This document shows, in pieces, positions 1 to 64,000 of a stretch of DNA of 64,000 nt. The translations under genes and the position numbers were made by a program. Position 1 is the first letter of the stretch; each line of letters starts with the position of its first letter. This stretch comes from Rhizomicrobium sp. (GTDB lineage Bacteria; Pseudomonadota; Alphaproteobacteria; Micropepsales; Micropepsaceae): assembly GCA_037200045.1 (NCBI GenBank), contig JBBCHM010000001.1, forward strand, positions 992,001 through 1,056,000. Reading direction: 5' to 3'. The notes beneath the pieces were generated by a model. That model worked only from the letters and a program-made list of their open reading frames with translations. It searched no databases and had not been told where the DNA came from.

Positions 1-188
1 ACTTCGGGGCCATCGGCATGCTGAGCGGCGCGACGCTGGCGCTGAACGTCACCAACCTGACCGACGTGCGCTATGCGGCGAACTTCGACAACAGCGTGTT
101 CGCGCCGAACGATCCCGCGGGCACGATCATCGTGGCCCACTCGTCGGCGCCGCGGCAGGTCTTCGCCACGTTCGGCGTTTCGCTGTGA
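1..188 (+). CDS. TonB-dependent receptor, C-terminal fragment (5' end outside the window)
   Basis: Reading frame 3 runs open from the window edge to TGA at 186-188 and gives about 61 residues. The segment has alternating hydrophobic residues, the phrase LALNVTNLTD followed by a tyrosine-rich strand, then PRQVFATFGVSL. This is the usual end of an outer-membrane TonB-dependent receptor barrel, where an NLTD/NLFD turn precedes the last two beta strands and the chain ends close to an aromatic/hydrophobic C-terminus. The family imports siderophores or other large ligands with energy from TonB-ExbBD. The substrate cannot be told from this piece. The next gene starts 23 bp downstream on the same strand, so the two may be co-transcribed. 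Confidence 0.7.
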   Translation, partial: FGAIGMLSGATLALNVTNLTDVRYAANFDNSVFAPNDPAGTIIVAHSSAPRQVFATFGVSL

Positions 189-211
189 GCGCATGGCGCT
201 GAGGTGAAGGC

Positions 212-1606
212 ATGAGACTGCGGTTTTCTTGCGTGGGCGTGGCGGCCATTTTCCTCATGGCCGCCGCGCCGGCGAATGCCGCCACGCTTGTCGGGGTCGG
301 GAGCATGGCTTCGGATGCCCTGGACATGCAGGGCGAGACGCTGGGCGGCATGGGCTCTGGCATGATGCTCGTGCCGCATAGCTGGCATCGCGTCGGGAAA
401 AAATACGTGGCGCATCTCGATCTTTTGCCGGATCGCGGCTGGAACACCGCCGGCAGTGTCGATTACCGGGCGCGGGTGCAGGAATTCGATATCAGCCTGC
501 TGCCCGACGACAGCGCGCCGGGTCACGAAGGCCAACTGACCCTTGCTCTCAAGAAGAGCCTTCTTCTGACGGACAACGCGGGAATGCCCACGACGGGTTT
601 CGACCCCGTGGATGTGCGCCCCGCGGCCGGCGCGATTCCCGATCTGCCGGTCGCGGCCGATGGCCATGTCAGTCTGGATGACGAAGCCATTGCGCCGGAC
701 GGCCAGGGCGGCTTCTGGATCGGCGACGAGTATGGGCCCTATGTGTACCACTACGATGCACAAGGGCGCATGATCGGGGCCCTGCGGCCGCCCGAGGCCT
801 TCATTCCACGGCGTAACGGCAAGGAGAATTTCTCCGCCAACAGCCCGCCGGCAGGCACCATCATCGACACCGGCAATCCCGAGACCGGCCGACAGAACAA
901 TCAAGGTTTCGAGGGCATGAGCATCAGCCCCGACGGCCATACCTTGTTTGTCGTCAATCAGAGCGCGCTGCGTCAGGACCTCGACGCCGGCAATGTCGCC
1001 GCCACGCGCCGCAATGTCCGCTTGCTCGCTTATGACATCACGGCCGCGCCCCGTTTGATCCATGAGTATGCGCTCCAGCTTCCGCTATACGAGGAGGACG
1101 GAAAGACCAAGGTTGCCGCGCAAAGCGAGCTTCTCGCGATCGACGATCATCGTTTTCTGCTTCTGTGCCGCGACAGCGGCGGAGGGCTTGCGTCGAAGCG
1201 CCCGGCCTCGCTTTACCGCAAGGTTGAGCTGGTGGATGTGCAGGGCGCCACCGACATCGCGGGCCGCTATGACGACGCTGCCGGCAGCATCGCGCCGAAT
1301 GGCATTCTGCGCGACGACATCACGCCGGCGGCGTTGGCGGATTTTGTCGATCTGAACGACAACAGTCAGCTAAGCCGCTTTGGATTGCACAACGGGGCGC
1401 CGGCGGACGCTCATGATCTCTACGAAAAGTGGGAAAGCCTGGCATTGGCGCCGGCGGAGCGACCGGGCGAATATATTCTGCTTGTCGGCAGCGACAACGA
1501 TTTCATCACCCAGCATGGCCGGATGGCCGGCAAGGCCTATGCCGACGGCAGCGGGGCCGACGTCGATACCTTGATCATGGCTTGGCGCGTGCGGATACCG
1601 CGGTAG
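212..1606 (+). CDS. Secreted esterase-like/phytase-like protein (PF13449 family)
   Basis: 464 residues with a clear Sec signal peptide (MRLRF, a hydrophobic core, then an APANAA cleavage region near residue 24). The mature protein looks like the 'esterase-like activity of phytase' beta-propeller domain: phrases such as APDGQGGFWIGDEYGPYVYHYDAQG (key residues D, E, Y), GFEGMSISPDGHTLFVVNQ and ILLVGSDNDF near the end match the repeated propeller blades of that family. It is probably periplasmic and acts on phosphoester or ester substrates; the true substrate is not predictable. Start choice: ATG at 212 is preceded by an AGGTGAAGG-type ribosome site. It follows the TonB receptor end by 23 bp, which suggests an outer-membrane uptake plus periplasmic hydrolase pair (inference). 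Confidence 0.8.
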   Translation: MRLRFSCVGVAAIFLMAAAPANAATLVGVGSMASDALDMQGETLGGMGSGMMLVPHSWHRVGKKYVAHLDLLPDRGWNTAGSVDYRARVQEFDISLLPDDSAPGHEGQLTLALKKSLLLTDNAGMPTTGFDPVDVRPAAGAIPDLPVAADGHVSLDDEAIAPDGQGGFWIGDEYGPYVYHYDAQGRMIGALRPPEAFIPRRNGKENFSANSPPAGTIIDTGNPETGRQNNQGFEGMSISPDGHTLFVVNQSALRQDLDAGNVAATRRNVRLLAYDITAAPRLIHEYALQLPLYEEDGKTKVAAQSELLAIDDHRFLLLCRDSGGGLASKRPASLYRKVELVDVQGATDIAGRYDDAAGSIAPNGILRDDITPAALADFVDLNDNSQLSRFGLHNGAPADAHDLYEKWESLALAPAERPGEYILLVGSDNDFITQHGRMAGKAYADGSGADVDTLIMAWRVRIPR

Positions 1607-1711
1607 TCGCAACCGGCCTTTTTCGAATTCCCAGACGGCGAGGCATGTCGCCGACGCGGGAAATCGTGGCCGTTCGCGATTTTTCTAACCCAATGATACC
1701 GGCGTTTTTGG

Positions 1712-1787
1712 TGGTGGAGCCAAGCGGGATCGAACCGCTGACCTCCTGCATGCCATGCAGGCGCTCTCCCAGCTGAGCTATGGCCCC
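1712..1787 (-). tRNA. tRNA-Ala, anticodon GGC
   Basis: Reading the minus strand from 1787 gives a 76-nt cloverleaf that begins GGGGCCA, has the D-arm AGCTCAGCTGGGAGAGC, the anticodon stem CCTGC/GCAGG around the loop ATGGCAT (anticodon GGC at loop positions 3-5), the T-arm with GGTTCGATCC, and the acceptor strand TGGCTCC followed by an encoded ACCA end. The acceptor helix contains a G3-U70 wobble, the established identity element for alanyl-tRNA synthetase, which confirms the call independently of the anticodon. It reads GCC codons, which should be abundant in this GC-rich genome. Confidence 0.97.
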
Positions 1788-1828
1788 ATTCCAGAGCGCG
1801 CCGCGTTGGGCCGCGGCGCGAAACAAAT

Positions 1829-2347
1829 TCAGCGTTCGTCCTTCTCGATATCCGCGTCGATGATCCCGCTGACATCGTCGTTCTCGTCTTCGTCCTCCTC
1901 GAGGAGGCTGTTGTCGTCCTCCTCCTCGTCCTCGTCGTCCTCGACGACGATGTCCTCGATGTCGTCCTCGTCGACCACCGACATGCCGGCGCCTTCGGTC
2001 TCGGTCTCCTCGGCGGCCTCTTCTTCTTCCTCGTCCTCGCCGGTGGCGGCGATCTGGATCGGCGCCTCGTCGGGGATCGGCTCGACGACTTCCTCGGCCT
2101 CGGCCTCTTCGCTCTCCTCGTCCTCGTTCTCCGCCTCTTCATCCTCGGCTTCGGCGGCGACGGGCTGCGCGGCGGCCGCTTCGGGCTGGCGCGGACGGCG
2201 CTGCTTGTACATCGCCTCGGGCTCGAAGGTGAACTGGCACTTCGGGCATTCGATGGGACGCTTCTGGAGGTCGTAGAACCGCGCCGCGCATTGCGGGCAC
2301 ACGCGTTTCAAACCGAGTTCTGCCTTGACCAATCTATTGCTTCCCAT
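1829..2347 (-). CDS. TIGR02300 family protein (zinc ribbon plus acidic tail)
   Basis: 172 residues from ATG at 2347. The first ~45 residues form a small zinc ribbon: LGLKRVCPQC, then ARFYDLQKRPIECPKC, with two CxxC pairs and the FYDL motif that gives this alphaproteobacterial family its 'FYDLN acid' name. The remaining ~110 residues are extremely acidic (long E/D runs with interspersed A and V), with low complexity. Function is not established. Such proteins are small and probably cytoplasmic, and could interact with nucleic-acid-binding or ribosomal partners through the ribbon; this is inference. An upstream in-frame ATG (2437) would overlap aroA and is rejected because family members start just before the ribbon. 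Divergent from aroA with a 77-bp gap. Confidence 0.88.
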   Translation of the reverse strand: MGSNRLVKAELGLKRVCPQCAARFYDLQKRPIECPKCQFTFEPEAMYKQRRPRQPEAAAAQPVAAEAEDEEAENEDEESEEAEAEEVVEPIPDEAPIQIAATGEDEEEEEAAEETETEGAGMSVVDEDDIEDIVVEDDEDEEEDDNSLLEEDEDENDDVSGIIDADIEKDER

Positions 2348-2424
2348 GAAAGAAGGGTTTCTTTGGAAGGCGGGTCGTTTGCCACGCCTGACACCGGCTG
2401 TCAAAGAGGATTTGGGGCGCCAAG

Positions 2425-3774
2425 ATGCACGATTCAAGCGCGGCCAGACCCTTGAAATCGCGGCGGTCTTCCGGCCTGAAGGGCGTCGCTGTGGTTCCCG
2501 GCGACAAATCGGTCTCCCACCGGGCCCTGATCCTGGGCGCCCTGACGGTCGGCGAAACCCCCATTACCGGGCTTCTCGAAGCCGAGGACGTCCTCAATAC
2601 CGCCGCCGCCATGCGGGCTTTCGGCGCCGTCGTGACCCGCGACGGCCCCGGCGCCTGGCGGGTGCGCGGAACCGGCGTAAGCGGCTGGGGCGAGCCCGAC
2701 AATGTGCTCGATTTCGGCAATTCCGGCACCGGCTCGCGCCTGGTCATGGGCGCGATGGCGACGACGCCGATCACGGCGGTGTTCACCGGCGATGCCTCGC
2801 TGCGCGGCCGGCCGATGGCCCGGGTGCTCGATCCGCTGACCCATTTCGGCGCGACCTACACCGCGCGCGGGCGCGGCCTGATGCCGGTGACGCTGAGCGG
2901 CGCCAAGCTGCCGATTGCCGTCGAGCATCACGTCGCCGTCGCCTCCGCCCAGGTCAAATCGGCGATGCTGCTGGCCGCGCTCGGCGCCCCGGGCCGCTCG
3001 CGCGTCAGCCAGGACGCGCTGACCCGCGACCACACCGAGAAGATGCTCGCCGCCTTCGGCGCCAAGATCGAGGTCGAGAAGCTGGCGAAAGGCGAGGCGG
3101 TCTATGTGAGCGGCGAGGCCGAACTGAAACCCTGCGCCGTCGACGTGCCGCGCGACCCATCCTCCGCCGCCTTCGCGCTGGTGGCCGCGCTGATCGTGCC
3201 GGGCTCGGAGGTGCGCATTCCGTCGGTGCTGCTCAATCCGCGCCGCATCGGCCTGATCGAGACCCTGCTGGAGATGGGCGCCGCCATCGCCATCGAGAAC
3301 GAACGCGTGAGCGGCGGCGAGCGGATCGGCGACCTCGTCGCGCGCTCCTCGCAGCTCAGGGGCGTCGACGTGCCCCCCGACCGCGCGCCCGCGATGATCG
3401 ACGAATACCCCGTCCTCGCCGTGGCGGCCTCCTTCGCCGAAGGCCGCACCGTGATGCGCGGCCTCGAAGAATTGCGCGTGAAGGAAAGCGACCGTCTCGC
3501 CGCCATCGCCGCCGGGCTGAAAGCCAACGGCGTCACGACCGCCGAAACCCACGACACACTAACCGTCGAGGGCAGGGGCCAGGGCGGCGTCCCCGGCGGC
3601 GCACGGGTGGCAACCCATCTGGACCACCGCATCGCGATGAGCTTCCTCGTCATGGGTCTTGCGGCACGCGAGCCTGTGACCGTCGACGACACCGCGATGA
3701 TCGCCACCAGCTTCCCCGAATTCGAGAAACTCATGCGCGACCTCGGCGCCGATTTTCTCGCCGTGAACGGGTAG
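2425..3774 (+). CDS. aroA: 3-phosphoshikimate 1-carboxyvinyltransferase (EPSP synthase)
   Basis: 449 residues. Sixth step of the shikimate pathway: condenses shikimate 3-phosphate with phosphoenolpyruvate. The sequence shows [11 protein letters not shown] near residue 25 (PEP/S3P lysine region), [27 protein letters not shown] and [10 protein letters not shown], covering both domains of the inverse alpha-beta barrel fold. GDKS, SAQVK and RDHTE are the motifs used to recognise class II enzymes such as the Agrobacterium CP4 type. At the position where CP4 has Ala (GNAATG) this protein has Gly (GNSGTG), so the known tolerance-associated replacement is absent. The order aroA, cmk, rpsA is widespread in proteobacteria. 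The start at 2425 is 77 bp from the divergent gene. Confidence 0.96.
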
Positions 3775-3829
3775 CTGTCATGCGGCACGACAGGGGACCC
3801 CATGGTAAGAGCGCTTTGAGTGGTGAAGA

Positions 3830-4087
3830 ATGGAAGCGTCGCTGTCTGAGCGATTGGGTACTGAAATGATGATTGAAAATGCTGTTCGGCTGAAATTGCT
3901 CGATGTCGTCGCTCTGTTGAACGACCGCGAGGGATTGGCACGCGGCCAGGTCGGAACGATTGTCGAGCTTCTGGACGGCGGCACCGCTCTTGTCGAGTTC
4001 AGCGACGGCGAGGGCCGCGCCTTTGCGACCCTGCCATGCCCGCTCTCCGAACTGATCGTTCTGCACTATGAGCGTCAGCCGGCCTGA
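3830..4087 (+). CDS. DUF4926 domain protein
   Basis: 85 residues, or 73 if the ATG at 3866 is used. The core LLDVVALLNDREGLARGQVGTIVELLDGGTALVEFSD matches the small all-beta DUF4926 family, in which a conserved RGQVGTIVE segment and a VEF(S/A)D segment are the hallmarks. Molecular function is unknown. The stop codon overlaps the start of cmk by one base (TGATG), so it is translationally linked to an essential nucleotide kinase gene. Members are often found as stray single-domain genes near toxin-like loci; nothing of that kind is visible here. The second start would fit the usual family length better, because the first 12 residues look unconserved. Confidence 0.75.
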   Translation: MEASLSERLGTEMMIENAVRLKLLDVVALLNDREGLARGQVGTIVELLDGGTALVEFSDGEGRAFATLPCPLSELIVLHYERQPA

Positions 4088-4755
4088 TGAGCATCGTCAT
4101 CGCCGTCGATGGGACCGCCGCCTCCGGCAAGGGCACGCTCGCCAAGCGCCTCGCCCGCCACTTCAACTTCGCACATATGGATTCCGGCTCGCTGTACCGG
4201 CTGACCGCGCTCGCCGTGCTGGAGGCCAAGGGCGATCCGACCAACCAGGCGGACGCGCTCCAGGGCGCCCGCGCCGTCGATCTTTCCCGCGCCGGCAGTC
4301 CCGCCATCCGCACCGATGTGGTCGGCAAGGCGGCCAGCCAGGTTTCCGCCATCCCCGCCGTGCGCCGGGCGCTGCACGACTACCAGATCGCCTTCCTCGA
4401 CCACCCGCCCGGCGGCAGCCTGGGCGCCGTGATGGATGGCCGCGACATCGGCACCGTCATCGCCCCCGCCGCCACGGCCAAATTGTTCGTCGACGCCGAT
4501 CCCAAAATCCGCGCCCATCGCCGGCTGCTGGAACTGGAAACCATGGGCATCCTCCGCGACGAGGCGGATCTGCTCCAGGAAATCCTGGCCCGCGACCAGG
4601 CCGACCGCACCCGGCCCATCTCCCCGATGGTCCGGGCCAAGGATGCGGACTTGCTTGATACCACCGTATTGAGTATAGACGCGGCGTTCGCGGCAGCCCT
4701 CGCTTTGGTCTCACCGAAGATCGAGGACGCGCTCAAGGCTCGCCACAGGGGTTAG
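4087..4755 (+). CDS. cmk: (d)CMP kinase (cytidylate kinase)
   Basis: 222 residues. Phosphorylates CMP and dCMP to the diphosphates. It begins MSIVIAVDGTAASGKGTLAK, a Walker A loop at residues 9-17. DSGSLYR follows near residue 36 and is the nucleotide monophosphate-binding motif of bacterial cmk. DGRDIGTVIAP around residue 118 and ADPKIRAHRR are further family signatures, the latter being the lid arginines. The length is typical for the family. The start codon overlaps the stop of the DUF4926 gene, and rpsA follows, which is the standard proteobacterial context linking nucleotide supply with translation genes. Confidence 0.96.
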   Translation: MSIVIAVDGTAASGKGTLAKRLARHFNFAHMDSGSLYRLTALAVLEAKGDPTNQADALQGARAVDLSRAGSPAIRTDVVGKAASQVSAIPAVRRALHDYQIAFLDHPPGGSLGAVMDGRDIGTVIAPAATAKLFVDADPKIRAHRRLLELETMGILRDEADLLQEILARDQADRTRPISPMVRAKDADLLDTTVLSIDAAFAAALALVSPKIEDALKARHRG

Positions 4756-4901
4756 GAGACCCGGCGGCCTCTTCGAGCCACCCGAACTTGACCGACAACC
4801 CAACCGCCCAAGCGGGATTAGCGCCCGCGCGGGAAGTCCATCACGCCGAAGCCCAAGGGGCAAAGGCGGATCGGCACGACGAAGTGAATTGGAAATACCG
4901 A

Positions 4902-6647
4902 ATGGCTCGCTACGCGACCGCAACCAAGATCAGAGAAACCACCCTTGCCTCCCCAAGCCGCGACGACTTCGCGGCCATGCTCGAAGCCAGCTTCGAGACC
5001 CAATCCCCCCAGGAAGGCGCCGTCATCACCGGCACCGTCGTCGGCATCGAAAACGACTTCGCCGTCATCGATGTCGGCCTGAAGACCGAGGGCCGCGTCA
5101 GCCTCAAGGAATTCGCGATGCCCGGCATGCCGGTCAACGTGAAGATGGGCGACAAGGTCGAAGTCTATCTCGAGCGCGTCGAGAACGCGCTGGGCGAAGC
5201 CGTCCTCAGCCGCGACAAGGCCCGCCGCGAAGAGAGCTGGATCAAGCTCGAACGCGCCTTCAACGAGCAGACCCGCGTCACCGGCGTGATCTTCGGCCGC
5301 GTCAAGGGCGGCTTCACCGTCGATCTCGACGGCGCCGTGGCCTTCCTGCCCGGCAGCCAGGTCGATGTCCGCCCGATGCGCGATGTCGGCCCCTTGATGA
5401 ACCAGCCGCAGCCCTTCCAGATCCTCAAGATGGACCGGCGCCGCGGCAACATCGTGGTCTCGCGCCGCGCCGTGCTCGAAGAGCGCCGCGCCGAGGAGCG
5501 CACCAGCCTCGTCGCCTCGCTGCAGGAGAAGCAGGTGGTCGAAGGCGTGGTCAAGAACATCACCGACTACGGCGCCTTCGTCGATCTCGGCGGCGTCGAC
5601 GGCCTGCTCCACGTCACCGACATCGCGTGGCGCCGCGTCAGCCATCCGACCGAGGTTCTCTCCGTCGGCCAGACCGTCACGGTGCAGATCATCAAGATCA
5701 ACCACGAGACGCAGCGCATCAGCCTGGGCATGAAGCAGCTCCAGACCGATCCGTGGGAAGGCGTCGCCGTGAAGTACCCGCCGGGCGCCAAGTTCAAGGG
5801 CAAGGTCACCAACGTCACCGACTACGGCGCCTTCGTGGAGCTGGAGCCGGGCGTCGAGGGCCTGGTCCACGTCAGCGAAATGTCGTGGGTCAAGAAGAAC
5901 GTCGCCCCGTCCAAGATCGTCGTGCCGGGCACCGAAGTCGAAGTGCAGGTGCTGGAAGTCGATTCCAACAAGCGCCGCATCAGCCTCGGCCTGAAGCAGA
6001 CCCAGGAGAATCCCTGGGAGTCCTTCATGCGCGAGCATCCCGTGGGCTCGACCATCGAGGGCGAGATCAAGTCGATCACCGAGTTCGGCCTGTTCGTCGG
6101 CCTCGGCCACGACATCGACGGCATGGTCCACCTCTCCGACCTTAGCTGGGCGAAGTCCGGCGACGAGGCGGTCAAGGACTACGAGAAGGGCCAGGTCATC
6201 TCGGCCAAGGTGCTCGACGTCGACTCCGAGAAGGAGCGCGTCAGCCTGGGCGTGAAGCAGCTTGGCGACGATCCGATCGAGAAGGCGGGCGCCGGCGGCG
6301 GCGCGCTGCGCAAGAACCAGGTCGTCACCGTCACCGTGACCCAGGTCAATGACGGCGGCATCGAGGTCGAGTTGGCGGACGGCGTGAAGTCGTTCATCCG
6401 CCGCAGTGATCTGGCGCGCGACCGCGGTGACCAGCGTCCGGAGCGTTTCCAGGTCGGCAACAAGGTGGACGTGCTGGTGACGCAGGTCGACAAGTCGAGC
6501 CGCAGGGTCTCGGTGTCGATCAAGGCGCGCGAGATCTCCGAGGAGAAGGAGGCCGTGGCGCAATACGGCTCCTCCGACTCGGGCGCGAGCCTGGGCGACA
6601 TCCTGGGCGCGGCGCTGAAGAAGCGCGGCGGCAAGGCCGACGAGTAA
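4902..6647 (+). CDS. rpsA: 30S ribosomal protein S1
   Basis: 581 residues from ATG 4902. The open frame extends upstream to a TTG at 4788 (619 aa), but family members start close to 'TRDDFAAMLEASF', so the ATG is preferred. Six S1/OB repeats are visible: GAVITGTVVGIENDFAVIDVG; VTGVIFGRVKGGFTVDL; VVEGVVKNITDYGAFVDLGG; FKGKVTNVTDYGAFVELEPG; IEGEIKSITEFGLFVGLG; and a weaker VTVTVTQVNDGGIEVEL. Repeats 3 and 4 are the closest to the canonical DYGAFV.L pattern. S1 binds mRNA leaders on the 30S subunit and helps unfold them. A strong terminator begins 24 bp after the stop. ihfB, the usual next gene, lies 3.5 kb downstream, separated by accessory genes. Confidence 0.96.
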   Translation: MARYATATKIRETTLASPSRDDFAAMLEASFETQSPQEGAVITGTVVGIENDFAVIDVGLKTEGRVSLKEFAMPGMPVNVKMGDKVEVYLERVENALGEAVLSRDKARREESWIKLERAFNEQTRVTGVIFGRVKGGFTVDLDGAVAFLPGSQVDVRPMRDVGPLMNQPQPFQILKMDRRRGNIVVSRRAVLEERRAEERTSLVASLQEKQVVEGVVKNITDYGAFVDLGGVDGLLHVTDIAWRRVSHPTEVLSVGQTVTVQIIKINHETQRISLGMKQLQTDPWEGVAVKYPPGAKFKGKVTNVTDYGAFVELEPGVEGLVHVSEMSWVKKNVAPSKIVVPGTEVEVQVLEVDSNKRRISLGLKQTQENPWESFMREHPVGSTIEGEIKSITEFGLFVGLGHDIDGMVHLSDLSWAKSGDEAVKDYEKGQVISAKVLDVDSEKERVSLGVKQLGDDPIEKAGAGGGALRKNQVVTVTVTQVNDGGIEVELADGVKSFIRRSDLARDRGDQRPERFQVGNKVDVLVTQVDKSSRRVSVSIKAREISEEKEAVAQYGSSDSGASLGDILGAALKKRGGKADE

Positions 6648-6670
6648 TCGTCGTCCCATCGATAAAACGG

Positions 6671-6702
6671 AAAAGGCGCGGAGCAATCCGCGCCTTTTTT
6701 CT
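6671..6702 (+). terminator. Rho-independent terminator of the cmk-rpsA transcript
   Basis: Arms aaaaggcgcgg (6671-6681) and ccgcgcctttt (6688-6698) pair perfectly around the 6-nt loop agcaat and run into a T-rich stretch. It lies 24 bp after the rpsA stop codon. Confidence 0.93.
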
Positions 6703-6750
6703 TTGCGCGGCACGGGACTTTTATGTCCGTAATTTCGGGCTGAAACGGAC

Positions 6751-6916
6751 CTGGTGTCCTGAACCAGAAGTTCGCAGAATTTAGAACAAGGTGTCATGGC
6801 CCGCGACTGCGGGCCACCCAGGTGAAATCTGCCGCGGTCGTGCAGGTTTCACCTGGGTCCGCCGCATTCGCGGCGGATGACATTGAGTGCTGCGAACTTC
6901 TGACTCAGGAGACCAG
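6751..6916. repeat. Nested palindromic element, copy 1 (MITE-like, 166 bp)
   Basis: Outer inverted repeats of 27 bp at 6751-6777 and 6890-6916 match at 24 of 27 positions. Inside lie two REP-like arms: tgtcat plus a hairpin (ggcccgc/gcgggcc) plus acccag on the left, and the mirrored arm with a different stem (ccgccgc/gcggcgg) on the right. A second copy with the same architecture lies at 45801-45963. No ORF or transposase is inside, so it is non-autonomous if mobile. It fills much of the gap between rpsA and the VOC gene. Confidence 0.85.
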
Positions 6917-6926
6917 AAGCATACAC

Positions 6927-6984
6927 CTGGGTCCCCGCACGTTGTCGCTATGGGACCCCTCGCTTCGCTCGGCCGGGGATGACG
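6927..6984. repeat. Degenerate REP-like hairpin, ccccg-type
   Basis: Read from the minus strand this is cgtcat followed by a cccc.../...gggg stem with a long loop and acccag, the same flanking words as the other REP-like copies but with a longer, poorly conserved loop. It follows the 166-bp element directly. The rest of the 6985-7338 stretch has no gene I can support; a 102-codon frame from 7107 whose stop overlaps the VOC start looks like chance. Confidence 0.5.
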
Positions 6985-7338
6985 GCGGCGTTTGGTCGGT
7001 GACATCGAGGCCGTCTTGCAGAGCATGTGGCGATTTTAGCGATTGGGTCGTTCCTCCCTCCGCCAAGACTTATCCAACACCGCCGGCGCGGCCTTATGAT
7101 GTCGCCATGAACGAGCTTGTCCGATCTTTCGCTCTGGCCCCCGCGCCTCGCCCCGTCGCGGCGCCCTTCCGGCGCAATCGCGCCGACCTCGAAAACAATT
7201 ATATTGCCGAAAATGTCTCAACATCTTGGCCCAACATGGATATTTCAAACGACGCCGCGCCGAGCCGGAGCGCCAGTCGCGCCGTCATCCGTCCGCCGCC
7301 TCTCCCGCGTAGCCCGCCGATGCGTCCCGCGCACGTCT

Positions 7339-7369
7339 CCTGCCAAACTGCTGACAGAACCCTGGCAGG
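7339..7369. promoter_or_regulatory. Possible operator: 7-bp inverted repeat upstream of the VOC gene
   Basis: cctgcca and tggcagg form perfect inverted half-sites separated by 17 bp, ending 39 bp before the VOC start codon and enclosing ctgacag. The location suits a regulator site in a promoter. No regulator gene is adjacent, so the partner is unknown. Confidence 0.35.
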
Positions 7370-7408
7370 AGGGGCTCGGTACGGTCTCTTCCTATTGAGG
7401 AGGGTTCT

Positions 7409-7816
7409 ATGAGATTCGTGTCCATGGCGGTGGGCTTCGTGCTCGCCACGCTCATCACCATCGGCGCGCACGCTACCGTGCCGGCCGATGCCGACTATGT
7501 CGAGTTCACCGTGCACGACATCGCGCGCGCCAAGACGTTCTACGGCGCGGTATTTGGCTGGACATTCACCGACTACGGTCCGACCTATGCCAGCTTCGAC
7601 GACGGCCGCATCGGCGGCGGCTTCACCACCGACGGCACGCCGCGCCCCGGCGGTCCGCTCGTCGTTTTCTACACCGCCGATCTCGACGCCACGCTGGCGC
7701 GCGTGAAGGCCGCCGGCGGTACGATCACAAAGCCGTCCTTTGCCTTCCCCGGCGGGCGGCGCTTCCACTTCACCGATCCCGACGGCACCGAGATCGCGGT
7801 GTGGTCGCAGAAATAG
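7409..7816 (+). CDS. VOC family (glyoxalase/bleomycin-resistance fold) protein with signal peptide
   Basis: 135 residues. After an N-terminal hydrophobic leader (MRFVSMAVGFVLATLITIGAHA, plausible cleavage after AHA near residue 22) comes a single vicinal-oxygen-chelate module: DYVEFTVHDIARAKTFYGAVFGWTF, then GGPLVVFYTADLDATLARVKAAGG and FHFTDPDGTEIAVWSQK. A DPDG/E ending is typical of metal-binding VOC proteins. Most relatives of this size are cytoplasmic and lack a leader, so export would be unusual. The start is supported by GAGGAGG 7 bp upstream. The TfoX-N gene follows 9 bp after the stop, so the two are probably co-transcribed. Substrate unknown. Confidence 0.82.
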   Translation: MRFVSMAVGFVLATLITIGAHATVPADADYVEFTVHDIARAKTFYGAVFGWTFTDYGPTYASFDDGRIGGGFTTDGTPRPGGPLVVFYTADLDATLARVKAAGGTITKPSFAFPGGRRFHFTDPDGTEIAVWSQK

Positions 7817-7825
7817 GAGGCGTCG

Positions 7826-8215
7826 ATGCCGCACGATCCGCGCGACCTGCAGAAGAAGATGGAAGCCGCGATGCCGGCGAATGTCGATTGGCGCTTCAAG
7901 CCGATGTTCGGCGGCATCGGCGTCTATGCCGACGACCGGATGTGCGTCTCGCTGTCCGACGTCGGCCTGGCGGTGAAGCTGGCGCCCGCCGAGCAGGAGG
8001 CGCTGCTCAAGCTCAAGGGCGCCAGGCGGCTGCAATACGCGCCGTCCGTGCCGCCGAGCAAGACCTATATCGTCGTGCCCGACGCGATGCTGTCCGATCG
8101 CGGGACGCTCGGCCGCTGGCTGTCGGTCAGCGCCGCGCAAGCCGCGCGCGCTCCGGCCGCAAAACGCCGCAAATCCGGGCCTGCTGCAAATCCGCGCAAA
8201 GCGGGCCGGACTTAA
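7826..8215 (+). CDS. TfoX N-terminal domain protein
   Basis: 129 residues. MPHDPRDLQKKMEAAMP, then RFKPMFGGIGVYADDRMCVSLSDVGLAVKL and PPSKTYIVVPDAMLSD match the TfoX-N domain, in which KPMFGG is the most conserved word. Stand-alone TfoX-N proteins are common in alphaproteobacteria and have no assigned biochemical role; the name comes from the competence regulator TfoX/Sxy, but regulation of competence should not be assumed. The last 25 residues are rich in Lys, Arg, Ala and Pro and probably disordered. GGAGG precedes the ATG at 7826. It is likely in one transcript with the VOC gene upstream. Confidence 0.85.
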   Translation: MPHDPRDLQKKMEAAMPANVDWRFKPMFGGIGVYADDRMCVSLSDVGLAVKLAPAEQEALLKLKGARRLQYAPSVPPSKTYIVVPDAMLSDRGTLGRWLSVSAAQAARAPAAKRRKSGPAANPRKAGRT

Positions 8216-8271
8216 CGGTGCATTATTCTCATCCTGGGTAGCCTTCGCCGTCGCGCCGGGGTTGCCATTTC

Positions 8272-9966
8272 GTGAACGCGTCCGCCCAGTCCATTGCGCC
8301 CCTGCCGCGGGATCGCGACGCCGCGCCGTCGTTGGCGCTGCTCGCCCTTGCGATCTTCGCGGCGACCTGGGCCTGCGTCGCGCTCGTCCAGCACACCGGG
8401 CGCATCACGCCCTTGTGGGTCGCCAACGCGGTCCTGCTCGCCTGCCTGCTGCACTACCCGACCCGCGCCTGGCCCAAGATGCTGGCGGTCGCGGCGCTGG
8501 CGGGCGTGGCGGCCGATTTCGCGACGAGCGACACGGTCCTGAACGCCGCCGGTTTCTGTCTCGCGAACCTGACCGAGGTGCTGATCGTCGCGCTGCCGCT
8601 GCGCTGGCTCGGCTTCGACCGCGTCTTCAGCCGCACCGAGGTCCTGCTCACCTTCTACGGACTGGCGGTCGCGGCCTGCGCCGTCTCCGCGGCGATCGCG
8701 GGCGCGACGCTGCATTATTCCTCGGGCGCGCCGATCCTGTCGATCATGCGAAGCTGGTTCGGCGCCGACGCGCTGGGCCTCAGCCTGCTCGTGCCGTTCT
8801 TCATGTGCGTGCGCCAGGACGCGGTGAAGCGGATGTTCGCGCCCGGCGCGCGGTTCGGCACCTTCTTCCTGCTCGGCCTGGTCGCCGGCGTCGGCTATCT
8901 GTGCTACGCGCTGCCCTACACGACGCCGAGCTTCCTCTATTTCCCGATCCTGATCCTGCTCACCTTCCGGCGCGGCTTCGCCGGCGGCGCGCTCGGATTG
9001 TCGATGGCGCTGGCGGTCTCGTACTACATCGCGATCGGCGCCCACCCGTCGGCGGCGTTCATGGAGCTTTCGCCGGCCGAGCGCATCGCGATGGTGCAGC
9101 TCTACTACGCGGTGATCGGCTTCACCGTCATCCTGGCCGGCGCCACGCTCGACGAGCGCCGCGCGCTGGAGAAAAGCCTGGCGCTCTCCGCCCAGCGCGC
9201 CGAGGACGCGCGCGAGGAAGCGCTCCTGGCCAAGGACATGGCGGAGAAGGCGAGCCACGCCAAATCCTCCTTCCTCGCCAATATGAGCCACGAATTGCGC
9301 ACCCCGCTGAACGCGGTGCTCGGCTTCTCGGAGATCATCCATACCGAGATGTACGGTCCCAACGGCGACACCCGCTATCGCGACTATGCCGGCCTGATCC
9401 ACAGCGCCGGCACCCATCTGCTCGATTTGATCGGCGACATCCTGGACATGTCGAAGATCGAGGCCGGCAAGCTCGAACTGCACCGCGAGCGCGTCAACAC
9501 CGCGGCCCTGGTGCGCGAATGCGTCGAGCTGGTCGGCGAGCGCGCCGCCGCCGGCGGGATCGAGCTGGACATGCGCGAGGCGCTGACGCCGGTCTTCCTC
9601 AGCGCCGACCGCCGCGCCCTCAAGCAGATACTGCTGAACCTTCTGTCCAACGCCATCAAGTTCACCCCCGCCGGCGGCACCGTCGCCATCGGCGTCGGCG
9701 ACGAGGGCGCCCTGTGCCATCTTTCGGTATCCGACACCGGCGTCGGGATTTCGGCGGCCGAGATCGACCGGCTTGGCAACCCGTTCGTCCAGCTCTCGAA
9801 CAATTCCGGCAAGCATGCCGGCACCGGCCTCGGCCTTGCTTTGGTCCGCGGCCTTTCCGAGCTGCATGGCGGCAGCATGCGCATCCACAGCGTCGAAGGG
9901 CTGGGGACGACGGTGACGATCATCCTGCCGATCAAGGCCCCGGTGGCGGACAGCCTGGCCGCCTGA
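8272..9966 (+). CDS. MASE1-type membrane sensor histidine kinase
   Basis: 564 residues from GTG 8272. Residues ~15-295 contain about eight hydrophobic spans, including GRITPLWVANAVLLACLL and the conserved aromatic segments of the MASE1 integral-membrane sensor domain. A short coiled stretch (about 300-330) leads to a HisKA domain with SHELRTPLN (phospho-acceptor His340), an N-box NLLSNAIKF, a DTGVGIS G1 box and GTGLGLALVRGL. There is no PAS or receiver domain, so it is a simple hybrid-free kinase. No response regulator is adjacent (orphan), so the partner is unknown. The signal sensed by MASE1 is unknown in general. The gene starts 56 bp after the TfoX-N stop. Confidence 0.88.
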   Translation: MNASAQSIAPLPRDRDAAPSLALLALAIFAATWACVALVQHTGRITPLWVANAVLLACLLHYPTRAWPKMLAVAALAGVAADFATSDTVLNAAGFCLANLTEVLIVALPLRWLGFDRVFSRTEVLLTFYGLAVAACAVSAAIAGATLHYSSGAPILSIMRSWFGADALGLSLLVPFFMCVRQDAVKRMFAPGARFGTFFLLGLVAGVGYLCYALPYTTPSFLYFPILILLTFRRGFAGGALGLSMALAVSYYIAIGAHPSAAFMELSPAERIAMVQLYYAVIGFTVILAGATLDERRALEKSLALSAQRAEDAREEALLAKDMAEKASHAKSSFLANMSHELRTPLNAVLGFSEIIHTEMYGPNGDTRYRDYAGLIHSAGTHLLDLIGDILDMSKIEAGKLELHRERVNTAALVRECVELVGERAAAGGIELDMREALTPVFLSADRRALKQILLNLLSNAIKFTPAGGTVAIGVGDEGALCHLSVSDTGVGISAAEIDRLGNPFVQLSNNSGKHAGTGLGLALVRGLSELHGGSMRIHSVEGLGTTVTIILPIKAPVADSLAA

Positions 9967-10146
9967 GCCGCCCGATTTGCCGCCCGGCGAAGACAAAGGA
10001 GACCATTCTTTGGGGGAACTCTCGCCCTATTTTAAAAAAATGCTGAGCTTTCAGGGACTTCCATTGACGATCTGTCGAGGAATTGTCACAGTTAACTAGT
10101 CGGGGCAGGGGAGTCTGCCTCATAGGGTTTCCCTCAGGGGCAGGGG

Positions 10147-10443
10147 ATGATCAAGTCCGAACTGGTTGCAAGGCTCACGGCTCGCTATCCGCACCTGTAT
10201 CACCGCGATATCGAGCGCATCGTCTCGACGATGCTGGACGAAGTCACCAAGGCGCTGGCGGCGGGCCATCGCGTGGAATTGCGCGGTTTCGGCGCCTTTT
10301 CGGTGAAGGTTCGTCCGGCGCGCCAGGGGCGCAATCCGCGCACCGGCGAGCCGGTGTCGGTGGAAGAGAAGCGCGCCCCGTTCTTCCGCACCGGCAAGGA
10401 GCTGCGCGAGCGCCTGAACAACGGCGACGGACGCGAGGATTAA
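10147..10443 (+). CDS. ihfB: Integration host factor subunit beta
   Basis: 98 residues. [33 protein letters not shown] is the HU/IHF helical body, [26 protein letters not shown] is the beta-ribbon arm with the DNA-intercalating proline region, and [14 protein letters not shown] ends the domain. The MxKSEL start and the histidine/arginine pattern fit the beta subunit rather than HU or IhfA. It bends DNA as a heterodimer with IhfA. AGGGGCAGGGG lies just upstream of the ATG. The lapA-type gene follows at 27 bp, the normal ihfB neighbour in proteobacteria. Confidence 0.94.
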
Positions 10444-10470
10444 GCCCGCTTTTCGAGCCAGGCCAGGGAC

Positions 10471-10779
10471 ATGCGGCTCACCACTTGGATCCTCGCCATT
10501 CCGGTCGCGCTGGCCGCGATCTGGATCGCGCTGGCCAACCGCGCCCCGGTCGTCCTCAGCCTCGATCCGTTCTCCCAGGAAAGCCCGGCCCTGGCGCTGG
10601 AAATGCCGCTCTATCTGCTGCTGTTCGCGGCGGTGCTGATCGGCGTGCTTTTGGGCGGCCTGGCCATCGGGTTTCGCCGCGTGGCGCGCCGGGGCACCGA
10701 GCTAGCGCAAAGCGCGTCCGCCAGGGCGAGCGCGCTCTTGCCGGCGCGGCTGCGCGGGACTAAGACCCCGCCCGGATGA
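10471..10779 (+). CDS. lapA: LapA/DUF1049 domain inner-membrane protein
   Basis: 102 residues. Two hydrophobic segments, about residues 3-22 (TWILAIPVALAAIWIALANR) and 46-68 (PLYLLLFAAVLIGVLLGGLAIG), are separated by a short periplasmic loop, and a basic cytoplasmic tail follows. This is the DUF1049/LapA layout; in E. coli LapA works with LapB in lipopolysaccharide assembly, and the ihfB-lapA order is conserved. No lapB is visible next to it here. The stop overlaps the pyrF start by 4 bp (ATGA at 10776), so translation is probably coupled to pyrF. Confidence 0.85.
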   Translation: MRLTTWILAIPVALAAIWIALANRAPVVLSLDPFSQESPALALEMPLYLLLFAAVLIGVLLGGLAIGFRRVARRGTELAQSASARASALLPARLRGTKTPPG

Positions 10780-11489
10780 GCCAGATGCGATTCTCCAATC
10801 CCGTCTTCGTGGCGCTCGACACGCCGGATGTCGACCATGCGCTGGCGATCGCCAAGGCCGTGCGGGCCTATGTCGGCGGCCTGAAGGTCGGCCTCGAATT
10901 CATCACCGCCGCGGGTCCGGAGGGCATCCGCCGCATCGTCCAGACCAGCCTGCCGGTCTTCGCCGACGTGAAATTCCACGACATCCCCAACACCGTCGCC
11001 GCCGCCTCGCGCGAATTGGCCAAGCTGGGCACGCAGATCTTCAACATCCACGCCTCGGGCGGCGAACGCATGATGCGCGACGCCGCCGCCGCGGCGCGCG
11101 CCGTCGATCCGCGGGTCAAGGTGATCGGTGTCACCGCGCTGACCAGCCTGGACGACGCGGTGCTCGAATCCGTCGGCCAGCGCGGCCCCGCCGAGGAACA
11201 GGTGCTGCGCCTGGCGCGCCTCGCCAAGCAATCGATGCTCGACGGCGTGGTCTGCTCGGCGCACGAGATCGTCCCCCTGCGCAAGGCGCTCGGCCCGGAC
11301 TTCCTGCTGGTGACACCCGGCATCCGTCCGGCCGGCGCCGATCTCGCCGACCAGAAGCGCGTCATGACGCCGGCCGAGGCGCACCGCGCCGGCGCCGACA
11401 TCCTGGTGATCGGCCGTCCGATCACCGCCGCCGCCGATCCCGCCGCCGCCGCCAAGGCGATCGCGGACGAGCTGAAAACGCCGGCCTGA
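10776..11489 (+). CDS. pyrF: Orotidine 5'-phosphate decarboxylase
   Basis: 237 residues, a TIM barrel. Last step of de novo UMP synthesis. FVALDTPD at residues 11-18 and FADVKFHDIPNTV carry the catalytic D64-x-K66-xx-D69 array; GVTALTS, VTPGIRP and VIGRPIT mark later phosphate-binding strands. Length and motif order fit the group I bacterial enzyme. It overlaps lapA by 4 bp. trpF follows after 81 bp. Confidence 0.97.
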   Translation: MSQMRFSNPVFVALDTPDVDHALAIAKAVRAYVGGLKVGLEFITAAGPEGIRRIVQTSLPVFADVKFHDIPNTVAAASRELAKLGTQIFNIHASGGERMMRDAAAAARAVDPRVKVIGVTALTSLDDAVLESVGQRGPAEEQVLRLARLAKQSMLDGVVCSAHEIVPLRKALGPDFLLVTPGIRPAGADLADQKRVMTPAEAHRAGADILVIGRPITAAADPAAAAKAIADELKTPA

Positions 11490-11570
11490 ATCGGCGGCCG
11501 AACCGGCAGGTAACGCTGCACAAACCCCTTGCTTGATCGGGCGGGCGTCGCGGTCCATAAGGCCGGTCCC

Positions 11571-12220
11571 ATGGCAGTCCTGGTCAAAATCTGCGGCATC
11601 ACCTCGGCCGAAGCGGCCGACGCGACCCTGCGCGCCGGCGCCGACATGGCGGGACTGGTCTTCAACCGCAAGTCGCCGCGCCATCTTGCGCCGGAGCAGG
11701 CCGCGAGCCTCGCCGCCCGCATGCGCGGCCGCGTCCGCCTGGTCGCGCTGGTGTGCGACGAGACCGACGAGGCCCTGTCGGCCGTGCTTGCCGCCATCCG
11801 ACCCGACTTCCTTCAGTTGCATGGCGCCGAAACGCCGGCCCGTATCGGCGCCATCCGTTCGCGCTTCGCCGTGCCGGTGATCAAGGCGCTGGCCGTCGCC
11901 GAGCCCGCCGACCTTGCGGGCGTCGCGGCCTATGAAGACGCCGCCGACATGCTCCTATTCGACGCCCGCCCGCCCGCCGGCGCGCGCCGCGAGGGCGGCA
12001 ACGGCGCCGCGTTCGACTGGCAGATCCTCCGGGGACGGAGATTCTCCAAGCCCTGGCTGCTCGCCGGCGGCCTGACGCCGGACAATGTCGGTCGCGCCCT
12101 CGCCGTCAGCGAAGCGCCCGGCGTCGACGTGTCGTCCGGCGTCGAAACCGCGCCCGGCCTCAAGAGCGCCGAAAAGATCGCGGACTTCGTGGCCGCGGCG
12201 CGCAACGCCCGGGTCACCGC

Positions 12221-12224
<4 letters not shown>
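11571..12224 (+). CDS. trpF: Phosphoribosylanthranilate isomerase
   Basis: 217 residues from ATG 11571; an in-frame TTG at 11529 would add 14 residues that no family member has. TrpF performs the Amadori rearrangement of phosphoribosylanthranilate in tryptophan synthesis. It begins [11 protein letters not shown] (catalytic Cys in KICGIT), followed by [16 protein letters not shown] (catalytic Asp), a glycine-rich GGNGAAFDW and [14 protein letters not shown], then GVDVSSGVE at the phosphate site. The stop overlaps trpB by 4 bp. Confidence 0.96.
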
Positions 12225-13428
<1,204 letters not shown>

Positions 13429-13432
<4 letters not shown>

Positions 13433-14247
13433 GCCGCATCGCCGCGACCTTCGCCGCGCTGAAGAAACAGAACCGCGCCGCCTTCGTGCCCTTCGTCACC
13501 GGCGGCGATCCGGATTTCGACGCCGCGTTCGACATCCTCGCGAAGCTTCCCGCCGCCGGCGCCGACATCATCGAGCTCGGCATCCCGTTCTCCGATCCGA
13601 TGGCGGACGGCCCGATCAACCAGGCGTCCTATCTGCGCGCGCTCAAATCCGGCATGACGCTGTCCAAGCTGGTCGAGACGGTCCGCCGCTTCCGCAAGGC
13701 CGACGACAGGACGCCGATCGTCCTGATGGGCGCCTATAATCCGATCCACGCCTACGGCACCGCGCGCCTCATGAAGGACGCCGCCGAGGCCGGGGTGGAC
13801 GGCCTTCTCATCGTCGACGTGCCGGCGGAAGAGGACGAGGTCCTGCGCACCCCGGCGTCGGCGCACGGCATCGACATCGTGCGCTTCCTGGCGCCGACCA
13901 CGGACGACGCGCGGCTGCCCACCGTCCTCGATGGCGCCACGGGCTATCTTTACTATGCCTCCATCGCCGGCATCACCGGCACCAAGAGCTTCGCGGAAGA
14001 CGAGGTCCGCGCCGCGCTAGCGCGCATCCATGCCAGGACGCCGCTGCCGGTCGTCGTCGGCTTCGGGATCAGGACCCCGGAACAGGCCGGCGCCATCGCG
14101 CGTTTCGCCGACGGCGCCGTGGTCGGCTCGGCCATCGTCGGGCGGATCGAATCGCATGTCGCCAAGGGAACGAAACGTGCGGAACTGGTGGCCGATGTGG
14201 TCGAATTCTGCGCCGGCCTCGCGAAATCCGTGCATGCGGCGCGCTAG
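13429..14247 (+). CDS. trpA: Tryptophan synthase alpha chain
   Basis: 272 residues. Cleaves indole-3-glycerol phosphate and channels indole to Trp[17 protein letters not shown] holds both catalytic acids at the same numbering as the Salmonella enzyme (E49 and D60). [13 protein letters not shown] and [13 protein letters not shown] form the phosphate-binding strands. ATG at 13429 overlaps the trpB stop; the open frame upstream of it, inside trpB, is a high-GC artefact. accD starts 22 bp after the stop. Confidence 0.97.
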
Positions 14248-14269
14248 GCTTTTGTGCTAGGCTGAGCTT

Positions 14270-15232
14270 ATGAATTGGATCGCCAATTTCGTCCGTCCAC
14301 GGATCAAAAGCCTGATGGGCGGCGGCACCCGGGCCGAGACGCCGGAGAATCTGTGGAAGAAATGCCCGTCCTGCGGCGAGATGATCTTCCACCGCGACCT
14401 CGCGCTGGCGCAGTTCGTCTGCCCGCAATGCGGCTTTCACATGCGCATCGGCCCGACCGAGCGCTTCACCGCGATCTTCGACTCGGCCAGCTATGAGGAG
14501 CTTCCTTATCCCGAGGTTCCGGTCGATCCGCTGAAGTTCCGCGGCGAGAAGCGCTACACCGACGAGATCAAGGCCTCGCGCGGCAAGACGTCCCGCAACG
14601 AGGCGTTGTCCGCCGCCAAGGGCACGCTCGAAGGCTTGGCCGTGGTGATCGCGGTGCAGCCCTTCGATTTCCTCGGCGGCTCGCTGTCGATGGGCGTCGG
14701 CGAGGGCCTCGTTCGCGCCATGGACCTCGCCATCGCCGAGAAGCGGCCGTTCATCCTCTTCGTGTCGTCCGGCGGCGCCCGCATGCAGGAAGGCATCCTC
14801 TCGCTGATGCAGATGCCGCGCGTCACCATCATGGTCGACCGCCTGCACGAGGCGGGGCTGCCCTACATCGTCGTCCTGACCGATCCGACCTATGGCGGCG
14901 TCAGCGCCTCCTACGCCATGCTGGGCGACATCCAGATCGCCGAGCCCGGCGCGCAGATCGGCTTCGCCGGCCCGCGCGTCATCGCCAACACGATCCGCGA
15001 GCGCCTGCCCGACGGTTTCCAGCGCGCCGAATATCTCCTGGAGCACGGCATGATCGACATGGTGGTGCCGCGCCACGATCTTCGCCCGACCTTGTCGAAG
15101 GTGATCCATCTGATGATGAAGCGCGCCCGGCCGCGCGCCCGCCCCGTCGTGGTGCCGCCCGTCGTCACCGCCACCGCCACGCGCGTCATCCCGCAAGCTG
15201 CGCCGGCTGCCGGCTCGACCGCCGCGGAATGA
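14270..15232 (+). CDS. accD: Acetyl-CoA carboxylase carboxyltransferase subunit beta
   Basis: 320 residues. Forms the carboxyltransferase of acetyl-CoA carboxylase with AccA, making malonyl-CoA. A four-cysteine zinc ribbon (C32, C35, C51, C54 in CPSC and CPQC) is followed by the crotonase-fold core with [11 protein letters not shown] and [10 protein letters not shown], which line the active site oxyanion region. The last 30 residues are Arg, Pro and Ala rich and less conserved. trpA-accD-folC is a common alphaproteobacterial order, and the accD stop overlaps the folC start by 4 bp. Confidence 0.97.
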
Positions 15233-16560
15233 GCGTCCAGAACGACGCCGCCGATTTCCGCAGCACCGCCGTCCTCGAGCGCCTGCTGGATCTGCATCCC
15301 AAGAAGATCGACCTGGCGCTGGATCGCATCCTGCGCCTGCTGCACGACCTCGGCGATCCGCAGCTGAGGATGCCGCCGACGATCCATGTCGCCGGCACCA
15401 ACGGCAAGGGCTCGGTCTGCGCCTTCTCCCGCGCCATGCTGGAGGCCCAGGGCCTCAAGGTGCACATGCACACCTCGCCGCATCTGGTGCGCTTCCACGA
15501 GCGCATCCGCATCGCCGGTCAGCTCATCTCGGAAGACGAGCTGGTCGCCACGCTCGAAGAATGCGAGCGCGTCAATGCCGGAAGGCCGATCACCTATTTC
15601 GAGATCACCGACGCGGCGATGTTCCTCGCCTTCTCGCGCCATCCCGCCGACGCGTTGGTGCTGGAGGTCGGCCTCGGCGGCAAGTTCGACGCGACCAATG
15701 TGATCGACAAGCCGGCGATCACGGTGATCCAGCCCATCGGCCTCGACCACCAGGATTTCCTCGGCTCCGACATCCGCGTCATCGCCGCCGAGAAGGCCGG
15801 CATCATCAAGCCCGGCGTGCCCGTGATCGTCGGCCCGCAGGACGACGCGCCGCGCGACGTCATCCTGTCGCGCGCCGACCGGCTGAGCGCGCCGGCCTAT
15901 GTCTTCGGCCAGGATTTCTCCGCCCATCAGGAGCACGGCCGCATGGTCTATCAGGACGAGCACGGCCTGCTCGACCTGCCGCTGCCCAGGCTGATCGGCC
16001 GCCACCAGATCGAGAACGCCGCCGTCGCCATCGCCGCGCTGCGCCACGCCAATCACGGCTGGGGCACCGACAAGGCGATCGAGACCGGCCTGCGCACCGT
16101 CGACTGGCCGGCGCGGCTGCAGCGCCTGACGCGCGGCCCGCTGGTCGACATGGCCCCGAAGGGGGCGGAGATCTGGCTCGACGGCGGCCACAACCCGCAT
16201 GGCGCCGCGGCCGTGTCGCGCGCCATCGCCGATCTGGAGGAGAAGTCGGAACGGCCGCTCTATCTCGTCTGCGGCATGCTGCGCACCAAGGATGCGATCG
16301 GGTTCCTGTCGGCCTATCGCGGCCTTGCCCGTCACGTCGTCACGGTGAGCATTCCCGGCGAACCCGCCAGCCTCGGCGCCGGCGCGCTCTACGACATGGC
16401 GCGTCACGCCGGTCTCGACGCCCAGCCCGCCGAGGACCTCGAAGACGCGATGCTCCAGTTGCAGGCCTGGTCCCGCGCCCACCCGAAAGAACCGCCGCCG
16501 CGGATTCTCATCTGCGGCTCGCTCTACCTGGCGGGCCAGGTCCTGGTGGAGAACAGTTGA
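15229..16560 (+). CDS. folC: Bifunctional folylpolyglutamate/dihydrofolate synthase
   Basis: 443 residues. Adds glutamate to dihydropteroate/tetrahydrofolate. [14 protein letters not shown] (about residues 50-62) is the Mur-ligase-type P-loop, [15 protein letters not shown] is the folate/omega-loop signature, [13 protein letters not shown] binds metal and ATP, and [10 protein letters not shown] lies in the C-terminal domain. Length is normal. The start overlaps accD. It converges with the lipoprotein gene on the other strand, leaving only 7 bp between the two stop codons. Confidence 0.96.
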
Positions 16561-16567
16561 AGCGCGC

Positions 16568-16921
16568 CTATTTCGACTGCGCCATGCAATCGCGATAGGT
16601 ATCGCTCTGCATCTTCGCTTGGTCGGCCGGCGAGGCGCCGAGCTGCTTGGCGTCGTCGGCGCGATTGGCCGCCAGCGTGTGGCAGCGGGCGTCGTAGTCG
16701 ACCGGCGGCGCAGCCGGCGCGACCTGCTGCGGTTCCGTCTGGGTCTGCTGCGGCACGGGCGCCGGCCGCTCGACACGCGGCTTCGGCTTGGGCGGCCTTG
16801 CCGGTTCCGGCTTGGGAACCGGCTGCGTCGTCGGCGCCGCCGGCGGCGGAGCGAGTTCCTGCCGCACCCAGGCACAGCCGGACAGAAGCAACGCGGCGGC
16901 AATCACGGCGACGAAACGCAT
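16568..16921 (-). CDS. Small proline-rich lipoprotein
   Basis: 117 residues. MRFVAVIAAALLLSGCAW has a lipobox (LLSGC, Cys16), so the mature protein should be lipid-anchored. A proline-rich linker (residues ~25-70, many PKP/PxP words) leads to a short folded end, DYDARCHTLAANRADDAKQLG...TYRDCMAQSK, with two cysteines that could form a disulfide. I do not recognise the family. It sits between trxA and folC; a role in the envelope is all that can be inferred. Confidence 0.75.
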   Translation of the reverse strand: MRFVAVIAAALLLSGCAWVRQELAPPPAAPTTQPVPKPEPARPPKPKPRVERPAPVPQQTQTEPQQVAPAAPPVDYDARCHTLAANRADDAKQLGASPADQAKMQSDTYRDCMAQSK

Positions 16922-16974
16922 GCGGCGGACCCGGTTGAAACCGGCTCATCTATAGCATGCGCCGCGCCGGCGCC

Positions 16975-17334
16975 TTAACGGGTCGCCGCGCCGATTCCGT
17001 CGCCGGAAAAGGAGACCGAGGATTCGATCCATTCCTTGATCTTGTTCTTGGGCAGCGCGCCGACCTTGGTCGCCGCGACCTGGCCCTGGGCGAAGATCAT
17101 CATGGTGGGGATGCCGCGCACGCCGTATTTCTGCGGCACCTGGGGGTTCTCGTCGATGTTGATCTTGGCGATGGTCACCTTGCCGCTCATCTCGCCCGCA
17201 AGCTCTTCGAGCGCCGGCGCGATCATGCGGCAGGGGCCGCACCATTCCGCCCAGAAATCCACGACGACCGGCGTCTTGGAGTTGAGCACATCGGCCTGGA
17301 AGGAAGCGTCGGAGACCTTGATGGGAGCGGGCAT
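16975..17334 (-). CDS. trxA: Thioredoxin
   Basis: 119 residues. Cytoplasmic dithiol carrier. FWAEWCGPCRMIAP carries the redox pair C32/C35, and YGVRGIPTMMIF has the conserved cis-proline. A 12-residue extension after the usual last helix (SFSGDGIGAATR) makes it slightly longer than E. coli TrxA. It lies downstream of addA by 42 bp in the same direction, the common alphaproteobacterial addB-addA-trxA order. Confidence 0.96.
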   Translation of the reverse strand: MPAPIKVSDASFQADVLNSKTPVVVDFWAEWCGPCRMIAPALEELAGEMSGKVTIAKINIDENPQVPQKYGVRGIPTMMIFAQGQVAATKVGALPKNKIKEWIESSVSFSGDGIGAATR

Positions 17335-17376
17335 GGGTGGTGTCCTTGCGATAGCTGGCTGCTATACTTAGGAATG

Positions 17377-20300
17377 CTACCCCTGAGGGTCAAGGCGCGC
17401 CTTGATCCGGCGCATTTCCCCGTCCAGGAGCTCATTGGACAGCGCCATGAGTGTGGGACCTTCCGTCCACACCAGCCCGCACACGATTCGCCGGCCCGGA
17501 AATATCTTCGCCGCCGCGGCGCGGTAGAGCGCCATTTGCGTGAGATAGAGCGGCGCCACATCGTCTTCGCGCGTCGGCGGCGGCCGGTTGGTCTTGAAGT
17601 CCACGATGAGGACACTGTCATCGGTCAGCGCCAGCCGGTCGATCCGGCCGTTGACGCGCGCCGCCTCTCCGAGTTCCGGCAAATCGGCGACGATGGCGAC
17701 CTCGGCGCGGCTGCCCTCCGCGAAGGCCGCGGCGAAAGCGGGATCGTCCAGCACGCGCAGGGTCTCGCGCGCCAGCGTCTCCGCTTCGTCGTCCGGCACG
17801 TTCCGTAGACGGAGGAAGCGCAGCGCCAGCGCCGGGCGCTCCACTTTCGCCACCTCCGGCAGATGCGCCAGCAGCGCATGCACCAGAAGGCCGCGGCGGA
17901 ACTGTTTGTTGTCGGCGAGCGGCGACAGCGTCGCCGGCTCGTCCATCCCCGCCGCGTCGAACGGCCGGACCAGCCGGGGCGCCGGCACGTCGCGCGGCGC
18001 GGGCGTACTCAGCCAGCCCGACGCCAGGGGCGCCGCCGCGACGGTCGGCACCATGCCGGCCGCTACAAGGTCGTCCGCCTCGCCGACGACGTGCAGCGCC
18101 TCGCCGCCGCGCGTCAGCTTCACCCCGATCGCCTCGGCGGCGCGCTTGGCGAGCGTGTACCACGAGCCGTCCTTGACCCCGCGCTTGCCCTCGAAGCCGC
18201 ACACCACCAGCCGGTCGCGCGCCCGCGTCAGCGCGACATAGAGCAGCCTTCGGTGCTCCTCCAGCATGCGCGCCTTGGCCGCCGCCTTGGCCTCCAGCAC
18301 GGCGCGCGGCGCCTGGGCGTCGGCGACCGGATAGAGCACGCCGTCATCCGTATAGAGAAGATTGCCCCGGTCGTTGGCGAGCGAGGGAACGCCGGTCGTG
18401 TCCGGCAGGATGACGATATCGGCTTCGAGTCCCTTGGCGCCGTGCACCGTCATGACGCGAACCTCGTCGCGGGCGCGTTCCATGTCGCGCTTGATCTCGG
18501 CTCCGCCGCGTTCGATCCAATGCAGGAAGCCTTCCAGCGACGGCGCGTTCGCCGCTTCATAGGCAAACGACAGCGACAGGAATTCGTCGATCGCGTCGTT
18601 CGCCTCGTGGCCCAGCCGCTTCAGCAGCCGCCGGCGCATGCCGCGCGGTCCCAGCGCATGGGCATAGAATTCATAGGGCGGCGCGAAATCGGCGCGCGCC
18701 CGCATCTCGGCGAGGAAGTCGTGCGCCTCGCGGAACGCGTCGTTCTCGTCCCGCCGTTGCTGCAGTGCGCTCCACAACGGACCCTTGCGGTCATGGCTGA
18801 GTTGGAACAGCGCGTCCTCGCTCACCCGGCACAGCGGCGAGCGCAGCACCGCCGCCAGCGTATAGTCGTCCTGCGGCAGCAGCACGAAACGGCCCAGCGC
18901 GATCAGGTCCATCACCGCGATCTGCTCGGTCAGCACGATGCGGTCGGCGCCGGCCACCGGCACGCCGCGCAGTTTCAGCTCGCGGATCACCGCGCTGCCG
19001 AACGGCTCGCGCCGCGGCAGCAGGATCATGATGTCCCCGGCCCGCACCGCCGCCTTGTGCCCCGGCAGTTTCGCGCGCCCGACCCATTGGCGGATCTGTT
19101 CCGCCACGCGCCGCGCCAGTTGCGCCACCGGGCTCGCCTCGCCGACATAATCGACCGGCGGCAATTCATAGGGATCGGTGTCCTCGGCATCGGCCGGCTT
19201 GGCCGTCTCCCACAGCTCGACGCGCCCGTGCTCTTCGCGCAGGTGGCGGTGCTCGATCGCCCCGCCGCCGGAAGTCAGCCCGGCGCGCGCCTCCTCGGGC
19301 TTGAACACCGTGTCGACGAATTGCAGCACCTCGCGCACCGAGCGGCGCGACACGACCAGCGGCTGGTCGACGAAGCCGCGCCCGGCCGCCGCGGCGGCCT
19401 CGCCGAACGCCCGGCGATGCACGTCGAACTGCGCCGGATCGGCGCCCTGGAAGGAGAAGATCGACTGCTTCTCGTCGCCGACCGCGAAGATCGTGCGCGT
19501 CACCGGCTGCTTGTCCTCGCCGCGCCAGCGCGGCGCCGCGTCGCCGGCGAAGAACTCCGCCGTCAGCGCCCGCACGATGCGCCATTGCTCCGGGCTGGTA
19601 TCCTGGGCCTCGTCGATCAGCACGTGATCGATGCCGCCGTCGAGCTTGTAGAGCACCCAGGACGCCGCCTCGCGCTCCTCCAGCAATTGCCGGGTCTTGA
19701 CGATCAGGTCGTCATAATCGAGCGCCCCGCGCGCCTCCTTGGCGCGGACATATTCCGCGCGCACCGCGTCGGCGATGGTCAGTGCCGCCTCGGTGAGCGC
19801 CGCCGCGTGCGCCGCGCGCCGCCGCTCCTCCACCGCCAACAGATCGGCCTGCAGCCGGTCCACCGCCGCGCGCAATTCCGGCCGCGTCGCGGAATGCCGC
19901 TTGGTCACCGGCTCCTTGCGCGGCTCGCCCGCCTGGGTCAGCCACAGCGCGCGATAGGCATCGTACATCGCCGCGCCCGGCGCCATCGCCAGCACGGCGA
20001 GAAGCCCCGAAGCGCGTTCGCCATCGGTCTTCGACCCCGTCGCCATCCACGCCGCGATGGATCGCAAATCCTCCGTCAGGTCCAACAGCTCTTCGCAGAA
20101 GCGCCGGCAGATCGCGTCCGGCCCTTCGTCGCCCGCGCCATGCGCCCGGCGCACCGCCGCGCCGACATCCTGTGTTCCCAGCGTTTCGAAGAAGCGGTCG
20201 AGCTTGCGCTTGTCCGCGCCCAGCGCCGCGTCGAGGATGGCGTTCAGCGTCGCCTCGCTGGTCTGGGTCAGCAGGAAGGCCAGCGCCGAGGCCCGCGCCG

Positions 20301-20817
20301 CGTCGCCGCTGCCCGAGCGCTCCAGCACTCGCGTGCGGGCCTGCGCGATCAGTTCGCGCGCCGTCTGCTCGTCCAGCACGTCGAACGACGCCGGCACGCC
20401 GGCCTCCAGCGGAAAGCGCGACAGAAGGTTCTGGCAGAACGCGTGGATGGTCAGGATCTTCAATCCGCCCGGCGTCTCCAGCGCCTTGGCGAAAAGCTGC
20501 CGCGCCCGCTTCATGTCTTCCGGCCCGCCGAGCCCCGCGCCGATCTCCGCGACCCGCCGCTCCAATTCCTTGTTCGGCAGCATCGACCATTCGCCGAGCT
20601 GCTTGAACAGCCGCCCCTGCATCTCCGCCGCCGCCGCCTTGGTGAAGGTCAGGCACAGGATGCGCTCCGGATCGGTCCGCGCCAGCAAGAGCCGCGTCAC
20701 GCGGTTGGCGAGCGTGTGCGTCTTGCCGGCGCCGGCATTGGCCGCGACCCAGGCGGAATGCGCCGGATTGGCCGCGATGACCGACGGGTCCTTCTCGATG
20801 TCGCTGGCCCCGCTCAT
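17377..20817 (-). CDS. addA: Double-strand break repair helicase-nuclease AddA
   Basis: 1146 residues from ATG 20817 (the frame is open further upstream but that part is antisense noise inside addB). UvrD-type helicase plus C-terminal RecB nuclease. Visible motifs in order: Walker A AANAGAGKTHTLA (about residue 27), LTFTKAAAAEM, LDYDDLI, LIDEAQDTSPEQW (Walker B), VGDEKQSIFSFQGADP, MTVHGAKGLEADIV, LYVALTRARDRLVV, and nuclease residues ...VLIVDFKTNRPPP. With AddB it resects DNA ends and loads RecA, replacing RecBCD. The start overlaps the addB stop by 4 bp. Confidence 0.96.
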   Translation of the reverse strand: MSGASDIEKDPSVIAANPAHSAWVAANAGAGKTHTLANRVTRLLLARTDPERILCLTFTKAAAAEMQGRLFKQLGEWSMLPNKELERRVAEIGAGLGGPEDMKRARQLFAKALETPGGLKILTIHAFCQNLLSRFPLEAGVPASFDVLDEQTARELIAQARTRVLERSGSGDAARASALAFLLTQTSEATLNAILDAALGADKRKLDRFFETLGTQDVGAAVRRAHGAGDEGPDAICRRFCEELLDLTEDLRSIAAWMATGSKTDGERASGLLAVLAMAPGAAMYDAYRALWLTQAGEPRKEPVTKRHSATRPELRAAVDRLQADLLAVEERRRAAHAAALTEAALTIADAVRAEYVRAKEARGALDYDDLIVKTRQLLEEREAASWVLYKLDGGIDHVLIDEAQDTSPEQWRIVRALTAEFFAGDAAPRWRGEDKQPVTRTIFAVGDEKQSIFSFQGADPAQFDVHRRAFGEAAAAAGRGFVDQPLVVSRRSVREVLQFVDTVFKPEEARAGLTSGGGAIEHRHLREEHGRVELWETAKPADAEDTDPYELPPVDYVGEASPVAQLARRVAEQIRQWVGRAKLPGHKAAVRAGDIMILLPRREPFGSAVIRELKLRGVPVAGADRIVLTEQIAVMDLIALGRFVLLPQDDYTLAAVLRSPLCRVSEDALFQLSHDRKGPLWSALQQRRDENDAFREAHDFLAEMRARADFAPPYEFYAHALGPRGMRRRLLKRLGHEANDAIDEFLSLSFAYEAANAPSLEGFLHWIERGGAEIKRDMERARDEVRVMTVHGAKGLEADIVILPDTTGVPSLANDRGNLLYTDDGVLYPVADAQAPRAVLEAKAAAKARMLEEHRRLLYVALTRARDRLVVCGFEGKRGVKDGSWYTLAKRAAEAIGVKLTRGGEALHVVGEADDLVAAGMVPTVAAAPLASGWLSTPAPRDVPAPRLVRPFDAAGMDEPATLSPLADNKQFRRGLLVHALLAHLPEVAKVERPALALRFLRLRNVPDDEAETLARETLRVLDDPAFAAAFAEGSRAEVAIVADLPELGEAARVNGRIDRLALTDDSVLIVDFKTNRPPPTREDDVAPLYLTQMALYRAAAAKIFPGRRIVCGLVWTEGPTLMALSNELLDGEMRRIKARLDPQG

Positions 20818-23729
20818 TCCTCCGGCGCCTCCCAGCCGCCCAGCGACCATTCGCGCACCCGCGCCAGGTGATCGTAGTCGCCGGTGAAATCGACATTCTG
20901 CGGCCGCAGCCGCGGCAGATAGGGCGTCGTCTCTTTCTCGAACAGCGCGATATAGCGCTTCAGCCGCGCCACCGCCTCGGGCACCAGCGCCAGGTCGACC
21001 TCCTCCAGCGCGCCGCGCTCGCGCCCGCCGCTGAACCAGACATAGACCAGCGCCGCCGCCTCGCGCGGATCGCCGAACGCGCCGGCCCGCAGCATCTCCG
21101 CTTCGAGCAGCAATTGCGGCGCGAGGAACGCCTTGATCTGTTTCGGTCGCGGCGGCTTGCCGGTCTTGTAGTCGAAGATCGCGGCGCTGCCGTCTTCCAG
21201 GATGTCGATGCGGTCGGCGATGCCGCTCAATTCGAAACCCGGCGTCACCTTCCACAGACCCTTGATCTCGGTCAGCGATGTCTCGCGCACCTCGCGCAGG
21301 ACGCGCTCCTGCTCCACGAACCACAGCGCCGCATTGGCGAAGCGCGGCCGCCACAGTGCCAGCGCCGCCTTCGGGGTGCCCTCCGCCGCGAACACCTGGT
21401 CGGCGATCGCAACCAGTGTCAGCGCCGCGTCGTCGCCGAGCGGCCCGGGATGTTCCTTCACGAAACGCTCCAGCACCTTGTGCACGGCATTGCCGCGCTC
21501 CAGCGGCCCGATCGCGGCGTCGAGCGGGTCGAGCACTTCAAGTCTCAACACGCGCCGCGCATAGATCGCATAGGGATCGCGCACCCAGCGCTCGATCTCG
21601 GTGACGGAAAGCTTCTTCGGCCGCGCGGCCACCGGCGGACGCGGCGCCGGCCGCTTCTCCGGCGTCGCCATTCCGGCCTCGTCGATGCCGTGCGCCAGGG
21701 CGAGATAATCGAGGCCGGGCTTGAGCACGTCGCGTTCGTCGGTCCGCAACCCGAGCCCGCCGGTCAGTTGCGACAGCCGCTCGACCCAGCGCGAGGCGAC
21801 CGTCGGCGCACCTTCCGCTTTCTTCGCCCGCGTCAGCACCACGCGCGGCCCCGCGCTCAGCGCCGCGAAATCATGCGCCGCCTGTCCGATGGCGCGTTCC
21901 GGTTGTTCGAGGCCGAGCGCCTTTCGCATCGGGCGCGAGAACCACGGATCGGCCGCCGGCGCGCGCGGCCAGCTTCCCTCGTTCAATCCGCCGAGCACGA
22001 CGGTGTCGAAGCTTTGCAGCCGCGCCTCCAGCGGCCCCAGGATCGCGACGCGCGGGTGGCCGCCGCGTTGCAGCCGCACGGCCTTGGTCGAAGCCAGCTT
22101 GCGGAACAGCGCGGCATAGGCGCCGCCGTTCACCTCGATGTTCGGCGCGGCTTCCAGCAGCTCGGCCACAAAGCGCGACGCGACATCGCCGGCCTCCGCC
22201 TTCCAGAGATCGGCGCCCGCCAACGCGCCCGCCGCCTGCAGATGCCCCGTCACGATATCGATGAGCGGCGCCTCGCGCTTGCCGAGCGCGGTTTCGAACG
22301 GCTTCAGCGCCCCGGCCACATCCGCGAACCAATAGAGCAGGCGCGACAGCCGCGCCTTCGCCGCTTCGTCTGCGTCCTCGCGTTCGCGCTGGATTGCCTT
22401 GCGCACGCCCGCCAGTCCCGGATCGGGCCGCGGCCCGCGCAGCAGAACGTCGAGCTCGCGCGCCTTCTCGCGGAACGCGGCGCCGTTGCCGCCCATCGTA
22501 CATAACGGATGCTTGAGCAGCGCCAGCAGCGGCACCGGCGCGAAACCCGCATCCGCCGCATCGGCCAACAGGCACAGGAAGGTCCCCGGCGGCGTGTGCG
22601 ACAGCGGCCGGCCGGCGGAATCGTCAACCTCCACGTCCCATCGCCTGAGTTCGCTCGCCACGCGCCGCGCCAGCGCGCGATCCGGCGTCACCAGCGTCGC
22701 GGTCTTGCCGGGCTCTTCCAGCGCCTCGCGCAGCACCAGCGCGATGGCCGACGCCTCCTCCGCCGCATCGGCCGCCTCGATCAGCGAGATGCCCACCACA
22801 CCCTCCGCGATGGCGCCTTCCTCGTTGCGCTCCGCAATGGCACGCCACGCATCGGTGGTGGGGGCAGGGCGCAGCGCCTCGCGCAGCACCCGTTCGCGCT
22901 GGGGATTGCGCGCGCCGTCCCAATCGCGCACCGCGTCGCGCCGGACGCGCAGCCTGTCGAGCAATTGCTTCATGCCGTATTGCGGGTGGCCCGGATCGAG
23001 CGTGTCCCAACTCTCGGCATCGAGTTCGCGGTCCAGCCCGGGCAGGATCACCGCGCCGTCCGGCCGTTCCGCGATGGCTTTCAGCAGCGCCGCCGTCGCG
23101 GGAATCGAACCGGTCGAGCCCGCCGCGATCACCTTCCCGCGCGACGCCTTCACCTGCGCCGCCAGCGCCGTCAGCGCGCGGTTGCGCCGGTCCGCCGGAC
23201 TGATCCGCTGCTCCGCCGCCAGGATATCGGGCCATGCGTCCTTGAGCAGAAGCAGGAATGTCCGCACCCGGTCCCAATGCGCCGCCAGCGCGACCGGCAC
23301 GAAGCCATCGAGGTCCGACAGCTTGGCGCCTTGCGTCTCCACCTCGTCCATCACCGCGGCGAGCCCGTCCGCCAGCGCCGCCGCCTGCGCGAAGCCCATC
23401 TCGCCGCCCTGCCAGCGCCGCACCATCGCCGCCAGCAGCAGCGTCCGCCGCATCGGCGCGACGGCCGGCGGCAGATCGAGTGCCTCCGCCTCGAACAGCA
23501 GCTCGTCCTCGTCGGCATCGCCCAGCGCCTTGAAGCGCGGCAGCAGTGCCGCGCCGCCCAGCGCCCGCGCGAAGGCGTCGCCGAAGGTCCGCTGCGCCCG
23601 CCGCGTCGGCAGGTAGATGACGGTATCGGCCAGCGCCAGCGGGTCCGCGCCCGCCTTGGCGATCAGCCCTTTGGCCAGCGTGTCGGCGAAGGGCGCGCTC
23701 GAAGGGATCGTGAAGACGTTCGCCGTCAC
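20814..23729 (-). CDS. addB: Double-strand break repair protein AddB
   Basis: 971 residues from GTG 23729. Alphaproteobacterial-type AddB: begins VFTIPSSAPFADTLAKGL, with YLPTRRAQRTFGDAF in the inactive helicase-like part, and no intact Walker A loop (usual for this branch). The C-terminal nuclease has AAIFDYKTGKPPRPKQIKAFLAPQLLLEAEM, which holds the D-x-K and Q motifs. It is thought to provide the second nuclease and Chi-type recognition. The GTG overlaps the stop of the upstream nucleotidyltransferase (GTGA) and the stop overlaps addA, so this is one translationally chained operon. Confidence 0.95.
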   Translation of the reverse strand: MTANVFTIPSSAPFADTLAKGLIAKAGADPLALADTVIYLPTRRAQRTFGDAFARALGGAALLPRFKALGDADEDELLFEAEALDLPPAVAPMRRTLLLAAMVRRWQGGEMGFAQAAALADGLAAVMDEVETQGAKLSDLDGFVPVALAAHWDRVRTFLLLLKDAWPDILAAEQRISPADRRNRALTALAAQVKASRGKVIAAGSTGSIPATAALLKAIAERPDGAVILPGLDRELDAESWDTLDPGHPQYGMKQLLDRLRVRRDAVRDWDGARNPQRERVLREALRPAPTTDAWRAIAERNEEGAIAEGVVGISLIEAADAAEEASAIALVLREALEEPGKTATLVTPDRALARRVASELRRWDVEVDDSAGRPLSHTPPGTFLCLLADAADAGFAPVPLLALLKHPLCTMGGNGAAFREKARELDVLLRGPRPDPGLAGVRKAIQREREDADEAAKARLSRLLYWFADVAGALKPFETALGKREAPLIDIVTGHLQAAGALAGADLWKAEAGDVASRFVAELLEAAPNIEVNGGAYAALFRKLASTKAVRLQRGGHPRVAILGPLEARLQSFDTVVLGGLNEGSWPRAPAADPWFSRPMRKALGLEQPERAIGQAAHDFAALSAGPRVVLTRAKKAEGAPTVASRWVERLSQLTGGLGLRTDERDVLKPGLDYLALAHGIDEAGMATPEKRPAPRPPVAARPKKLSVTEIERWVRDPYAIYARRVLRLEVLDPLDAAIGPLERGNAVHKVLERFVKEHPGPLGDDAALTLVAIADQVFAAEGTPKAALALWRPRFANAALWFVEQERVLREVRETSLTEIKGLWKVTPGFELSGIADRIDILEDGSAAIFDYKTGKPPRPKQIKAFLAPQLLLEAEMLRAGAFGDPREAAALVYVWFSGGRERGALEEVDLALVPEAVARLKRYIALFEKETTPYLPRLRPQNVDFTGDYDHLARVREWSLGGWEAPEE

Positions 23730-24457
23730 CGCCGCACGGCCAGCGACTCCTCGGCGAGGAAGTCTTCCGCCTGCTTCACCGCCTCGGGCGTTCCGACATG
23801 GATCCACACGCCCTCGAGCCGGATGCCGAACAGCCGGCCCTTGGCGATCGCCTGGTCCCACACCCGGTTGGTCGAGAAACCGCCCGAAGGCGCGTCGTCG
23901 AACAGGCGCGGATGGGCGATCTGCACGCCGGGATAGGCGAAGGGCGACAGCCGGCGTTCCTCGACCCGCGACAGCCGCCCGTCGCCGTCCATGTTGAAAT
24001 CGCCCGGCCCCTCGAAGCCCAGCGCCGTGGTCATCGCCGCCATCAGCAGCAGCGCGTCCATCGCCTCGGGGTCCCAGCGCGCGATCATGCGGTCCAGCGC
24101 GTGCCCGATGCCTTCGACCCACACCGTGTCGGAGTTCATGATGAAGAAGGGCTTGCCCTCGAAATGCGGCAGCGCCTTCACCACGCCGCCGCCGGTGCCG
24201 AGCAGCGCGTCCGTCTCCACCGAATAGCGGATCTCGATGTCGTGGCGCTTGGCCAGATGCGCCATCACCATCTCGGCCTTGTAGTGCACATTGACCACGG
24301 CCAGCGTCACGCCCGCCGCCACCAGGCGGTCGAGCGCATGGTCGATCAGCGTGCGCCCGGCGACCGTCACCAGCGGCTTCGGCCTGTCGTCGGTCAAGGG
24401 CCGCATGCGGGTGCCCAGCCCCGCCGCCATGATCATCGCGCGTTCCGGCCTGCTCAC
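23726..24457 (-). CDS. murU: MurU-like sugar-1-phosphate nucleotidyltransferase
   Basis: 243 residues from GTG 24457. MIMAAGLGTRMRPLTDDRPKPLVTVAGRTLIDHALDRL is the GxGTRxxPLT nucleotide-binding start of the NTP_transferase family. NSDTVWVEG holds the metal-binding Asp, and GVWIHVGTPEAVKQAE ends the domain. Length and position next to an AmgK-like kinase fit MurU, N-acetylmuramate 1-phosphate uridylyltransferase, which makes UDP-MurNAc and recycles cell wall sugar while bypassing de novo (fosfomycin-sensitive) synthesis. Start and stop both overlap the neighbours by 4 bp. Other sugar substrates are possible, but the gene pair makes MurU the best call. Confidence 0.85.
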   Translation of the reverse strand: MSRPERAMIMAAGLGTRMRPLTDDRPKPLVTVAGRTLIDHALDRLVAAGVTLAVVNVHYKAEMVMAHLAKRHDIEIRYSVETDALLGTGGGVVKALPHFEGKPFFIMNSDTVWVEGIGHALDRMIARWDPEAMDALLLMAAMTTALGFEGPGDFNMDGDGRLSRVEERRLSPFAYPGVQIAHPRLFDDAPSGGFSTNRVWDQAIAKGRLFGIRLEGVWIHVGTPEAVKQAEDFLAEESLAVRR

Positions 24458-25566
24458 GCTGCCAACCCCTCGGGTGCGCCGCGCTTCTCGCGCGGGATGG
24501 TGCGATCGTACCACGCCTTCAATCCGCCCAGCGCCGGATGTTCGAGATCGCCATTGAGATATCCCCACACCCGCGGCAGGAAGGCCAGATAGCGCGCCTT
24601 GCCGTCGCGTTTGTAGAGCCGGGAGAACACGCCCACGATCCGGGCGTTGCGCTGGGCCGCGATGATGGCCATTTCCGCGCCGAAGCGCTCGGCGTCCAGC
24701 GCCACGCCATGTTCCGCCATGGCGCGCAGATAATGCGCCTTGGTGGCTTCGGCCAGTTCCGGCGACACGTCGCGCCGCGCATCCTCGACCAGGTGCATCA
24801 GGTCCTGCGCCCGCGATCCGGCCACCGCATCCTGGAAATCGATCAGCCCGACCCGCGCCACGCCCTCGCGCCCGGGCAGCCACAGCAGGTTCTGGGCATG
24901 GTAGTCGCGGTGGATGAAGACCGGCGCGGCCTTGCGGGTCTCGTCCAGCGCCTTGCGCCACAGCGCGCGATGCTCGTCCACCTCGTCGGCGCGGGCCGCC
25001 CGGCCGAGCGCCAGGGGAAAGAACCAGTCGGTCACCAGGTCGATTTCGGCGATCTGCGCCGTCTCGTCATAGGGATAAAGCGCCACGCCGCCCGGCATCG
25101 CCGCCGGCGCCGCCTCCTCATGCAGCCGCGCCAGGACATCGGCGGCGGCGGCATAGAGCTCGAACTCGTTGCCGCCCCGGCCGAGCACGTCGGCATAAAG
25201 ATCGTCGCCCAGATCCTCGAGGATCGCGAAGCCGAGCCTGGGATCGGCCGCCAGGACCTCCGGCGCGCTCAAACCGTTGGCGCGGAGGAATTTGGAGACC
25301 GCGACGAACCGCGCGACATCGCCGCCCGCCAGCCGCGCCAGCGCGTTGTAGCCGAGCGCCCGGCGCTCGTCCGGCGTCGCGTCGGCGGGCGCGGGCGGCG
25401 TCTCGGCCGATTGCGGCTGGTCCATCAGCATCGCGCGGCGCCCGTTCATCGCCAGCCGCACATAGCGCCGGGTCGAGGCATCGCCGGGCAGCGGCATGCG
25501 CGTCGCCGGTCCCCATCCCGAGACCGCCAGGAAGGCATCCATCGCCTCGGTCCGCTCAGTCGCCAT
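24454..25566 (-). CDS. amgK: AmgK-like sugar kinase (aminoglycoside phosphotransferase fold)
   Basis: 370 residues. The APH fold shows LPGDASTRRYVRL near the start, FAILEDLGDDLY (about 113-124), the catalytic loop FIHRDYHAQNLLWL (H219, D221, N226) and LIDFQDAVAG (metal-binding D243). AmgK phosphorylates the anomeric position of N-acetylmuramate and N-acetylglucosamine in Pseudomonas and Caulobacter, feeding MurU. Here it overlaps the MurU-like gene by 4 bp and the tsaE gene by 11 bp. ATG 25566 is used; ATG 25542 is the alternative. Older annotations may call it a phosphotransferase or TsaE-associated kinase. Confidence 0.85.
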   Translation of the reverse strand: MATERTEAMDAFLAVSGWGPATRMPLPGDASTRRYVRLAMNGRRAMLMDQPQSAETPPAPADATPDERRALGYNALARLAGGDVARFVAVSKFLRANGLSAPEVLAADPRLGFAILEDLGDDLYADVLGRGGNEFELYAAAADVLARLHEEAAPAAMPGGVALYPYDETAQIAEIDLVTDWFFPLALGRAARADEVDEHRALWRKALDETRKAAPVFIHRDYHAQNLLWLPGREGVARVGLIDFQDAVAGSRAQDLMHLVEDARRDVSPELAEATKAHYLRAMAEHGVALDAERFGAEMAIIAAQRNARIVGVFSRLYKRDGKARYLAFLPRVWGYLNGDLEHPALGGLKAWYDRTIPREKRGAPEGLAA

Positions 25567-26035
25567 GAGGGGCCTCCGTCATCGATGCCCGCCAGCGCGG
25601 CGGCCCGCTCACCAGCGCCTGCCGCGTCCCATCCTTCAGGCTCAGCGACACGTGCAGCCGGTCGGTCGGCAGCCAGGCCAATGCCCGCTCCGGCCATTCG
25701 ATCAGCGCCGCTCCGTCGTCCAGGGCTTCTTCCAGCCCCAATTCCTCGACCTCCGCCGGACTTTCGATGCGATAGAGATCGTAATGCCGCACGTTCAGCT
25801 TCGGCGTCTCGTAATACTGCACCAGGGTAAAGGTCGGGCTCGGCACTTCTTCCGTTACGCCAAGCGCGTGCAGGATGGCGCGCGCCAGCGTCGTCTTGCC
25901 CGCGCCCAGATCGCCTTGCAGCGCCACCGCGTCGCCGACTTTCAAGGATGCGGCAATCCGCGCGCCCAGCGCCTGCGTCGCTTCCAGGCCGGCGAGCGCC
26001 AGCGTCCGTTCAAAGCGTTGAGAATCCTTGGACAT
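25556..26035 (-). CDS. tsaE: tRNA threonylcarbamoyladenosine biosynthesis protein TsaE
   Basis: 159 residues. The P-loop LQGDLGAGKTTLARAIL (residues 39-55) is followed by SPTFTLVQYYETPKLNVRHYDLYRI, the TsaE signature with HxDLYR. TsaE is the ATPase that resets the TsaBD complex making t6A37 in ANN-reading tRNAs. Length is typical. It is the first gene of the minus-strand run to trxA and diverges from the ferredoxin reductase over 122 bp, which must hold both promoters. AddB, AddA and the MurU pair downstream are functionally unrelated but conserved neighbours. Confidence 0.95.
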   Translation of the reverse strand: MSKDSQRFERTLALAGLEATQALGARIAASLKVGDAVALQGDLGAGKTTLARAILHALGVTEEVPSPTFTLVQYYETPKLNVRHYDLYRIESPAEVEELGLEEALDDGAALIEWPERALAWLPTDRLHVSLSLKDGTRQALVSGPPRWRASMTEAPHGD

Positions 26036-26157
26036 GGCAAGGTTCTAGCCCGCGCGCGCCCGCCGCTCAACGCCGCTAAGCGGTTGATTCAGCGGCAGGT
26101 CTCCGCCATGTTCAATCCCATCCGGGGCGGATTGCGCCGGGCTTGAACGGAAATCAC

Positions 26158-27701
<1,544 letters not shown>

Positions 27702-27758
27702 AGAGGCGGTTGTTTTCAAGCTAACGCACCTATACCGGTGTCATGGCCCGCGAATGCG

Positions 27759-28921
27759 AGGGCTTTGCATAAGTCGTGGGTTCTGATTCTCTTTTGCGGC
27801 GTTGATCGTGGGAGAATCGGATGTCGGAACGCGTGGTTGGGCAGCTGGGTTTTGCCGACCGTGAGGTGTTCGAGGCGGCCGGGAGCAATGCGATGCTCGA
27901 ACGGGTCGTCTCGCTTGTCGACTGGTCGGCGGTCGAGGCCCTTTTGCAGCCGATCCATGGCGGCACGATGGGCGCGCCGGCCTATCCCTCGCTGATGATG
28001 TTCAAGGCGTTGCTGCTGCAGCGGTGGTATGCGCTGTCGGACGTGGCGCTGGAAGAGGCGCTGAAGGACCGGCTGTCGTTCCGCGGCTTCCTGGGCGTTG
28101 GACTGGGGGAGAAGCTGCCCGATCATTCGAGCCTGTGGCGGTTCCGCGAGGCTCTGGGCCGCGAACTGGCGCAACGGGTGTTCGGCGAGATCGTCCGGCA
28201 GATCGAGGGGGCCGGTTTTGTCCTGAAGCAAGGCACGCTGATCGACGCCTCGCTGATCGCGGCGGCGGTCAATCCGCCGCCCAAGCCGCGCGAGCCCTTG
28301 GCGCCCGACGCGGATGGCCGCCCGGCGAGCAAGCTCGTCAAAAGCGCGCTCGACGGCGACGCGGCCTGGACCAAGAAGAACGGCGTGCGCCACTTCGGCT
28401 ACAAGCTGCATGTGGCGATGGACAAGGGCGGGCGCATCCTGCGCCGCTTTCTGTTCACGCCCGCCAACATCAACGAGAGTGCCGTCGCCGATGGCCTGAT
28501 CTGCGGCGACGAGGCCGCCGTCCATGCCGACAAGGCCTATGACAGCAAGGCGCGCAGCGAGATGCTGGCCGGCTTGGGCATCGAGAACGCCATCATGCGA
28601 CGCGGCCATCCCAAGAAGCCGCTGACCCGCGCCGAGATCGCCCGCAACAAGCAGCTGGCCAAGCAGCGCGGCGCCATCGAGCCGATCTTCAACCTCTTCA
28701 AGAATGTCCATGGCCTGGCCCGCGCCCGATACCGAAGCCTGGCGCGCAACGCCACGGCCTTCGCCCTCGCCGCCGTCGTCATCAACCTCAAGCGATGGGC
28801 ACAAAGCCAAACCGCCCAGGCCTGAGCCGCCCAAGGCGGGTTCCAACACGCCAACCGGCCAAGACCCAACGGCCGACCAATGCCAAAATCCACTCAAAGC
28901 GCCTAACTTATGCAAAGCCCT
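27759..28921 (+). mobile_element. IS5-family insertion sequence
   Basis: 1163 bp bounded by 15-bp perfect terminal inverted repeats agggctttgcataag (27759-27773) and cttatgcaaagccct (28907-28921), with one complete transposase gene. A clean short target duplication is not obvious because the flanks are themselves an inverted repeat (see REP-like arms). The TIRs and the uninterrupted DDE gene suggest a recent, possibly active copy. Confidence 0.92.
27821..28825 (+). CDS. IS5-family transposase
   Basis: 334 residues, intact. N-terminal DUF772-type region (YPSLMMFKALLLQRWYALSDVALEEALKDRLSFRGFLG), then a DDE catalytic domain: GTLIDASLI (first Asp), VHADKAYDSK (second Asp), and RGAIEPIFNLFK (Glu in the Y/R-x-x-x-E region). 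The ending LARYRSLARNATAFALAAVVINLKR is typical of IS5 group proteins. It catalyses cut-and-paste transposition at the 15-bp terminal repeats. Codon use and GC content look like the host, so compositional evidence of foreign origin is weak. Confidence 0.95.
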   Translation: MSERVVGQLGFADREVFEAAGSNAMLERVVSLVDWSAVEALLQPIHGGTMGAPAYPSLMMFKALLLQRWYALSDVALEEALKDRLSFRGFLGVGLGEKLPDHSSLWRFREALGRELAQRVFGEIVRQIEGAGFVLKQGTLIDASLIAAAVNPPPKPREPLAPDADGRPASKLVKSALDGDAAWTKKNGVRHFGYKLHVAMDKGGRILRRFLFTPANINESAVADGLICGDEAAVHADKAYDSKARSEMLAGLGIENAIMRRGHPKKPLTRAEIARNKQLAKQRGAIEPIFNLFKNVHGLARARYRSLARNATAFALAAVVINLKRWAQSQTAQA

Positions 28922-29013
28922 CGCATTCGCGGGCCATGACAATTCTGGTCTGATGATTCCAGCAGATCGCAGTCGGCTCTAGAATCCACCCCTCAAGGGG
29001 AGGGTAAGAGCAC

Positions 29014-29577
29014 TTACTCCACCCGCTCGACGCTGCCGCCGCCGGCCACCGCCTGCGTGACCTGCGGGTGGCCGCGATAGGTGATCTCGCCGCCGCCGTG
29101 CACCGCCGCGGTCAGCATGGCCGTCGCCGTCACCGCGACCGAGCCGCCGCCATGCACCGCCGCCTCGACCGTGCCGGCGGAAATCGCGTGCACATCGATG
29201 GCGCCGCCGCCATGGACCGCCGCGGCGAAATTACCCTGGGCGGGAAACGCGCCCGCCGTGTCGATCGCCCCGCCGCCGTCGACCGCCGCGGCCGATATGT
29301 CGGGCGTCACGATCTCGATCTCCAGCTCGTAGTGGTGCGGGCAATCGGCGTTGCACGCCGCGATGTCGAGTTCCTTGCCGTCGCGGATCGTGAAGGTGGT
29401 GAACTGCGTGCTGCCCTTCAGGAGCGTCACGCGCTGCACGTCGCCATGCCTGAGCACCACATGCCCGCCGCCGCGTAGGTGGACCTGGTCGAATTTCGCG
29501 ACCGGCACGACAGTCGCGGCGGTCGCGGGAACGGCCATCAGGCAGCAGGCGGCCAGAAGAAGCGAAGCGCGAGTCAT
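29014..29577 (-). CDS. Secreted head-GIN domain (DUF2807) protein
   Basis: 187 residues with a Sec signal (MTRASLLLAACCLMAVPATAA). The mature chain is a repeated beta pattern: five turns of the type AAxHGGGxI (AAAVDGGGAID, AAVHGGGAIDV, AAVHGGGSVAV, AAVHGGGEIT, QAVAGGGSV) spaced about 15-25 residues, preceded by FDQVHLRGGGHVVLRHGD. This is the right-handed beta-helix style 'putative auto-transporter adhesin, head GIN' family. Role unknown; probably a periplasmic or surface protein. It lies downstream of the IS element on the opposite strand. Confidence 0.8.
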   Translation of the reverse strand: MTRASLLLAACCLMAVPATAATVVPVAKFDQVHLRGGGHVVLRHGDVQRVTLLKGSTQFTTFTIRDGKELDIAACNADCPHHYELEIEIVTPDISAAAVDGGGAIDTAGAFPAQGNFAAAVHGGGAIDVHAISAGTVEAAVHGGGSVAVTATAMLTAAVHGGGEITYRGHPQVTQAVAGGGSVERVE

Positions 29578-29700
29578 CGGGGAACTCCGGAGCGTTGAAT
29601 CCGCCGCGATCCTACGCCCCGGCCGCTAGTTTGGCCGCATCGCAAGCCCGCGCCCCGGCCATGAACGCGCGCGATGGCCGCAAAAATCCGGGCGCCCCGC

Positions 29701-32139
29701 TCACGCCGTCTTCTTCTCGCCCGCCGGTGGCTCGTCATGGATGCGGCGCGGGAAGTGGCAGCGCACCAGCGTGCCGCCCTCCGTGCCGTGAATATCGCTT
29801 TCGATCTCCACCCAGCCGTCATGCAGCTCGACGAAGCGGTTGACCAGCGCCAGCCCCAGCCCCGCGCCGGCGCGCTGGCCGGAGCGGTGCTTGGACGAGA
29901 ACCGCTCGAACGCGTTGGCCTTCACCTCGGGCGCCAGCCCCGGCCCGGTGTCGGCGACCGCGATCTGCACGTCCTCGCCGACGATGGCGCCCGACAGCGT
30001 GATCGTTCCGCCCGCCGGCGTGTATTTGAACGCGTTGGCGAGCAGGTTGAACGCCACCTGCTGGATGCGCCGTTCGTCGCCGAGGAAGGTGCCGGCGTCC
30101 GGCGCGACCTCGACCTTGAGTTCGAGATCGACCTTCGCAGCCCAATCGCGCGCCGAGGCCGCCACGCCGTTCAGCAGCGCCGCGAGATCGATCCGCTCCA
30201 GCTCCAGCCGGAGCGCGCCGGATTCGATCAGCGATAGATCGAGGATGTTGTTGATCAGGTTCTCCAGCGTCCGCGAGCCGCTGACGATGTCGTTCACATA
30301 GTCGGTCTGGGCGCGGTTGAGCGCGCCCGGAATGCCGCTCGCGAGATGTTCGGCGAAGCCCTTGATCGTGTTCAGCGGCGTGCGCAATTCATAGGACACA
30401 TGCTTGATGAAATCGGATTTCAGATTGTCGGCCGCCTCCAGCGCCTCGTTGCGCTCGCGCAGCGCGTTCTCGATCCGCGAGCGGTCGGTCACGTCGGCGA
30501 AGGTGACGAGCGTCGCCCCGTCCGGCAGCGCCGACAGCGTCAGCGACAGGATGGTGCGGTCGTTGCGCTCGATCTCGCCCCAGTCGCGGCGCGTCGGCGC
30601 GCCCGACACGATGCTCTGGATCAGCCGCTCCCACACCGCCTCGTCGCCGAATTTGTCGGCACAGGCCGCCGCGATGGTGCGGATATGCGGCTCGCCGTCG
30701 ACATCCTTGCGCGACAACTCCCAGATCTTCAGGAACGCCGCATTGTGCAGCTTCAGCTTGCCGTCCGGCCCGAACACCGCGACGCCTTCCTGCAGCGTGT
30801 CGAGCGTCGCCGATTGCACCTTGATCTGGGTGTTGAACGCGCTTTCCAGCGCCAGTTTCTCGGTGATGTCCTCGTAGAGATAGGTCAGCCCGCCGAACGG
30901 ATGGGGCTGCGCCACCACCCGCAGCGTCTTGCCGCCGGGCACATGCCAGGGCTCCTCCGTCGGATATTCGCGCTGCTTCTCATAGAGCGCGAGCCGCTCG
31001 CGCTTCCACGCCTGGTAGTCGCGCTGTTCCGGCAGCTTGCGCGCCTCGCGCAGCCGGTCGAGCACTTCGCCGTCGGTCGGATGGGTTTCCAGCCATTTCT
31101 CCGGCAGGTCCCACAGCCGGACAAAGGCCTGATTATAAAAAGTGAGCTTCTGGTCGCGCCCGAAGATCGCCACCGCCGTCGCGAGCTTGTCGAGCGTGTC
31201 GGCATGGGCGTCGACATGCTGCTGCAGCTTGGCCTCCGCCGCCGCCACGTCGGTCACGTCGATGGCGCTGCCGACGACACCGGCATCGTCCAGCGGCATT
31301 TCGGTGAAGGCCAGCGCCCGGCGCTGTCCCGCCACCACCGAGAACCGCCGCGCCTCGTACGCCGCGCCCTGGTTGCGCGCCGTGGCCGCGAGATCGCGCT
31401 CGGTGCGGTCGAGCGTGGCCTGCGCCGCGGCGGCGCTGGCCGCGTCCTTGGCGCCGGTCGCGGCCAGGAAGCTCTGATTGCCCCACACCAGCGACAGCGT
31501 CTTGTCGCGCAGCCACACCGGCACCGGCAGCGCGTCGAGGATCGCCCGGAAATCGAGGCCGTCGTTTTTCTTCGCCGCAACGTGATCGACTTCGATCCAC
31601 ACCGCCGCCATGCCGCCGACGGCGCGTCCGCGCACCGTGAAGGCGCGGGCATCCTTGTCATGCGCGGCGAGCACGAAGGGCGCGCCGCGCTCGGAAAGAC
31701 TGTCCAGCGCCTGGCTCAGCTCCGTCGCCTCGGCGCCGGCGAGGCAGGCGTCGAGCATGGCCTCCGCATTGCCATAGGTCGTCGGCCCCTGGCGGTCGCG
31801 GCCCCAGACGATCAGCGACTCCCGCCCGGCCGACAGCAGCGCGTCGCGCTCGCCCACCGCCGCCCGCGTCCGCGCGCCGGACTGGCGCAGGGCCCGGCGC
31901 AGCTTGCCGGCTCGGTTCTGCTCGGCCAGGGCCCAGAGCCCGGCGGCGATGGCCAGCGCCACGGCGCCCGTCGTCACCGCGCCCAGCACCAGGAGTTCCT
32001 GGGTCGCGGCGTCGGCGGTGGCGGCAAGAGCGGGGCAGGGCGCCAGCAGGAATCCGGTCAAAGCGGGCATCGCGGCCCGCAGCTTCCCGAATCCTCCCCT
32101 GACGCCAGGGCTCTTGTTCTGTCCCATCTTGGGACGCAT
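29701..32139 (-). CDS. divL: DivL-like PAS sensor pseudo-histidine kinase (Tyr at the phospho-acceptor position)
   Basis: 812 residues from ATG 32139 (GAGGGG lies upstream); GTG 32178 would add 13. One membrane segment (about 35-60, VLGAVTTGAVALAIAAGLW) is followed by an N-terminal PAS-like region and at least two recognisable PAS modules (AILDALPVPVWLRDKTLSLVWGNQSF; TLDTLQEGVAVFGPDGKLKLHN), then a HisKA-HATPase core. The H-box reads HVSYELRTPLN: the histidine is replaced by Tyr583, as in Caulobacter DivL. The ATPase part is intact (NLLANAFKYTP, ADTGPGL, GAGLGLALV). DivL acts as an allosteric partner of CckA/DivK in CtrA control. It is close to tsaE, its usual neighbour as I recall it, but separated here by the IS and other genes. 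Confidence 0.85.
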   Translation of the reverse strand: MRPKMGQNKSPGVRGGFGKLRAAMPALTGFLLAPCPALAATADAATQELLVLGAVTTGAVALAIAAGLWALAEQNRAGKLRRALRQSGARTRAAVGERDALLSAGRESLIVWGRDRQGPTTYGNAEAMLDACLAGAEATELSQALDSLSERGAPFVLAAHDKDARAFTVRGRAVGGMAAVWIEVDHVAAKKNDGLDFRAILDALPVPVWLRDKTLSLVWGNQSFLAATGAKDAASAAAAQATLDRTERDLAATARNQGAAYEARRFSVVAGQRRALAFTEMPLDDAGVVGSAIDVTDVAAAEAKLQQHVDAHADTLDKLATAVAIFGRDQKLTFYNQAFVRLWDLPEKWLETHPTDGEVLDRLREARKLPEQRDYQAWKRERLALYEKQREYPTEEPWHVPGGKTLRVVAQPHPFGGLTYLYEDITEKLALESAFNTQIKVQSATLDTLQEGVAVFGPDGKLKLHNAAFLKIWELSRKDVDGEPHIRTIAAACADKFGDEAVWERLIQSIVSGAPTRRDWGEIERNDRTILSLTLSALPDGATLVTFADVTDRSRIENALRERNEALEAADNLKSDFIKHVSYELRTPLNTIKGFAEHLASGIPGALNRAQTDYVNDIVSGSRTLENLINNILDLSLIESGALRLELERIDLAALLNGVAASARDWAAKVDLELKVEVAPDAGTFLGDERRIQQVAFNLLANAFKYTPAGGTITLSGAIVGEDVQIAVADTGPGLAPEVKANAFERFSSKHRSGQRAGAGLGLALVNRFVELHDGWVEIESDIHGTEGGTLVRCHFPRRIHDEPPAGEKKTA

Positions 32140-32399
32140 GCCGGCTGGCCCCTCATTCGCTTCCCAGCGACGAATCACTGTGGAATCAAGATGATAGGCG
32201 GGTTAATCACAGCCGCAAGAGAAGGTGGTTAAGAAAGTGTAAAAAACTAGATGTGGCCAAATCCCCCAGATTTTGGGCTCATTGGCCAATAACAGAGTCA
32301 TATCAGTGGATTAGAAATTCCGGGTACGGAACGACGCCGCTGTGGACAAATCGCCGGCGCCGGGCGCCGCCAATCTTGCTAGCGTGGGGCGGGGGATCC

Positions 32400-34013
32400 A
32401 TGCACCAGACACGACGTCAATTCATCGGCACGGCGGCCACGGTCGCGGCCTTGTCGCTCGGCGGCGCCCGCGCGGCCCAGCCGCCGGGGCCGGCCCGCCA
32501 GTCGCTGACGGACTTCTCCGCCGATCCGGATCGCGTGGCCTCGTTGCGCCGGGGCGTGGCGGCGATGAAGGCGCTGCCGGGCTCGGACCATCGCAGCTGG
32601 TTCTTCTGGGCCGCGGTGCACGCCTATGGCGACGCCTTGTTCGACGCCGAAGCCTGGCGCGATCCCAAGCTCAAGACGGTCGATGCCGACCGCTATTGGA
32701 ACAAATGCCCGCATTTCGGCCAGGCCTCGGCCGATTTCGCGATCTGGCATCGCGCCTATCTGCATTTCTTCGAGCGCACCCTGCGCCAGGCGGCCGGCGA
32801 TCCGGCGCTGGCGCTCCCCTATTGGGACTATGGCAGCGAGGCGGGCCGCACCTTCCCCGCGATCTACGCGCCGCAATTCCTCGACCGCGCCGGCACCGAT
32901 CCCAATCCGCTCTATCACCCCAACCGCGAAGCGTCCTTCGCGCGCGGCCTGCTGGAGATCAGCACCGCGATCGGCCAGGCGCCGAAGACCGCGGCAGCCG
33001 CGACGTTCTTCCATGCCGTCGGCGCGCCCGGCTTCGGCGGCGACGCGCTCGACAGCGAGCACACCCAGATCGGCCTGCTCGAACAGCGGCCGCACAACGA
33101 CATCCATCTCGCGGTCGGCGGCGTCATCGACGACGCGAACGGCGCGATGGCGGAGATCACCACCGCCGCCTTCGATCCGGTGTTCTGGGCGCACCACGCC
33201 AATGTCGACCGCCTCTGGGCGCGCTGGGCGAGCACGCAAGGCAAGGATTGGGGCCCGTTGCCGCCGGAGGGCTGGTTCGAGGAACGGCCCTGGCTGTTCG
33301 TCGATGCCGATGGCGGCGATGTGCACGTCAGCCGGCGCGAAGCGATCGAGATGCTCGCCACCTACGACGCCGATTATGCGGCCCAGCTTACCGTGCCGTC
33401 TCCGCCACCGCCCCCACCGATGGCGAGCGCGCCGAGCGGTGGCGCGAACGCGACGGCGACCGCCATGCCGCCGATGGTCGGCGCCGCGGCACCGCGCGCG
33501 GTCCGGCGTGCGCGGCCACCCGCGCGCGAACTCCTCGCCGCTCCCATCGTCGTGTCGCCGGGCAACGCCGCGCGCCGCCAACTCGGCGCGCCCGAAACCG
33601 TGATGGCGCGGGGACCGATGGCCGCCGCGCCGCCCCCGCCGACCGTCCTGGCCGCGCCGGAATTGTCGGACGGCACGTCGAAAGTCCTGCTCGAACTGTC
33701 GGGCATTGCGTTCAAGCTCGTGCCGTCTTCGGGTTTCGCGGTCTATCTCGACAGCGCCGGCGAAGCGCCGTCGGCCGAGCCGGTCGGCCTGATCGACATC
33801 TTCGGCGCCACCCACCATGGCGGCGGCATGGGCGCGATGACGGGCATGGCGGCGCAGCGTTTCGACGTGACGCAGATCCTGCGCAAGTCGCGCGGGCCTT
33901 ACACGCTGCGCGTCGAGCCCTACACGCTGCTTGTCACGCATGACGGAAAACCGACGCGCTCCCGCGCCGATGCGGTCACGATCGCGTCGGCGCGCTTCGT
34001 GGTGATCGGCTAG
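32400..34013 (+). CDS. Tat-exported tyrosinase / polyphenol oxidase-like copper protein
   Basis: 537 residues from ATG 32400 (the upstream open frame is not used: GGGGCGGGGG lies before this ATG and the twin-arginine leader begins here). MHQTRRQFIG...GGARAA is a Tat signal. Copper A ligands are likely H74 (AVHAYG), H105 (CPHFG) and H117 (IWHRAYLHFFE); copper B H232 and H236 (PHNDIHLAVGG) and H265 (FWAHHANVDRLW). Residues ~375-440 are a proline/alanine-rich linker, followed by a beta domain (SKVLLELSGIAFKL...FDVTQILRKS) resembling the C-terminal KFDV-type shielding domain of polyphenol oxidases. It would oxidise phenols to quinones in the periplasm. Upstream 32179-32399 holds only the divergent promoter region. 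Confidence 0.88.
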   Translation: MHQTRRQFIGTAATVAALSLGGARAAQPPGPARQSLTDFSADPDRVASLRRGVAAMKALPGSDHRSWFFWAAVHAYGDALFDAEAWRDPKLKTVDADRYWNKCPHFGQASADFAIWHRAYLHFFERTLRQAAGDPALALPYWDYGSEAGRTFPAIYAPQFLDRAGTDPNPLYHPNREASFARGLLEISTAIGQAPKTAAAATFFHAVGAPGFGGDALDSEHTQIGLLEQRPHNDIHLAVGGVIDDANGAMAEITTAAFDPVFWAHHANVDRLWARWASTQGKDWGPLPPEGWFEERPWLFVDADGGDVHVSRREAIEMLATYDADYAAQLTVPSPPPPPPMASAPSGGANATATAMPPMVGAAAPRAVRRARPPARELLAAPIVVSPGNAARRQLGAPETVMARGPMAAAPPPPTVLAAPELSDGTSKVLLELSGIAFKLVPSSGFAVYLDSAGEAPSAEPVGLIDIFGATHHGGGMGAMTGMAAQRFDVTQILRKSRGPYTLRVEPYTLLVTHDGKPTRSRADAVTIASARFVVIG

Positions 34014-34018
34014 AAAGT

Positions 34019-34096
34019 CGTCATCGCCCGCTTTATGCGGGCGATCCAATTTGGCAGTAGTGAAGATGGATTGCCCGGACAAGCCGGGCAATGACG
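34019..34096. repeat. REP-like bipartite repeat, convergent tyrosinase/SDR gap
   Basis: Arms cgtcat-cgcccgc-...-gcgggcg-atcca and, mirrored, cgtcat-tgcccgg-...-ccgggca-atcca. The two hairpins differ in sequence but both pair. It may terminate transcription from both sides. Confidence 0.75.
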
Positions 34097-34129
34097 GCTT
34101 CAGGTAGGTAAATTGAAACCGAAACGATT

Positions 34130-34894
34130 CTAACCTTGGTATCGCCGGTTCAGCTTGCGCATGCCGCCGATCCAGCGGGCGTAGTTCGCCGTCTTGTTGC
34201 GCATGTATTCCAGCACCTCGGGATGCGGCAGGATGAGGAAATCCTCCGCCGCGATGGCGCGCATGCAGGCTTCGGCGACCTCTTCCGGCTCCATCATGCC
34301 GTCGATGCTGGCGACGCCGTCGGGATTTGACGCCGTCATCGCCGTGCGCACCGCCTGCGGGCACAGCACCGAGACCTTGATCCCCTGATCGCCATGGGTG
34401 ATCGCGAGCCATTCCGCGAGGCCGACCGCCGCGTGCTTCGTCACCGCGTAAGGCGCGCTGCCGATCTGGGTCAGCAGCCCCGCCGCCGACGCGGTCGAGA
34501 CCAGATAGCCGCCGCCGCGCGCCGCCATGCGCGGCACCAGATGCCGCGCCGCCCAGACATGGGCCATGACGTTGACGTCCCAAATGCGCTGCCAGCGCTC
34601 GTTGGAGACCTCCGCGCCGCCGCCATAGCCGATCCCGGCATTGGAGAAGAACAGGTCGATCGGGCCGTGCCGGACCTCGACGGCCTCTATCAGATGTTGA
34701 ATGTCCTCTTCCCTTGAAACGTCCGTGGCGAACGCGATGCCGCCGGCGTCCGTCGCGGTCGCCGCCGCGCCTTCGCCGTTCAGGTCGGAACACACGACGA
34801 GCCTGGCGCCTTCCTGCGCGAAACGCTGCGCCAGCGCTTTGCCGATCCCGCTCGCCGCGCCCGTGACGACGACGATCTTGTCCTTGATGTCCAC
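34130..34894 (-). CDS. SDR family oxidoreductase
   Basis: 254 residues. VVTGAASGIGKALA is the Rossmann TGxxxGIG motif, LFFSNAGIG gives NAG, and the catalytic triad is visible as S in VSTASA plus YAVTK (Tyr and Lys). The classical short-chain dehydrogenase has Asp after the second strand (VCSDLNG), favouring NAD(H). The substrate is unknown. A later segment LILPHPEVLEYMRNK resembles cyclic alcohol or haloalkane-pathway SDRs, but this is not decisive. It diverges from the MDR gene over 71 bp. Confidence 0.88.
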   Translation of the reverse strand: MDIKDKIVVVTGAASGIGKALAQRFAQEGARLVVCSDLNGEGAAATATDAGGIAFATDVSREEDIQHLIEAVEVRHGPIDLFFSNAGIGYGGGAEVSNERWQRIWDVNVMAHVWAARHLVPRMAARGGGYLVSTASAAGLLTQIGSAPYAVTKHAAVGLAEWLAITHGDQGIKVSVLCPQAVRTAMTASNPDGVASIDGMMEPEEVAEACMRAIAAEDFLILPHPEVLEYMRNKTANYARWIGGMRKLNRRYQG

Positions 34895-34965
34895 GTGGTT
34901 TCCTCCTGATTGCCTGCGATCAGCTTAAGGGACAAACTCGCGCCAGAACATCCAGGGAGAACGTC

Positions 34966-36084
34966 ATGGAAGGTCTTCAGCTACGCTCGCTTGCCAAGGA
35001 CACCGAACTCGAACTCTCGCTCCACAAAGTGTCCGTCGCCGAGCCGGGTCCCGACGAAATCGTCATCCGCATCCGGGCGACGCCGATCAATCCCTCCGAC
35101 ATCGGCCTGTTGTTCGGCGCGGCGGACATGCGCGCCGCGAAATTCACCGGCGCGGGCGCGGACGCGAAGATCGTGGCGCCGATCCCGGAAAATCTCCGCC
35201 GCGCCATGGCGGCGCGCGCCGGCCAGTCGCTTCCCGCCGGCAATGAAGGCGCGGGCGAGGTGATCAAGGCGGGCGCCAACGCGACGGCGCTGCTCGGCAA
35301 GACGGTCGCCGCGATCGGCGGCGCGATGTACGCGCAATACCGCGTGCTGAAAGCCTCCGACGCGCTGGTGCTCCCCCCCGGCACGACGGCGGAGGAGGGT
35401 GCCTCCTGCTTCGTCAATCCGCTGACCGCGCTCGGCATGACCGAAACCATGCGCCGCGAAGGCCACACCGCGCTGGTGCACACCGCCGCCGCGTCCAATC
35501 TCGGCCAGATGCTGCAGAAGATCTGTCTCAAGGATGGCATCGGCCTCGTCAACATCGTGCGCAATGACGCGCAGGCGAAGATCCTGCGCGACATCGGTGC
35601 CGTGCATGTCGTGGATAGTTCCAAGCCGTCCTTCACGGACGATCTGATCGCCGCGCTCGTCGACACCGGCGCGACCATCGGCTTCGACGCCATCGGCGGC
35701 GGCAAGCTGGCCGGACAGATCCTGACCGCGATGGAAGTCGCGGCGGTGCGCAAGATGACGAGTTTCAGCCGCTACGGCTCGACGACCTACAAGCAGGTCT
35801 ACATTTATGGCGGCCTCGACACCGGACCGACCGAGCTCAACCGCGCTTTCGGCATGGCCTGGGGCCTGGGCGGCTGGCTGCTCACGCCGTTCCTGATCAA
35901 GATCGGCCCCGCCGAGACCGAAAGGCTACGCCAGCGCGTCGCGCGCGAGATCAAGACGACCTTCGCCAGCCGCTACACCAGGACCGTGTCGCTGCCCGAA
36001 GCGCTCTCCGCCGGCGCCGTCGCCGCCTACAACAAGCGCGCGACGGGCGAGAAATATCTGATCGATCCGAGCCTGGCGTTCTGA
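34966..36084 (+). CDS. Zinc-independent MDR-family oxidoreductase (quinone reductase-like)
   Basis: 372 residues. GroES-like N-terminal half (residues ~5-140: GPDEIVIRIRATPINPSDIGLL, ...GNEGAGEVIKAGANA, ...GAMYAQYRVL) and a Rossmann half (NPLTALGMTETM..., VHTAAASNLGQMLQKICLKDGI). The four structural-zinc cysteines of alcohol dehydrogenases are absent, so it belongs to the quinone-oxidoreductase side of the family and should use NADPH. TAAASNLGQM replaces the usual AAAGGVG, seen in alkenal/trans-2-enoyl-type relatives. AGGGAGA precedes the start. It shares a promoter region with the SDR. Confidence 0.85.
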   Translation: MEGLQLRSLAKDTELELSLHKVSVAEPGPDEIVIRIRATPINPSDIGLLFGAADMRAAKFTGAGADAKIVAPIPENLRRAMAARAGQSLPAGNEGAGEVIKAGANATALLGKTVAAIGGAMYAQYRVLKASDALVLPPGTTAEEGASCFVNPLTALGMTETMRREGHTALVHTAAASNLGQMLQKICLKDGIGLVNIVRNDAQAKILRDIGAVHVVDSSKPSFTDDLIAALVDTGATIGFDAIGGGKLAGQILTAMEVAAVRKMTSFSRYGSTTYKQVYIYGGLDTGPTELNRAFGMAWGLGGWLLTPFLIKIGPAETERLRQRVAREIKTTFASRYTRTVSLPEALSAGAVAAYNKRATGEKYLIDPSLAF

Positions 36085-36092
36085 ACCGCGGT

Positions 36093-36488
36093 TCAGTCGA
36101 GATGCTCGACGTCGCCGGGGATGTCGATCCAGGCGTGCTTGCGTTCCTCGTAGACCGAGAAGCTCGGCGCCGGAAATGTCGGATCGGCGAAGTTTCCCAG
36201 CGCCACCGCGACGACGTCCGGCACATGGTCGAGCCCGTAATACACCGTCGATCCGCAGTCCGGGCAGAAGTGGAAGCTGAGCGTATTGCCGCTGTCGGCG
36301 ATGCGGACATAGCGGGTGGCGCGCCCTTCGATCGTCGTCCGCGCCGTCGGCCAGCGCGCCTGCGCCCCGAACGGCGCGCCCGTCCGCTTCTGGCATTCCA
36401 AGCAATGGCACACCGATACCCGCACCGGATCGCCTTCGCAGGCGACGCGGAGCTGGCCGCAGGAGCAGGTGGCGGTGTGCGTGGTCAT
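36093..36488 (-). CDS. GFA family (glutathione-dependent formaldehyde-activating-like) protein
   Basis: 131 residues. Zinc ligands fit the GFA pattern: TATCSCGQLRVACEG, VCHCLECQKRTGAPFG, and FHFCPDCGSTVYY. The fold binds two zinc ions. The founding enzyme Gfa (adduct of glutathione and formaldehyde) is one narrow role, and most members have none assigned, so this is a fold-level call. It is followed on the same strand by a second GFA-type gene, and both lie between the MDR gene and ahcY. Confidence 0.88.
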   Translation of the reverse strand: MTTHTATCSCGQLRVACEGDPVRVSVCHCLECQKRTGAPFGAQARWPTARTTIEGRATRYVRIADSGNTLSFHFCPDCGSTVYYGLDHVPDVVAVALGNFADPTFPAPSFSVYEERKHAWIDIPGDVEHLD

Positions 36489-36542
36489 AGGCGCGACGCT
36501 ATCACAGGAGCCGGTTGAAATCAGCGTCCCGCGCGACGCGCG

Positions 36543-36896
36543 TCAGCGGGTGAAATTGCCGACGCTCGCGCCGTCGAAATGGTGGACATGCGCCGCCGCC
36601 AGAACCTCGGGCGCCAGCAGCCGGGCGTTGACCCCCATGCGCGGATGCGTCGGATTGGTCGCGCTCCAATGGGTGACGCAGCCGCATTCCGCGCAGCGAT
36701 GGAAGGCGAGCGCGTGATCGTCCCAGCGATAGGTCTCAGTCGCCACCGCTTCGGTGATCCGTACCTGATCCGGCGTGTAGTAGGCCCAGAGCGCGCCATA
36801 GCGGCGGCAGATCGAGCAGTTGCAGTCGGTCACTTCGTCCGGCGCGGTATCGATCTCGATCCGGACCTTTCCGCAATGGCAGCGTCCTTCGACCAT
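36543..36896 (-). CDS. GFA family protein, second copy
   Basis: 117 residues from ATG 36896. EGRCHCGKVRIEID, DCNCSICRRYGALWAYY and HRCAECGCVTHW contain the zinc cysteines in the normal GFA order. Sequence similarity to the neighbour at 36093 is limited to these motifs, so they are not a recent duplicate. The open frame extends upstream through ahcY but that part is antisense to nothing real: ATG here follows GCGAGG and starts at the family start. A terminator of ahcY lies just upstream. Confidence 0.86.
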   Translation of the reverse strand: MVEGRCHCGKVRIEIDTAPDEVTDCNCSICRRYGALWAYYTPDQVRITEAVATETYRWDDHALAFHRCAECGCVTHWSATNPTHPRMGVNARLLAPEVLAAAHVHHFDGASVGNFTR

Positions 36897-36910
36897 CGGG
36901 ACCTCGCGAA

Positions 36911-36950
36911 GAAAATCGGGCGGCACGCCGCAGGCGCACCGCCCGTTTTG
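36911..36950 (-). terminator. Rho-independent terminator of ahcY
   Basis: On the minus strand a 13-bp stem (36917-36945, two G-U wobbles, 3-nt loop) runs into atttt, just after the ahcY stop. A short T run also lies on the plus side, so it may work both ways. Confidence 0.8.
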
Positions 36951-36952
36951 AC

Positions 36953-38356
36953 TTAATACCGGTAGTGGTCCGGCTTGTAGGGGCCGGCCTGCGGCACGCT
37001 GATGTATTCGGACTGCTTGGGCGAAAGCTCGGTCAGCTTGGCGCCGATCTTCGCCAGATGCAGCCGCGCCACCTTCTCGTCCAGGTGCTTGGGCAAAGTG
37101 TAGACCTTCTTCTGATATTTGCCCTGGTTGGCGAACAGCTCCATCTGCGCCAGCGTCTGGTTGGTGAACGATGCCGACATCACGAAGGACGGATGCCCCA
37201 TCGCATTGCCGAGGTTCACCAGCCGGCCTTCCGACAGAAGGATGATCTTGTGCCCGTCGGGGAACTCGATCTCGTCGACCTGCGGCTTGACGTTGCTCCA
37301 CTTGAAATTGCGCAGGCCCGCGACCTGGATCTCGGAATCGAAGTGGCCGATATTGCACACGATGGCGCGATCCTTCATCGCGCGCATGTGCTCGACCGTC
37401 AGCACGTCGACATTGCCGGTCGCGGTGACGAAGATGTCGGCGCGGGGCGCCGCTTCGTCCATGGTCACGACCTCATAGCCTTCCATCGCCGCCTGCAGGG
37501 CGCAGATCGGATCGATCTCCGACACCATCACGCGGCAGCCGGCTTGGCGCAGCGAGGCCGCCGAGCCCTTGCCGACATCGCCGAAGCCCGCGACCATCGC
37601 GACCTTGCCGGCCATCATCACGTCGGTGCCGCGGCGGATGCCGTCGACCAGCGACTCGCGGCAGCCATAGAGGTTGTCGAATTTCGACTTGGTCACGCTG
37701 TCGTTGACGTTGATCGCCGGGAAAAGAAGCTTGCCTTCCTTCTCCATGATGTAGAGCCGGTGCACGCCGGTGGTGGTTTCTTCCGAGACGCCCTTGATGT
37801 TCTTGGCGAGCTCGGCGAACCAGCCCGGCTTTTCCTTCAGCGTGCGCTTGATCAGCGCGAAGAACACCTCCTCTTCCTCGTTGCCGGGCGTGTCGAGGAA
37901 CGCGGTGTCGCCCTTTTCGGCGCGCAGGCCGTGATGGACCAGCATCGTGGCGTCGCCGCCGTCGTCCAGGATCATGTTCGGCGTGCCGCCGTCATGCCAT
38001 TCCAGGATCTTGCGGGTGTATTCCCAATAGTCCTTCAGGCTTTCGCCCTTGATGGCGAACACCGGCGTGCCGCCGGCCGCGATCGCCGCCGCGGCGTGAT
38101 CCTGCGTCGAATAGATGTTGCACGACGCCCAGCGGACGTCGGCGCCCAGCGCCTTCAGCGTCTCGATCAGGACCGCGGTCTGGATCGTCATGTGCAGCGA
38201 GCCCGCGATGCGCGCGCCCTTCAGCGGCTGGGCCTTGGCGAATTCGGCGCGCGTCGCCATCAGGCCGGGCATCTCGACCTCCGCGATCGCGAGCTCCTTG
38301 CGCCCCCAATCGGAAAGCGAAATGTCCTTGACGACGTAATCGGGAGCGGCAGCCAT
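36953..38356 (-). CDS. ahcY: Adenosylhomocysteinase
   Basis: 467 residues from ATG 38356. Hydrolyses S-adenosylhomocysteine to adenosine and homocysteine, using bound NAD. The sequence shows [21 protein letters not shown] (substrate side), [42 protein letters not shown], and [22 protein letters not shown] (NAD Rossmann). The ending KPDHYRY is typical, with the conserved Lys and Tyr near the C-terminus reaching across subunits. The upstream region has a candidate operator (38423-38446); no SAH riboswitch structure was recognised. It is followed by a terminator and diverges from the DinB-like gene. Confidence 0.97.
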
Positions 38357-38419
38357 GGGGCAGGGGTCCTCTGTAAGAGCCGGGGCGATATAGCAGCGCG
38401 CCGAGGCCCCCGCAAGAAG

Positions 38420-38448
38420 CATATAAAGGAATATGCATGTCTTTATCT
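38420..38448. promoter_or_regulatory. Candidate operator upstream of ahcY
   Basis: Perfect half-sites ATAAAG (38423-38428) and CTTTAT (38441-38446) separated by 12 bp, in an AT-rich island 64-90 bp before the ahcY start and also upstream of the DinB-like gene. The shape resembles SAM/SAH-responsive ArsR-type operators of methionine-cycle genes, which I recall only as a class. No such regulator is in the window. Confidence 0.45.
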
Positions 38449-38557
38449 GCTGGCCGCCGGCGCGCGGCGGAGCGGCGGGCAAGCTGGCATTTTTTCGTCC
38501 TAGGATGAGGAAACGCCGTATGCGAATCGCGCGGCGTCGCAAGAGAGAGCGAACCGG

Positions 38558-39073
38558 ATGTCGGCGAACTACCTGGCACGCCAGTTCGAAACGGCGTGGA
38601 AACTTGCCTTCTATCATCTCGACGGCCTGACCACGGCGGAGTGCCTGTGGCGTCCCGCGGACAAGGGCTTGCATGTGCGGCAATCGGCGGACGGCCTCTG
38701 GCGCGCCGACTGGCCGGAGCGCGAGGACTACGACATCGGCCCGCCCAGCATCGCCTGGCTGACCTGGCACATCGTCTTCTGGTGGTCGACGGTGCTCGAT
38801 CGCTCGTTCGGCGAAGGGCGCCTGTCGCGCGAGGACGTGACATGGCCGGGCACCGCCGCGGAGGTGCGCGAGCGGATCGGCGGCTTGCAGGAGCGTTGGC
38901 GGGATGTTGTCACGCGGATCACGGATGAGGAGATGCGCTCGGACCGGCGGACGCAATGGCCGTTCAAGGATCGTCCGTTCGGCGATGTGATCGCCTGGGT
39001 CAATATCGAATTGACGAAGAACGCCGCCGAGATCGGCTATGCGCGCTTTCTCCACAGCCAGCGACCGCGCTAG
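38558..39073 (+). CDS. DinB-like superfamily protein
   Basis: 171 residues. Four-helix bundle of the DinB/YfiT type: [24 protein letters not shown] at the start, [17 protein letters not shown] (metal His in WH) in helix 2, and [16 protein letters not shown] at the end. The usual third His is not obvious at the C-terminus (xxHxxH replaced by ELTKN), so the metal site may be incomplete. Members include thiol transferases, but the substrate here is unknown. GAGAGAG precedes the ATG. The gene has no functional link to ahcY beyond a shared promoter region. Confidence 0.75.
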
Positions 39074-39109
39074 CATCGTCGGTATGCCCCGCTGATGGAA
39101 AGAGCTGCG

Positions 39110-39760
39110 ATGACCGGCGCGAACGACGTGTTTTCCCTTGTCACCGCCGGCGATATGCAGGCTCTTGCGGCGGCGCTGAAGGCTGCCGACCTGACGCGTC
39201 TGCACAACGACGCCGGCGAGTCGCTCTACCGTTTCGCGCTGTTCCACGGGCACGCCAAAACCGCCGAGGCGATCAAGGCGCGGGGCGGGCTGGGCCTTCA
39301 CGACGCGGCGCTGGTCGGCGACGTGGACCGGCTGGACGAGCTGCTCGATGCCGCGCCCTGGGCCATCGATCTGCTGTCGCCCGACGGCTGGACGGCGCTC
39401 CACCTCGCGGCATTCGTCGGCGCCGATGAAACGCTCGGGCGCCTCTTGGCGCGCGGCGCCAATGCCCGCATCCTGGGCCGCGCCTTCGAGCAGAATTTGG
39501 CGATCCATGCCGCCGCCGCCGGCCGCCGCATCGGCAAGGCAGCCTACGCCGCGCTTGTCGCCGCGACCGGAAATCCCGATGCGTTGCGGAAGCAGGGCTA
39601 CACCGCGCTCATGATCGCGGCGGCCAACGGCTTCGCGGACGCCGTCGACGTTCTCCTGGAGGCCGGCGCCGACCGCGCGATCAAGCAGGCGGACGGAAAG
39701 ACCGCAGCGGACTTCGCGGCGGAACGCGGACATCCGGAACTTGCGGCGCGGCTTGCATAG
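39110..39760 (+). CDS. Ankyrin repeat protein
   Basis: 216 residues from ATG 39110; the ATG at 39095 would add five. Ankyrin units are visible as [28 protein letters not shown] (about 109-136) and [54 protein letters not shown] (160-213), with degenerate units before them ([20 protein letters not shown] and [18 protein letters not shown]). No signal peptide. The likely role is protein-protein interaction; the partner is unknown. It ends 38 bp before the ptsH stop, convergent. Confidence 0.85.
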
Positions 39761-39798
39761 CCGAAAGACCTGGACGCCGCGCCAAGCCGCCTGACGGC

Positions 39799-40074
39799 TT
39801 ATTCCTCGCCGAATTTGGCTTCGGCGAGCGCGACGATGGCGATCATCGCCTCCGCCGCGTCGGGACCCTCGGCCGTCACCTCGATCTCGGTGCCCAGGCT
39901 GGCGGCCAGCATCATCAGTCCCATGATGGAGCGGGCATTCACCGCCTGGCCGTCCTTGGTCACGGTGATCTCGGATTCGAATCGCGCCGCGGCTTCGACG
40001 ATCTTCGCCGAAGCGCGGGCGTGCAGGCCTCGCTTGTTCGCGATCCGGATGACCGCGGACTTTCGCGCGCTCAT
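39799..40074 (-). CDS. ptsH: HPr-like phosphocarrier of the nitrogen/regulatory PTS
   Basis: 91 residues from ATG 40074. [17 protein letters not shown] holds the phosphorylated His18, and [13 protein letters not shown] holds Ser49, the site that HprK would phosphorylate. It takes phosphate from EI-Ntr and passes it to EIIA proteins. The start overlaps the EIIA stop by 4 bp, and together with EIIA-Man, a short HprK and ChvGI this is the standard alphaproteobacterial regulatory cluster. No EI gene is present in the window. A possible hairpin (39784-39800) lies at the 3' end. Confidence 0.94.
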
Positions 40075-40481
40075 TCCTTGGCGACACCGGCGAGGTCGGA
40101 CGAGCCGGCCCGCATGTATTTCCGCCCCGCCTCGATCGCCAGCCGCACCGCTTCGTCGAGCGGCAGCTTGTTGCGCACGTCGATCAGCTTGATCAGGCTG
40201 GGAAGGTTGACGCCCGCCAGCACCTCGATCTTGCCCCGTTCCAGGACGGTCAGCGCCAGGTTGCATGGTGTGCCGCCGAACATGTCGGTGGCGATCACGA
40301 CGCCGCGTCCGCAATCGACGGATTTCGCCGCGGCCGCGATCTCGCGCTGGCGGCGCTCGATATCGTCCTCCGGCCCGATGCAGACGGCGCGCAGATGGGT
40401 TTGCGGCCCCACCATATGCTCCATCGCGGCAATGAATTCTTGCGCGAGGCGGCCGTGGGTGACGAGTACGATACCGATCAT
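40071..40481 (-). CDS. manX: PTS EIIA component, mannose/fructose type (regulatory)
   Basis: 136 residues from ATG 40481 (an upstream ATG at 40514 adds 11 unconserved residues). [16 protein letters not shown] contains the active His9, [10 protein letters not shown] and [17 protein letters not shown] are the EIIA-Man signatures. There are no IIB/IIC/IID partners nearby, so it is not a sugar transporter subunit; in alphaproteobacteria this EIIA is thought to relay phosphate state to regulators such as ChvGI or DNA-binding proteins. It lies downstream of hprK with a 55-bp gap. Confidence 0.9.
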
Positions 40482-40536
40482 GGAATGCCCCAAATGTGGG
40501 TGGAACGATAGCAAGGTTCAAGACCCATGCCAGACC

Positions 40537-41001
40537 TCAATTCCGCTTGACAGCGCGCCGCCGCCGGCCTTTGCCGAAAAGGCCGAGCACTGCGGCGATT
40601 TTGTCGGGCGCCGACTCCTCGAAGGCATTGAGGACGATCAGCGGCGGCTGCGCGGATTGTCGCAAGGCGAGCGGCGGAACATAGCGCGCCGGTTCCGGCA
40701 TGCGCACCATCTGTCCTGACAGATCGACGGCGAGCACAACCGGTGCGCTCGGCGCATGCGGAAGCTCGACAATGCCGATGCCGCGAACTTCGAGCAGTCC
40801 GGCGATCGTTGCCGGCGGCCTCGCCACGAGCAGGCCGTTCTCGATCGACAGATCGCAGCGGTCGTCGGCGACCAGCTTGGCGTCGCGCCCGATCAGCCTG
40901 AGCGCAAGGTCGGATTTGCCCGATCCGCTCTTGCCCAGCAGCAGCACGCCGCGGCGTCCGAAGCAGACGCAGGTCGCGTGGATGTTGACGCTTTCGCTCA
41001 T
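40537..41001 (-). CDS. hprK: Short-form HPr kinase/phosphorylase
   Basis: 154 residues, only the C-terminal catalytic domain. LLLGKSGSGKSDLALRL is the P-loop (residues 23-30), KLVADDR follows, and LLEVRGIGIVEL is the conserved HprK box. Firmicute HprK has an extra N-terminal domain; alphaproteobacteria use this truncated form, so the length is normal here. It phosphorylates HPr on Ser49. ATG 41001 overlaps the chvG stop (40998) by 4 bp. Confidence 0.93.
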   Translation of the reverse strand: MSESVNIHATCVCFGRRGVLLLGKSGSGKSDLALRLIGRDAKLVADDRCDLSIENGLLVARPPATIAGLLEVRGIGIVELPHAPSAPVVLAVDLSGQMVRMPEPARYVPPLALRQSAQPPLIVLNAFEESAPDKIAAVLGLFGKGRRRRAVKRN

Positions 41002-42569
41002 GCGCGCGCCAGCGGCAGTTCGACGATGAAGCGCGCCCCGCCGCCCTCGCGGTTCTCCGCCCAGATGCGGCCGCCGGCCGCTTCCGCGATCTGCCGCGCG
41101 ATCGAGAGGCCGAGGCCCGAATTGTTGCCGAAATTCGCGGTCGGCCGCTCGGTGTAGAAGCGCTCGAAGATGGTTTCGAGATTGTCCGGCGGAATGCCCG
41201 GTCCGTCGTCCTCCACAAGCACGCGCGCCACGCCGTTCTCCGCCGTCGCCGTCACGGTGACTTTCCCGCCCTCCTTGCTGAACGACACCGCGTTGTCGAT
41301 CAGGTTGCGGAACACCTGGCCGAGCCGCTCGTCGCGTCCCAGCACGCGCGCCTGCGGCGGCAGCTCGACGGAGAGCGCGACGTCGATCCCCTTCGATATC
41401 TCGGTGAAGCGATAGACCTCGATGATGGTCTCCAGCAGATGCGCCAGATCGACCGGCTCGCTGGTCTCGCGGCTGAGTTCGGCGTCGAGGCGCGAGGCGT
41501 CGGAGATGTCGGTGATCAGCCGGTCGATGCGCTTGACGTCGTTGCGCACGATGCCCATCAGCCGCGCCCGCTGTTCGTCGGTGTCGGCGCGCGCCAGCAT
41601 CTCGACCGCGCTCTTGAGCGAGGTGAGCGGATTCTTCAGCTCATGCGCCACGTCGGCGGCGAAGCGCTCGATGGCGTCGATGCGGTCGTAGAGCGCGCGC
41701 GTCATCGCCGAGAAGCTGCCGGCCAGCGCGCCGATCTCGTCGCGCCGCTCCTCCATCGCCGGGATCGTGCTGCGCCCGGCATGACCGCTACGCACCGCGT
41801 CGGCGGCGCGCGCCAGCCGCTGGATCGGCTCGGCGATGAAGCGCGCCAGGAACAGCGAGGAGATCACCATCACCGCCACCGCCACCAGGAACACCTGGAT
41901 CAGCGTGGCGCGTTCCTCGCGCAGGATGTCGTCGATGTCGCCGCCCTCGGTGGAGACCAAGAGCACGCCATAGATCGCCTTGAAGCGCTGGATCGGCACC
42001 GCGACCGAGAGCACCAGCTTGTTGCGCTCGTCGACACGCTCGGCCGTCGCGCTGTCGCCGCCGAGCGCGGTCGTCACTTCGCCATAGACCCGCCCGTCGT
42101 CGCCGGCCTCGAAATAGGGCTCCAGGCTGGAGAAGGGCCTGACCCCCATCACGCCTTCATAGACGCGCGTCACCTCGTCCTTGAAATGGTCCCACCAGTC
42201 GATCGGCGGCAGGTCCTGGATCTGCACCACGTTGCGCGCCAAGAGGTAGCGCGAATCCACCAGCAGCCGTCCATTGGTGTCGTAGAGCCGCGCGCGCAGC
42301 CGCGACGGCGCGATGAGCTGGCGCAGCAGGGGCTTGGCCTGGCTGACGAACACCATGTGGTTGTACTCGTCGGTCGAATATTCGGCGAGGGTGGAGGCGA
42401 CGATCTGCGCCTGCTGCTGGATGCCCGACAGCCGCTCGTCGACCAGGCTGGCGCGGTTGGACTGGACGGCGAGCACGCCGGCGATCAGCACCACCAGCGC
42501 GAAGCCGTTGAACAGGATGATGCGCCGCGACAGCGCGGAAAAACGGGGGCGCCGTTCAAAGGTTCTCAC
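40998..42569 (-). CDS. chvG: ChvG-type sensor histidine kinase
   Basis: 523 residues. Membrane segments at about 17-35 and 222-245 flank a periplasmic stimulus-sensing domain (~40-215, containing WWDHFKDEVTRVYEG). Then HAMP, HisKA with AADVAHELKNPLTSL (phospho-His309) and HATPase (NLIDNAVSF, DDGPGIP, NNSGLGLSIARQI). ChvG (also called ExoS) senses acidity or envelope stress with ChvI. It normally follows chvI directly; here 193 bp with a REP-like palindrome (42607-42729) separate them. The 3' end overlaps hprK. Confidence 0.93.
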   Translation of the reverse strand: MRTFERRPRFSALSRRIILFNGFALVVLIAGVLAVQSNRASLVDERLSGIQQQAQIVASTLAEYSTDEYNHMVFVSQAKPLLRQLIAPSRLRARLYDTNGRLLVDSRYLLARNVVQIQDLPPIDWWDHFKDEVTRVYEGVMGVRPFSSLEPYFEAGDDGRVYGEVTTALGGDSATAERVDERNKLVLSVAVPIQRFKAIYGVLLVSTEGGDIDDILREERATLIQVFLVAVAVMVISSLFLARFIAEPIQRLARAADAVRSGHAGRSTIPAMEERRDEIGALAGSFSAMTRALYDRIDAIERFAADVAHELKNPLTSLKSAVEMLARADTDEQRARLMGIVRNDVKRIDRLITDISDASRLDAELSRETSEPVDLAHLLETIIEVYRFTEISKGIDVALSVELPPQARVLGRDERLGQVFRNLIDNAVSFSKEGGKVTVTATAENGVARVLVEDDGPGIPPDNLETIFERFYTERPTANFGNNSGLGLSIARQIAEAAGGRIWAENREGGGARFIVELPLARA

Positions 42570-42606
42570 GGGCCGCCCGTACAGAGCGCAAAGGACAAAC
42601 CCAACT

Positions 42607-42729
42607 TGTCATGGCCCGCGAATGCGGGCCACCCAGTTGAAAGCGGTAGCGTGCCCGCAATTTTCGTGACTCGATTTTGCAGGTCCATGCCGTCGTCATC
42701 TGGGTGGCCCGCATTCGCGGGCCATGACA
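42607..42729. repeat. REP-like bipartite repeat between chvI and chvG
   Basis: Perfect 30-bp inverted arms at 42607-42636 and 42700-42729, each tgtcat plus ggcccgc-gaat-gcgggcc plus acccag. This is the cleanest copy in the window. It separates the response regulator from its kinase, so a strong RNA structure is expected in their common transcript. Short frames read through the repeat (WPANAGHP-type peptides) are artefacts. Confidence 0.9.
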
Positions 42730-42762
42730 CCGAGAGGGGAATGGGCATGAGCGCCGCTACTT

Positions 42763-43464
42763 TCAGCCCTCCCGGTATCGATAGCCGACGCCGTAGAGCG
42801 TCTCGATGGCGTCGAAATCGTCGTCCACCACCTTGAACTTCTTGCGCAGCCGCTTGATGTGGCTGTCGATCGTGCGGTCGTCGACATAGACCTGGTCGTC
42901 ATAGGCGGCATCCATCAGGCTGTCCCGGCTCTTCACGAAACCCGGCCGCTGCGCCAGCGCCTGCAGGATCAAAAATTCGGTGACGGTGAGTCGCACCGCC
43001 TTGCCGTCCCAGGTGCATTCGTGGCGCTGCGGATCGAGCGCCAGCTTGCCGCGCACCAGCGCTTCCTTCTTGCCCTCCGGCCCCGGCGCGATGCCCTTGT
43101 TGCCCTCGGCGCGGCGGAGCACCGCTTTCACCCGCTCCAGCAGCAGGCGCTGCGAGAACGGCTTTCGGATGTAATCGTCGGCGCCGGCGTTCAGGCCCAT
43201 CAATTCGTCGATCTCTTCGTCCTTGGAGGTGAGGAAGATCACCGGCAGGTCGGCCGTCTGGCGCAGGCGGCGCAGCAGTTCCAGGACCATCCATCCGGGG
43301 CATTTTGATGTCCAGGATGGCGAGATCGGGCGGATTGGCCGACAGCGCGGTGAGCGCCGAGGCGCCGTCCGAGAAGGTGCGGACGTGATAGCCTCCTGCT
43401 CGAGCAGCATGCTGACCGAGGCGAGGATGTTCTTGTCGTCGTCCACGAGCGCGATATTGGCCAT
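42763..43464 (-). CDS. chvI: ChvI-type response regulator, receiver domain scrambled by two compensating indels
   Basis: 233 residues as read. N-terminus [23 protein letters not shown] and everything from [21 protein letters not shown] to the winged-helix end ([11 protein letters not shown]...[14 protein letters not shown]...GVGYRYREG) are textbook ChvI/OmpR. Between them, about 36 residues are nonsense. One base is missing near 43393 and one is extra near 43284; correcting both restores [40 protein letters not shown], including the phospho-acceptor Asp (LDIK). As written the regulator lacks this Asp. The same kind of errors cluster downstream, so sequence error is likely. Confidence 0.88.
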
Positions 43465-43530
43465 GATTCGAAAGCCCTAGCAGCGTCGCCTAGTATAAGG
43501 TGCCCGGAGCCAAAGCAAAGCCGGGGTCTC

Positions 43531-43635
43531 ATGAGCCAGGACAGCTTCAATCCGCGCCGGTTCCGCACCACCGTGCCGTATTATGCGCGCTACCGGCTGG
43601 CCTATCCCGACGCATTGGTCGCGCGGCGGGCCTGA
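43531..43635 (+). pseudogene. Methyltransferase N-terminal remnant
   Basis: 34 codons: MSQDSFNPRRF RTTVPYYARYRLAYP DALVARRA then stop. FRTTVPYYARYR.YP is the start of a class I SAM-dependent methyltransferase family, but no GxGxG (VLDLGCG) motif follows in any frame before the BlaI operator. Truncated by deletion or by errors in the local sequence. It lies where pckA is often found opposite chvI. Confidence 0.55.
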
Positions 43636-43702
43636 CAATCGCCACGCTGGGGCGGAGTCCGGCGGGCGGCGCTTGCGTCCTCGAACATCCTGTAGTAATT
43701 AC

Positions 43703-43718
43703 TACTACACATGTAGTA
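43703..43718. promoter_or_regulatory. BlaI/MecI-type operator
   Basis: TACTACA-CA-TGTAGTA matches the known BlaI/MecI consensus TACTACA-NN-TGTAGTA exactly and sits 11 bp before the start of a blaI gene, with an additional tgtagta half-site at 43691. Autorepression of blaI is the natural reading. Confidence 0.85.
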
Positions 43719-43728
43719 GTTCTGACGG

Positions 43729-44122
43729 ATGACCGCGATGGCGCAGATAAAGCTCAGCAAGCTCGAACTTCAGATCATGGAGGCGCTGTGACGCACGGCG
43801 CCCTGTCGGTGCGCGAGGTGCTCGAACGCTTTCCGGAACGCAAGCGTCCCGCCTACACCACCGTCCAGACCCTCATCTATCGGCTGGAGGCCAAGAAGGC
43901 GCTGCGCCGGGGCCGCAAGATCGGCAACGCGCATATCTTCGAGGCCCTGATCTCTCGCGGCGCGGTACGCGCGCGGCTGGTGGATGAATTCCTGGAGATG
44001 TTCGGCGGCGGATGCAGCCCGTCATGGCGCATCTGGTCGAGACCGGGAAGCTGACGCTGGACGACGTGCAGGAAGCCGAAAAGCTGCTGCGCGATCTGGC
44101 CAAGCGGAGCGAGCGCAAATGA
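43729..44122 (+). pseudogene. blaI: BlaI/MecI-family repressor, two frameshifts
   Basis: Starts MTAMAQIKLSKLELQIMEAL, then loses frame near 43790 (gcgctgtgacg where gcgctgtggacg gives ALWTHGALSVREVLERFPERKRPAYTTVQTLIYRLEAKKALRR...). It breaks again near 44011; correcting one base gives MFGGRMQPVMAHLVETGKLTLDDVQEAEKLLRDLAKRSERK. Put together it is a full winged-helix BlaI of about 130 residues, which in living relatives represses blaR/M56-linked genes. The stop overlaps the M56 start (ATGA at 44119). Both defects are single-base losses in short G/C runs. Confidence 0.8.
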
Positions 44123-45737
44123 TGGCGATGCTGCTCGATCATCTGTGGCAATCGACGCTGTTCACGGCGGCCGTGGGGTTGCTCACCCTTGGCCTTCCGC
44201 GGCCACGGCGCGGCCATCCGCCATGGCCTGTGGTTCGCCGCCTCGCTCAAATTCCTGGTGCCGTTTTCGCTGCTCGCCGCGCTGGGCGAGCGCTTGCGTG
44301 CGCGGCCGAGCCGGCGCTGTCGCCGATGCTGTTCGTCCTGCAGCCCGCGACGCGGCCGTTCGTCGCCGCGTCGTCTCTTCCGGTCCTGTCCGATGGCGGT
44401 CCGGATATCGCGCCATGGCTGCTCGCGTTGTGGGCGTTGGGCTCCGTGGCGGTGCTGGCGGTCTGGCTGCTGCGCTGGCTGCGCCTGCGCGCGAGCATCG
44501 GCGCGCCGATGGAGTTGGCGATTCCCACGCCGGTGCCGGTCAGGGCTTGCACACTTTCGCTGGAGCCCGGCCTGGTCGGAATCTGGAAGCCGGTGCTTCT
44601 GATGCCGCGCGGGATCGCAACCCATCTGTCGCCGCAGGAGACGCGCGCCGTCCTGGCGCACGAGCTTTGCCATCTGCGCCGCCGGGACAATCTGACGGGC
44701 GCGGTGCACATGCTGTGGAGGCGCTGTTCTGGTTCCACCCTTTGGTGTGGTGGCTGGGCGCGAGACTGGTCGCGGAACGCGAGCACGCCTGCGATGAAAG
44801 CGTGTTGGCCGAGGGCAACGATCCGCACGCCTATGCGAGGGCATCCTCAAGATCTGCCGCTTCTATCTGAGTTTACCGCTTGCCTGCGCGGCCGGTGTGT
44901 CAGGCGCAAACCTCAAGAAAAGGATGGAGACGATCATGGAAAACAAACGCATCTTTCGCCTGAATGGGCACGGAAATTCCTGCTGGGCGCGCTCGCCGCC
45001 GCGGCGCTCGCAACGCCGGTGCTTTGCGGCCTGGCGACGGCGGCGCCCGAAGGCGGTACGCCGGCCGAGGTCGCGCGCAATCTCGCCGAGCAGGCGCTGC
45101 CGCGCAAAGAGGTTTCGATCGACCCGCGCGCGTTCGACCGCTATGCCGGCTACTATCGCATGGCGTCGAACCTGATTTTCCACATCAGCCGCGACGGCGA
45201 CCGCTATTTCGAAGGCGTCATCGGCGAGACTCCGTGCGGATGTATCCGGAGAGCGACAGCAAATTCTTCCTCAAGGGGCTTTCGCTGCCCGCGCAATTCA
45301 GCTTCGCGACCGACGCCGCCGGGCAGGCGACGGAAATGGTGCTGCACCAGAGCGGCGAGGAGCAGCATGCCGCACGCATCGACGACGCCATCGGCAAAGA
45401 GGCGGAAGCCGGCCTGGCACGCCGCATCGCCGCCAACGTACCGAGTCCCGGAACCGAAGCGGCGCTGCGCCACGACATCGAGGGTTTGGCGAACGGCCGG
45501 CCTGACTACGACAAGATGGTTCCGGTCCTCGCCGCGGGCACGCGCCAGATGCTGCCGGCCCTGCAAGCGAAGCTGACGAAGTGGGGACCGCTGCAATCGG
45601 TCGCCTTCACCGGCGTCAACCGCGACGGGATGGACGTCTACGTCGTGACGTTCCGCAACGCCCGCTCGGAATGGGAAATCGCGCCGCTGACGGAAGACGG
45701 AAGAATCGCCGGCATCTTCTTCGGCGAGAAATCCTGA
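44119..45737 (+). pseudogene. BlaR1-like M56 family membrane metallopeptidase, several frameshifts
   Basis: At least six single-base indels (near 44188, 44312, 44718, 44836, 44968, 45231). Piecing frames together gives MMAMLLDHLWQSTLFTAAVGLLTL, a membrane region, the zinc motif LAHELCHLRRRDN (HExxH), then EALFWFHPLVWWLGARLVAEREHACDE and KICRFYLSLPLACA, the usual M56 body. After this comes LNGARKFLLGALAAAALATPVL and a DUF3471-like tail (FDRYAGYYRM...YFEGVIGE). BlaR1-type proteins sense beta-lactams and cleave BlaI; other M56 proteins sense other envelope stress. The reading depends on correcting the frameshifts. A GC hairpin follows the stop. Confidence 0.75.
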
Positions 45738-45751
45738 TCGCCCGGATCGCA

Positions 45752-45777
45752 CTCCCGGCGGCCTTGGCCGCCGGGAG
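45752..45777 (+). terminator. Strong hairpin after the M56 gene (no T-tract)
   Basis: 11-bp perfect stem ctcccggcggc / gccgccgggag with a 4-nt loop, 14 bp after the M56 stop. It lacks a T run, so termination is possible but not certain. Confidence 0.5.
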
Positions 45778-45800
45778 ATGTGGCTCTAACGGTTCGGACT

Positions 45801-45963
45801 CTGGTGTCCTGAACCAGAAGTTCGCTGAATTCAAAACAAAGGTGTCATGGCCCGCGACTGCGGGCCACCCAGTTGAAATCTGCTGCGGCGGTGCAGATTT
45901 CAGCTGGGTCCGCCGCATTCGCGGCGGATGACACCGAGTGGGGTGAACTTCTGGCTCGAGACT
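45801..45963. repeat. Nested palindromic element, copy 2 (MITE-like)
   Basis: The left part is nearly identical to 6751-6830: ctggtgtcctgaaccagaag, then REP-like arms with ggcccgc-gact-gcgggcc. The right outer arm is more diverged, ending next to the greA stop codon (45964). Same length and same order as copy 1. Confidence 0.8.
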
Positions 45964-46437
45964 CTAAACGAACTCGACCTTCAAAATCTCATACGACCGC
46001 GCGCCGCCGGGGGTGGTGACTTCCACCGTGTCGCCCTTGCCCTTGCCGATCAGGGCGCGCGCGATCGGCGAGGACAGCGAAATCCTGCCGCGCTTCACGT
46101 CGCTCTCCACGTCGCCGACGATCTGGTATTTGCGCTTCTCGTCGGAATCCTCGTCGACCAGCGTCACGGTCGCGCCGAACTTCACGGTGGCGCCGCTCAG
46201 CTTGGAGACGTCGATCACCTCGGCGCGGCCGATCTGGTCCTCGAGCTCCATCACGCGGCCCTCGATGAAGCTCTGGCGCTCCTTGGCGGCGTGATACTCG
46301 GCGTTCTCCGACAGATCGCCATGGGCGCGCGCTTCCGCGATCGCCTTGATGATCTCGTGGCGTTCGACGTTCTTGAGGTGGTTCACCTCGTCTTCGAGGG
46401 CCTTGTAGCCCGCGGCGGTCATCGGAATGCGTTCCAT
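45964..46437 (-). CDS. greA: Transcription elongation factor GreA
   Basis: 157 residues from ATG 46437. [55 protein letters not shown] is the coiled-coil domain with the acidic tip (GDLSENAEY) that enters the RNA polymerase channel and stimulates cleavage of backtracked RNA. The C-terminal FKBP-like part ends [23 protein letters not shown]. Upstream 46438-46628 to the carB stop contains the promoter. The 3' end abuts the MITE-like repeat. Confidence 0.97.
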
Positions 46438-46628
46438 GTCACGTCGTCCTGCAATCGACAATAAAGCTCCGCCCGGACCCGCTTCTCGCGGATTGGCCGG
46501 TCGCGGAGGTTAAGGAGGTTTCCTTAAGTCCTTGTTACGCCTTGATTAACTCGTCCCAAACGGGGGCGCCAACACGCAAAGTGTAGGATCGGAAGAGGGC
46601 GACTTCAAGGCCACCGCACAACCCCAGG

Positions 46629-49967
<3,339 letters not shown>

Positions 49968-50089
49968 CGTCTCTCGCGCGCGCAAACGGGCCGGCGCGGA
50001 AGTGCGCTTCGAGGCGGCCGGATTGCAGGTTAAGGGGACCGTTTAGCGAGGAGTCGGGGTGGGGGCAACCCTCGTGAATCGCATTCCAT

Positions 50090-50249
50090 CTCCCCCGCAG
50101 GGGGAGAGGGTAGGGTGGGGGGGCGTTTCAGCGCGGGAAGCTGTGGATCGTGTGCTTTGCAGATGCCGTTGCGCAGGAAGGCGCGTTCGCCGCTTCGCTT
50201 TGCCGCCCCCTCACCCCGCCCTCTCCCCCACTTCGTGGGGGCGAGGGAG
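50090..50249. repeat. Second family of bipartite inverted repeats (CTCCC/GGGAGAGGG type)
   Basis: Left arm 50090-50126 and right arm 50206-50249 are inverted relatives: each has a ctccc-...-ggggagaggg hairpin followed by a gggtgggggg stretch. It fills the gap between carB and the Rieske stop. A short related hairpin (cccctcaagggg) occurs near 28988. Different sequence from the tgtcat family. Confidence 0.65.
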
Positions 50250-50254
50250 TTTCC

Positions 50255-51331
50255 TTAACTCCGCCAGCGCAGCGTCCGTGGCTTTACCGGGTTCACGAAG
50301 GGCGCGCCTGTCGCGACCGATTCGGCCCAGGCCTTCTTCAGCCGGTGGTACCACATCGCCGGCATGTCCGAATCCTGGATCAGCATCAGCGGCGGATTGA
50401 ACTTCAATCCCTCCTTCTGGAGCTCCACGATCCGGCGGTCGTCGCCCAGGAAGGTCGGGCCCAGCGCCAGGAAGAACGGCTTGATGAAGCCCAGCCAGGC
50501 CGGCCAGTAGAAGATCTGCGTCACCTCGGTGGTGTCGGCGTCGCGCGGCGTGCAGGTGGTCAGCCCCACCACGGCGATGCGCCGCCCGAACAGCGTGCCC
50601 ACGATGTTCTCGAAGCGGATCGAGGGCAGTTCGAAGGTGATCTCGGTCGAGACGTCGGCGCCCAGGATGCCGTACATCGGCTTGGTCGGCTTGTGCCGCG
50701 TCATCACGAAGCCGGTCGCCAGCGGGGCGTAGTTCTTGGTCTTCTCCTTCGGCCGCACCCGCCACCACCAGCGGCCATGGACGTAGGGCGCATGCGCCGG
50801 GTCCATCAGGCCGATGACGGCGTGGTCGATGCCGCAATGGAAGAGCTGGCTCTCGTGCCAGCGCGGGCGGGCGTCCGGCACGCCGACGCGCGGCGGCTCG
50901 CTCTTCGGCGGCGCCGTCTCGCGGCCGGGCGCCGCCATGTAGACCCAGATCAGCCCGTCCTGCTCGCGCACCGGATAGGACTTCACCTTGATGTTCGAGG
51001 CCTCGATCGGCTCGCCGCCGACCAGCGAGGGGATCGCCGCGCACACGCCGTCGCCGCGAAAGCGCCAGCCGTGATAGGGGCACTCGACCGTGTTGTCCGC
51101 CAGCACCTTGCCGGCCGAGAGCGGCACGCCGCGATGCGGGCAGATGTCCTTCATCGCGAACACCACGCCGTCGCGGCCGCGCCCGATCAGCACCGGCTCG
51201 CCCAGCATCATCTCGCGGCGCAGGCCGGCCTTGGCGATCTTCTCGGAGAGGCATCCCATGTACCAGCAGTCGCGCAGGAACAGCGGCACCGCCTCGGCGG
51301 TCCCCGGAACGGCGGCGGCTTCGGCGGTCAT
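50255..51331 (-). CDS. Rieske [2Fe-2S] aromatic ring-hydroxylating-type oxygenase subunit
   Basis: 358 residues. CPHRGVPL and CPYHGWRF bind the Rieske cluster (about residues 63-90). The mononuclear iron site is probably D-H in HCGIDHAVIGLMDPAHAPYVHGRW (two His) plus a later Asp. It resembles VanA-type single-component oxygenases that demethylate or hydroxylate lignin monomers or sterols. Its electron partner is not encoded here; the ferredoxin pair at 26158-27701 is a candidate only by type. ATG 51331 overlaps the DUF4340 stop by 4 bp (ATGA), so it is the last gene of the ABC/GldG operon. Substrate unknown. Confidence 0.85.
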   Translation of the reverse strand: MTAEAAAVPGTAEAVPLFLRDCWYMGCLSEKIAKAGLRREMMLGEPVLIGRGRDGVVFAMKDICPHRGVPLSAGKVLADNTVECPYHGWRFRGDGVCAAIPSLVGGEPIEASNIKVKSYPVREQDGLIWVYMAAPGRETAPPKSEPPRVGVPDARPRWHESQLFHCGIDHAVIGLMDPAHAPYVHGRWWWRVRPKEKTKNYAPLATGFVMTRHKPTKPMYGILGADVSTEITFELPSIRFENIVGTLFGRRIAVVGLTTCTPRDADTTEVTQIFYWPAWLGFIKPFFLALGPTFLGDDRRIVELQKEGLKFNPPLMLIQDSDMPAMWYHRLKKAWAESVATGAPFVNPVKPRTLRWRS

Positions 51332-52413
51332 GGCTGGGCGGGAGCCGGCGGGGCCGGCGGCGGCTTGAGCAGGCTATCGAGCGTCGTCATGAAAAGCTGA
51401 CCCTTGAACGCCGGCAGTTTATACGCCCATCCGGAGGCATGCGCATTGATCGCCGCCGCTTCTTTTGCGGCGTCTTGTGTGCTAGGCGCCAGCGCTTCGG
51501 CCGAAACCTGGGCCCAGTAATCCGCGCCGGTCTGGACGACGTGCACGGTCACGACCAGGCCGTCGAAGGTCTTGGTGACCAGCCGCGACGCCTTGGCGGG
51601 GTCGTTGAAATCCAGCTCGCGGGCGGGGCGCACGTCGTCGAAACCGAAATCCACCACGGCGGAGGCGACGCCGTCGGGAACCGTGGGATCGCTCACGGCC
51701 TTGCCGGCGGGGATGTCCGCCAGGGTGAAGTCCGGATCGCTCGGCCGCGCGCGGGAGACGACGAAGGAGGGGCCATCGGTCGGATCGGCGTCGACTTCGC
51801 GGATGCTGGCGCGGTCGACGTCCATCACATGCTTGTCGAGCCAGTCCGAGATCGCCGGGCGCGGATCCATGACCGAGCGCGCCAGCCAGCTCTGGTTCTC
51901 GCCGGGGCGGCGCACGAACAGTCCGGTCGCGCCGGTGGCATCGCCGATGTCCTCGCTCTTGCCGGCGATGACGGCGCCGAGCGGACGGCCCTTGTCGTCG
52001 CTGACCGCGATCAGGACGCCGTCGCCCTGCGGCGGGGTGTCCAGGTTCAGGAAATGGAGCCAGTCCGGCCGCGCCGTCTTGGGCTCGATTGTGCGCAGCG
52101 CGCCCAGCCCGACCAGCGTGCGATGCACCAGCTCGATCGACGCCGGATAGTCGTTGCGCTGGCGCACGACCCAGCCCTTTTCGGGACCCAGCACGACATC
52201 GAAGGCGCCGCTCTTGGACCCGATGTGGATGCGCGCCGCCTCGCTTTCATGGGCGGCGAAGCCGGGGAGGAATTCGGCCTGTGCCGGCGCGGCGCCTTCG
52301 CTCGATTCCTGCCACAGCGCGGCGATGGCGAGCAGCAGGCTCACCAGGGCCAAGGCGGCCAGCACCGCGAGGGTGCGGCGGCGGGGATCGGCGAGGATTT
52401 GGTTCAGGTCCAT
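51328..52413 (-). CDS. DUF4340 domain protein of a GldG-type ABC exporter
   Basis: 361 residues. One N-terminal membrane segment (RTLAVLAALALVSLLLAIAALW, about 13-34), then a periplasmic region with repeating beta patterns: SGAFDVVLGPEKGWVVRQRNDYPASIELVHRTLVGLGALRTIEPKTA and a second similar half. DUF4340 proteins are commonly the last member of GldA/GldF/GldG-like operons. Function unknown; it may act as a periplasmic partner of GldG. It overlaps the Rieske gene and is 7 bp downstream of gldG. Confidence 0.82.
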   Translation of the reverse strand: MDLNQILADPRRRTLAVLAALALVSLLLAIAALWQESSEGAAPAQAEFLPGFAAHESEAARIHIGSKSGAFDVVLGPEKGWVVRQRNDYPASIELVHRTLVGLGALRTIEPKTARPDWLHFLNLDTPPQGDGVLIAVSDDKGRPLGAVIAGKSEDIGDATGATGLFVRRPGENQSWLARSVMDPRPAISDWLDKHVMDVDRASIREVDADPTDGPSFVVSRARPSDPDFTLADIPAGKAVSDPTVPDGVASAVVDFGFDDVRPARELDFNDPAKASRLVTKTFDGLVVTVHVVQTGADYWAQVSAEALAPSTQDAAKEAAAINAHASGWAYKLPAFKGQLFMTTLDSLLKPPPAPPAPAQP

Positions 52414-52420
52414 CGCGGCC

Positions 52421-54340
52421 TCACTGCGCCATCGCGCGGGCGCGGTGCCGGCGGCGCAGCACCGCCAGCAGGATCGCGAAGCCCGCCACGAACAGCGGCA
52501 CCAGCGCGATGTTCACGAAGGCCAGGATGTCGCCCAGCGTGTCGACGTCCTTGCGCAGGCGGTGCTGCACGTCGCGCAGCCGGGTGCGGATATCCACCAA
52601 TTGCTTCTTGAAGCGGTCGATCTCGGCCTGCTGCGCGGCGGAGAGGCCCTGCGCGTTGGTCGGGTTGGCGCCGCCGCCCTGTTCAAGATCGTGCAGCCGC
52701 TGCTGCACGGCGGTCATCTGGGCCTGCAAGGCTTCGGCCTCAGCCTGGAAATCGGCCTGGGCCTGGGCCTGCATGCGCTTGACCACGACGAACGGCCGGT
52801 CGTTGGTGGCGCGGGTGCGCAGCGAGATCAAATCGCTCGAGCCCGACAGGTTCTCGATCGCGTTCAGCACGAAGGCGCCGTTGTCGGCGAAGGGCGCGGC
52901 GACGCGCTTGCCGTAGAGATTGTCCGTATGCACCCAGAAACGGTCGTCGAAGATGTCGGCGTCGGCCATCACGATGACGTTGATCGGTCCCGCCGAGTCC
53001 TTGACCTGCGGCGGCAGTGGCGCCGGCGGCGGCTGGCCGGCGGCGGTCAGCGGCGCGGGCGGTCCCGCGGGGAAGGCGGTCTTGGCGGCGCCGGTGACGC
53101 GGGCCGCGATGATGAAGTGCTCGCCGGTCGGGTTGATCGCCGCCAGCAGATCCTCTGGGCGAGGATTGAAGCGGATGGATTCCACGTCCACCAGCGAGGC
53201 CTGGTCGGAAGAGATGACCAGCGGCAGGAAGGTCGTGGTCGCGCCCTTGAGCGGATGCAGCGCGCCGACGCTGGCGAGGTTCAGCGTCTGCATCGAGGCG
53301 GTGACCGGATCCTTGGCGTCGAAATCGGCCTGGGTCAGGTGAAGCCAGATCGGATAGCTCGCCACCGGGTTGCGCGGATCGGCGGAGACCTGCACGCGCT
53401 GCGCCAGTTCGCGGTCGGCGATCACCTTGGCCGGCGAGTAGCCGACGCCCCAGGCATGGAAAAGCTGCGGCAGGTCGGAGGTCGGATTGCCGCCGCCGCG
53501 CGGGTCCATGCCGCCGCCGGCCTGCGCCAGCTCGGCGTTCGGATCGACGAAGACGAGCGCGTGGCCGCCCTTCAGCACGAACTGGTCGATGGCATAGAGC
53601 GCCGCCGCGCTCAGATTGGTCGGATGCACCACCATCAGCACCGAGACGCCAAGCGGGATGCGATCCGCGGCGGGATCGAGCATCTGCGTCGCATAGGTCT
53701 GGGCAAGCTCGGAATAGATCGCATAGGGCTGCGCGTTGCCCTGCATCGCCGCCTGCACGCCGCCCGCGCCGGTGTCGAGCGGCAGGCTCGACAGGATGCC
53801 GAGCACCGGCTTCTGCGGCTGGATCAGGTGATAGATCAGCGTCGTCAGGTCTAGTTCGAGATATTGCTCGCGCTCGGTGCTGAAGTAGGGGATCGTCTCC
53901 TTGCCGTCGATGCGGTTGGTGCCGACCAGGCCGAAATAGACCGTGTCGCCGCTGTCGGTCGGCGCGCCGGACAGCCCGTTCGCCGTCGCCTCGTCCTCCG
54001 CCGCGGTGAACGGCTCGGGATCGACGGTCTTGAGGAGGATCTTGCCGTGGCTGATCGAGGCGTATTCCTCCAGAAGGTCGTGCACCCGCGTCGCATAGGC
54101 CTGGGTCTGGGCGTAGTCGGCGGCGATCTTCTTGGAGAAGTAGAATTTCAGCGTGATCGGCTCGGGGATGGAAGCGACGATGTTGCGCGTGCCCTGCGCC
54201 AGGGTGAACTGGCCGGTCTGGGTGAGGTCGAGCCGCGCCGTGGTGATCGCGGTGTCGGCCGCGATGTTGACGCACACGAAGATCACGACGGCGAGCGCCA
54301 GCGCGGCGACGGCATAGATCCGGCGGGACAGCGGCTTCAT
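52421..54340 (-). CDS. gldG: GldG family ABC transporter auxiliary protein
   Basis: 639 residues. Membrane spans at the N-terminus (about 7-28) and near the C-terminus (about 605-628) enclose a large periplasmic domain with the IFT52/GldG pattern: LDLTQTGQFTLAQGTRNIVASIPEPITLKFYFSK, then KPVLGILSSLPLD, VVHPTNLSAAALYAIDQFVLKGGHALVFVDP. A coiled coil (about 530-600) precedes the last span. In gliding Bacteroidetes GldG works with GldA and GldF; outside them, such operons are widespread and of unknown substrate. The gene ends 7 bp before DUF4340 and starts 4 bp after the permease stop. Confidence 0.87.
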   Translation of the reverse strand: MKPLSRRIYAVAALALAVVIFVCVNIAADTAITTARLDLTQTGQFTLAQGTRNIVASIPEPITLKFYFSKKIAADYAQTQAYATRVHDLLEEYASISHGKILLKTVDPEPFTAAEDEATANGLSGAPTDSGDTVYFGLVGTNRIDGKETIPYFSTEREQYLELDLTTLIYHLIQPQKPVLGILSSLPLDTGAGGVQAAMQGNAQPYAIYSELAQTYATQMLDPAADRIPLGVSVLMVVHPTNLSAAALYAIDQFVLKGGHALVFVDPNAELAQAGGGMDPRGGGNPTSDLPQLFHAWGVGYSPAKVIADRELAQRVQVSADPRNPVASYPIWLHLTQADFDAKDPVTASMQTLNLASVGALHPLKGATTTFLPLVISSDQASLVDVESIRFNPRPEDLLAAINPTGEHFIIAARVTGAAKTAFPAGPPAPLTAAGQPPPAPLPPQVKDSAGPINVIVMADADIFDDRFWVHTDNLYGKRVAAPFADNGAFVLNAIENLSGSSDLISLRTRATNDRPFVVVKRMQAQAQADFQAEAEALQAQMTAVQQRLHDLEQGGGANPTNAQGLSAAQQAEIDRFKKQLVDIRTRLRDVQHRLRKDVDTLGDILAFVNIALVPLFVAGFAILLAVLRRRHRARAMAQ

Positions 54341-54344
54341 CGTC

Positions 54345-55079
54345 TCAACCGCTCTTCTTCAGGTCGACGACCACGACATTGGCGGTCAGGAACAGCGCGA
54401 TCAGCGTGACGAAGAACACCAGATCGCGCAGGTCGATGACGCCGCGGCTGATCGCGGTGAAATGGGTGAGGAAGCTGAACGACGAGACCGCGTTGACCAG
54501 CACCAGCGGCGCCCAGCCGCGGAAGAAGTCGAGCACCAAAGGCGCGCCGGCGATGGTGAACAGGAAGCAGACCACCACCGTCACCACGAAGGCGATGACC
54601 TGGTTGCTCGTGGTCGCCGAGATCGCCGCGCCGATCGCGAGATAGCCGCCGGCCATCAACAGGCTTCCGATGTAGGAGGCGACGATCACGCCGTTGTCGG
54701 GATCGCCGAGATAATTGACCGTCAGCCAGATCGGGAAGGTCAGCGCCAGCGCCACCGCGATGAACGCCCAGGCCGCGAGATATTTGCCGACCACCGTCGC
54801 CCACAGCGGCACGGGCAGGGTGAGCAGCAGCTCCATCGTGCCGGTGCGCCGCTCCTCCGCCCACAGCCGCATGGCGATGGCCGGCACCAGGAAAAGATAG
54901 AGCCAGGGATGATAGCCGAAGAACACCGACAGGTCGGCGATGTTGTTGTCGTAGAAACGCCCGACATAAAAGGTGAAGGTGCCCATCGCGAACAGGAAGA
55001 TCACGATGAAGACATACGCCAGCGGCGTCGCGAAATAGGCGGCGAATTCTCGCTTGAAGATCGGCCAGACCTGGTTCAT
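54345..55079 (-). CDS. gldF: ABC-2 type permease (GldF-like)
   Basis: 244 residues with six hydrophobic spans, for example YVFIVIFLFAMGTFTFYV, YLFLVPAIAMRLWAEERRTGT, VIVASYIGSLLMAGGYLAIGA and VIAFVVTVVVCFLFTIAG. EERRTGTMELLLTLPV is the conserved cytoplasmic segment of ABC-2 permeases. It pairs with the ATPase whose stop it overlaps (ATGA at 55076). Substrate unknown. Confidence 0.9.
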   Translation of the reverse strand: MNQVWPIFKREFAAYFATPLAYVFIVIFLFAMGTFTFYVGRFYDNNIADLSVFFGYHPWLYLFLVPAIAMRLWAEERRTGTMELLLTLPVPLWATVVGKYLAAWAFIAVALALTFPIWLTVNYLGDPDNGVIVASYIGSLLMAGGYLAIGAAISATTSNQVIAFVVTVVVCFLFTIAGAPLVLDFFRGWAPLVLVNAVSSFSFLTHFTAISRGVIDLRDLVFFVTLIALFLTANVVVVDLKKSG

Positions 55080-56032
55080 GCGACGGCCTGGCGCTTGGCG
55101 TCATGCGTGGTGATGGCGCGGAACACTTCGTCCAGGCGCCCCGCCTCGGCGTATAATTCCTTCACGTCCCAATTCTCGCGCACGGCGAGCGCGCTGACGT
55201 CCTCGATGGGGAGCGCGCCGATCTTCGGGAAGGCGGTGATCTCCGCCATGCCGTCGTCGCGCGCGGCGGCCTCCACCGCGGACACCGAGGCGAGCGCCTG
55301 GAGCTTCGCCACCGCCGCCTCGCGCTGCGCCGCCGGCAGGGTCAGCGTCACCGCGTTGTGGTAGCGCGAGCGCGCCAGCAATTCGGCCGGCGTGCCGTCG
55401 GCGACGATCCGGCCGCGGTCGATGATCACCGCGCGGGTGCAGATCGCCTCGACCTCTTCGAGCAGGTGGGTCGAGACGATGATCGCCTTTTCCTTGGCCA
55501 TGCCGCGGATCAGCGTGCGCACCGAATGTTTCTGGTTGGGGTCGAGCCCGTCGGTCGGCTCGTCCATGATCAGCACCGGCGGATCGTGCAGGATCGCCTG
55601 CGCCAGCCCGACCCGGCGCTTGAAGCCCTTGGACAGCGTCTCGATCGGCTGGTCGAGCACGCCTTCGAGCTCGGTCCTGGCGACCGCGATGGCGACCTTG
55701 GCCTTGCCCTCGGCGCCCTTGAAGCCGCGGATCTCGGCGATGAAGGTCAGGAACTGCCGGGCCGTCATGTCGCCATAGGCCGGAGCGCCCTCGGGCAGAT
55801 AGCCGATGGAGGCCTGGGCGGCGAGGGCGTCGGTTTCCAAATCGTGGCCGCAGACCACGGCGCGGCCGGCATCCGGCGCGAGAAAGCCGGTGATCATCTT
55901 CATGGTGGTGGACTTGCCGGCGCCGTTCGGCCCCAGGAAGCCCAGGACCTCGCCCTTGGCGACCCGCAAAGACAGGCCGGCGACGGCGGTATGGGCGCCG
56001 AAACGCTTGGTCAGTCCCTCGATCTCGATCAT
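55076..56032 (-). CDS. gldA: ABC transporter ATP-binding protein (GldA-like)
   Basis: 318 residues from ATG 56032. LGFLGPNGAGKSTTMKMITGF is the Walker A region (about 38-47), SKGFKRRVGLAQAILHDPPVLIMDEPTDGLDP holds the signature motif (SKGFKRR, a variant of LSGGQ) and Walker B, and VSTHLLEEVEAIC is the switch His. The final ~100 residues form a domain typical of drug/gliding exporters. It is first in a five-gene minus-strand operon: ATPase, permease, GldG, DUF4340, Rieske. The promoter must lie in 56033-56299, which also contains a REP-like hairpin. Confidence 0.92.
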   Translation of the reverse strand: MIEIEGLTKRFGAHTAVAGLSLRVAKGEVLGFLGPNGAGKSTTMKMITGFLAPDAGRAVVCGHDLETDALAAQASIGYLPEGAPAYGDMTARQFLTFIAEIRGFKGAEGKAKVAIAVARTELEGVLDQPIETLSKGFKRRVGLAQAILHDPPVLIMDEPTDGLDPNQKHSVRTLIRGMAKEKAIIVSTHLLEEVEAICTRAVIIDRGRIVADGTPAELLARSRYHNAVTLTLPAAQREAAVAKLQALASVSAVEAAARDDGMAEITAFPKIGALPIEDVSALAVRENWDVKELYAEAGRLDEVFRAITTHDAKRQAVA

Positions 56033-56235
56033 GGCGCCCGGGGTGCGGAAATCGAGGGTTTGCTTAGAGAAATGTCCCCCGGCCCGCAAGTTGCGCGGCA
56101 CTTAAACTTCGGTCACCGGCTACACGGTCCGTTGAGGCCGCCTTCGGCCGCCCGGCGGCGATGCCTGGCGACCACGCCTCGCGGCTGGCGATATCGGCCA
56201 TGGATGCGGGCCGCAAATGAGATATCCTGGAGTGC

Positions 56236-56263
56236 CTGGATGCCCGCCCGCGCGGGCATGACA
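56236..56263. repeat. Single REP-like hairpin upstream of the small membrane protein pair
   Basis: On the minus strand: tgtcat, gcccgc-gcgg-gcgggc, atccag. One arm only. The stem differs from other copies but still pairs. It lies in the divergent gap between the ABC ATPase and the first small membrane protein gene. Confidence 0.65.
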
Positions 56264-56299
56264 AGGTTTAAAAAAGATAATCGAACAGGGGAGGAAACA

Positions 56300-56662
56300 A
56301 TGTTCGATACGAAAATGCTTTCGACCGCGACGGCCATCGGCACGGGCCTGCAACTCACCATGGTGATCGCCGGTCATTTCGATCCGTTCGCCGCCGACAA
56401 CGCGTTCCTGCTGGGCGGCATGGGCATCGCGGCCTTCGCCGGACTTCTATGCGGCCGCGGCATGGACGGTTATGGCGGCGCGGCGCTGGCCGGCGCGGTC
56501 GCGGGCGGCGTCGGCGCCTTGCTCGGCATCGCCGTATCCGTCGCTCTCGGCGATACGCAGCCCGCAATCCTGGTCTTCGGCACGCTGAGTTCGGCCGTCG
56601 CCGGCGCGGTTGGCGGTGTCATCGCGCGCGCCATGATGGGAACCCGCGCCGCCGCGGCGTAA
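56300..56662 (+). CDS. Small four-helix membrane protein, paralogue 1
   Basis: 120 residues. Begins MFDTKMLSTATAIGTGLQLTMVIAGHF, has about four hydrophobic spans (LLGGMGIAAFAGLLCG, ALAGAVAGGVGALLGIAVSVALG, FGTLSSAVAGAVGGVIARAM) rich in Gly and Ala, and a short basic end. I do not recognise a family. It is strikingly similar in layout to the next gene (first residues FD.K, GLQ.TMV.AH, a CGRG/YGRD turn, then AGAVGG), so the two arose by tandem duplication. GGGGAGG precedes the ATG. No signal peptide; inner membrane expected. Confidence 0.7.
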   Translation: MFDTKMLSTATAIGTGLQLTMVIAGHFDPFAADNAFLLGGMGIAAFAGLLCGRGMDGYGGAALAGAVAGGVGALLGIAVSVALGDTQPAILVFGTLSSAVAGAVGGVIARAMMGTRAAAA

Positions 56663-56726
56663 ACGCGCCGTTGATCCGCCACGATTGCGGCCTAGAGTCG
56701 AAGTGCAATCCAAGGGCGGAGCTTGT

Positions 56727-57092
56727 GTGTTCGACGGCAAGCTTGTGCAGCGCGCGGCGATCACCGGCATCGCGCTGCAGGTGACGATGGTGGTCGTCGC
56801 GCACTACATTCCCTGGGTGCGCGCCAACGTGTCGGAATTCGCCGCCATGATGATCGCCGGCTTGGCCGGCCTGTTCTATGGCCGCGACTATGCGCGCGGC
56901 TACGCAAGGGGCGCGCTCGGTGGCGCCATCGCGGGCGGCACAAGCGGGCTCATCGGCATCGCGGCCGCGAACATCCTGGGCGACGCGGCGCTGATCGTGC
57001 TGCCGGTCGGCACCGCGATCACCACGCTGACCGGCGCCGTCGGCGGGTTGTTCGGCCAGATGGACGCGAACATCCGCAACCTCAACGCCTGA
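56727..57092 (+). CDS. Small four-helix membrane protein, paralogue 2
   Basis: 121 residues from GTG 56727, chosen because VFDGKLVQRAAITGIALQVTMVVVAHYIPW aligns with the start of paralogue 1 and GGCGGAG lies upstream; an ATG 42 bp earlier is in frame but has no counterpart in the paralogue. Spans: AAITGIALQVTMVVVAH, SEFAAMMIAGLAGLFYG, ALGGAIAGGTSGLIGIAAANILG, AALIVLPVGTAITTLTGAVGGLFG. Gly-rich turns follow each span. Function unknown. It is 64 bp downstream of paralogue 1 and probably co-expressed. Confidence 0.68.
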   Translation: MFDGKLVQRAAITGIALQVTMVVVAHYIPWVRANVSEFAAMMIAGLAGLFYGRDYARGYARGALGGAIAGGTSGLIGIAAANILGDAALIVLPVGTAITTLTGAVGGLFGQMDANIRNLNA

Positions 57093-57162
57093 GCCGCAGG
57101 CTGGCGCCGGCGGCACGGTCTGCATAGGCTCGGCGCCGGACAATCCAGGATGGGCGGGCGCC

Positions 57163-57819
57163 ATGGGAAATTTCGTTCAGGCGACGGACGCGGTGATCGC
57201 CTATCTGAGCGAGGTCGGCGCGCGCGAGACCCCGGCGCAGATCCGCTGCCGCGAGGAGACCCAGAAGCATCCCGCCGCCATCATGCAGATCGCGCCGGAG
57301 CAGGGCGCCTTCCTCCAGGTCCTCGCCAAGCTCACCGGCGCCAAACACTATCTGGAGATCGGCGTGTTCACTGGCTACAGCGCGCTCAGCGTGGCGCTGG
57401 CGCTGCCCAAGGACGGCAAGGTCGTGGCGCTCGATGTCAGCAAGGAGTTCACCGATCTGGCGCGCGGCTATTGGAAGGAGGCCGGCGTCGATACCAGGAT
57501 CGACCTGCGGCTCGGCCCCGCGGTCCCGGCGATGGACGCGATGATCGCCAAGGGCGAGGGCCCGTTCGATTTCGTCTTCATCGACGCCGACAAGCCGGCC
57601 TATGACGCCTATTACGAGCGTGCCCTCAAGCTGGTGCGGCCGGGCGGGCTGATCGCGCTCGACAATGCGCTGCTGTTCGGCACCGTCGCCGACGCATCGG
57701 ACGCCTCCGTCATGCCGAGCGCGCTGCGCGCCCTGAACGCCAAGATCCAGGCGGACGACCGGGTCGACATGGCGCTCGCCACCGTCGGCGACGGCGTGAT
57801 GCTGGCGGTCAAACGCTGA
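57163..57819 (+). CDS. Class I SAM-dependent O-methyltransferase (CCoAOMT/catechol type)
   Basis: 218 residues. LEIGVFTGYSALSVALALP (SAM motif I), VVALDVSKE (acidic ribose-binding Asp), FIDADKPAYDAYYERALKLVRPGGLIALDNALLFG (metal-binding DADK and DN). It methylates a phenolic or catechol hydroxyl group with Mg2+, likely a small aromatic; the actual acceptor is not visible. Close relatives include bacterial caffeoyl-CoA-type OMTs. It starts 70 bp after the small membrane proteins on the same strand. Confidence 0.92.
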   Translation: MGNFVQATDAVIAYLSEVGARETPAQIRCREETQKHPAAIMQIAPEQGAFLQVLAKLTGAKHYLEIGVFTGYSALSVALALPKDGKVVALDVSKEFTDLARGYWKEAGVDTRIDLRLGPAVPAMDAMIAKGEGPFDFVFIDADKPAYDAYYERALKLVRPGGLIALDNALLFGTVADASDASVMPSALRALNAKIQADDRVDMALATVGDGVMLAVKR

Positions 57820-57865
57820 TTTTCGCCCTTGCGACAATCGCGTGACGGGACCACACTTCCTTCCG

Positions 57866-58273
57866 ATGGCGGAAGAACCCATAGCGTTCGTCCGTGCAGG
57901 CCACGCGCCGGCCGCACGGACGAGTTACCAGGGCGGGCAGGGCAGGTCGGCTGCCTCCGGCGTCGTCGCGCAGGTGCGGTTCGACCGCGCCGAACTCAAT
58001 CGCATCCTGACGCTGTACGGCCGCATGGTGGCGGCCGGCGAATGGCGCGACTACGCGATCGATTTCCGCGACGAGGCCGCGGTGTTCTCGATCTACCGGC
58101 GCGCGTCGGAGATGCCGCTGTTCCGGGTGGAGAAGCGGCCCAAGCTGCGCGACAAGCAGGGCCTGTACGCGGTGATCGCCGCGACCGGGCACATCCTCAA
58201 GCGCGGCCACGACCTCGCGGCCGTGCTCCGGGTATTCGACAAGAAGCTGCTGAAGGCGCTGGCGAGCGAATAG
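57866..58273 (+). CDS. DUF2794 family protein
   Basis: 135 residues from ATG 57866 (a GTG at 57842 would add 8). VRFDRAELNRILTLYGRMVAAGEWRDYAIDFRDEAAVFSIYRRASEMPLFRVEKRPKLRDKQGLYAVI is the whole DUF2794 domain, found almost only in alphaproteobacteria. ATGHILKRGHDL follows. Cytoplasmic, function unknown. Lies between the O-methyltransferase and the thiolase-like gene with no apparent link. Confidence 0.88.
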   Translation: MAEEPIAFVRAGHAPAARTSYQGGQGRSAASGVVAQVRFDRAELNRILTLYGRMVAAGEWRDYAIDFRDEAAVFSIYRRASEMPLFRVEKRPKLRDKQGLYAVIAATGHILKRGHDLAAVLRVFDKKLLKALASE

Positions 58274-58353
58274 CGCTTCCCCAACGTAATCCGCCGCTTT
58301 GAAATCCGCCGTCCTGCGTGCTGTCATCGCGCCAGCGACATTAGGCAGGCCCC

Positions 58354-59910
58354 ATGACCGACATCGACCCGCGCACGCCGATCCTCGTCGGCGGCGCGCA
58401 GTTCACCCAGCGCACGGCGAAGAGCGACATCCGCGCCAGCCTCGGTCCCGTCGAGATGCTGGCGAAGGTTTCGGCCGACGCGCTCGCCGACACCGGCGCC
58501 AAGAATCTCGCTTCCGCGATCGATACCGTCGCCGTCGTGCGCTTCACCGCGGATTCGCCGGGCGACCAGGGCCGCCTGCCCAAACGCATGTTCCGCAATC
58601 CGCCGCTCAGCCTGGCGAACCGCATCGGCGCCGCGCCGCGCCGTGCCTTCTACACCGCGACGGGGGGCAACACGCCGCAATGGCTGGTCAACCGCACGGC
58701 GGAGGAGATCGCGAACGGCATCTGCGACGTGGCGCTACTCGCCGGCGCCGAATACATCGCCTCGCTGCTCGGCGCGATGAAGCAGGGCGTCGATCTCGGC
58801 TGGACGACCGGCCCCGACGCCGATCCCGGCTCCGACCCCGAAGAGATCGGCGACATGCGCCCCGGCACGACGGACTACGAACGCCGCCACGGCCTCGCCT
58901 TTCCGGTCAACGTCTATCCCTTGTTCGAGAACGGCCTGCGCGGCATGAAGCGCCGCTCGCCGGCCGAGCACCTGAAATGGCTCGGCGAATTCTTCTCGCC
59001 CTTCACCAGGGTCGCGGCGGAGAATCCCTATTCCTGGTTTCCGACCTACCGTTCGGCGGAAGAGATTTCGACGCCGACGGACAAGAACCGCTTCGTCGGC
59101 TTTCCCTACACCAAATACCTGAACGCCGTGATCGAGGTCGACATGGCCGCCGCGGTGGTGATGACCTCCGTCGCCAAGGCGCGCGAACTCGGCATCCCGG
59201 AATCGAAATGGGTCTTTCTGCACGGTTGCGCCGATGCCGCCGACATCTGGAACGTCTCCGAGCGGGTGAACTTCCATTCCTCGCCAGCGATCCGCGCCGT
59301 CGGCAAGAAGGCCTTCGCGATGGCGGACCTCGATGTCGGCGACGTGTCCTTCATCGACCTCTATTCCTGCTTCCCGAGCGCGGTGGAGATCGGCTGCCTC
59401 GAACTCGGCATCGCGACCGACGATCCGCGCGGCCTCACCATCACCGGCGGGCTTCCCTATTTCGGCGGCCCGGGCAACAATTACGTGATGCACTCGATCG
59501 TGCAGATGGCGGACAGGCTGCGCCAAGCGCCGAGAAAATTCGGCCTCACGACCGGCAATGGCTGGTACGTGACCAAGCATTCGGCCGGCATCTATTCGAC
59601 AAATCCGACCCGCGGAAAATGGCAACGCGAGGATCCCAAGACCTACCAGAAGGACATCGACGCCATGGCGCATCCCGCCGTCGTCGAGGCGCCGCAGGGC
59701 GCGGCCACCGTCGAAACCTATACGGTCGTGCTCGACCGTCGCGGCAAGCGCTTCGGCATCGTGGTCGGGCGGCTCGAAAACGGCGGCCGCTTCCTCGCCC
59801 ACACGCCGGACGACGATGCGACGCTGGATCGGATGATGCGCGACGAAGTTCTCGGCAAGCCGGGCACGGTGGCGCCGGGAGAGGTCACGAATTTGTTCAG
59901 GTTTTCATGA
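58354..59910 (+). CDS. Thiolase-like (SCP-x/acetyl-CoA acetyltransferase) protein
   Basis: 518 residues. N-terminal thiolase fold: TPILVGGAQFTQR at the start, DVALLAGAEYIASLLGAM, FIDLYSCFPSAVEIGCLELG and GGLPYFGGPGNNYVMHSI. The last ~90 residues form an OB-like domain (TVETYTVVLDRRGKRFGIVVGRLENGGRFLAHTP). The nucleophilic-cysteine motif of true thiolases (usually NxxCAS) is replaced by ATGGNTPQWLVN, with no Cys, so the classic ping-pong thiolysis is doubtful. Members of this subfamily occur near lipid and sterol catabolism genes. It could be a ketoacyl-binding or lyase-type enzyme. Confidence 0.85.
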   Translation: MTDIDPRTPILVGGAQFTQRTAKSDIRASLGPVEMLAKVSADALADTGAKNLASAIDTVAVVRFTADSPGDQGRLPKRMFRNPPLSLANRIGAAPRRAFYTATGGNTPQWLVNRTAEEIANGICDVALLAGAEYIASLLGAMKQGVDLGWTTGPDADPGSDPEEIGDMRPGTTDYERRHGLAFPVNVYPLFENGLRGMKRRSPAEHLKWLGEFFSPFTRVAAENPYSWFPTYRSAEEISTPTDKNRFVGFPYTKYLNAVIEVDMAAAVVMTSVAKARELGIPESKWVFLHGCADAADIWNVSERVNFHSSPAIRAVGKKAFAMADLDVGDVSFIDLYSCFPSAVEIGCLELGIATDDPRGLTITGGLPYFGGPGNNYVMHSIVQMADRLRQAPRKFGLTTGNGWYVTKHSAGIYSTNPTRGKWQREDPKTYQKDIDAMAHPAVVEAPQGAATVETYTVVLDRRGKRFGIVVGRLENGGRFLAHTPDDDATLDRMMRDEVLGKPGTVAPGEVTNLFRFS

Positions 59911-59929
59911 AGTGCCGTCAACAAAAAAG

Positions 59930-60024
59930 ATTGTCATGGCCCGCGAATGCGGGCCACCCAGGTGACACCTGCGCCGCCGGTGCAATCGTCAACTGGGTCC
60001 GCCGCATTCGCGGCGGATGACAAT
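59930..60024. repeat. REP-like bipartite repeat
   Basis: Arms attgtcat-ggcccgc-gaat-gcgggcc-acccag and a mirrored arm with stem ccgccgc-gaat-gcggcgg. The two stems have different sequences yet each pairs. Lies between the thiolase-like and beta-lactamase-fold genes. Confidence 0.85.
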
Positions 60025-60045
60025 GTGAGGAACGAGGAAGCGCTC

Positions 60046-61182
60046 ATGCCCGAAGTCCACGGCTTCGCCCACGACAAATACGCGGCGGTGAAGAAATTGT
60101 TCGAAGAGAACATCGCCAGCGGCGCCGACATCGGCGCCTCGTTCTCAGCCACCGTGGACGGCGAGACCGTGGTCGATCTGTGGGGCGGCCATGCCGATCC
60201 GGCGAAGACGCGGCGCTGGGAGAAGGACACCATCGTCAACGTCTATTCGACCACCAAGACGATGACGGCGCTGACCGCGCTCCTGCTCGCCGACCGCGGC
60301 CTGCTCGATTTCGACGCGCCGGTCGCGCGCTACTGGCCGGAATTCGCCGCCAACGGCAAGGCCGACATCAAGGTCAGCCATCTGATGAGCCATTCCGCCG
60401 GCCTTTCCGGCTGGAAGGAGAAGATCGCCAAGGAGGATCTCTACGATTGGCGGAAGGTGACCGCGCTGCTCGCCGCCCAGGCGCCGTTCTGGAAGCCCGG
60501 CACCGCGCCCGGCTATCACGCCCTGACGCAGGGCTATCTCGTCGGCGAAATCATCCGCCGCATCACGGGAAAGTCGGTGGGCACGGTGTTCCGCGAGGAG
60601 ATCGCGACGCCGCTGGGTGCCGATTTCCACATCGGCCTTGCCGCGTCCGAAGACGACCGCGTCGCCGAACTGCTGGCGCCGCCGCAGGGCGATGCGGTGG
60701 CGGACGGGCCGGCGATGAGCGAACTCATGGCCAATTTGGCGACCAATCCCGGCATCGACGTGTCGGAGACCACGAAGCGGGCCTGGCGCGGCGCGGAAAT
60801 CCCGGCGGCCGGCGGCACCGGCAATGCCCGCTCCATCGCCCAGATCCATGCCATCCTGGCCAATGACGGCGTCGCCCAGGGTCGCCGATTCCTGTCCAAA
60901 GAAGGCGTCCGCAAGGCGCTCGAGCCGCAGATCGAGGGCACCGATCTGATCATGGGCGTGCCGGCGAAGTTCGGCCTGGGCTTCGGTCTTCCCGGCGGAT
61001 TGATGCCGCTGCCCAATCCCAATGCGATGTTCTGGGGCGGCTATGGCGGCTCGATCGCCGTCATCGACATGGATGCGAAGATGAGCATCGGCTACGCGAT
61101 GAACCGCATGGCGGGCACGACCACCGGCGACATGCGCGGCATCGGCATGGCCTTCGCCATGTGGGACGCGCTGAAGGCCTAG
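60046..61182 (+). CDS. Serine hydrolase of the beta-lactamase/EstB (class C-like) family
   Basis: 378 residues from ATG 60046; a longer frame from 59947 runs through the REP-like repeat and is rejected because GAGGAAG precedes this ATG. Catalytic S68-x-x-K71 in NVYSTTKTMTAL, a Tyr in APGYHALTQGYLVGEII (YxH variant of YxN), and a C-terminal FWGGYGGSIAVID (in place of KTG/HxG). SHLMSHSAGLSGWK is typical of the esterase EstB branch. No signal peptide, so probably a cytoplasmic esterase rather than a beta-lactamase. Substrate unknown. Confidence 0.87.
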   Translation: MPEVHGFAHDKYAAVKKLFEENIASGADIGASFSATVDGETVVDLWGGHADPAKTRRWEKDTIVNVYSTTKTMTALTALLLADRGLLDFDAPVARYWPEFAANGKADIKVSHLMSHSAGLSGWKEKIAKEDLYDWRKVTALLAAQAPFWKPGTAPGYHALTQGYLVGEIIRRITGKSVGTVFREEIATPLGADFHIGLAASEDDRVAELLAPPQGDAVADGPAMSELMANLATNPGIDVSETTKRAWRGAEIPAAGGTGNARSIAQIHAILANDGVAQGRRFLSKEGVRKALEPQIEGTDLIMGVPAKFGLGFGLPGGLMPLPNPNAMFWGGYGGSIAVIDMDAKMSIGYAMNRMAGTTTGDMRGIGMAFAMWDALKA

Positions 61183-61222
61183 CTGCTGTAGTCTCGATCG
61201 TCTTCGAACCTCGGAATCTCCC

Positions 61223-61777
61223 ATGCCCCGCATCTACATGGTCCGCCACGGTCGCGCCGCCGCCGGTTTCGGGGAGGACATGGACCCCGGCCTCGACGAT
61301 CTCGGCCGCGGCCAGGCCGAAGCGGTCGCCGGCCGGCTCAAGAGCATCGGCCCGCGCCTCATCCTCTCCAGTCCGCTCCGCCGCACCCAGGAGACGGCCG
61401 TCCCGCTGGCGCGGGCGTGGGGCCGGACGCCCGTCATCGAACACGCCGTCGCCGAGATACCGTCCCCGAAGGGCATGAGCCTCGAAGAGCGCGTCGCCTG
61501 GCTGCGCGGGCTGATGGCCGGCTCGTGGCGCGACGTGCCGCCCGACCTCGCGCAATGGCGCGAGGCCTGCGTCGCGGCGGTGGCGTCGCTCCGGGAAGAC
61601 GCGGTGGTGTTCTCGCACTATGTCGCGATCAACGTGCTGATGGGCTCGGCGCAGGCCGACGACCGCGTCGTGGTCTTCTCGCCGGAGAACTGCTCCGTCA
61701 CGATATTCGACAATGACGGCGGCAAGCTGCGATTGTTGGACAAGGGCAGCGAAGCCGCGTTGACGAAGGTGAATTAG
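61223..61777 (+). CDS. Histidine phosphatase family protein (phosphoglycerate mutase-like)
   Basis: 184 residues. RIYMVRHGRAA (R8-H9-G10, the phospho-acceptor His) at the start, LILSSPLRRTQETA for the second Arg, and VVFSHYVAINVLMG with the second active His. Small size, without the long insert of mutases, fits a broad phosphatase. It starts 40 bp after the hydrolase stop and is followed by a REP-like repeat. Confidence 0.92.
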   Translation: MPRIYMVRHGRAAAGFGEDMDPGLDDLGRGQAEAVAGRLKSIGPRLILSSPLRRTQETAVPLARAWGRTPVIEHAVAEIPSPKGMSLEERVAWLRGLMAGSWRDVPPDLAQWREACVAAVASLREDAVVFSHYVAINVLMGSAQADDRVVVFSPENCSVTIFDNDGGKLRLLDKGSEAALTKVN

Positions 61778-61783
61778 CCCTTG

Positions 61784-61878
61784 TGTCATCGCCCGCGAAT
61801 GCGGGCGACCCAGGTGACGCAAGGAAATTCCCGACGGGGAAGCGTCAACTGGGTGGCCCGCATTGGCGGGCCATGACA
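61784..61878. repeat. REP-like bipartite repeat
   Basis: Left arm tgtcat-cgcccgc-gaat-gcgggcg-acccag, right arm (mirrored) tgtcat-ggcccgc-caat-gcgggcc-acccag. One base of the left stem at each side is exchanged (c/g against g/c) relative to 42607, a compensatory change. Confidence 0.85.
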
Positions 61879-61907
61879 GTCTTGTTTTGGAAAGCCGAGT
61901 GATCGCC

Positions 61908-63314
61908 ATGTCCAAGGAACCCCACGAACTCACCGCCTCGGAAATGTCCGCATTGTTCGCGGCGCGGGAATTGTCGCCGGTCGAGGTCGCGGACGCCTGC
62001 CTCACCCGCATCGAGGCGCTCGACGCCGAGATCAACGCCTTCTGCCACCTCGATCCGCACGCCAGCCAGACGATGGCCGAAGCCTCCGAGGCGCGCTGGC
62101 TGGCCGGCGAGCCGCTGTCGCCGCTCGATGGCGTCCCCGTCGCGGTGAAGGATTTGCTGGTGACCAAGGACTGGCCGACGCGGCGCGGCTCGCTCACCGT
62201 CGATCCCCACGCCTATATCGACACCGACGCCCCGACCGTCGCGCGCCTGCGCGAGGCGGGCGCCGTCTTGATCGGCAAGACCACCACGCCGGAATTCGGC
62301 TGGAAGGGCTCGACCGACAGCCCGCTCACCGGCGTCACGCGCAATCCGTGGAACAAGGCGAAGACGCCGGGCGGTTCTTCCGGCGGTTCCAGCGCCGCGC
62401 TGGCGGCGCGGTTCTGCCCGCTGGCGCTCGGCACCGACGGCGGCGGCTCGATCCGCATCCCGGCGAGCTTCACCAACACCTATGGCCTCAAGCCCAGCTT
62501 CGGCCGCGTGCCGGCCTATCCGCTGTCGCCCTTCGGCACGCTCGCCCATGTCGGCCCGATGAGCCGCACCGTGCTCGACAGCGCCATGCTGATGAACGCG
62601 ATCGCGCGGCCCGACGCCCGCGACTGGTATTCGCTGCCGTATTTCCCGACCGACTACGCCGCCGAGATCGAAGCCCCGCTCGCCGGCAAGCGCATCGCCT
62701 TCAGCCCGCGCATGGGCTTTGCCGCCCGCGTCCTGCCCGAGATCGAGACGCTGGTGGCCGCCGCCGCCAAGCGCTTCGAACGGCTCGGCGCCCATGTCGA
62801 ACAGGTCGATCCGCCCGGCGGCGATCCGGCCCTGACCTTCCGCACCCTGTGGTGGTCCGGCGCCGCCAGCCTGCTCGGCGACTACACGCCGGAGCAGATG
62901 GCCAGGCTCGATCCTGGCCTGCGCCGCATGGCGGAAGAGGGCATCGCGATCTCCAAGAAGGACTACATGAACGCGGCGCTGGCGCGCGGCGCCTATGGCA
63001 GCGCGATGCGCCAATTCATGGAGACATACGACTTCCTGCTGACGCCGCAGCTCGCCACCACCGCCTTCGACGTCGGCAAGCTCACGCCGCTCGACGACGA
63101 CGGCAATGCCTGGATGGCATGGACGCCCTTCACCGTGCCGTTCAACCTGACCCAACAGCCCGCCGCCAGCGTGCCCTGCGGCTTCACGCGCGACGGCCTG
63201 CCGGTCGGCCTGCAGATCGTCGGCCGCATGTTCGACGACGCCGGCGTGCTGGCCGCGAGCTACGCCTATGAGATGACCGATCCGCATTTCGACCGGGTGC
63301 CGAAGGGGTTCTGA
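61908..63314 (+). CDS. Amidase (amidase signature family)
   Basis: 468 residues from ATG 61908. Hydrolyses carboxamides by the Ser-cisSer-Lys triad: K81 in VPVAVKDLLVT, cis-Ser in TPGGSSGGSSAALAA (S157/158), nucleophile S181 in GTDGGGSIRIPASF. The ending VPCGFTRDGLPVGLQIVGRMFDDAGVLAASYAYE is the standard C-terminus. Closest type is aliphatic/aryl acylamidase rather than GatA, as no gatB or gatC is near and the sequence lacks GatA-type features. Substrate unknown. The extended frame from 61863 lies inside the repeat. Confidence 0.92.
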   Translation: MSKEPHELTASEMSALFAARELSPVEVADACLTRIEALDAEINAFCHLDPHASQTMAEASEARWLAGEPLSPLDGVPVAVKDLLVTKDWPTRRGSLTVDPHAYIDTDAPTVARLREAGAVLIGKTTTPEFGWKGSTDSPLTGVTRNPWNKAKTPGGSSGGSSAALAARFCPLALGTDGGGSIRIPASFTNTYGLKPSFGRVPAYPLSPFGTLAHVGPMSRTVLDSAMLMNAIARPDARDWYSLPYFPTDYAAEIEAPLAGKRIAFSPRMGFAARVLPEIETLVAAAAKRFERLGAHVEQVDPPGGDPALTFRTLWWSGAASLLGDYTPEQMARLDPGLRRMAEEGIAISKKDYMNAALARGAYGSAMRQFMETYDFLLTPQLATTAFDVGKLTPLDDDGNAWMAWTPFTVPFNLTQQPAASVPCGFTRDGLPVGLQIVGRMFDDAGVLAASYAYEMTDPHFDRVPKGF

Positions 63315-63391
63315 TCCGAAGGACCTGTCACGGGCCATGACAGCGCGCGGCGGTTATATTATACCCATCATGTAATTCCCGAGGGTTCCTC

Positions 63392-64000
63392 ATGACGCTC
63401 CGCAACGCCACCGCCGCCGTGATCGGCGCCGGCGACTACATCGGCTCCGCCATCGCGCGGAAATTCGCGCGCGAAGGCTACACGGTCTTCGCCGGCCGCC
63501 GCACCGCCGACAAGCTCGCCCAGCTCAAGGCCGACATCGAATCCGGCGGCGGCCATTGCGAGGCCCGCGCGCTGGACGCCCGCAAGGAGGAAGACGTCGC
63601 CGCCTTCCTCGCCGAGGCCGACGCGCACGCCCCGCTGGACGTCTGCGTCTTCAACCCCGGCGCCAACGTCAACTTCCCGATCCTGGAGACCACCGAACGG
63701 GTCTTCCGCAAGGTGTGGGAGATGGCCTGTTACGGCGGCTTCCTCACCGGGCGCGAGGCCGCCCGCCTGATGCTGGCGCGGGGCAGGGGCACGATCCTGT
63801 TCACCGGCGCAACCGCGAGCCTGCGCGGCGGCAAGGGCTATGCCGCCTTCGCCTCGGCCAAGTTCGGCCTGCGCGCCGTGGCGCAGAGCATGGCGCGCGA
63901 GCTCGGGCCGCAGAACATCCACGTCGCCCATCTCATCATCGACGCCGGCGTCGACACCGCCTTCGTCAAGGAGCGCATCCGCGCCCGCGGCGGCGACGCG
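63392..64000 (+). CDS. SDR family oxidoreductase, truncated by the window end
   Basis: 203 codons to the edge, ATG at 63392 preceded by GAGGG. AAVIGAGDYIGSAIARKFAREG is a variant cofactor loop (GAGDYIG), FNPGAN takes the place of NNAG, and the catalytic motif reads GATASLRGGKGYAAFASAKFG: the position of the usual Tyr in YxxxK is Phe (F-A-S-A-K). This fits a subfamily of SDRs, common in proteobacteria, that keeps the fold without the classic tyrosine, so activity is uncertain. The 3' end is outside the window. Confidence 0.85.
   Translation, partial: MTLRNATAAVIGAGDYIGSAIARKFAREGYTVFAGRRTADKLAQLKADIESGGGHCEARALDARKEEDVAAFLAEADAHAPLDVCVFNPGANVNFPILETTERVFRKVWEMACYGGFLTGREAARLMLARGRGTILFTGATASLRGGKGYAAFASAKFGLRAVAQSMARELGPQNIHVAHLIIDAGVDTAFVKERIRARGGDA

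Follow-up and report, generated by a model that had tools for sequence, protein, structure and literature searches.

Here we asked what kind of repeat is formed by the pair of mirrored palindromes at 42607-42729, and what may have spread and preserved it and its relatives between the genes of this genome. The window is the whole 64-kb stretch of DNA that was analysed (G000:C1:992001-1056000, from a genome of 4.73 Mb in three contigs, called G000 below). A sequence-only reading of it had described REP-like palindromes in at least nine intergenic places, most of them as mirrored pairs and with compensatory changes in their stems. It had concluded from this pattern that the hairpin itself is the object of selection or of a copying mechanism, and had found the tcat before the hairpin reminiscent of the tetranucleotide used by RAYT transposases.

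The hairpins of the window and of the genome

At 42607-42729 two mirrored arms, each TGTCAT-GGCCCGC-GAAT-GCGGGCC-ACCCAG, face each other over 123 bp; this pair is an A-type homodimer, with GGCCCGC stems in both arms. The pattern GTCATN{20,24}CCAG matched 13 times in the window, against a mean of 1.9 (largest 5) in shuffled sequence, and ten of the 13 matches are arms that form five A-type pairs, namely 42607/42729 itself, 6792/6882, 45843/45933, 59932/60022 and 61784/61878. The other four pairs are heterodimers: those at 6792-6882 (GGCCCGC arm on the left, CCGCCGC arm on the right, cloverleaf fold), 45843-45933 and 59932-60022 are 91 bp long, and that at 61784-61878 (CGCCCGC/GGCCCGC) is 95 bp long. 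The covariance model added a B-type pair of 78 bp at 34019-34096, with CGTCAT arms (34020-34049 and 34066-34095) and 5-nt loops TTTAT and CTTGT, and a C-type single arm on the reverse strand at 56236-56263 (56236-56262 in the match of the model), which reads TGTCAT-GCCCGC-gcgg-GCGGGC-ATCCAG. One more place is interrupted by an insertion sequence (IS) that adjoins the outer halves of A-type arms at 27739-27757 (forward strand) and 28923-28941 (reverse strand). About nine places of the window are occupied, as had been claimed, though by three subfamilies (A, B and C), and the mirrored arrangement holds for five A-type pairs and one B-type pair. Rfam at its gathering thresholds matched only a tRNA.

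The palindromes proved to be a real genome-wide family, and the idea that the genome might hold only these few copies fell with 271 matches to GTCATN{17,20}AYCCAG in the whole of G000, against 2 for the reversed control; a covariance-model search of the genome gave at least 150 matches, at least 109 of them with 52 bits, the highest score. When 550 kb of G000 were scanned with a finder that requires a near-perfect stem, 100 arms, a few of them probably due to chance, fell into 57 clusters, ordered as 39 (+,-) pairs, two (+,-,-) groups and 16 single arms, with no (-,+) pair. The A-type dimers of these 550 kb form the two main classes, heterodimers of a GGCCCGC and a CCGCCGC arm (14, of 85-91 bp) and homodimers of two GGCCCGC arms (10, of 100-130 bp), beside five B and C dimers of 74-81 bp. 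Counts of the pattern span 3 to 331 across 37 genomes from the genus, not all of which are complete, the highest being that of G034, and in named genomes the A pattern was found in at least 118 stretches which, among the 80 matches listed, belong mainly to alphaproteobacterial MAGs, Bradyrhizobium and Rhodopseudomonas included, which suggests an alphaproteobacterial host for G000 as well.

Besides homodimers, other species have, among the matches listed, recurring partnerships of unlike arms, for example with loop CTTGT joined to TTTAT or TTCAT in G016 and loop AAAA joined to CGGAGA in G033. In several species a 13-nt core, TAGCGACAGCGTA, lies inside REP-arm loops at eight of 11 distinct places (L036, L038, L057, L097, L137, L158, L235 and L246) and stands alone at the other three (L088, L190 and L214). 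The core is constant and its neighbours vary, yet they remain mutually complementary (for example ttcg/cgaa, gtcca/tggac and gttga/tcaac), so that it looks like another palindrome family nested within REP hairpins.

Covariation of the stems and position relative to genes

In 54 distinct 29-mers taken from G000, its sister G028 and named contigs, part of them from the at least 118 contig stretches found by a pattern that already fixes part of the stem, 95.8% of the cells are paired, and both-side stem changes occupy 44 cells against 9.5 in shuffles, with none of 500 shuffles as high. Such changes occur at six of the eight stem pairs, none of the 500 shuffles reached any of five measures, and with the partner shifted by 1 to 3 columns the pairing of these 54 arms falls to 34-41%. 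Among 87 places in G000 chosen by flanks and length only, 82 pair at 7/7 stem positions and five at 6/7. The compensatory changes proposed from the window are supported.

As single-stranded DNA the 123-nt homodimer is predicted to fold into one long hairpin and the 91-nt heterodimer into a cloverleaf. A conserved cloverleaf of the whole heterodimer was considered and rejected: in its central spacer 72% of the cells pair over 17 rows, against 31-51% when slid; the central stem, with 7 both-side cells and a shuffled mean of 9.9, is without covariation, and for this reason constraint is claimed for the arms only.

The hairpins sit between genes, and seldom between divergent ones. Genes were called by a crude, codon-based caller, which takes 77% as coding and often sets starts too far upstream. 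By these calls, 26 of the 30 clusters found in 400 kb fall between genes, where random placement puts 6.2 on average and at most 14 in 2000 draws, in agreement with the intergenic placement read from the window. By type of gap, 21 of the 30 clusters are tandem, 8 convergent and 1 divergent, against 113, 37 and 41 among all gaps of at least 30 bp.

Assignment to the CGTC-tagged REPs

The A, B and C types belong to the superfamily of CGTC-tagged REPs, with TGTC as variant tag. In the sections on these repeats on which we draw, Di Nocera et al. 2013 (PMC3733652) describe a CGTC or TGTC tag with AT beside it, stems of 8 or 9 bp, loops of 4 or 5 nt, a CCA tail, and head-to-head dimers, heterodimers included, mostly in alphaproteobacteria; their CGTC-1 type takes in Neisseria dRS3 and Rickettsia RPE-6. 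The same sections give these repeats no dedicated transposase and no Y1 gene flanked by them, and leave it as a question whether RAYTs or other transposases are their movers.

In our material the tag is TGTC in the A and most C types and CGTC in the B type. The A type has a stem of 7 bp plus a T-A pair and a loop of 4 nt, the B type has a loop of 5 nt, the tail is CCAG or CCA, and the A of the tag-side AT has a pairing partner only in arms with an ATCC tail; dimers are head-to-head (39 of the 57 clusters, none in the reverse order). These hairpins are like CGTC-1 REPs, as described in the sections cited, in their CGTC/TGTC tag, adjacent AT, 8-bp stem, 4-nt loop and CCA tail, in their head-to-head dimers with heterodimers among them, in their mostly alphaproteobacterial hosts and in having no dedicated transposase. 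They differ in that the A-type tail is here usually ACCCAG, so that only the T of the AT pairs, and in that two dimer size classes stand side by side, one of them often the core of an IS630 MITE. The B-type arms resemble the CGTC families described there with a 9-bp stem and a 5-nt loop.

The question of a Y1 transposase

A Y1/RAYT transposase is not serving the hairpin family in this genome today. Searching the whole of G000, which is rated 96% complete so that a missed Y1 gene is possible, gave no match to PF01797 at E<=1, and there was none in the sister G028 or in G034, the genome with the most copies; in the controls ten of 14 genomes matched, six of them above the cut-off. Across the genus Y1 genes above the cut-off are found in 13 of 41 members. 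We looked at a tie between copy number and Y1 genes and discarded it, there being no association over 37 genomes: the median copy density is 8.7 per Mb in the 12 with Y1 and 12.6 in the 25 without (Mann-Whitney p=0.49). Of 28 Y1 loci in the genus, three have CGTC arms in their vicinity, each to one side, and at none of the 28 do arms lie on both sides. REPs linked to RAYTs carry a GTAG-type tag, and the arms studied here carry TGTC or CGTC, the tag of another REP superfamily; the suggested link to a RAYT is not supported.

An IS5-family element in REP hairpins

The IS that splits one place of the window is an IS5-family element at 27758-28922 (forward strand), with terminal inverted repeat GAGGGCTTTGCATAAGT and a transposase ORF at 27821-28825 (NF033581, 2.2e-71). 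G000 has two copies, which differ at 6 of 1165 bases and lie each between inverted outer half arms, TGTCATGGCCCGCGAATGC, and G085 (two copies) and G019 (one copy) have relatives of 73% and 71% identity. These five are the only matches of more than 1 kb in 69 genomes, and every one of them abuts REP half arms, after the loop plus GC. One G085 copy (L300) interrupts just one arm of a dimer and leaves the partner arm intact; GCGAAAGC stands at either end of the copy and the inner half of the interrupted arm is still there, which amounts to a loop insertion with an 8-bp repeat, and the G019 copy likewise splits a single arm; in the four copies other than L300 the loop sequences differ between the two sides. 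A pattern search of 550 kb of G000 returned no solo symmetrical hairpin as a target for the IS, one degenerate hairpin of this kind appeared in an alignment near 1199867 of G000, and the plasmid collection held only partial IS5 matches. To judge from its junctions, the IS5-family element inserts into hairpin loops and uses REPs as targets. In the part of Tobes and Pareja 2006 (PMC1525189) on which we draw, REP-targeting ISs such as ISRm22 likewise insert at the axis of the palindrome, with some imperfect direct repeats, and for ISRm22 recombination between copies was suggested to account for such repeats; unlike them, the element described here is of the IS5 family and one copy, with equal sides, has an 8-bp repeat that spans the loop.

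Short heterodimers as cores of an IS630-type MITE

Flank identity over the nearest 20 bp on each side is 0.47 in 13 G000 heterodimers of exactly 91 bp, against a background of 0.25, and 0.29 in ten G000 homodimers, a class without conserved sequence outside the arms. The common ends of the heterodimers are GTGTCCTGAACCAGAAGTTCGC at the GGCCCGC side and GTGTCCCGAGTCAGAAGTTCGC at the CCGCCGC side. Searched genome-wide with up to 3 mismatches, the end was found at 25 places, against 0 for the control, and two of the 25 face each other, 1209 bp apart, as the ends of a resident IS630 at G000:C1:2464291-2465499. This element has an uninterrupted ORF of 362 aa (NF033545 of NCBIfam, 1.7e-79, above cut-off; Pfam DDE_3, 4.2e-20) and CTAG on either side, for which IS630 reportedly has a preference. 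Of the 23 ends outside it, 21 are accompanied by REP arms no more than 260 bp away, for the most part 30-50 bp inward, and two (L339 and L350) have no REP arm. The IS630 of G028 differs at 6 of the 1209 bases and stands in unrelated surroundings, with no flank match to the G000 place. A relative of 72% identity is present in four copies in G085, where the eight ends matched, by a pattern that itself required TAG, all read CTAGTGTCC.

Two of the MITEs defined by these ends lie in the window, at 6754-6913 (heterodimer 6792-6882, ends 6755-6775 and 6892-6912) and at 45804-45964 (heterodimer 45843-45933, ends 45805-45825 and 45943-45963); no adjoining MITE end was found at the heterodimer 59932-60022. 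The first 23 bases of the MITE at 45804-45964 are 100% identical to the IS630 end, and the common R end of the MITEs agrees with that end at 20 of 22 bases. The MITE measures about 160 bp, with a short heterodimer, mostly of 91 bp, as its core, and its parts follow each other as L end, GG arm, CC arm and R end in all ten copies examined, nine from G000 and one from G028, the right arm of one copy being chimeric. Of the 20 dinucleotides just outside these copies nine are TA and 11 are TG or CA, with no other; the dinucleotides of the two sides agree in none of the ten copies, nine having TA on one side only and one having TG and CA. IS630-type elements are described in the part of PMC2170065 cited here as inserting at TA and duplicating it, and the MITE flanks point to TA, an intact duplication being seen in none of the ten copies. 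End match, single internal order, TA/TG/CA flanks and uninterrupted resident transposase gene together point, at the level of sequence comparison, to an IS630-type vehicle, and we infer that the resident IS630 transposase would move the MITE in trans.

How far the vehicle extends was read from a flank profile built from six G000 short heterodimers and scored in both orientations with a threshold of 15 bits. It exceeded this threshold in 8 of 20 held-out G000 short heterodimers and in four of seven in G028, besides recognising its six source dimers and one G000 dimer of the class 'other'. In G000 it recognised none of 12 homodimers, three long heterodimers, four B and three C dimers, in G028 none of eight dimers of the homodimer, long heterodimer, B and C classes, and in named contigs none of 100 dimers; two of 400 random intergenic pairs passed, and these may be MITE flanks themselves. 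Since the MITE ends lie at a minority of dimers and at none of the 12 homodimers, the MITE explains part of one subclass and not the pair at 42607-42729.

Two side observations concern the surroundings of MITEs. A weak hairpin match (21 bits, covariance model) at 6927-6983 directly adjoins the MITE at 6754-6913, and at L327 a C-type dimer stands some 70-120 bp outside the MITE end at G000 C1:365700, beside a MITE-borne A-type heterodimer.

The abbreviated genus names in A. variabilis and H. neapolitanus, the hosts of two nested repeats compared here, we take to be Anabaena and Halothiobacillus. In the section of PMC3733652 on GTAG-15 (A. variabilis) and CGTC-1 (H. neapolitanus), as here, a REP dimer has a fixed place in a longer palindrome; there the palindromes are taken as targets and that section names no IS, whereas here the outer ends match a resident IS630 and TA-like dinucleotides lie outside them. 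Correia and RUP elements, classed as IS630-derived MITEs in the part of PMC2817692 cited, also have ends that match a full-length IS630 and TA-type flanks; the interior here is a REP heterodimer in place of IS remnants, and is better conserved than the ends. Titles and abstracts in the open-licence literature yielded no report of CGTC REPs inside IS630 MITEs; the IS630-MITE link of the short heterodimers and the better conservation of the arms are the new parts of this work.

Turnover of the hairpins and conservation of their arms

Both flanks of 23 of the 30 G000 clusters (400 kb) are matched in G028, and the 15 short alignments among these were inspected. At seven of the 15 places the same subfamily is present in both genomes, at two G028 has another subfamily, and at six it has no arm recognised by the finder; at one of these six, 1034607, it has a different palindrome instead of the dimer. 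No clean empty site or insertion junction was found among the G000-G028 orthologous sites, because intergenic DNA is too divergent between the two genomes. At one place the arm types of a heterodimer are swapped, as if inverted or as if the arms had been replaced (G000 C1:959947-960037, G028 C1:776426-776511), and at another a 128-bp dimer differs by one base, with longer flanks about 91% identical (G000 C1:1217591-1217718, G028 C1:990885-991012).

In six orthologous dimers the arms are identical at 336 of 360 bases (93%), the spacers at 164 of 332 (49%) and the 50-bp flanks at 442 of 633, a contrast of arms and spacers that is an upper bound since the six were picked for arms recognised in both genomes (1242023, with a degenerate G028 arm, was excluded). 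All 60 arm bases agree in three of the six, one of the six is the heterodimer at 959947 with swapped arm types, and in the dimer at 1213250 a compensatory change separates the two left stems. Unlike spacers could also stem from separate insertions at one site. Within the MITE, arm columns are 0.98 identical and all others 0.79 (p=4.6e-9) in seven G000 copies, a set that leaves out the two of nine with broken arms; in all nine, identity is 0.91 and 0.94 in the arms, 0.84 and 0.76 in the ends and 0.74 in the spacer. Transposition by IS630 would need the ends and not the arms, and the better preservation of the arms suggests selection or conversion acting on them. Something beyond transposition seems to preserve the arms, and from the identity by region we infer that their upkeep may be due to selection or to conversion.

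Spread and upkeep of the family

Taking all the results together, we consider it probable that these are CGTC-tagged REPs that have no Y1 mover now, that part of their short heterodimers have spread by way of an IS630-type MITE and that their arms are kept. A miniature element with ends of the IS630 family would have picked up the short A-type heterodimer, apparently on a single occasion, and an IS630 transposase, of Tc1/mariner type and acting at TA, would then have amplified MITE and heterodimer together. In the inserted copies the outer ends and the spacer would decay, and the arms would be held, either because the hairpin is under selection or because copies convert one another. The earlier view, which saw the hairpin as the target of selection or of a copying mechanism, is in this way partly borne out: one subclass is copied, as part of an IS630-type MITE, and the arms are the better conserved part of the element.

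Three other explanations have to be set against this one. A RAYT-type REP/REPIN system, in which dimers would be moved by a Y1 HUH transposase that cuts one strand at their tetranucleotide tag, would account for the REPIN-like architecture (a hairpin with an unpaired tag, inverted dimers, intergenic position) and would fit the Y1 genes found in 13 of the 41 members of the genus, of which G016, G026 and G008 have many copies, and the three Y1 loci with CGTC arms nearby, and an earlier Y1 gene that has since been lost is conceivable. We nevertheless hold it to be very improbable, given that Y1 was not found in G000, G028 and G034, that copy density is not linked to it, that arms flank no Y1 locus on both sides, here or in the sections cited of Di Nocera et al. 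2013 (PMC3733652), and that the tag is not GTAG. That the dimers derive from the termini of the IS5-family element (27758-28922) and are moved by its transposase is suggested by the inverted TGTCATGGCCCGCGAATGC halves beside both G000 copies, and deserves next to no credence: the L300 copy of G085, with GCGAAAGC on both sides and the other arm of its dimer whole, is the ground for rejecting the element as the source of REP ends, and since it and the G019 copy split single arms, the IS enters the loop and the arms are not IS ends.

It is also unlikely, though less so, that the hairpins are not mobile now and are ancient structures kept by selection for a role in RNA or DNA, such as 3' end protection or supercoiling, and homogenised by gene conversion. 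The arms that outlast the spacers in dimers common to G000 and G028, the strong covariation of the stems and the bias towards tandem and convergent gaps all speak for such a static family; against it stand the six of 15 aligned places without a recognised arm in G028 and the two with another subfamily, the spread of pattern counts from 3 to 331 among the 37 genus genomes, some of them incomplete, and the MITE subclass, which has spread. The explanation by a MITE-borne subclass with preserved arms might be widened, in a conjecture that we offer as doubtful, to CGTC REPs in general: having no enzyme of their own, they would be captured as MITE interiors by whichever DDE IS is at hand (IS630 here), after which selection or conversion would keep only the arms while the ends of the vehicle rot, and most REPs would come to look like orphans.

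For the lineage, the genome with 271 matches, its sister and the genome with the most copies, in each of which no Y1 gene was detected, argue that these hairpins do not need one at present, although one may have been lost. The IS630 end match names a concrete vehicle for one subclass of the family, and because arms and spacers decay unequally, the spread of these hairpins can be told apart from their upkeep.
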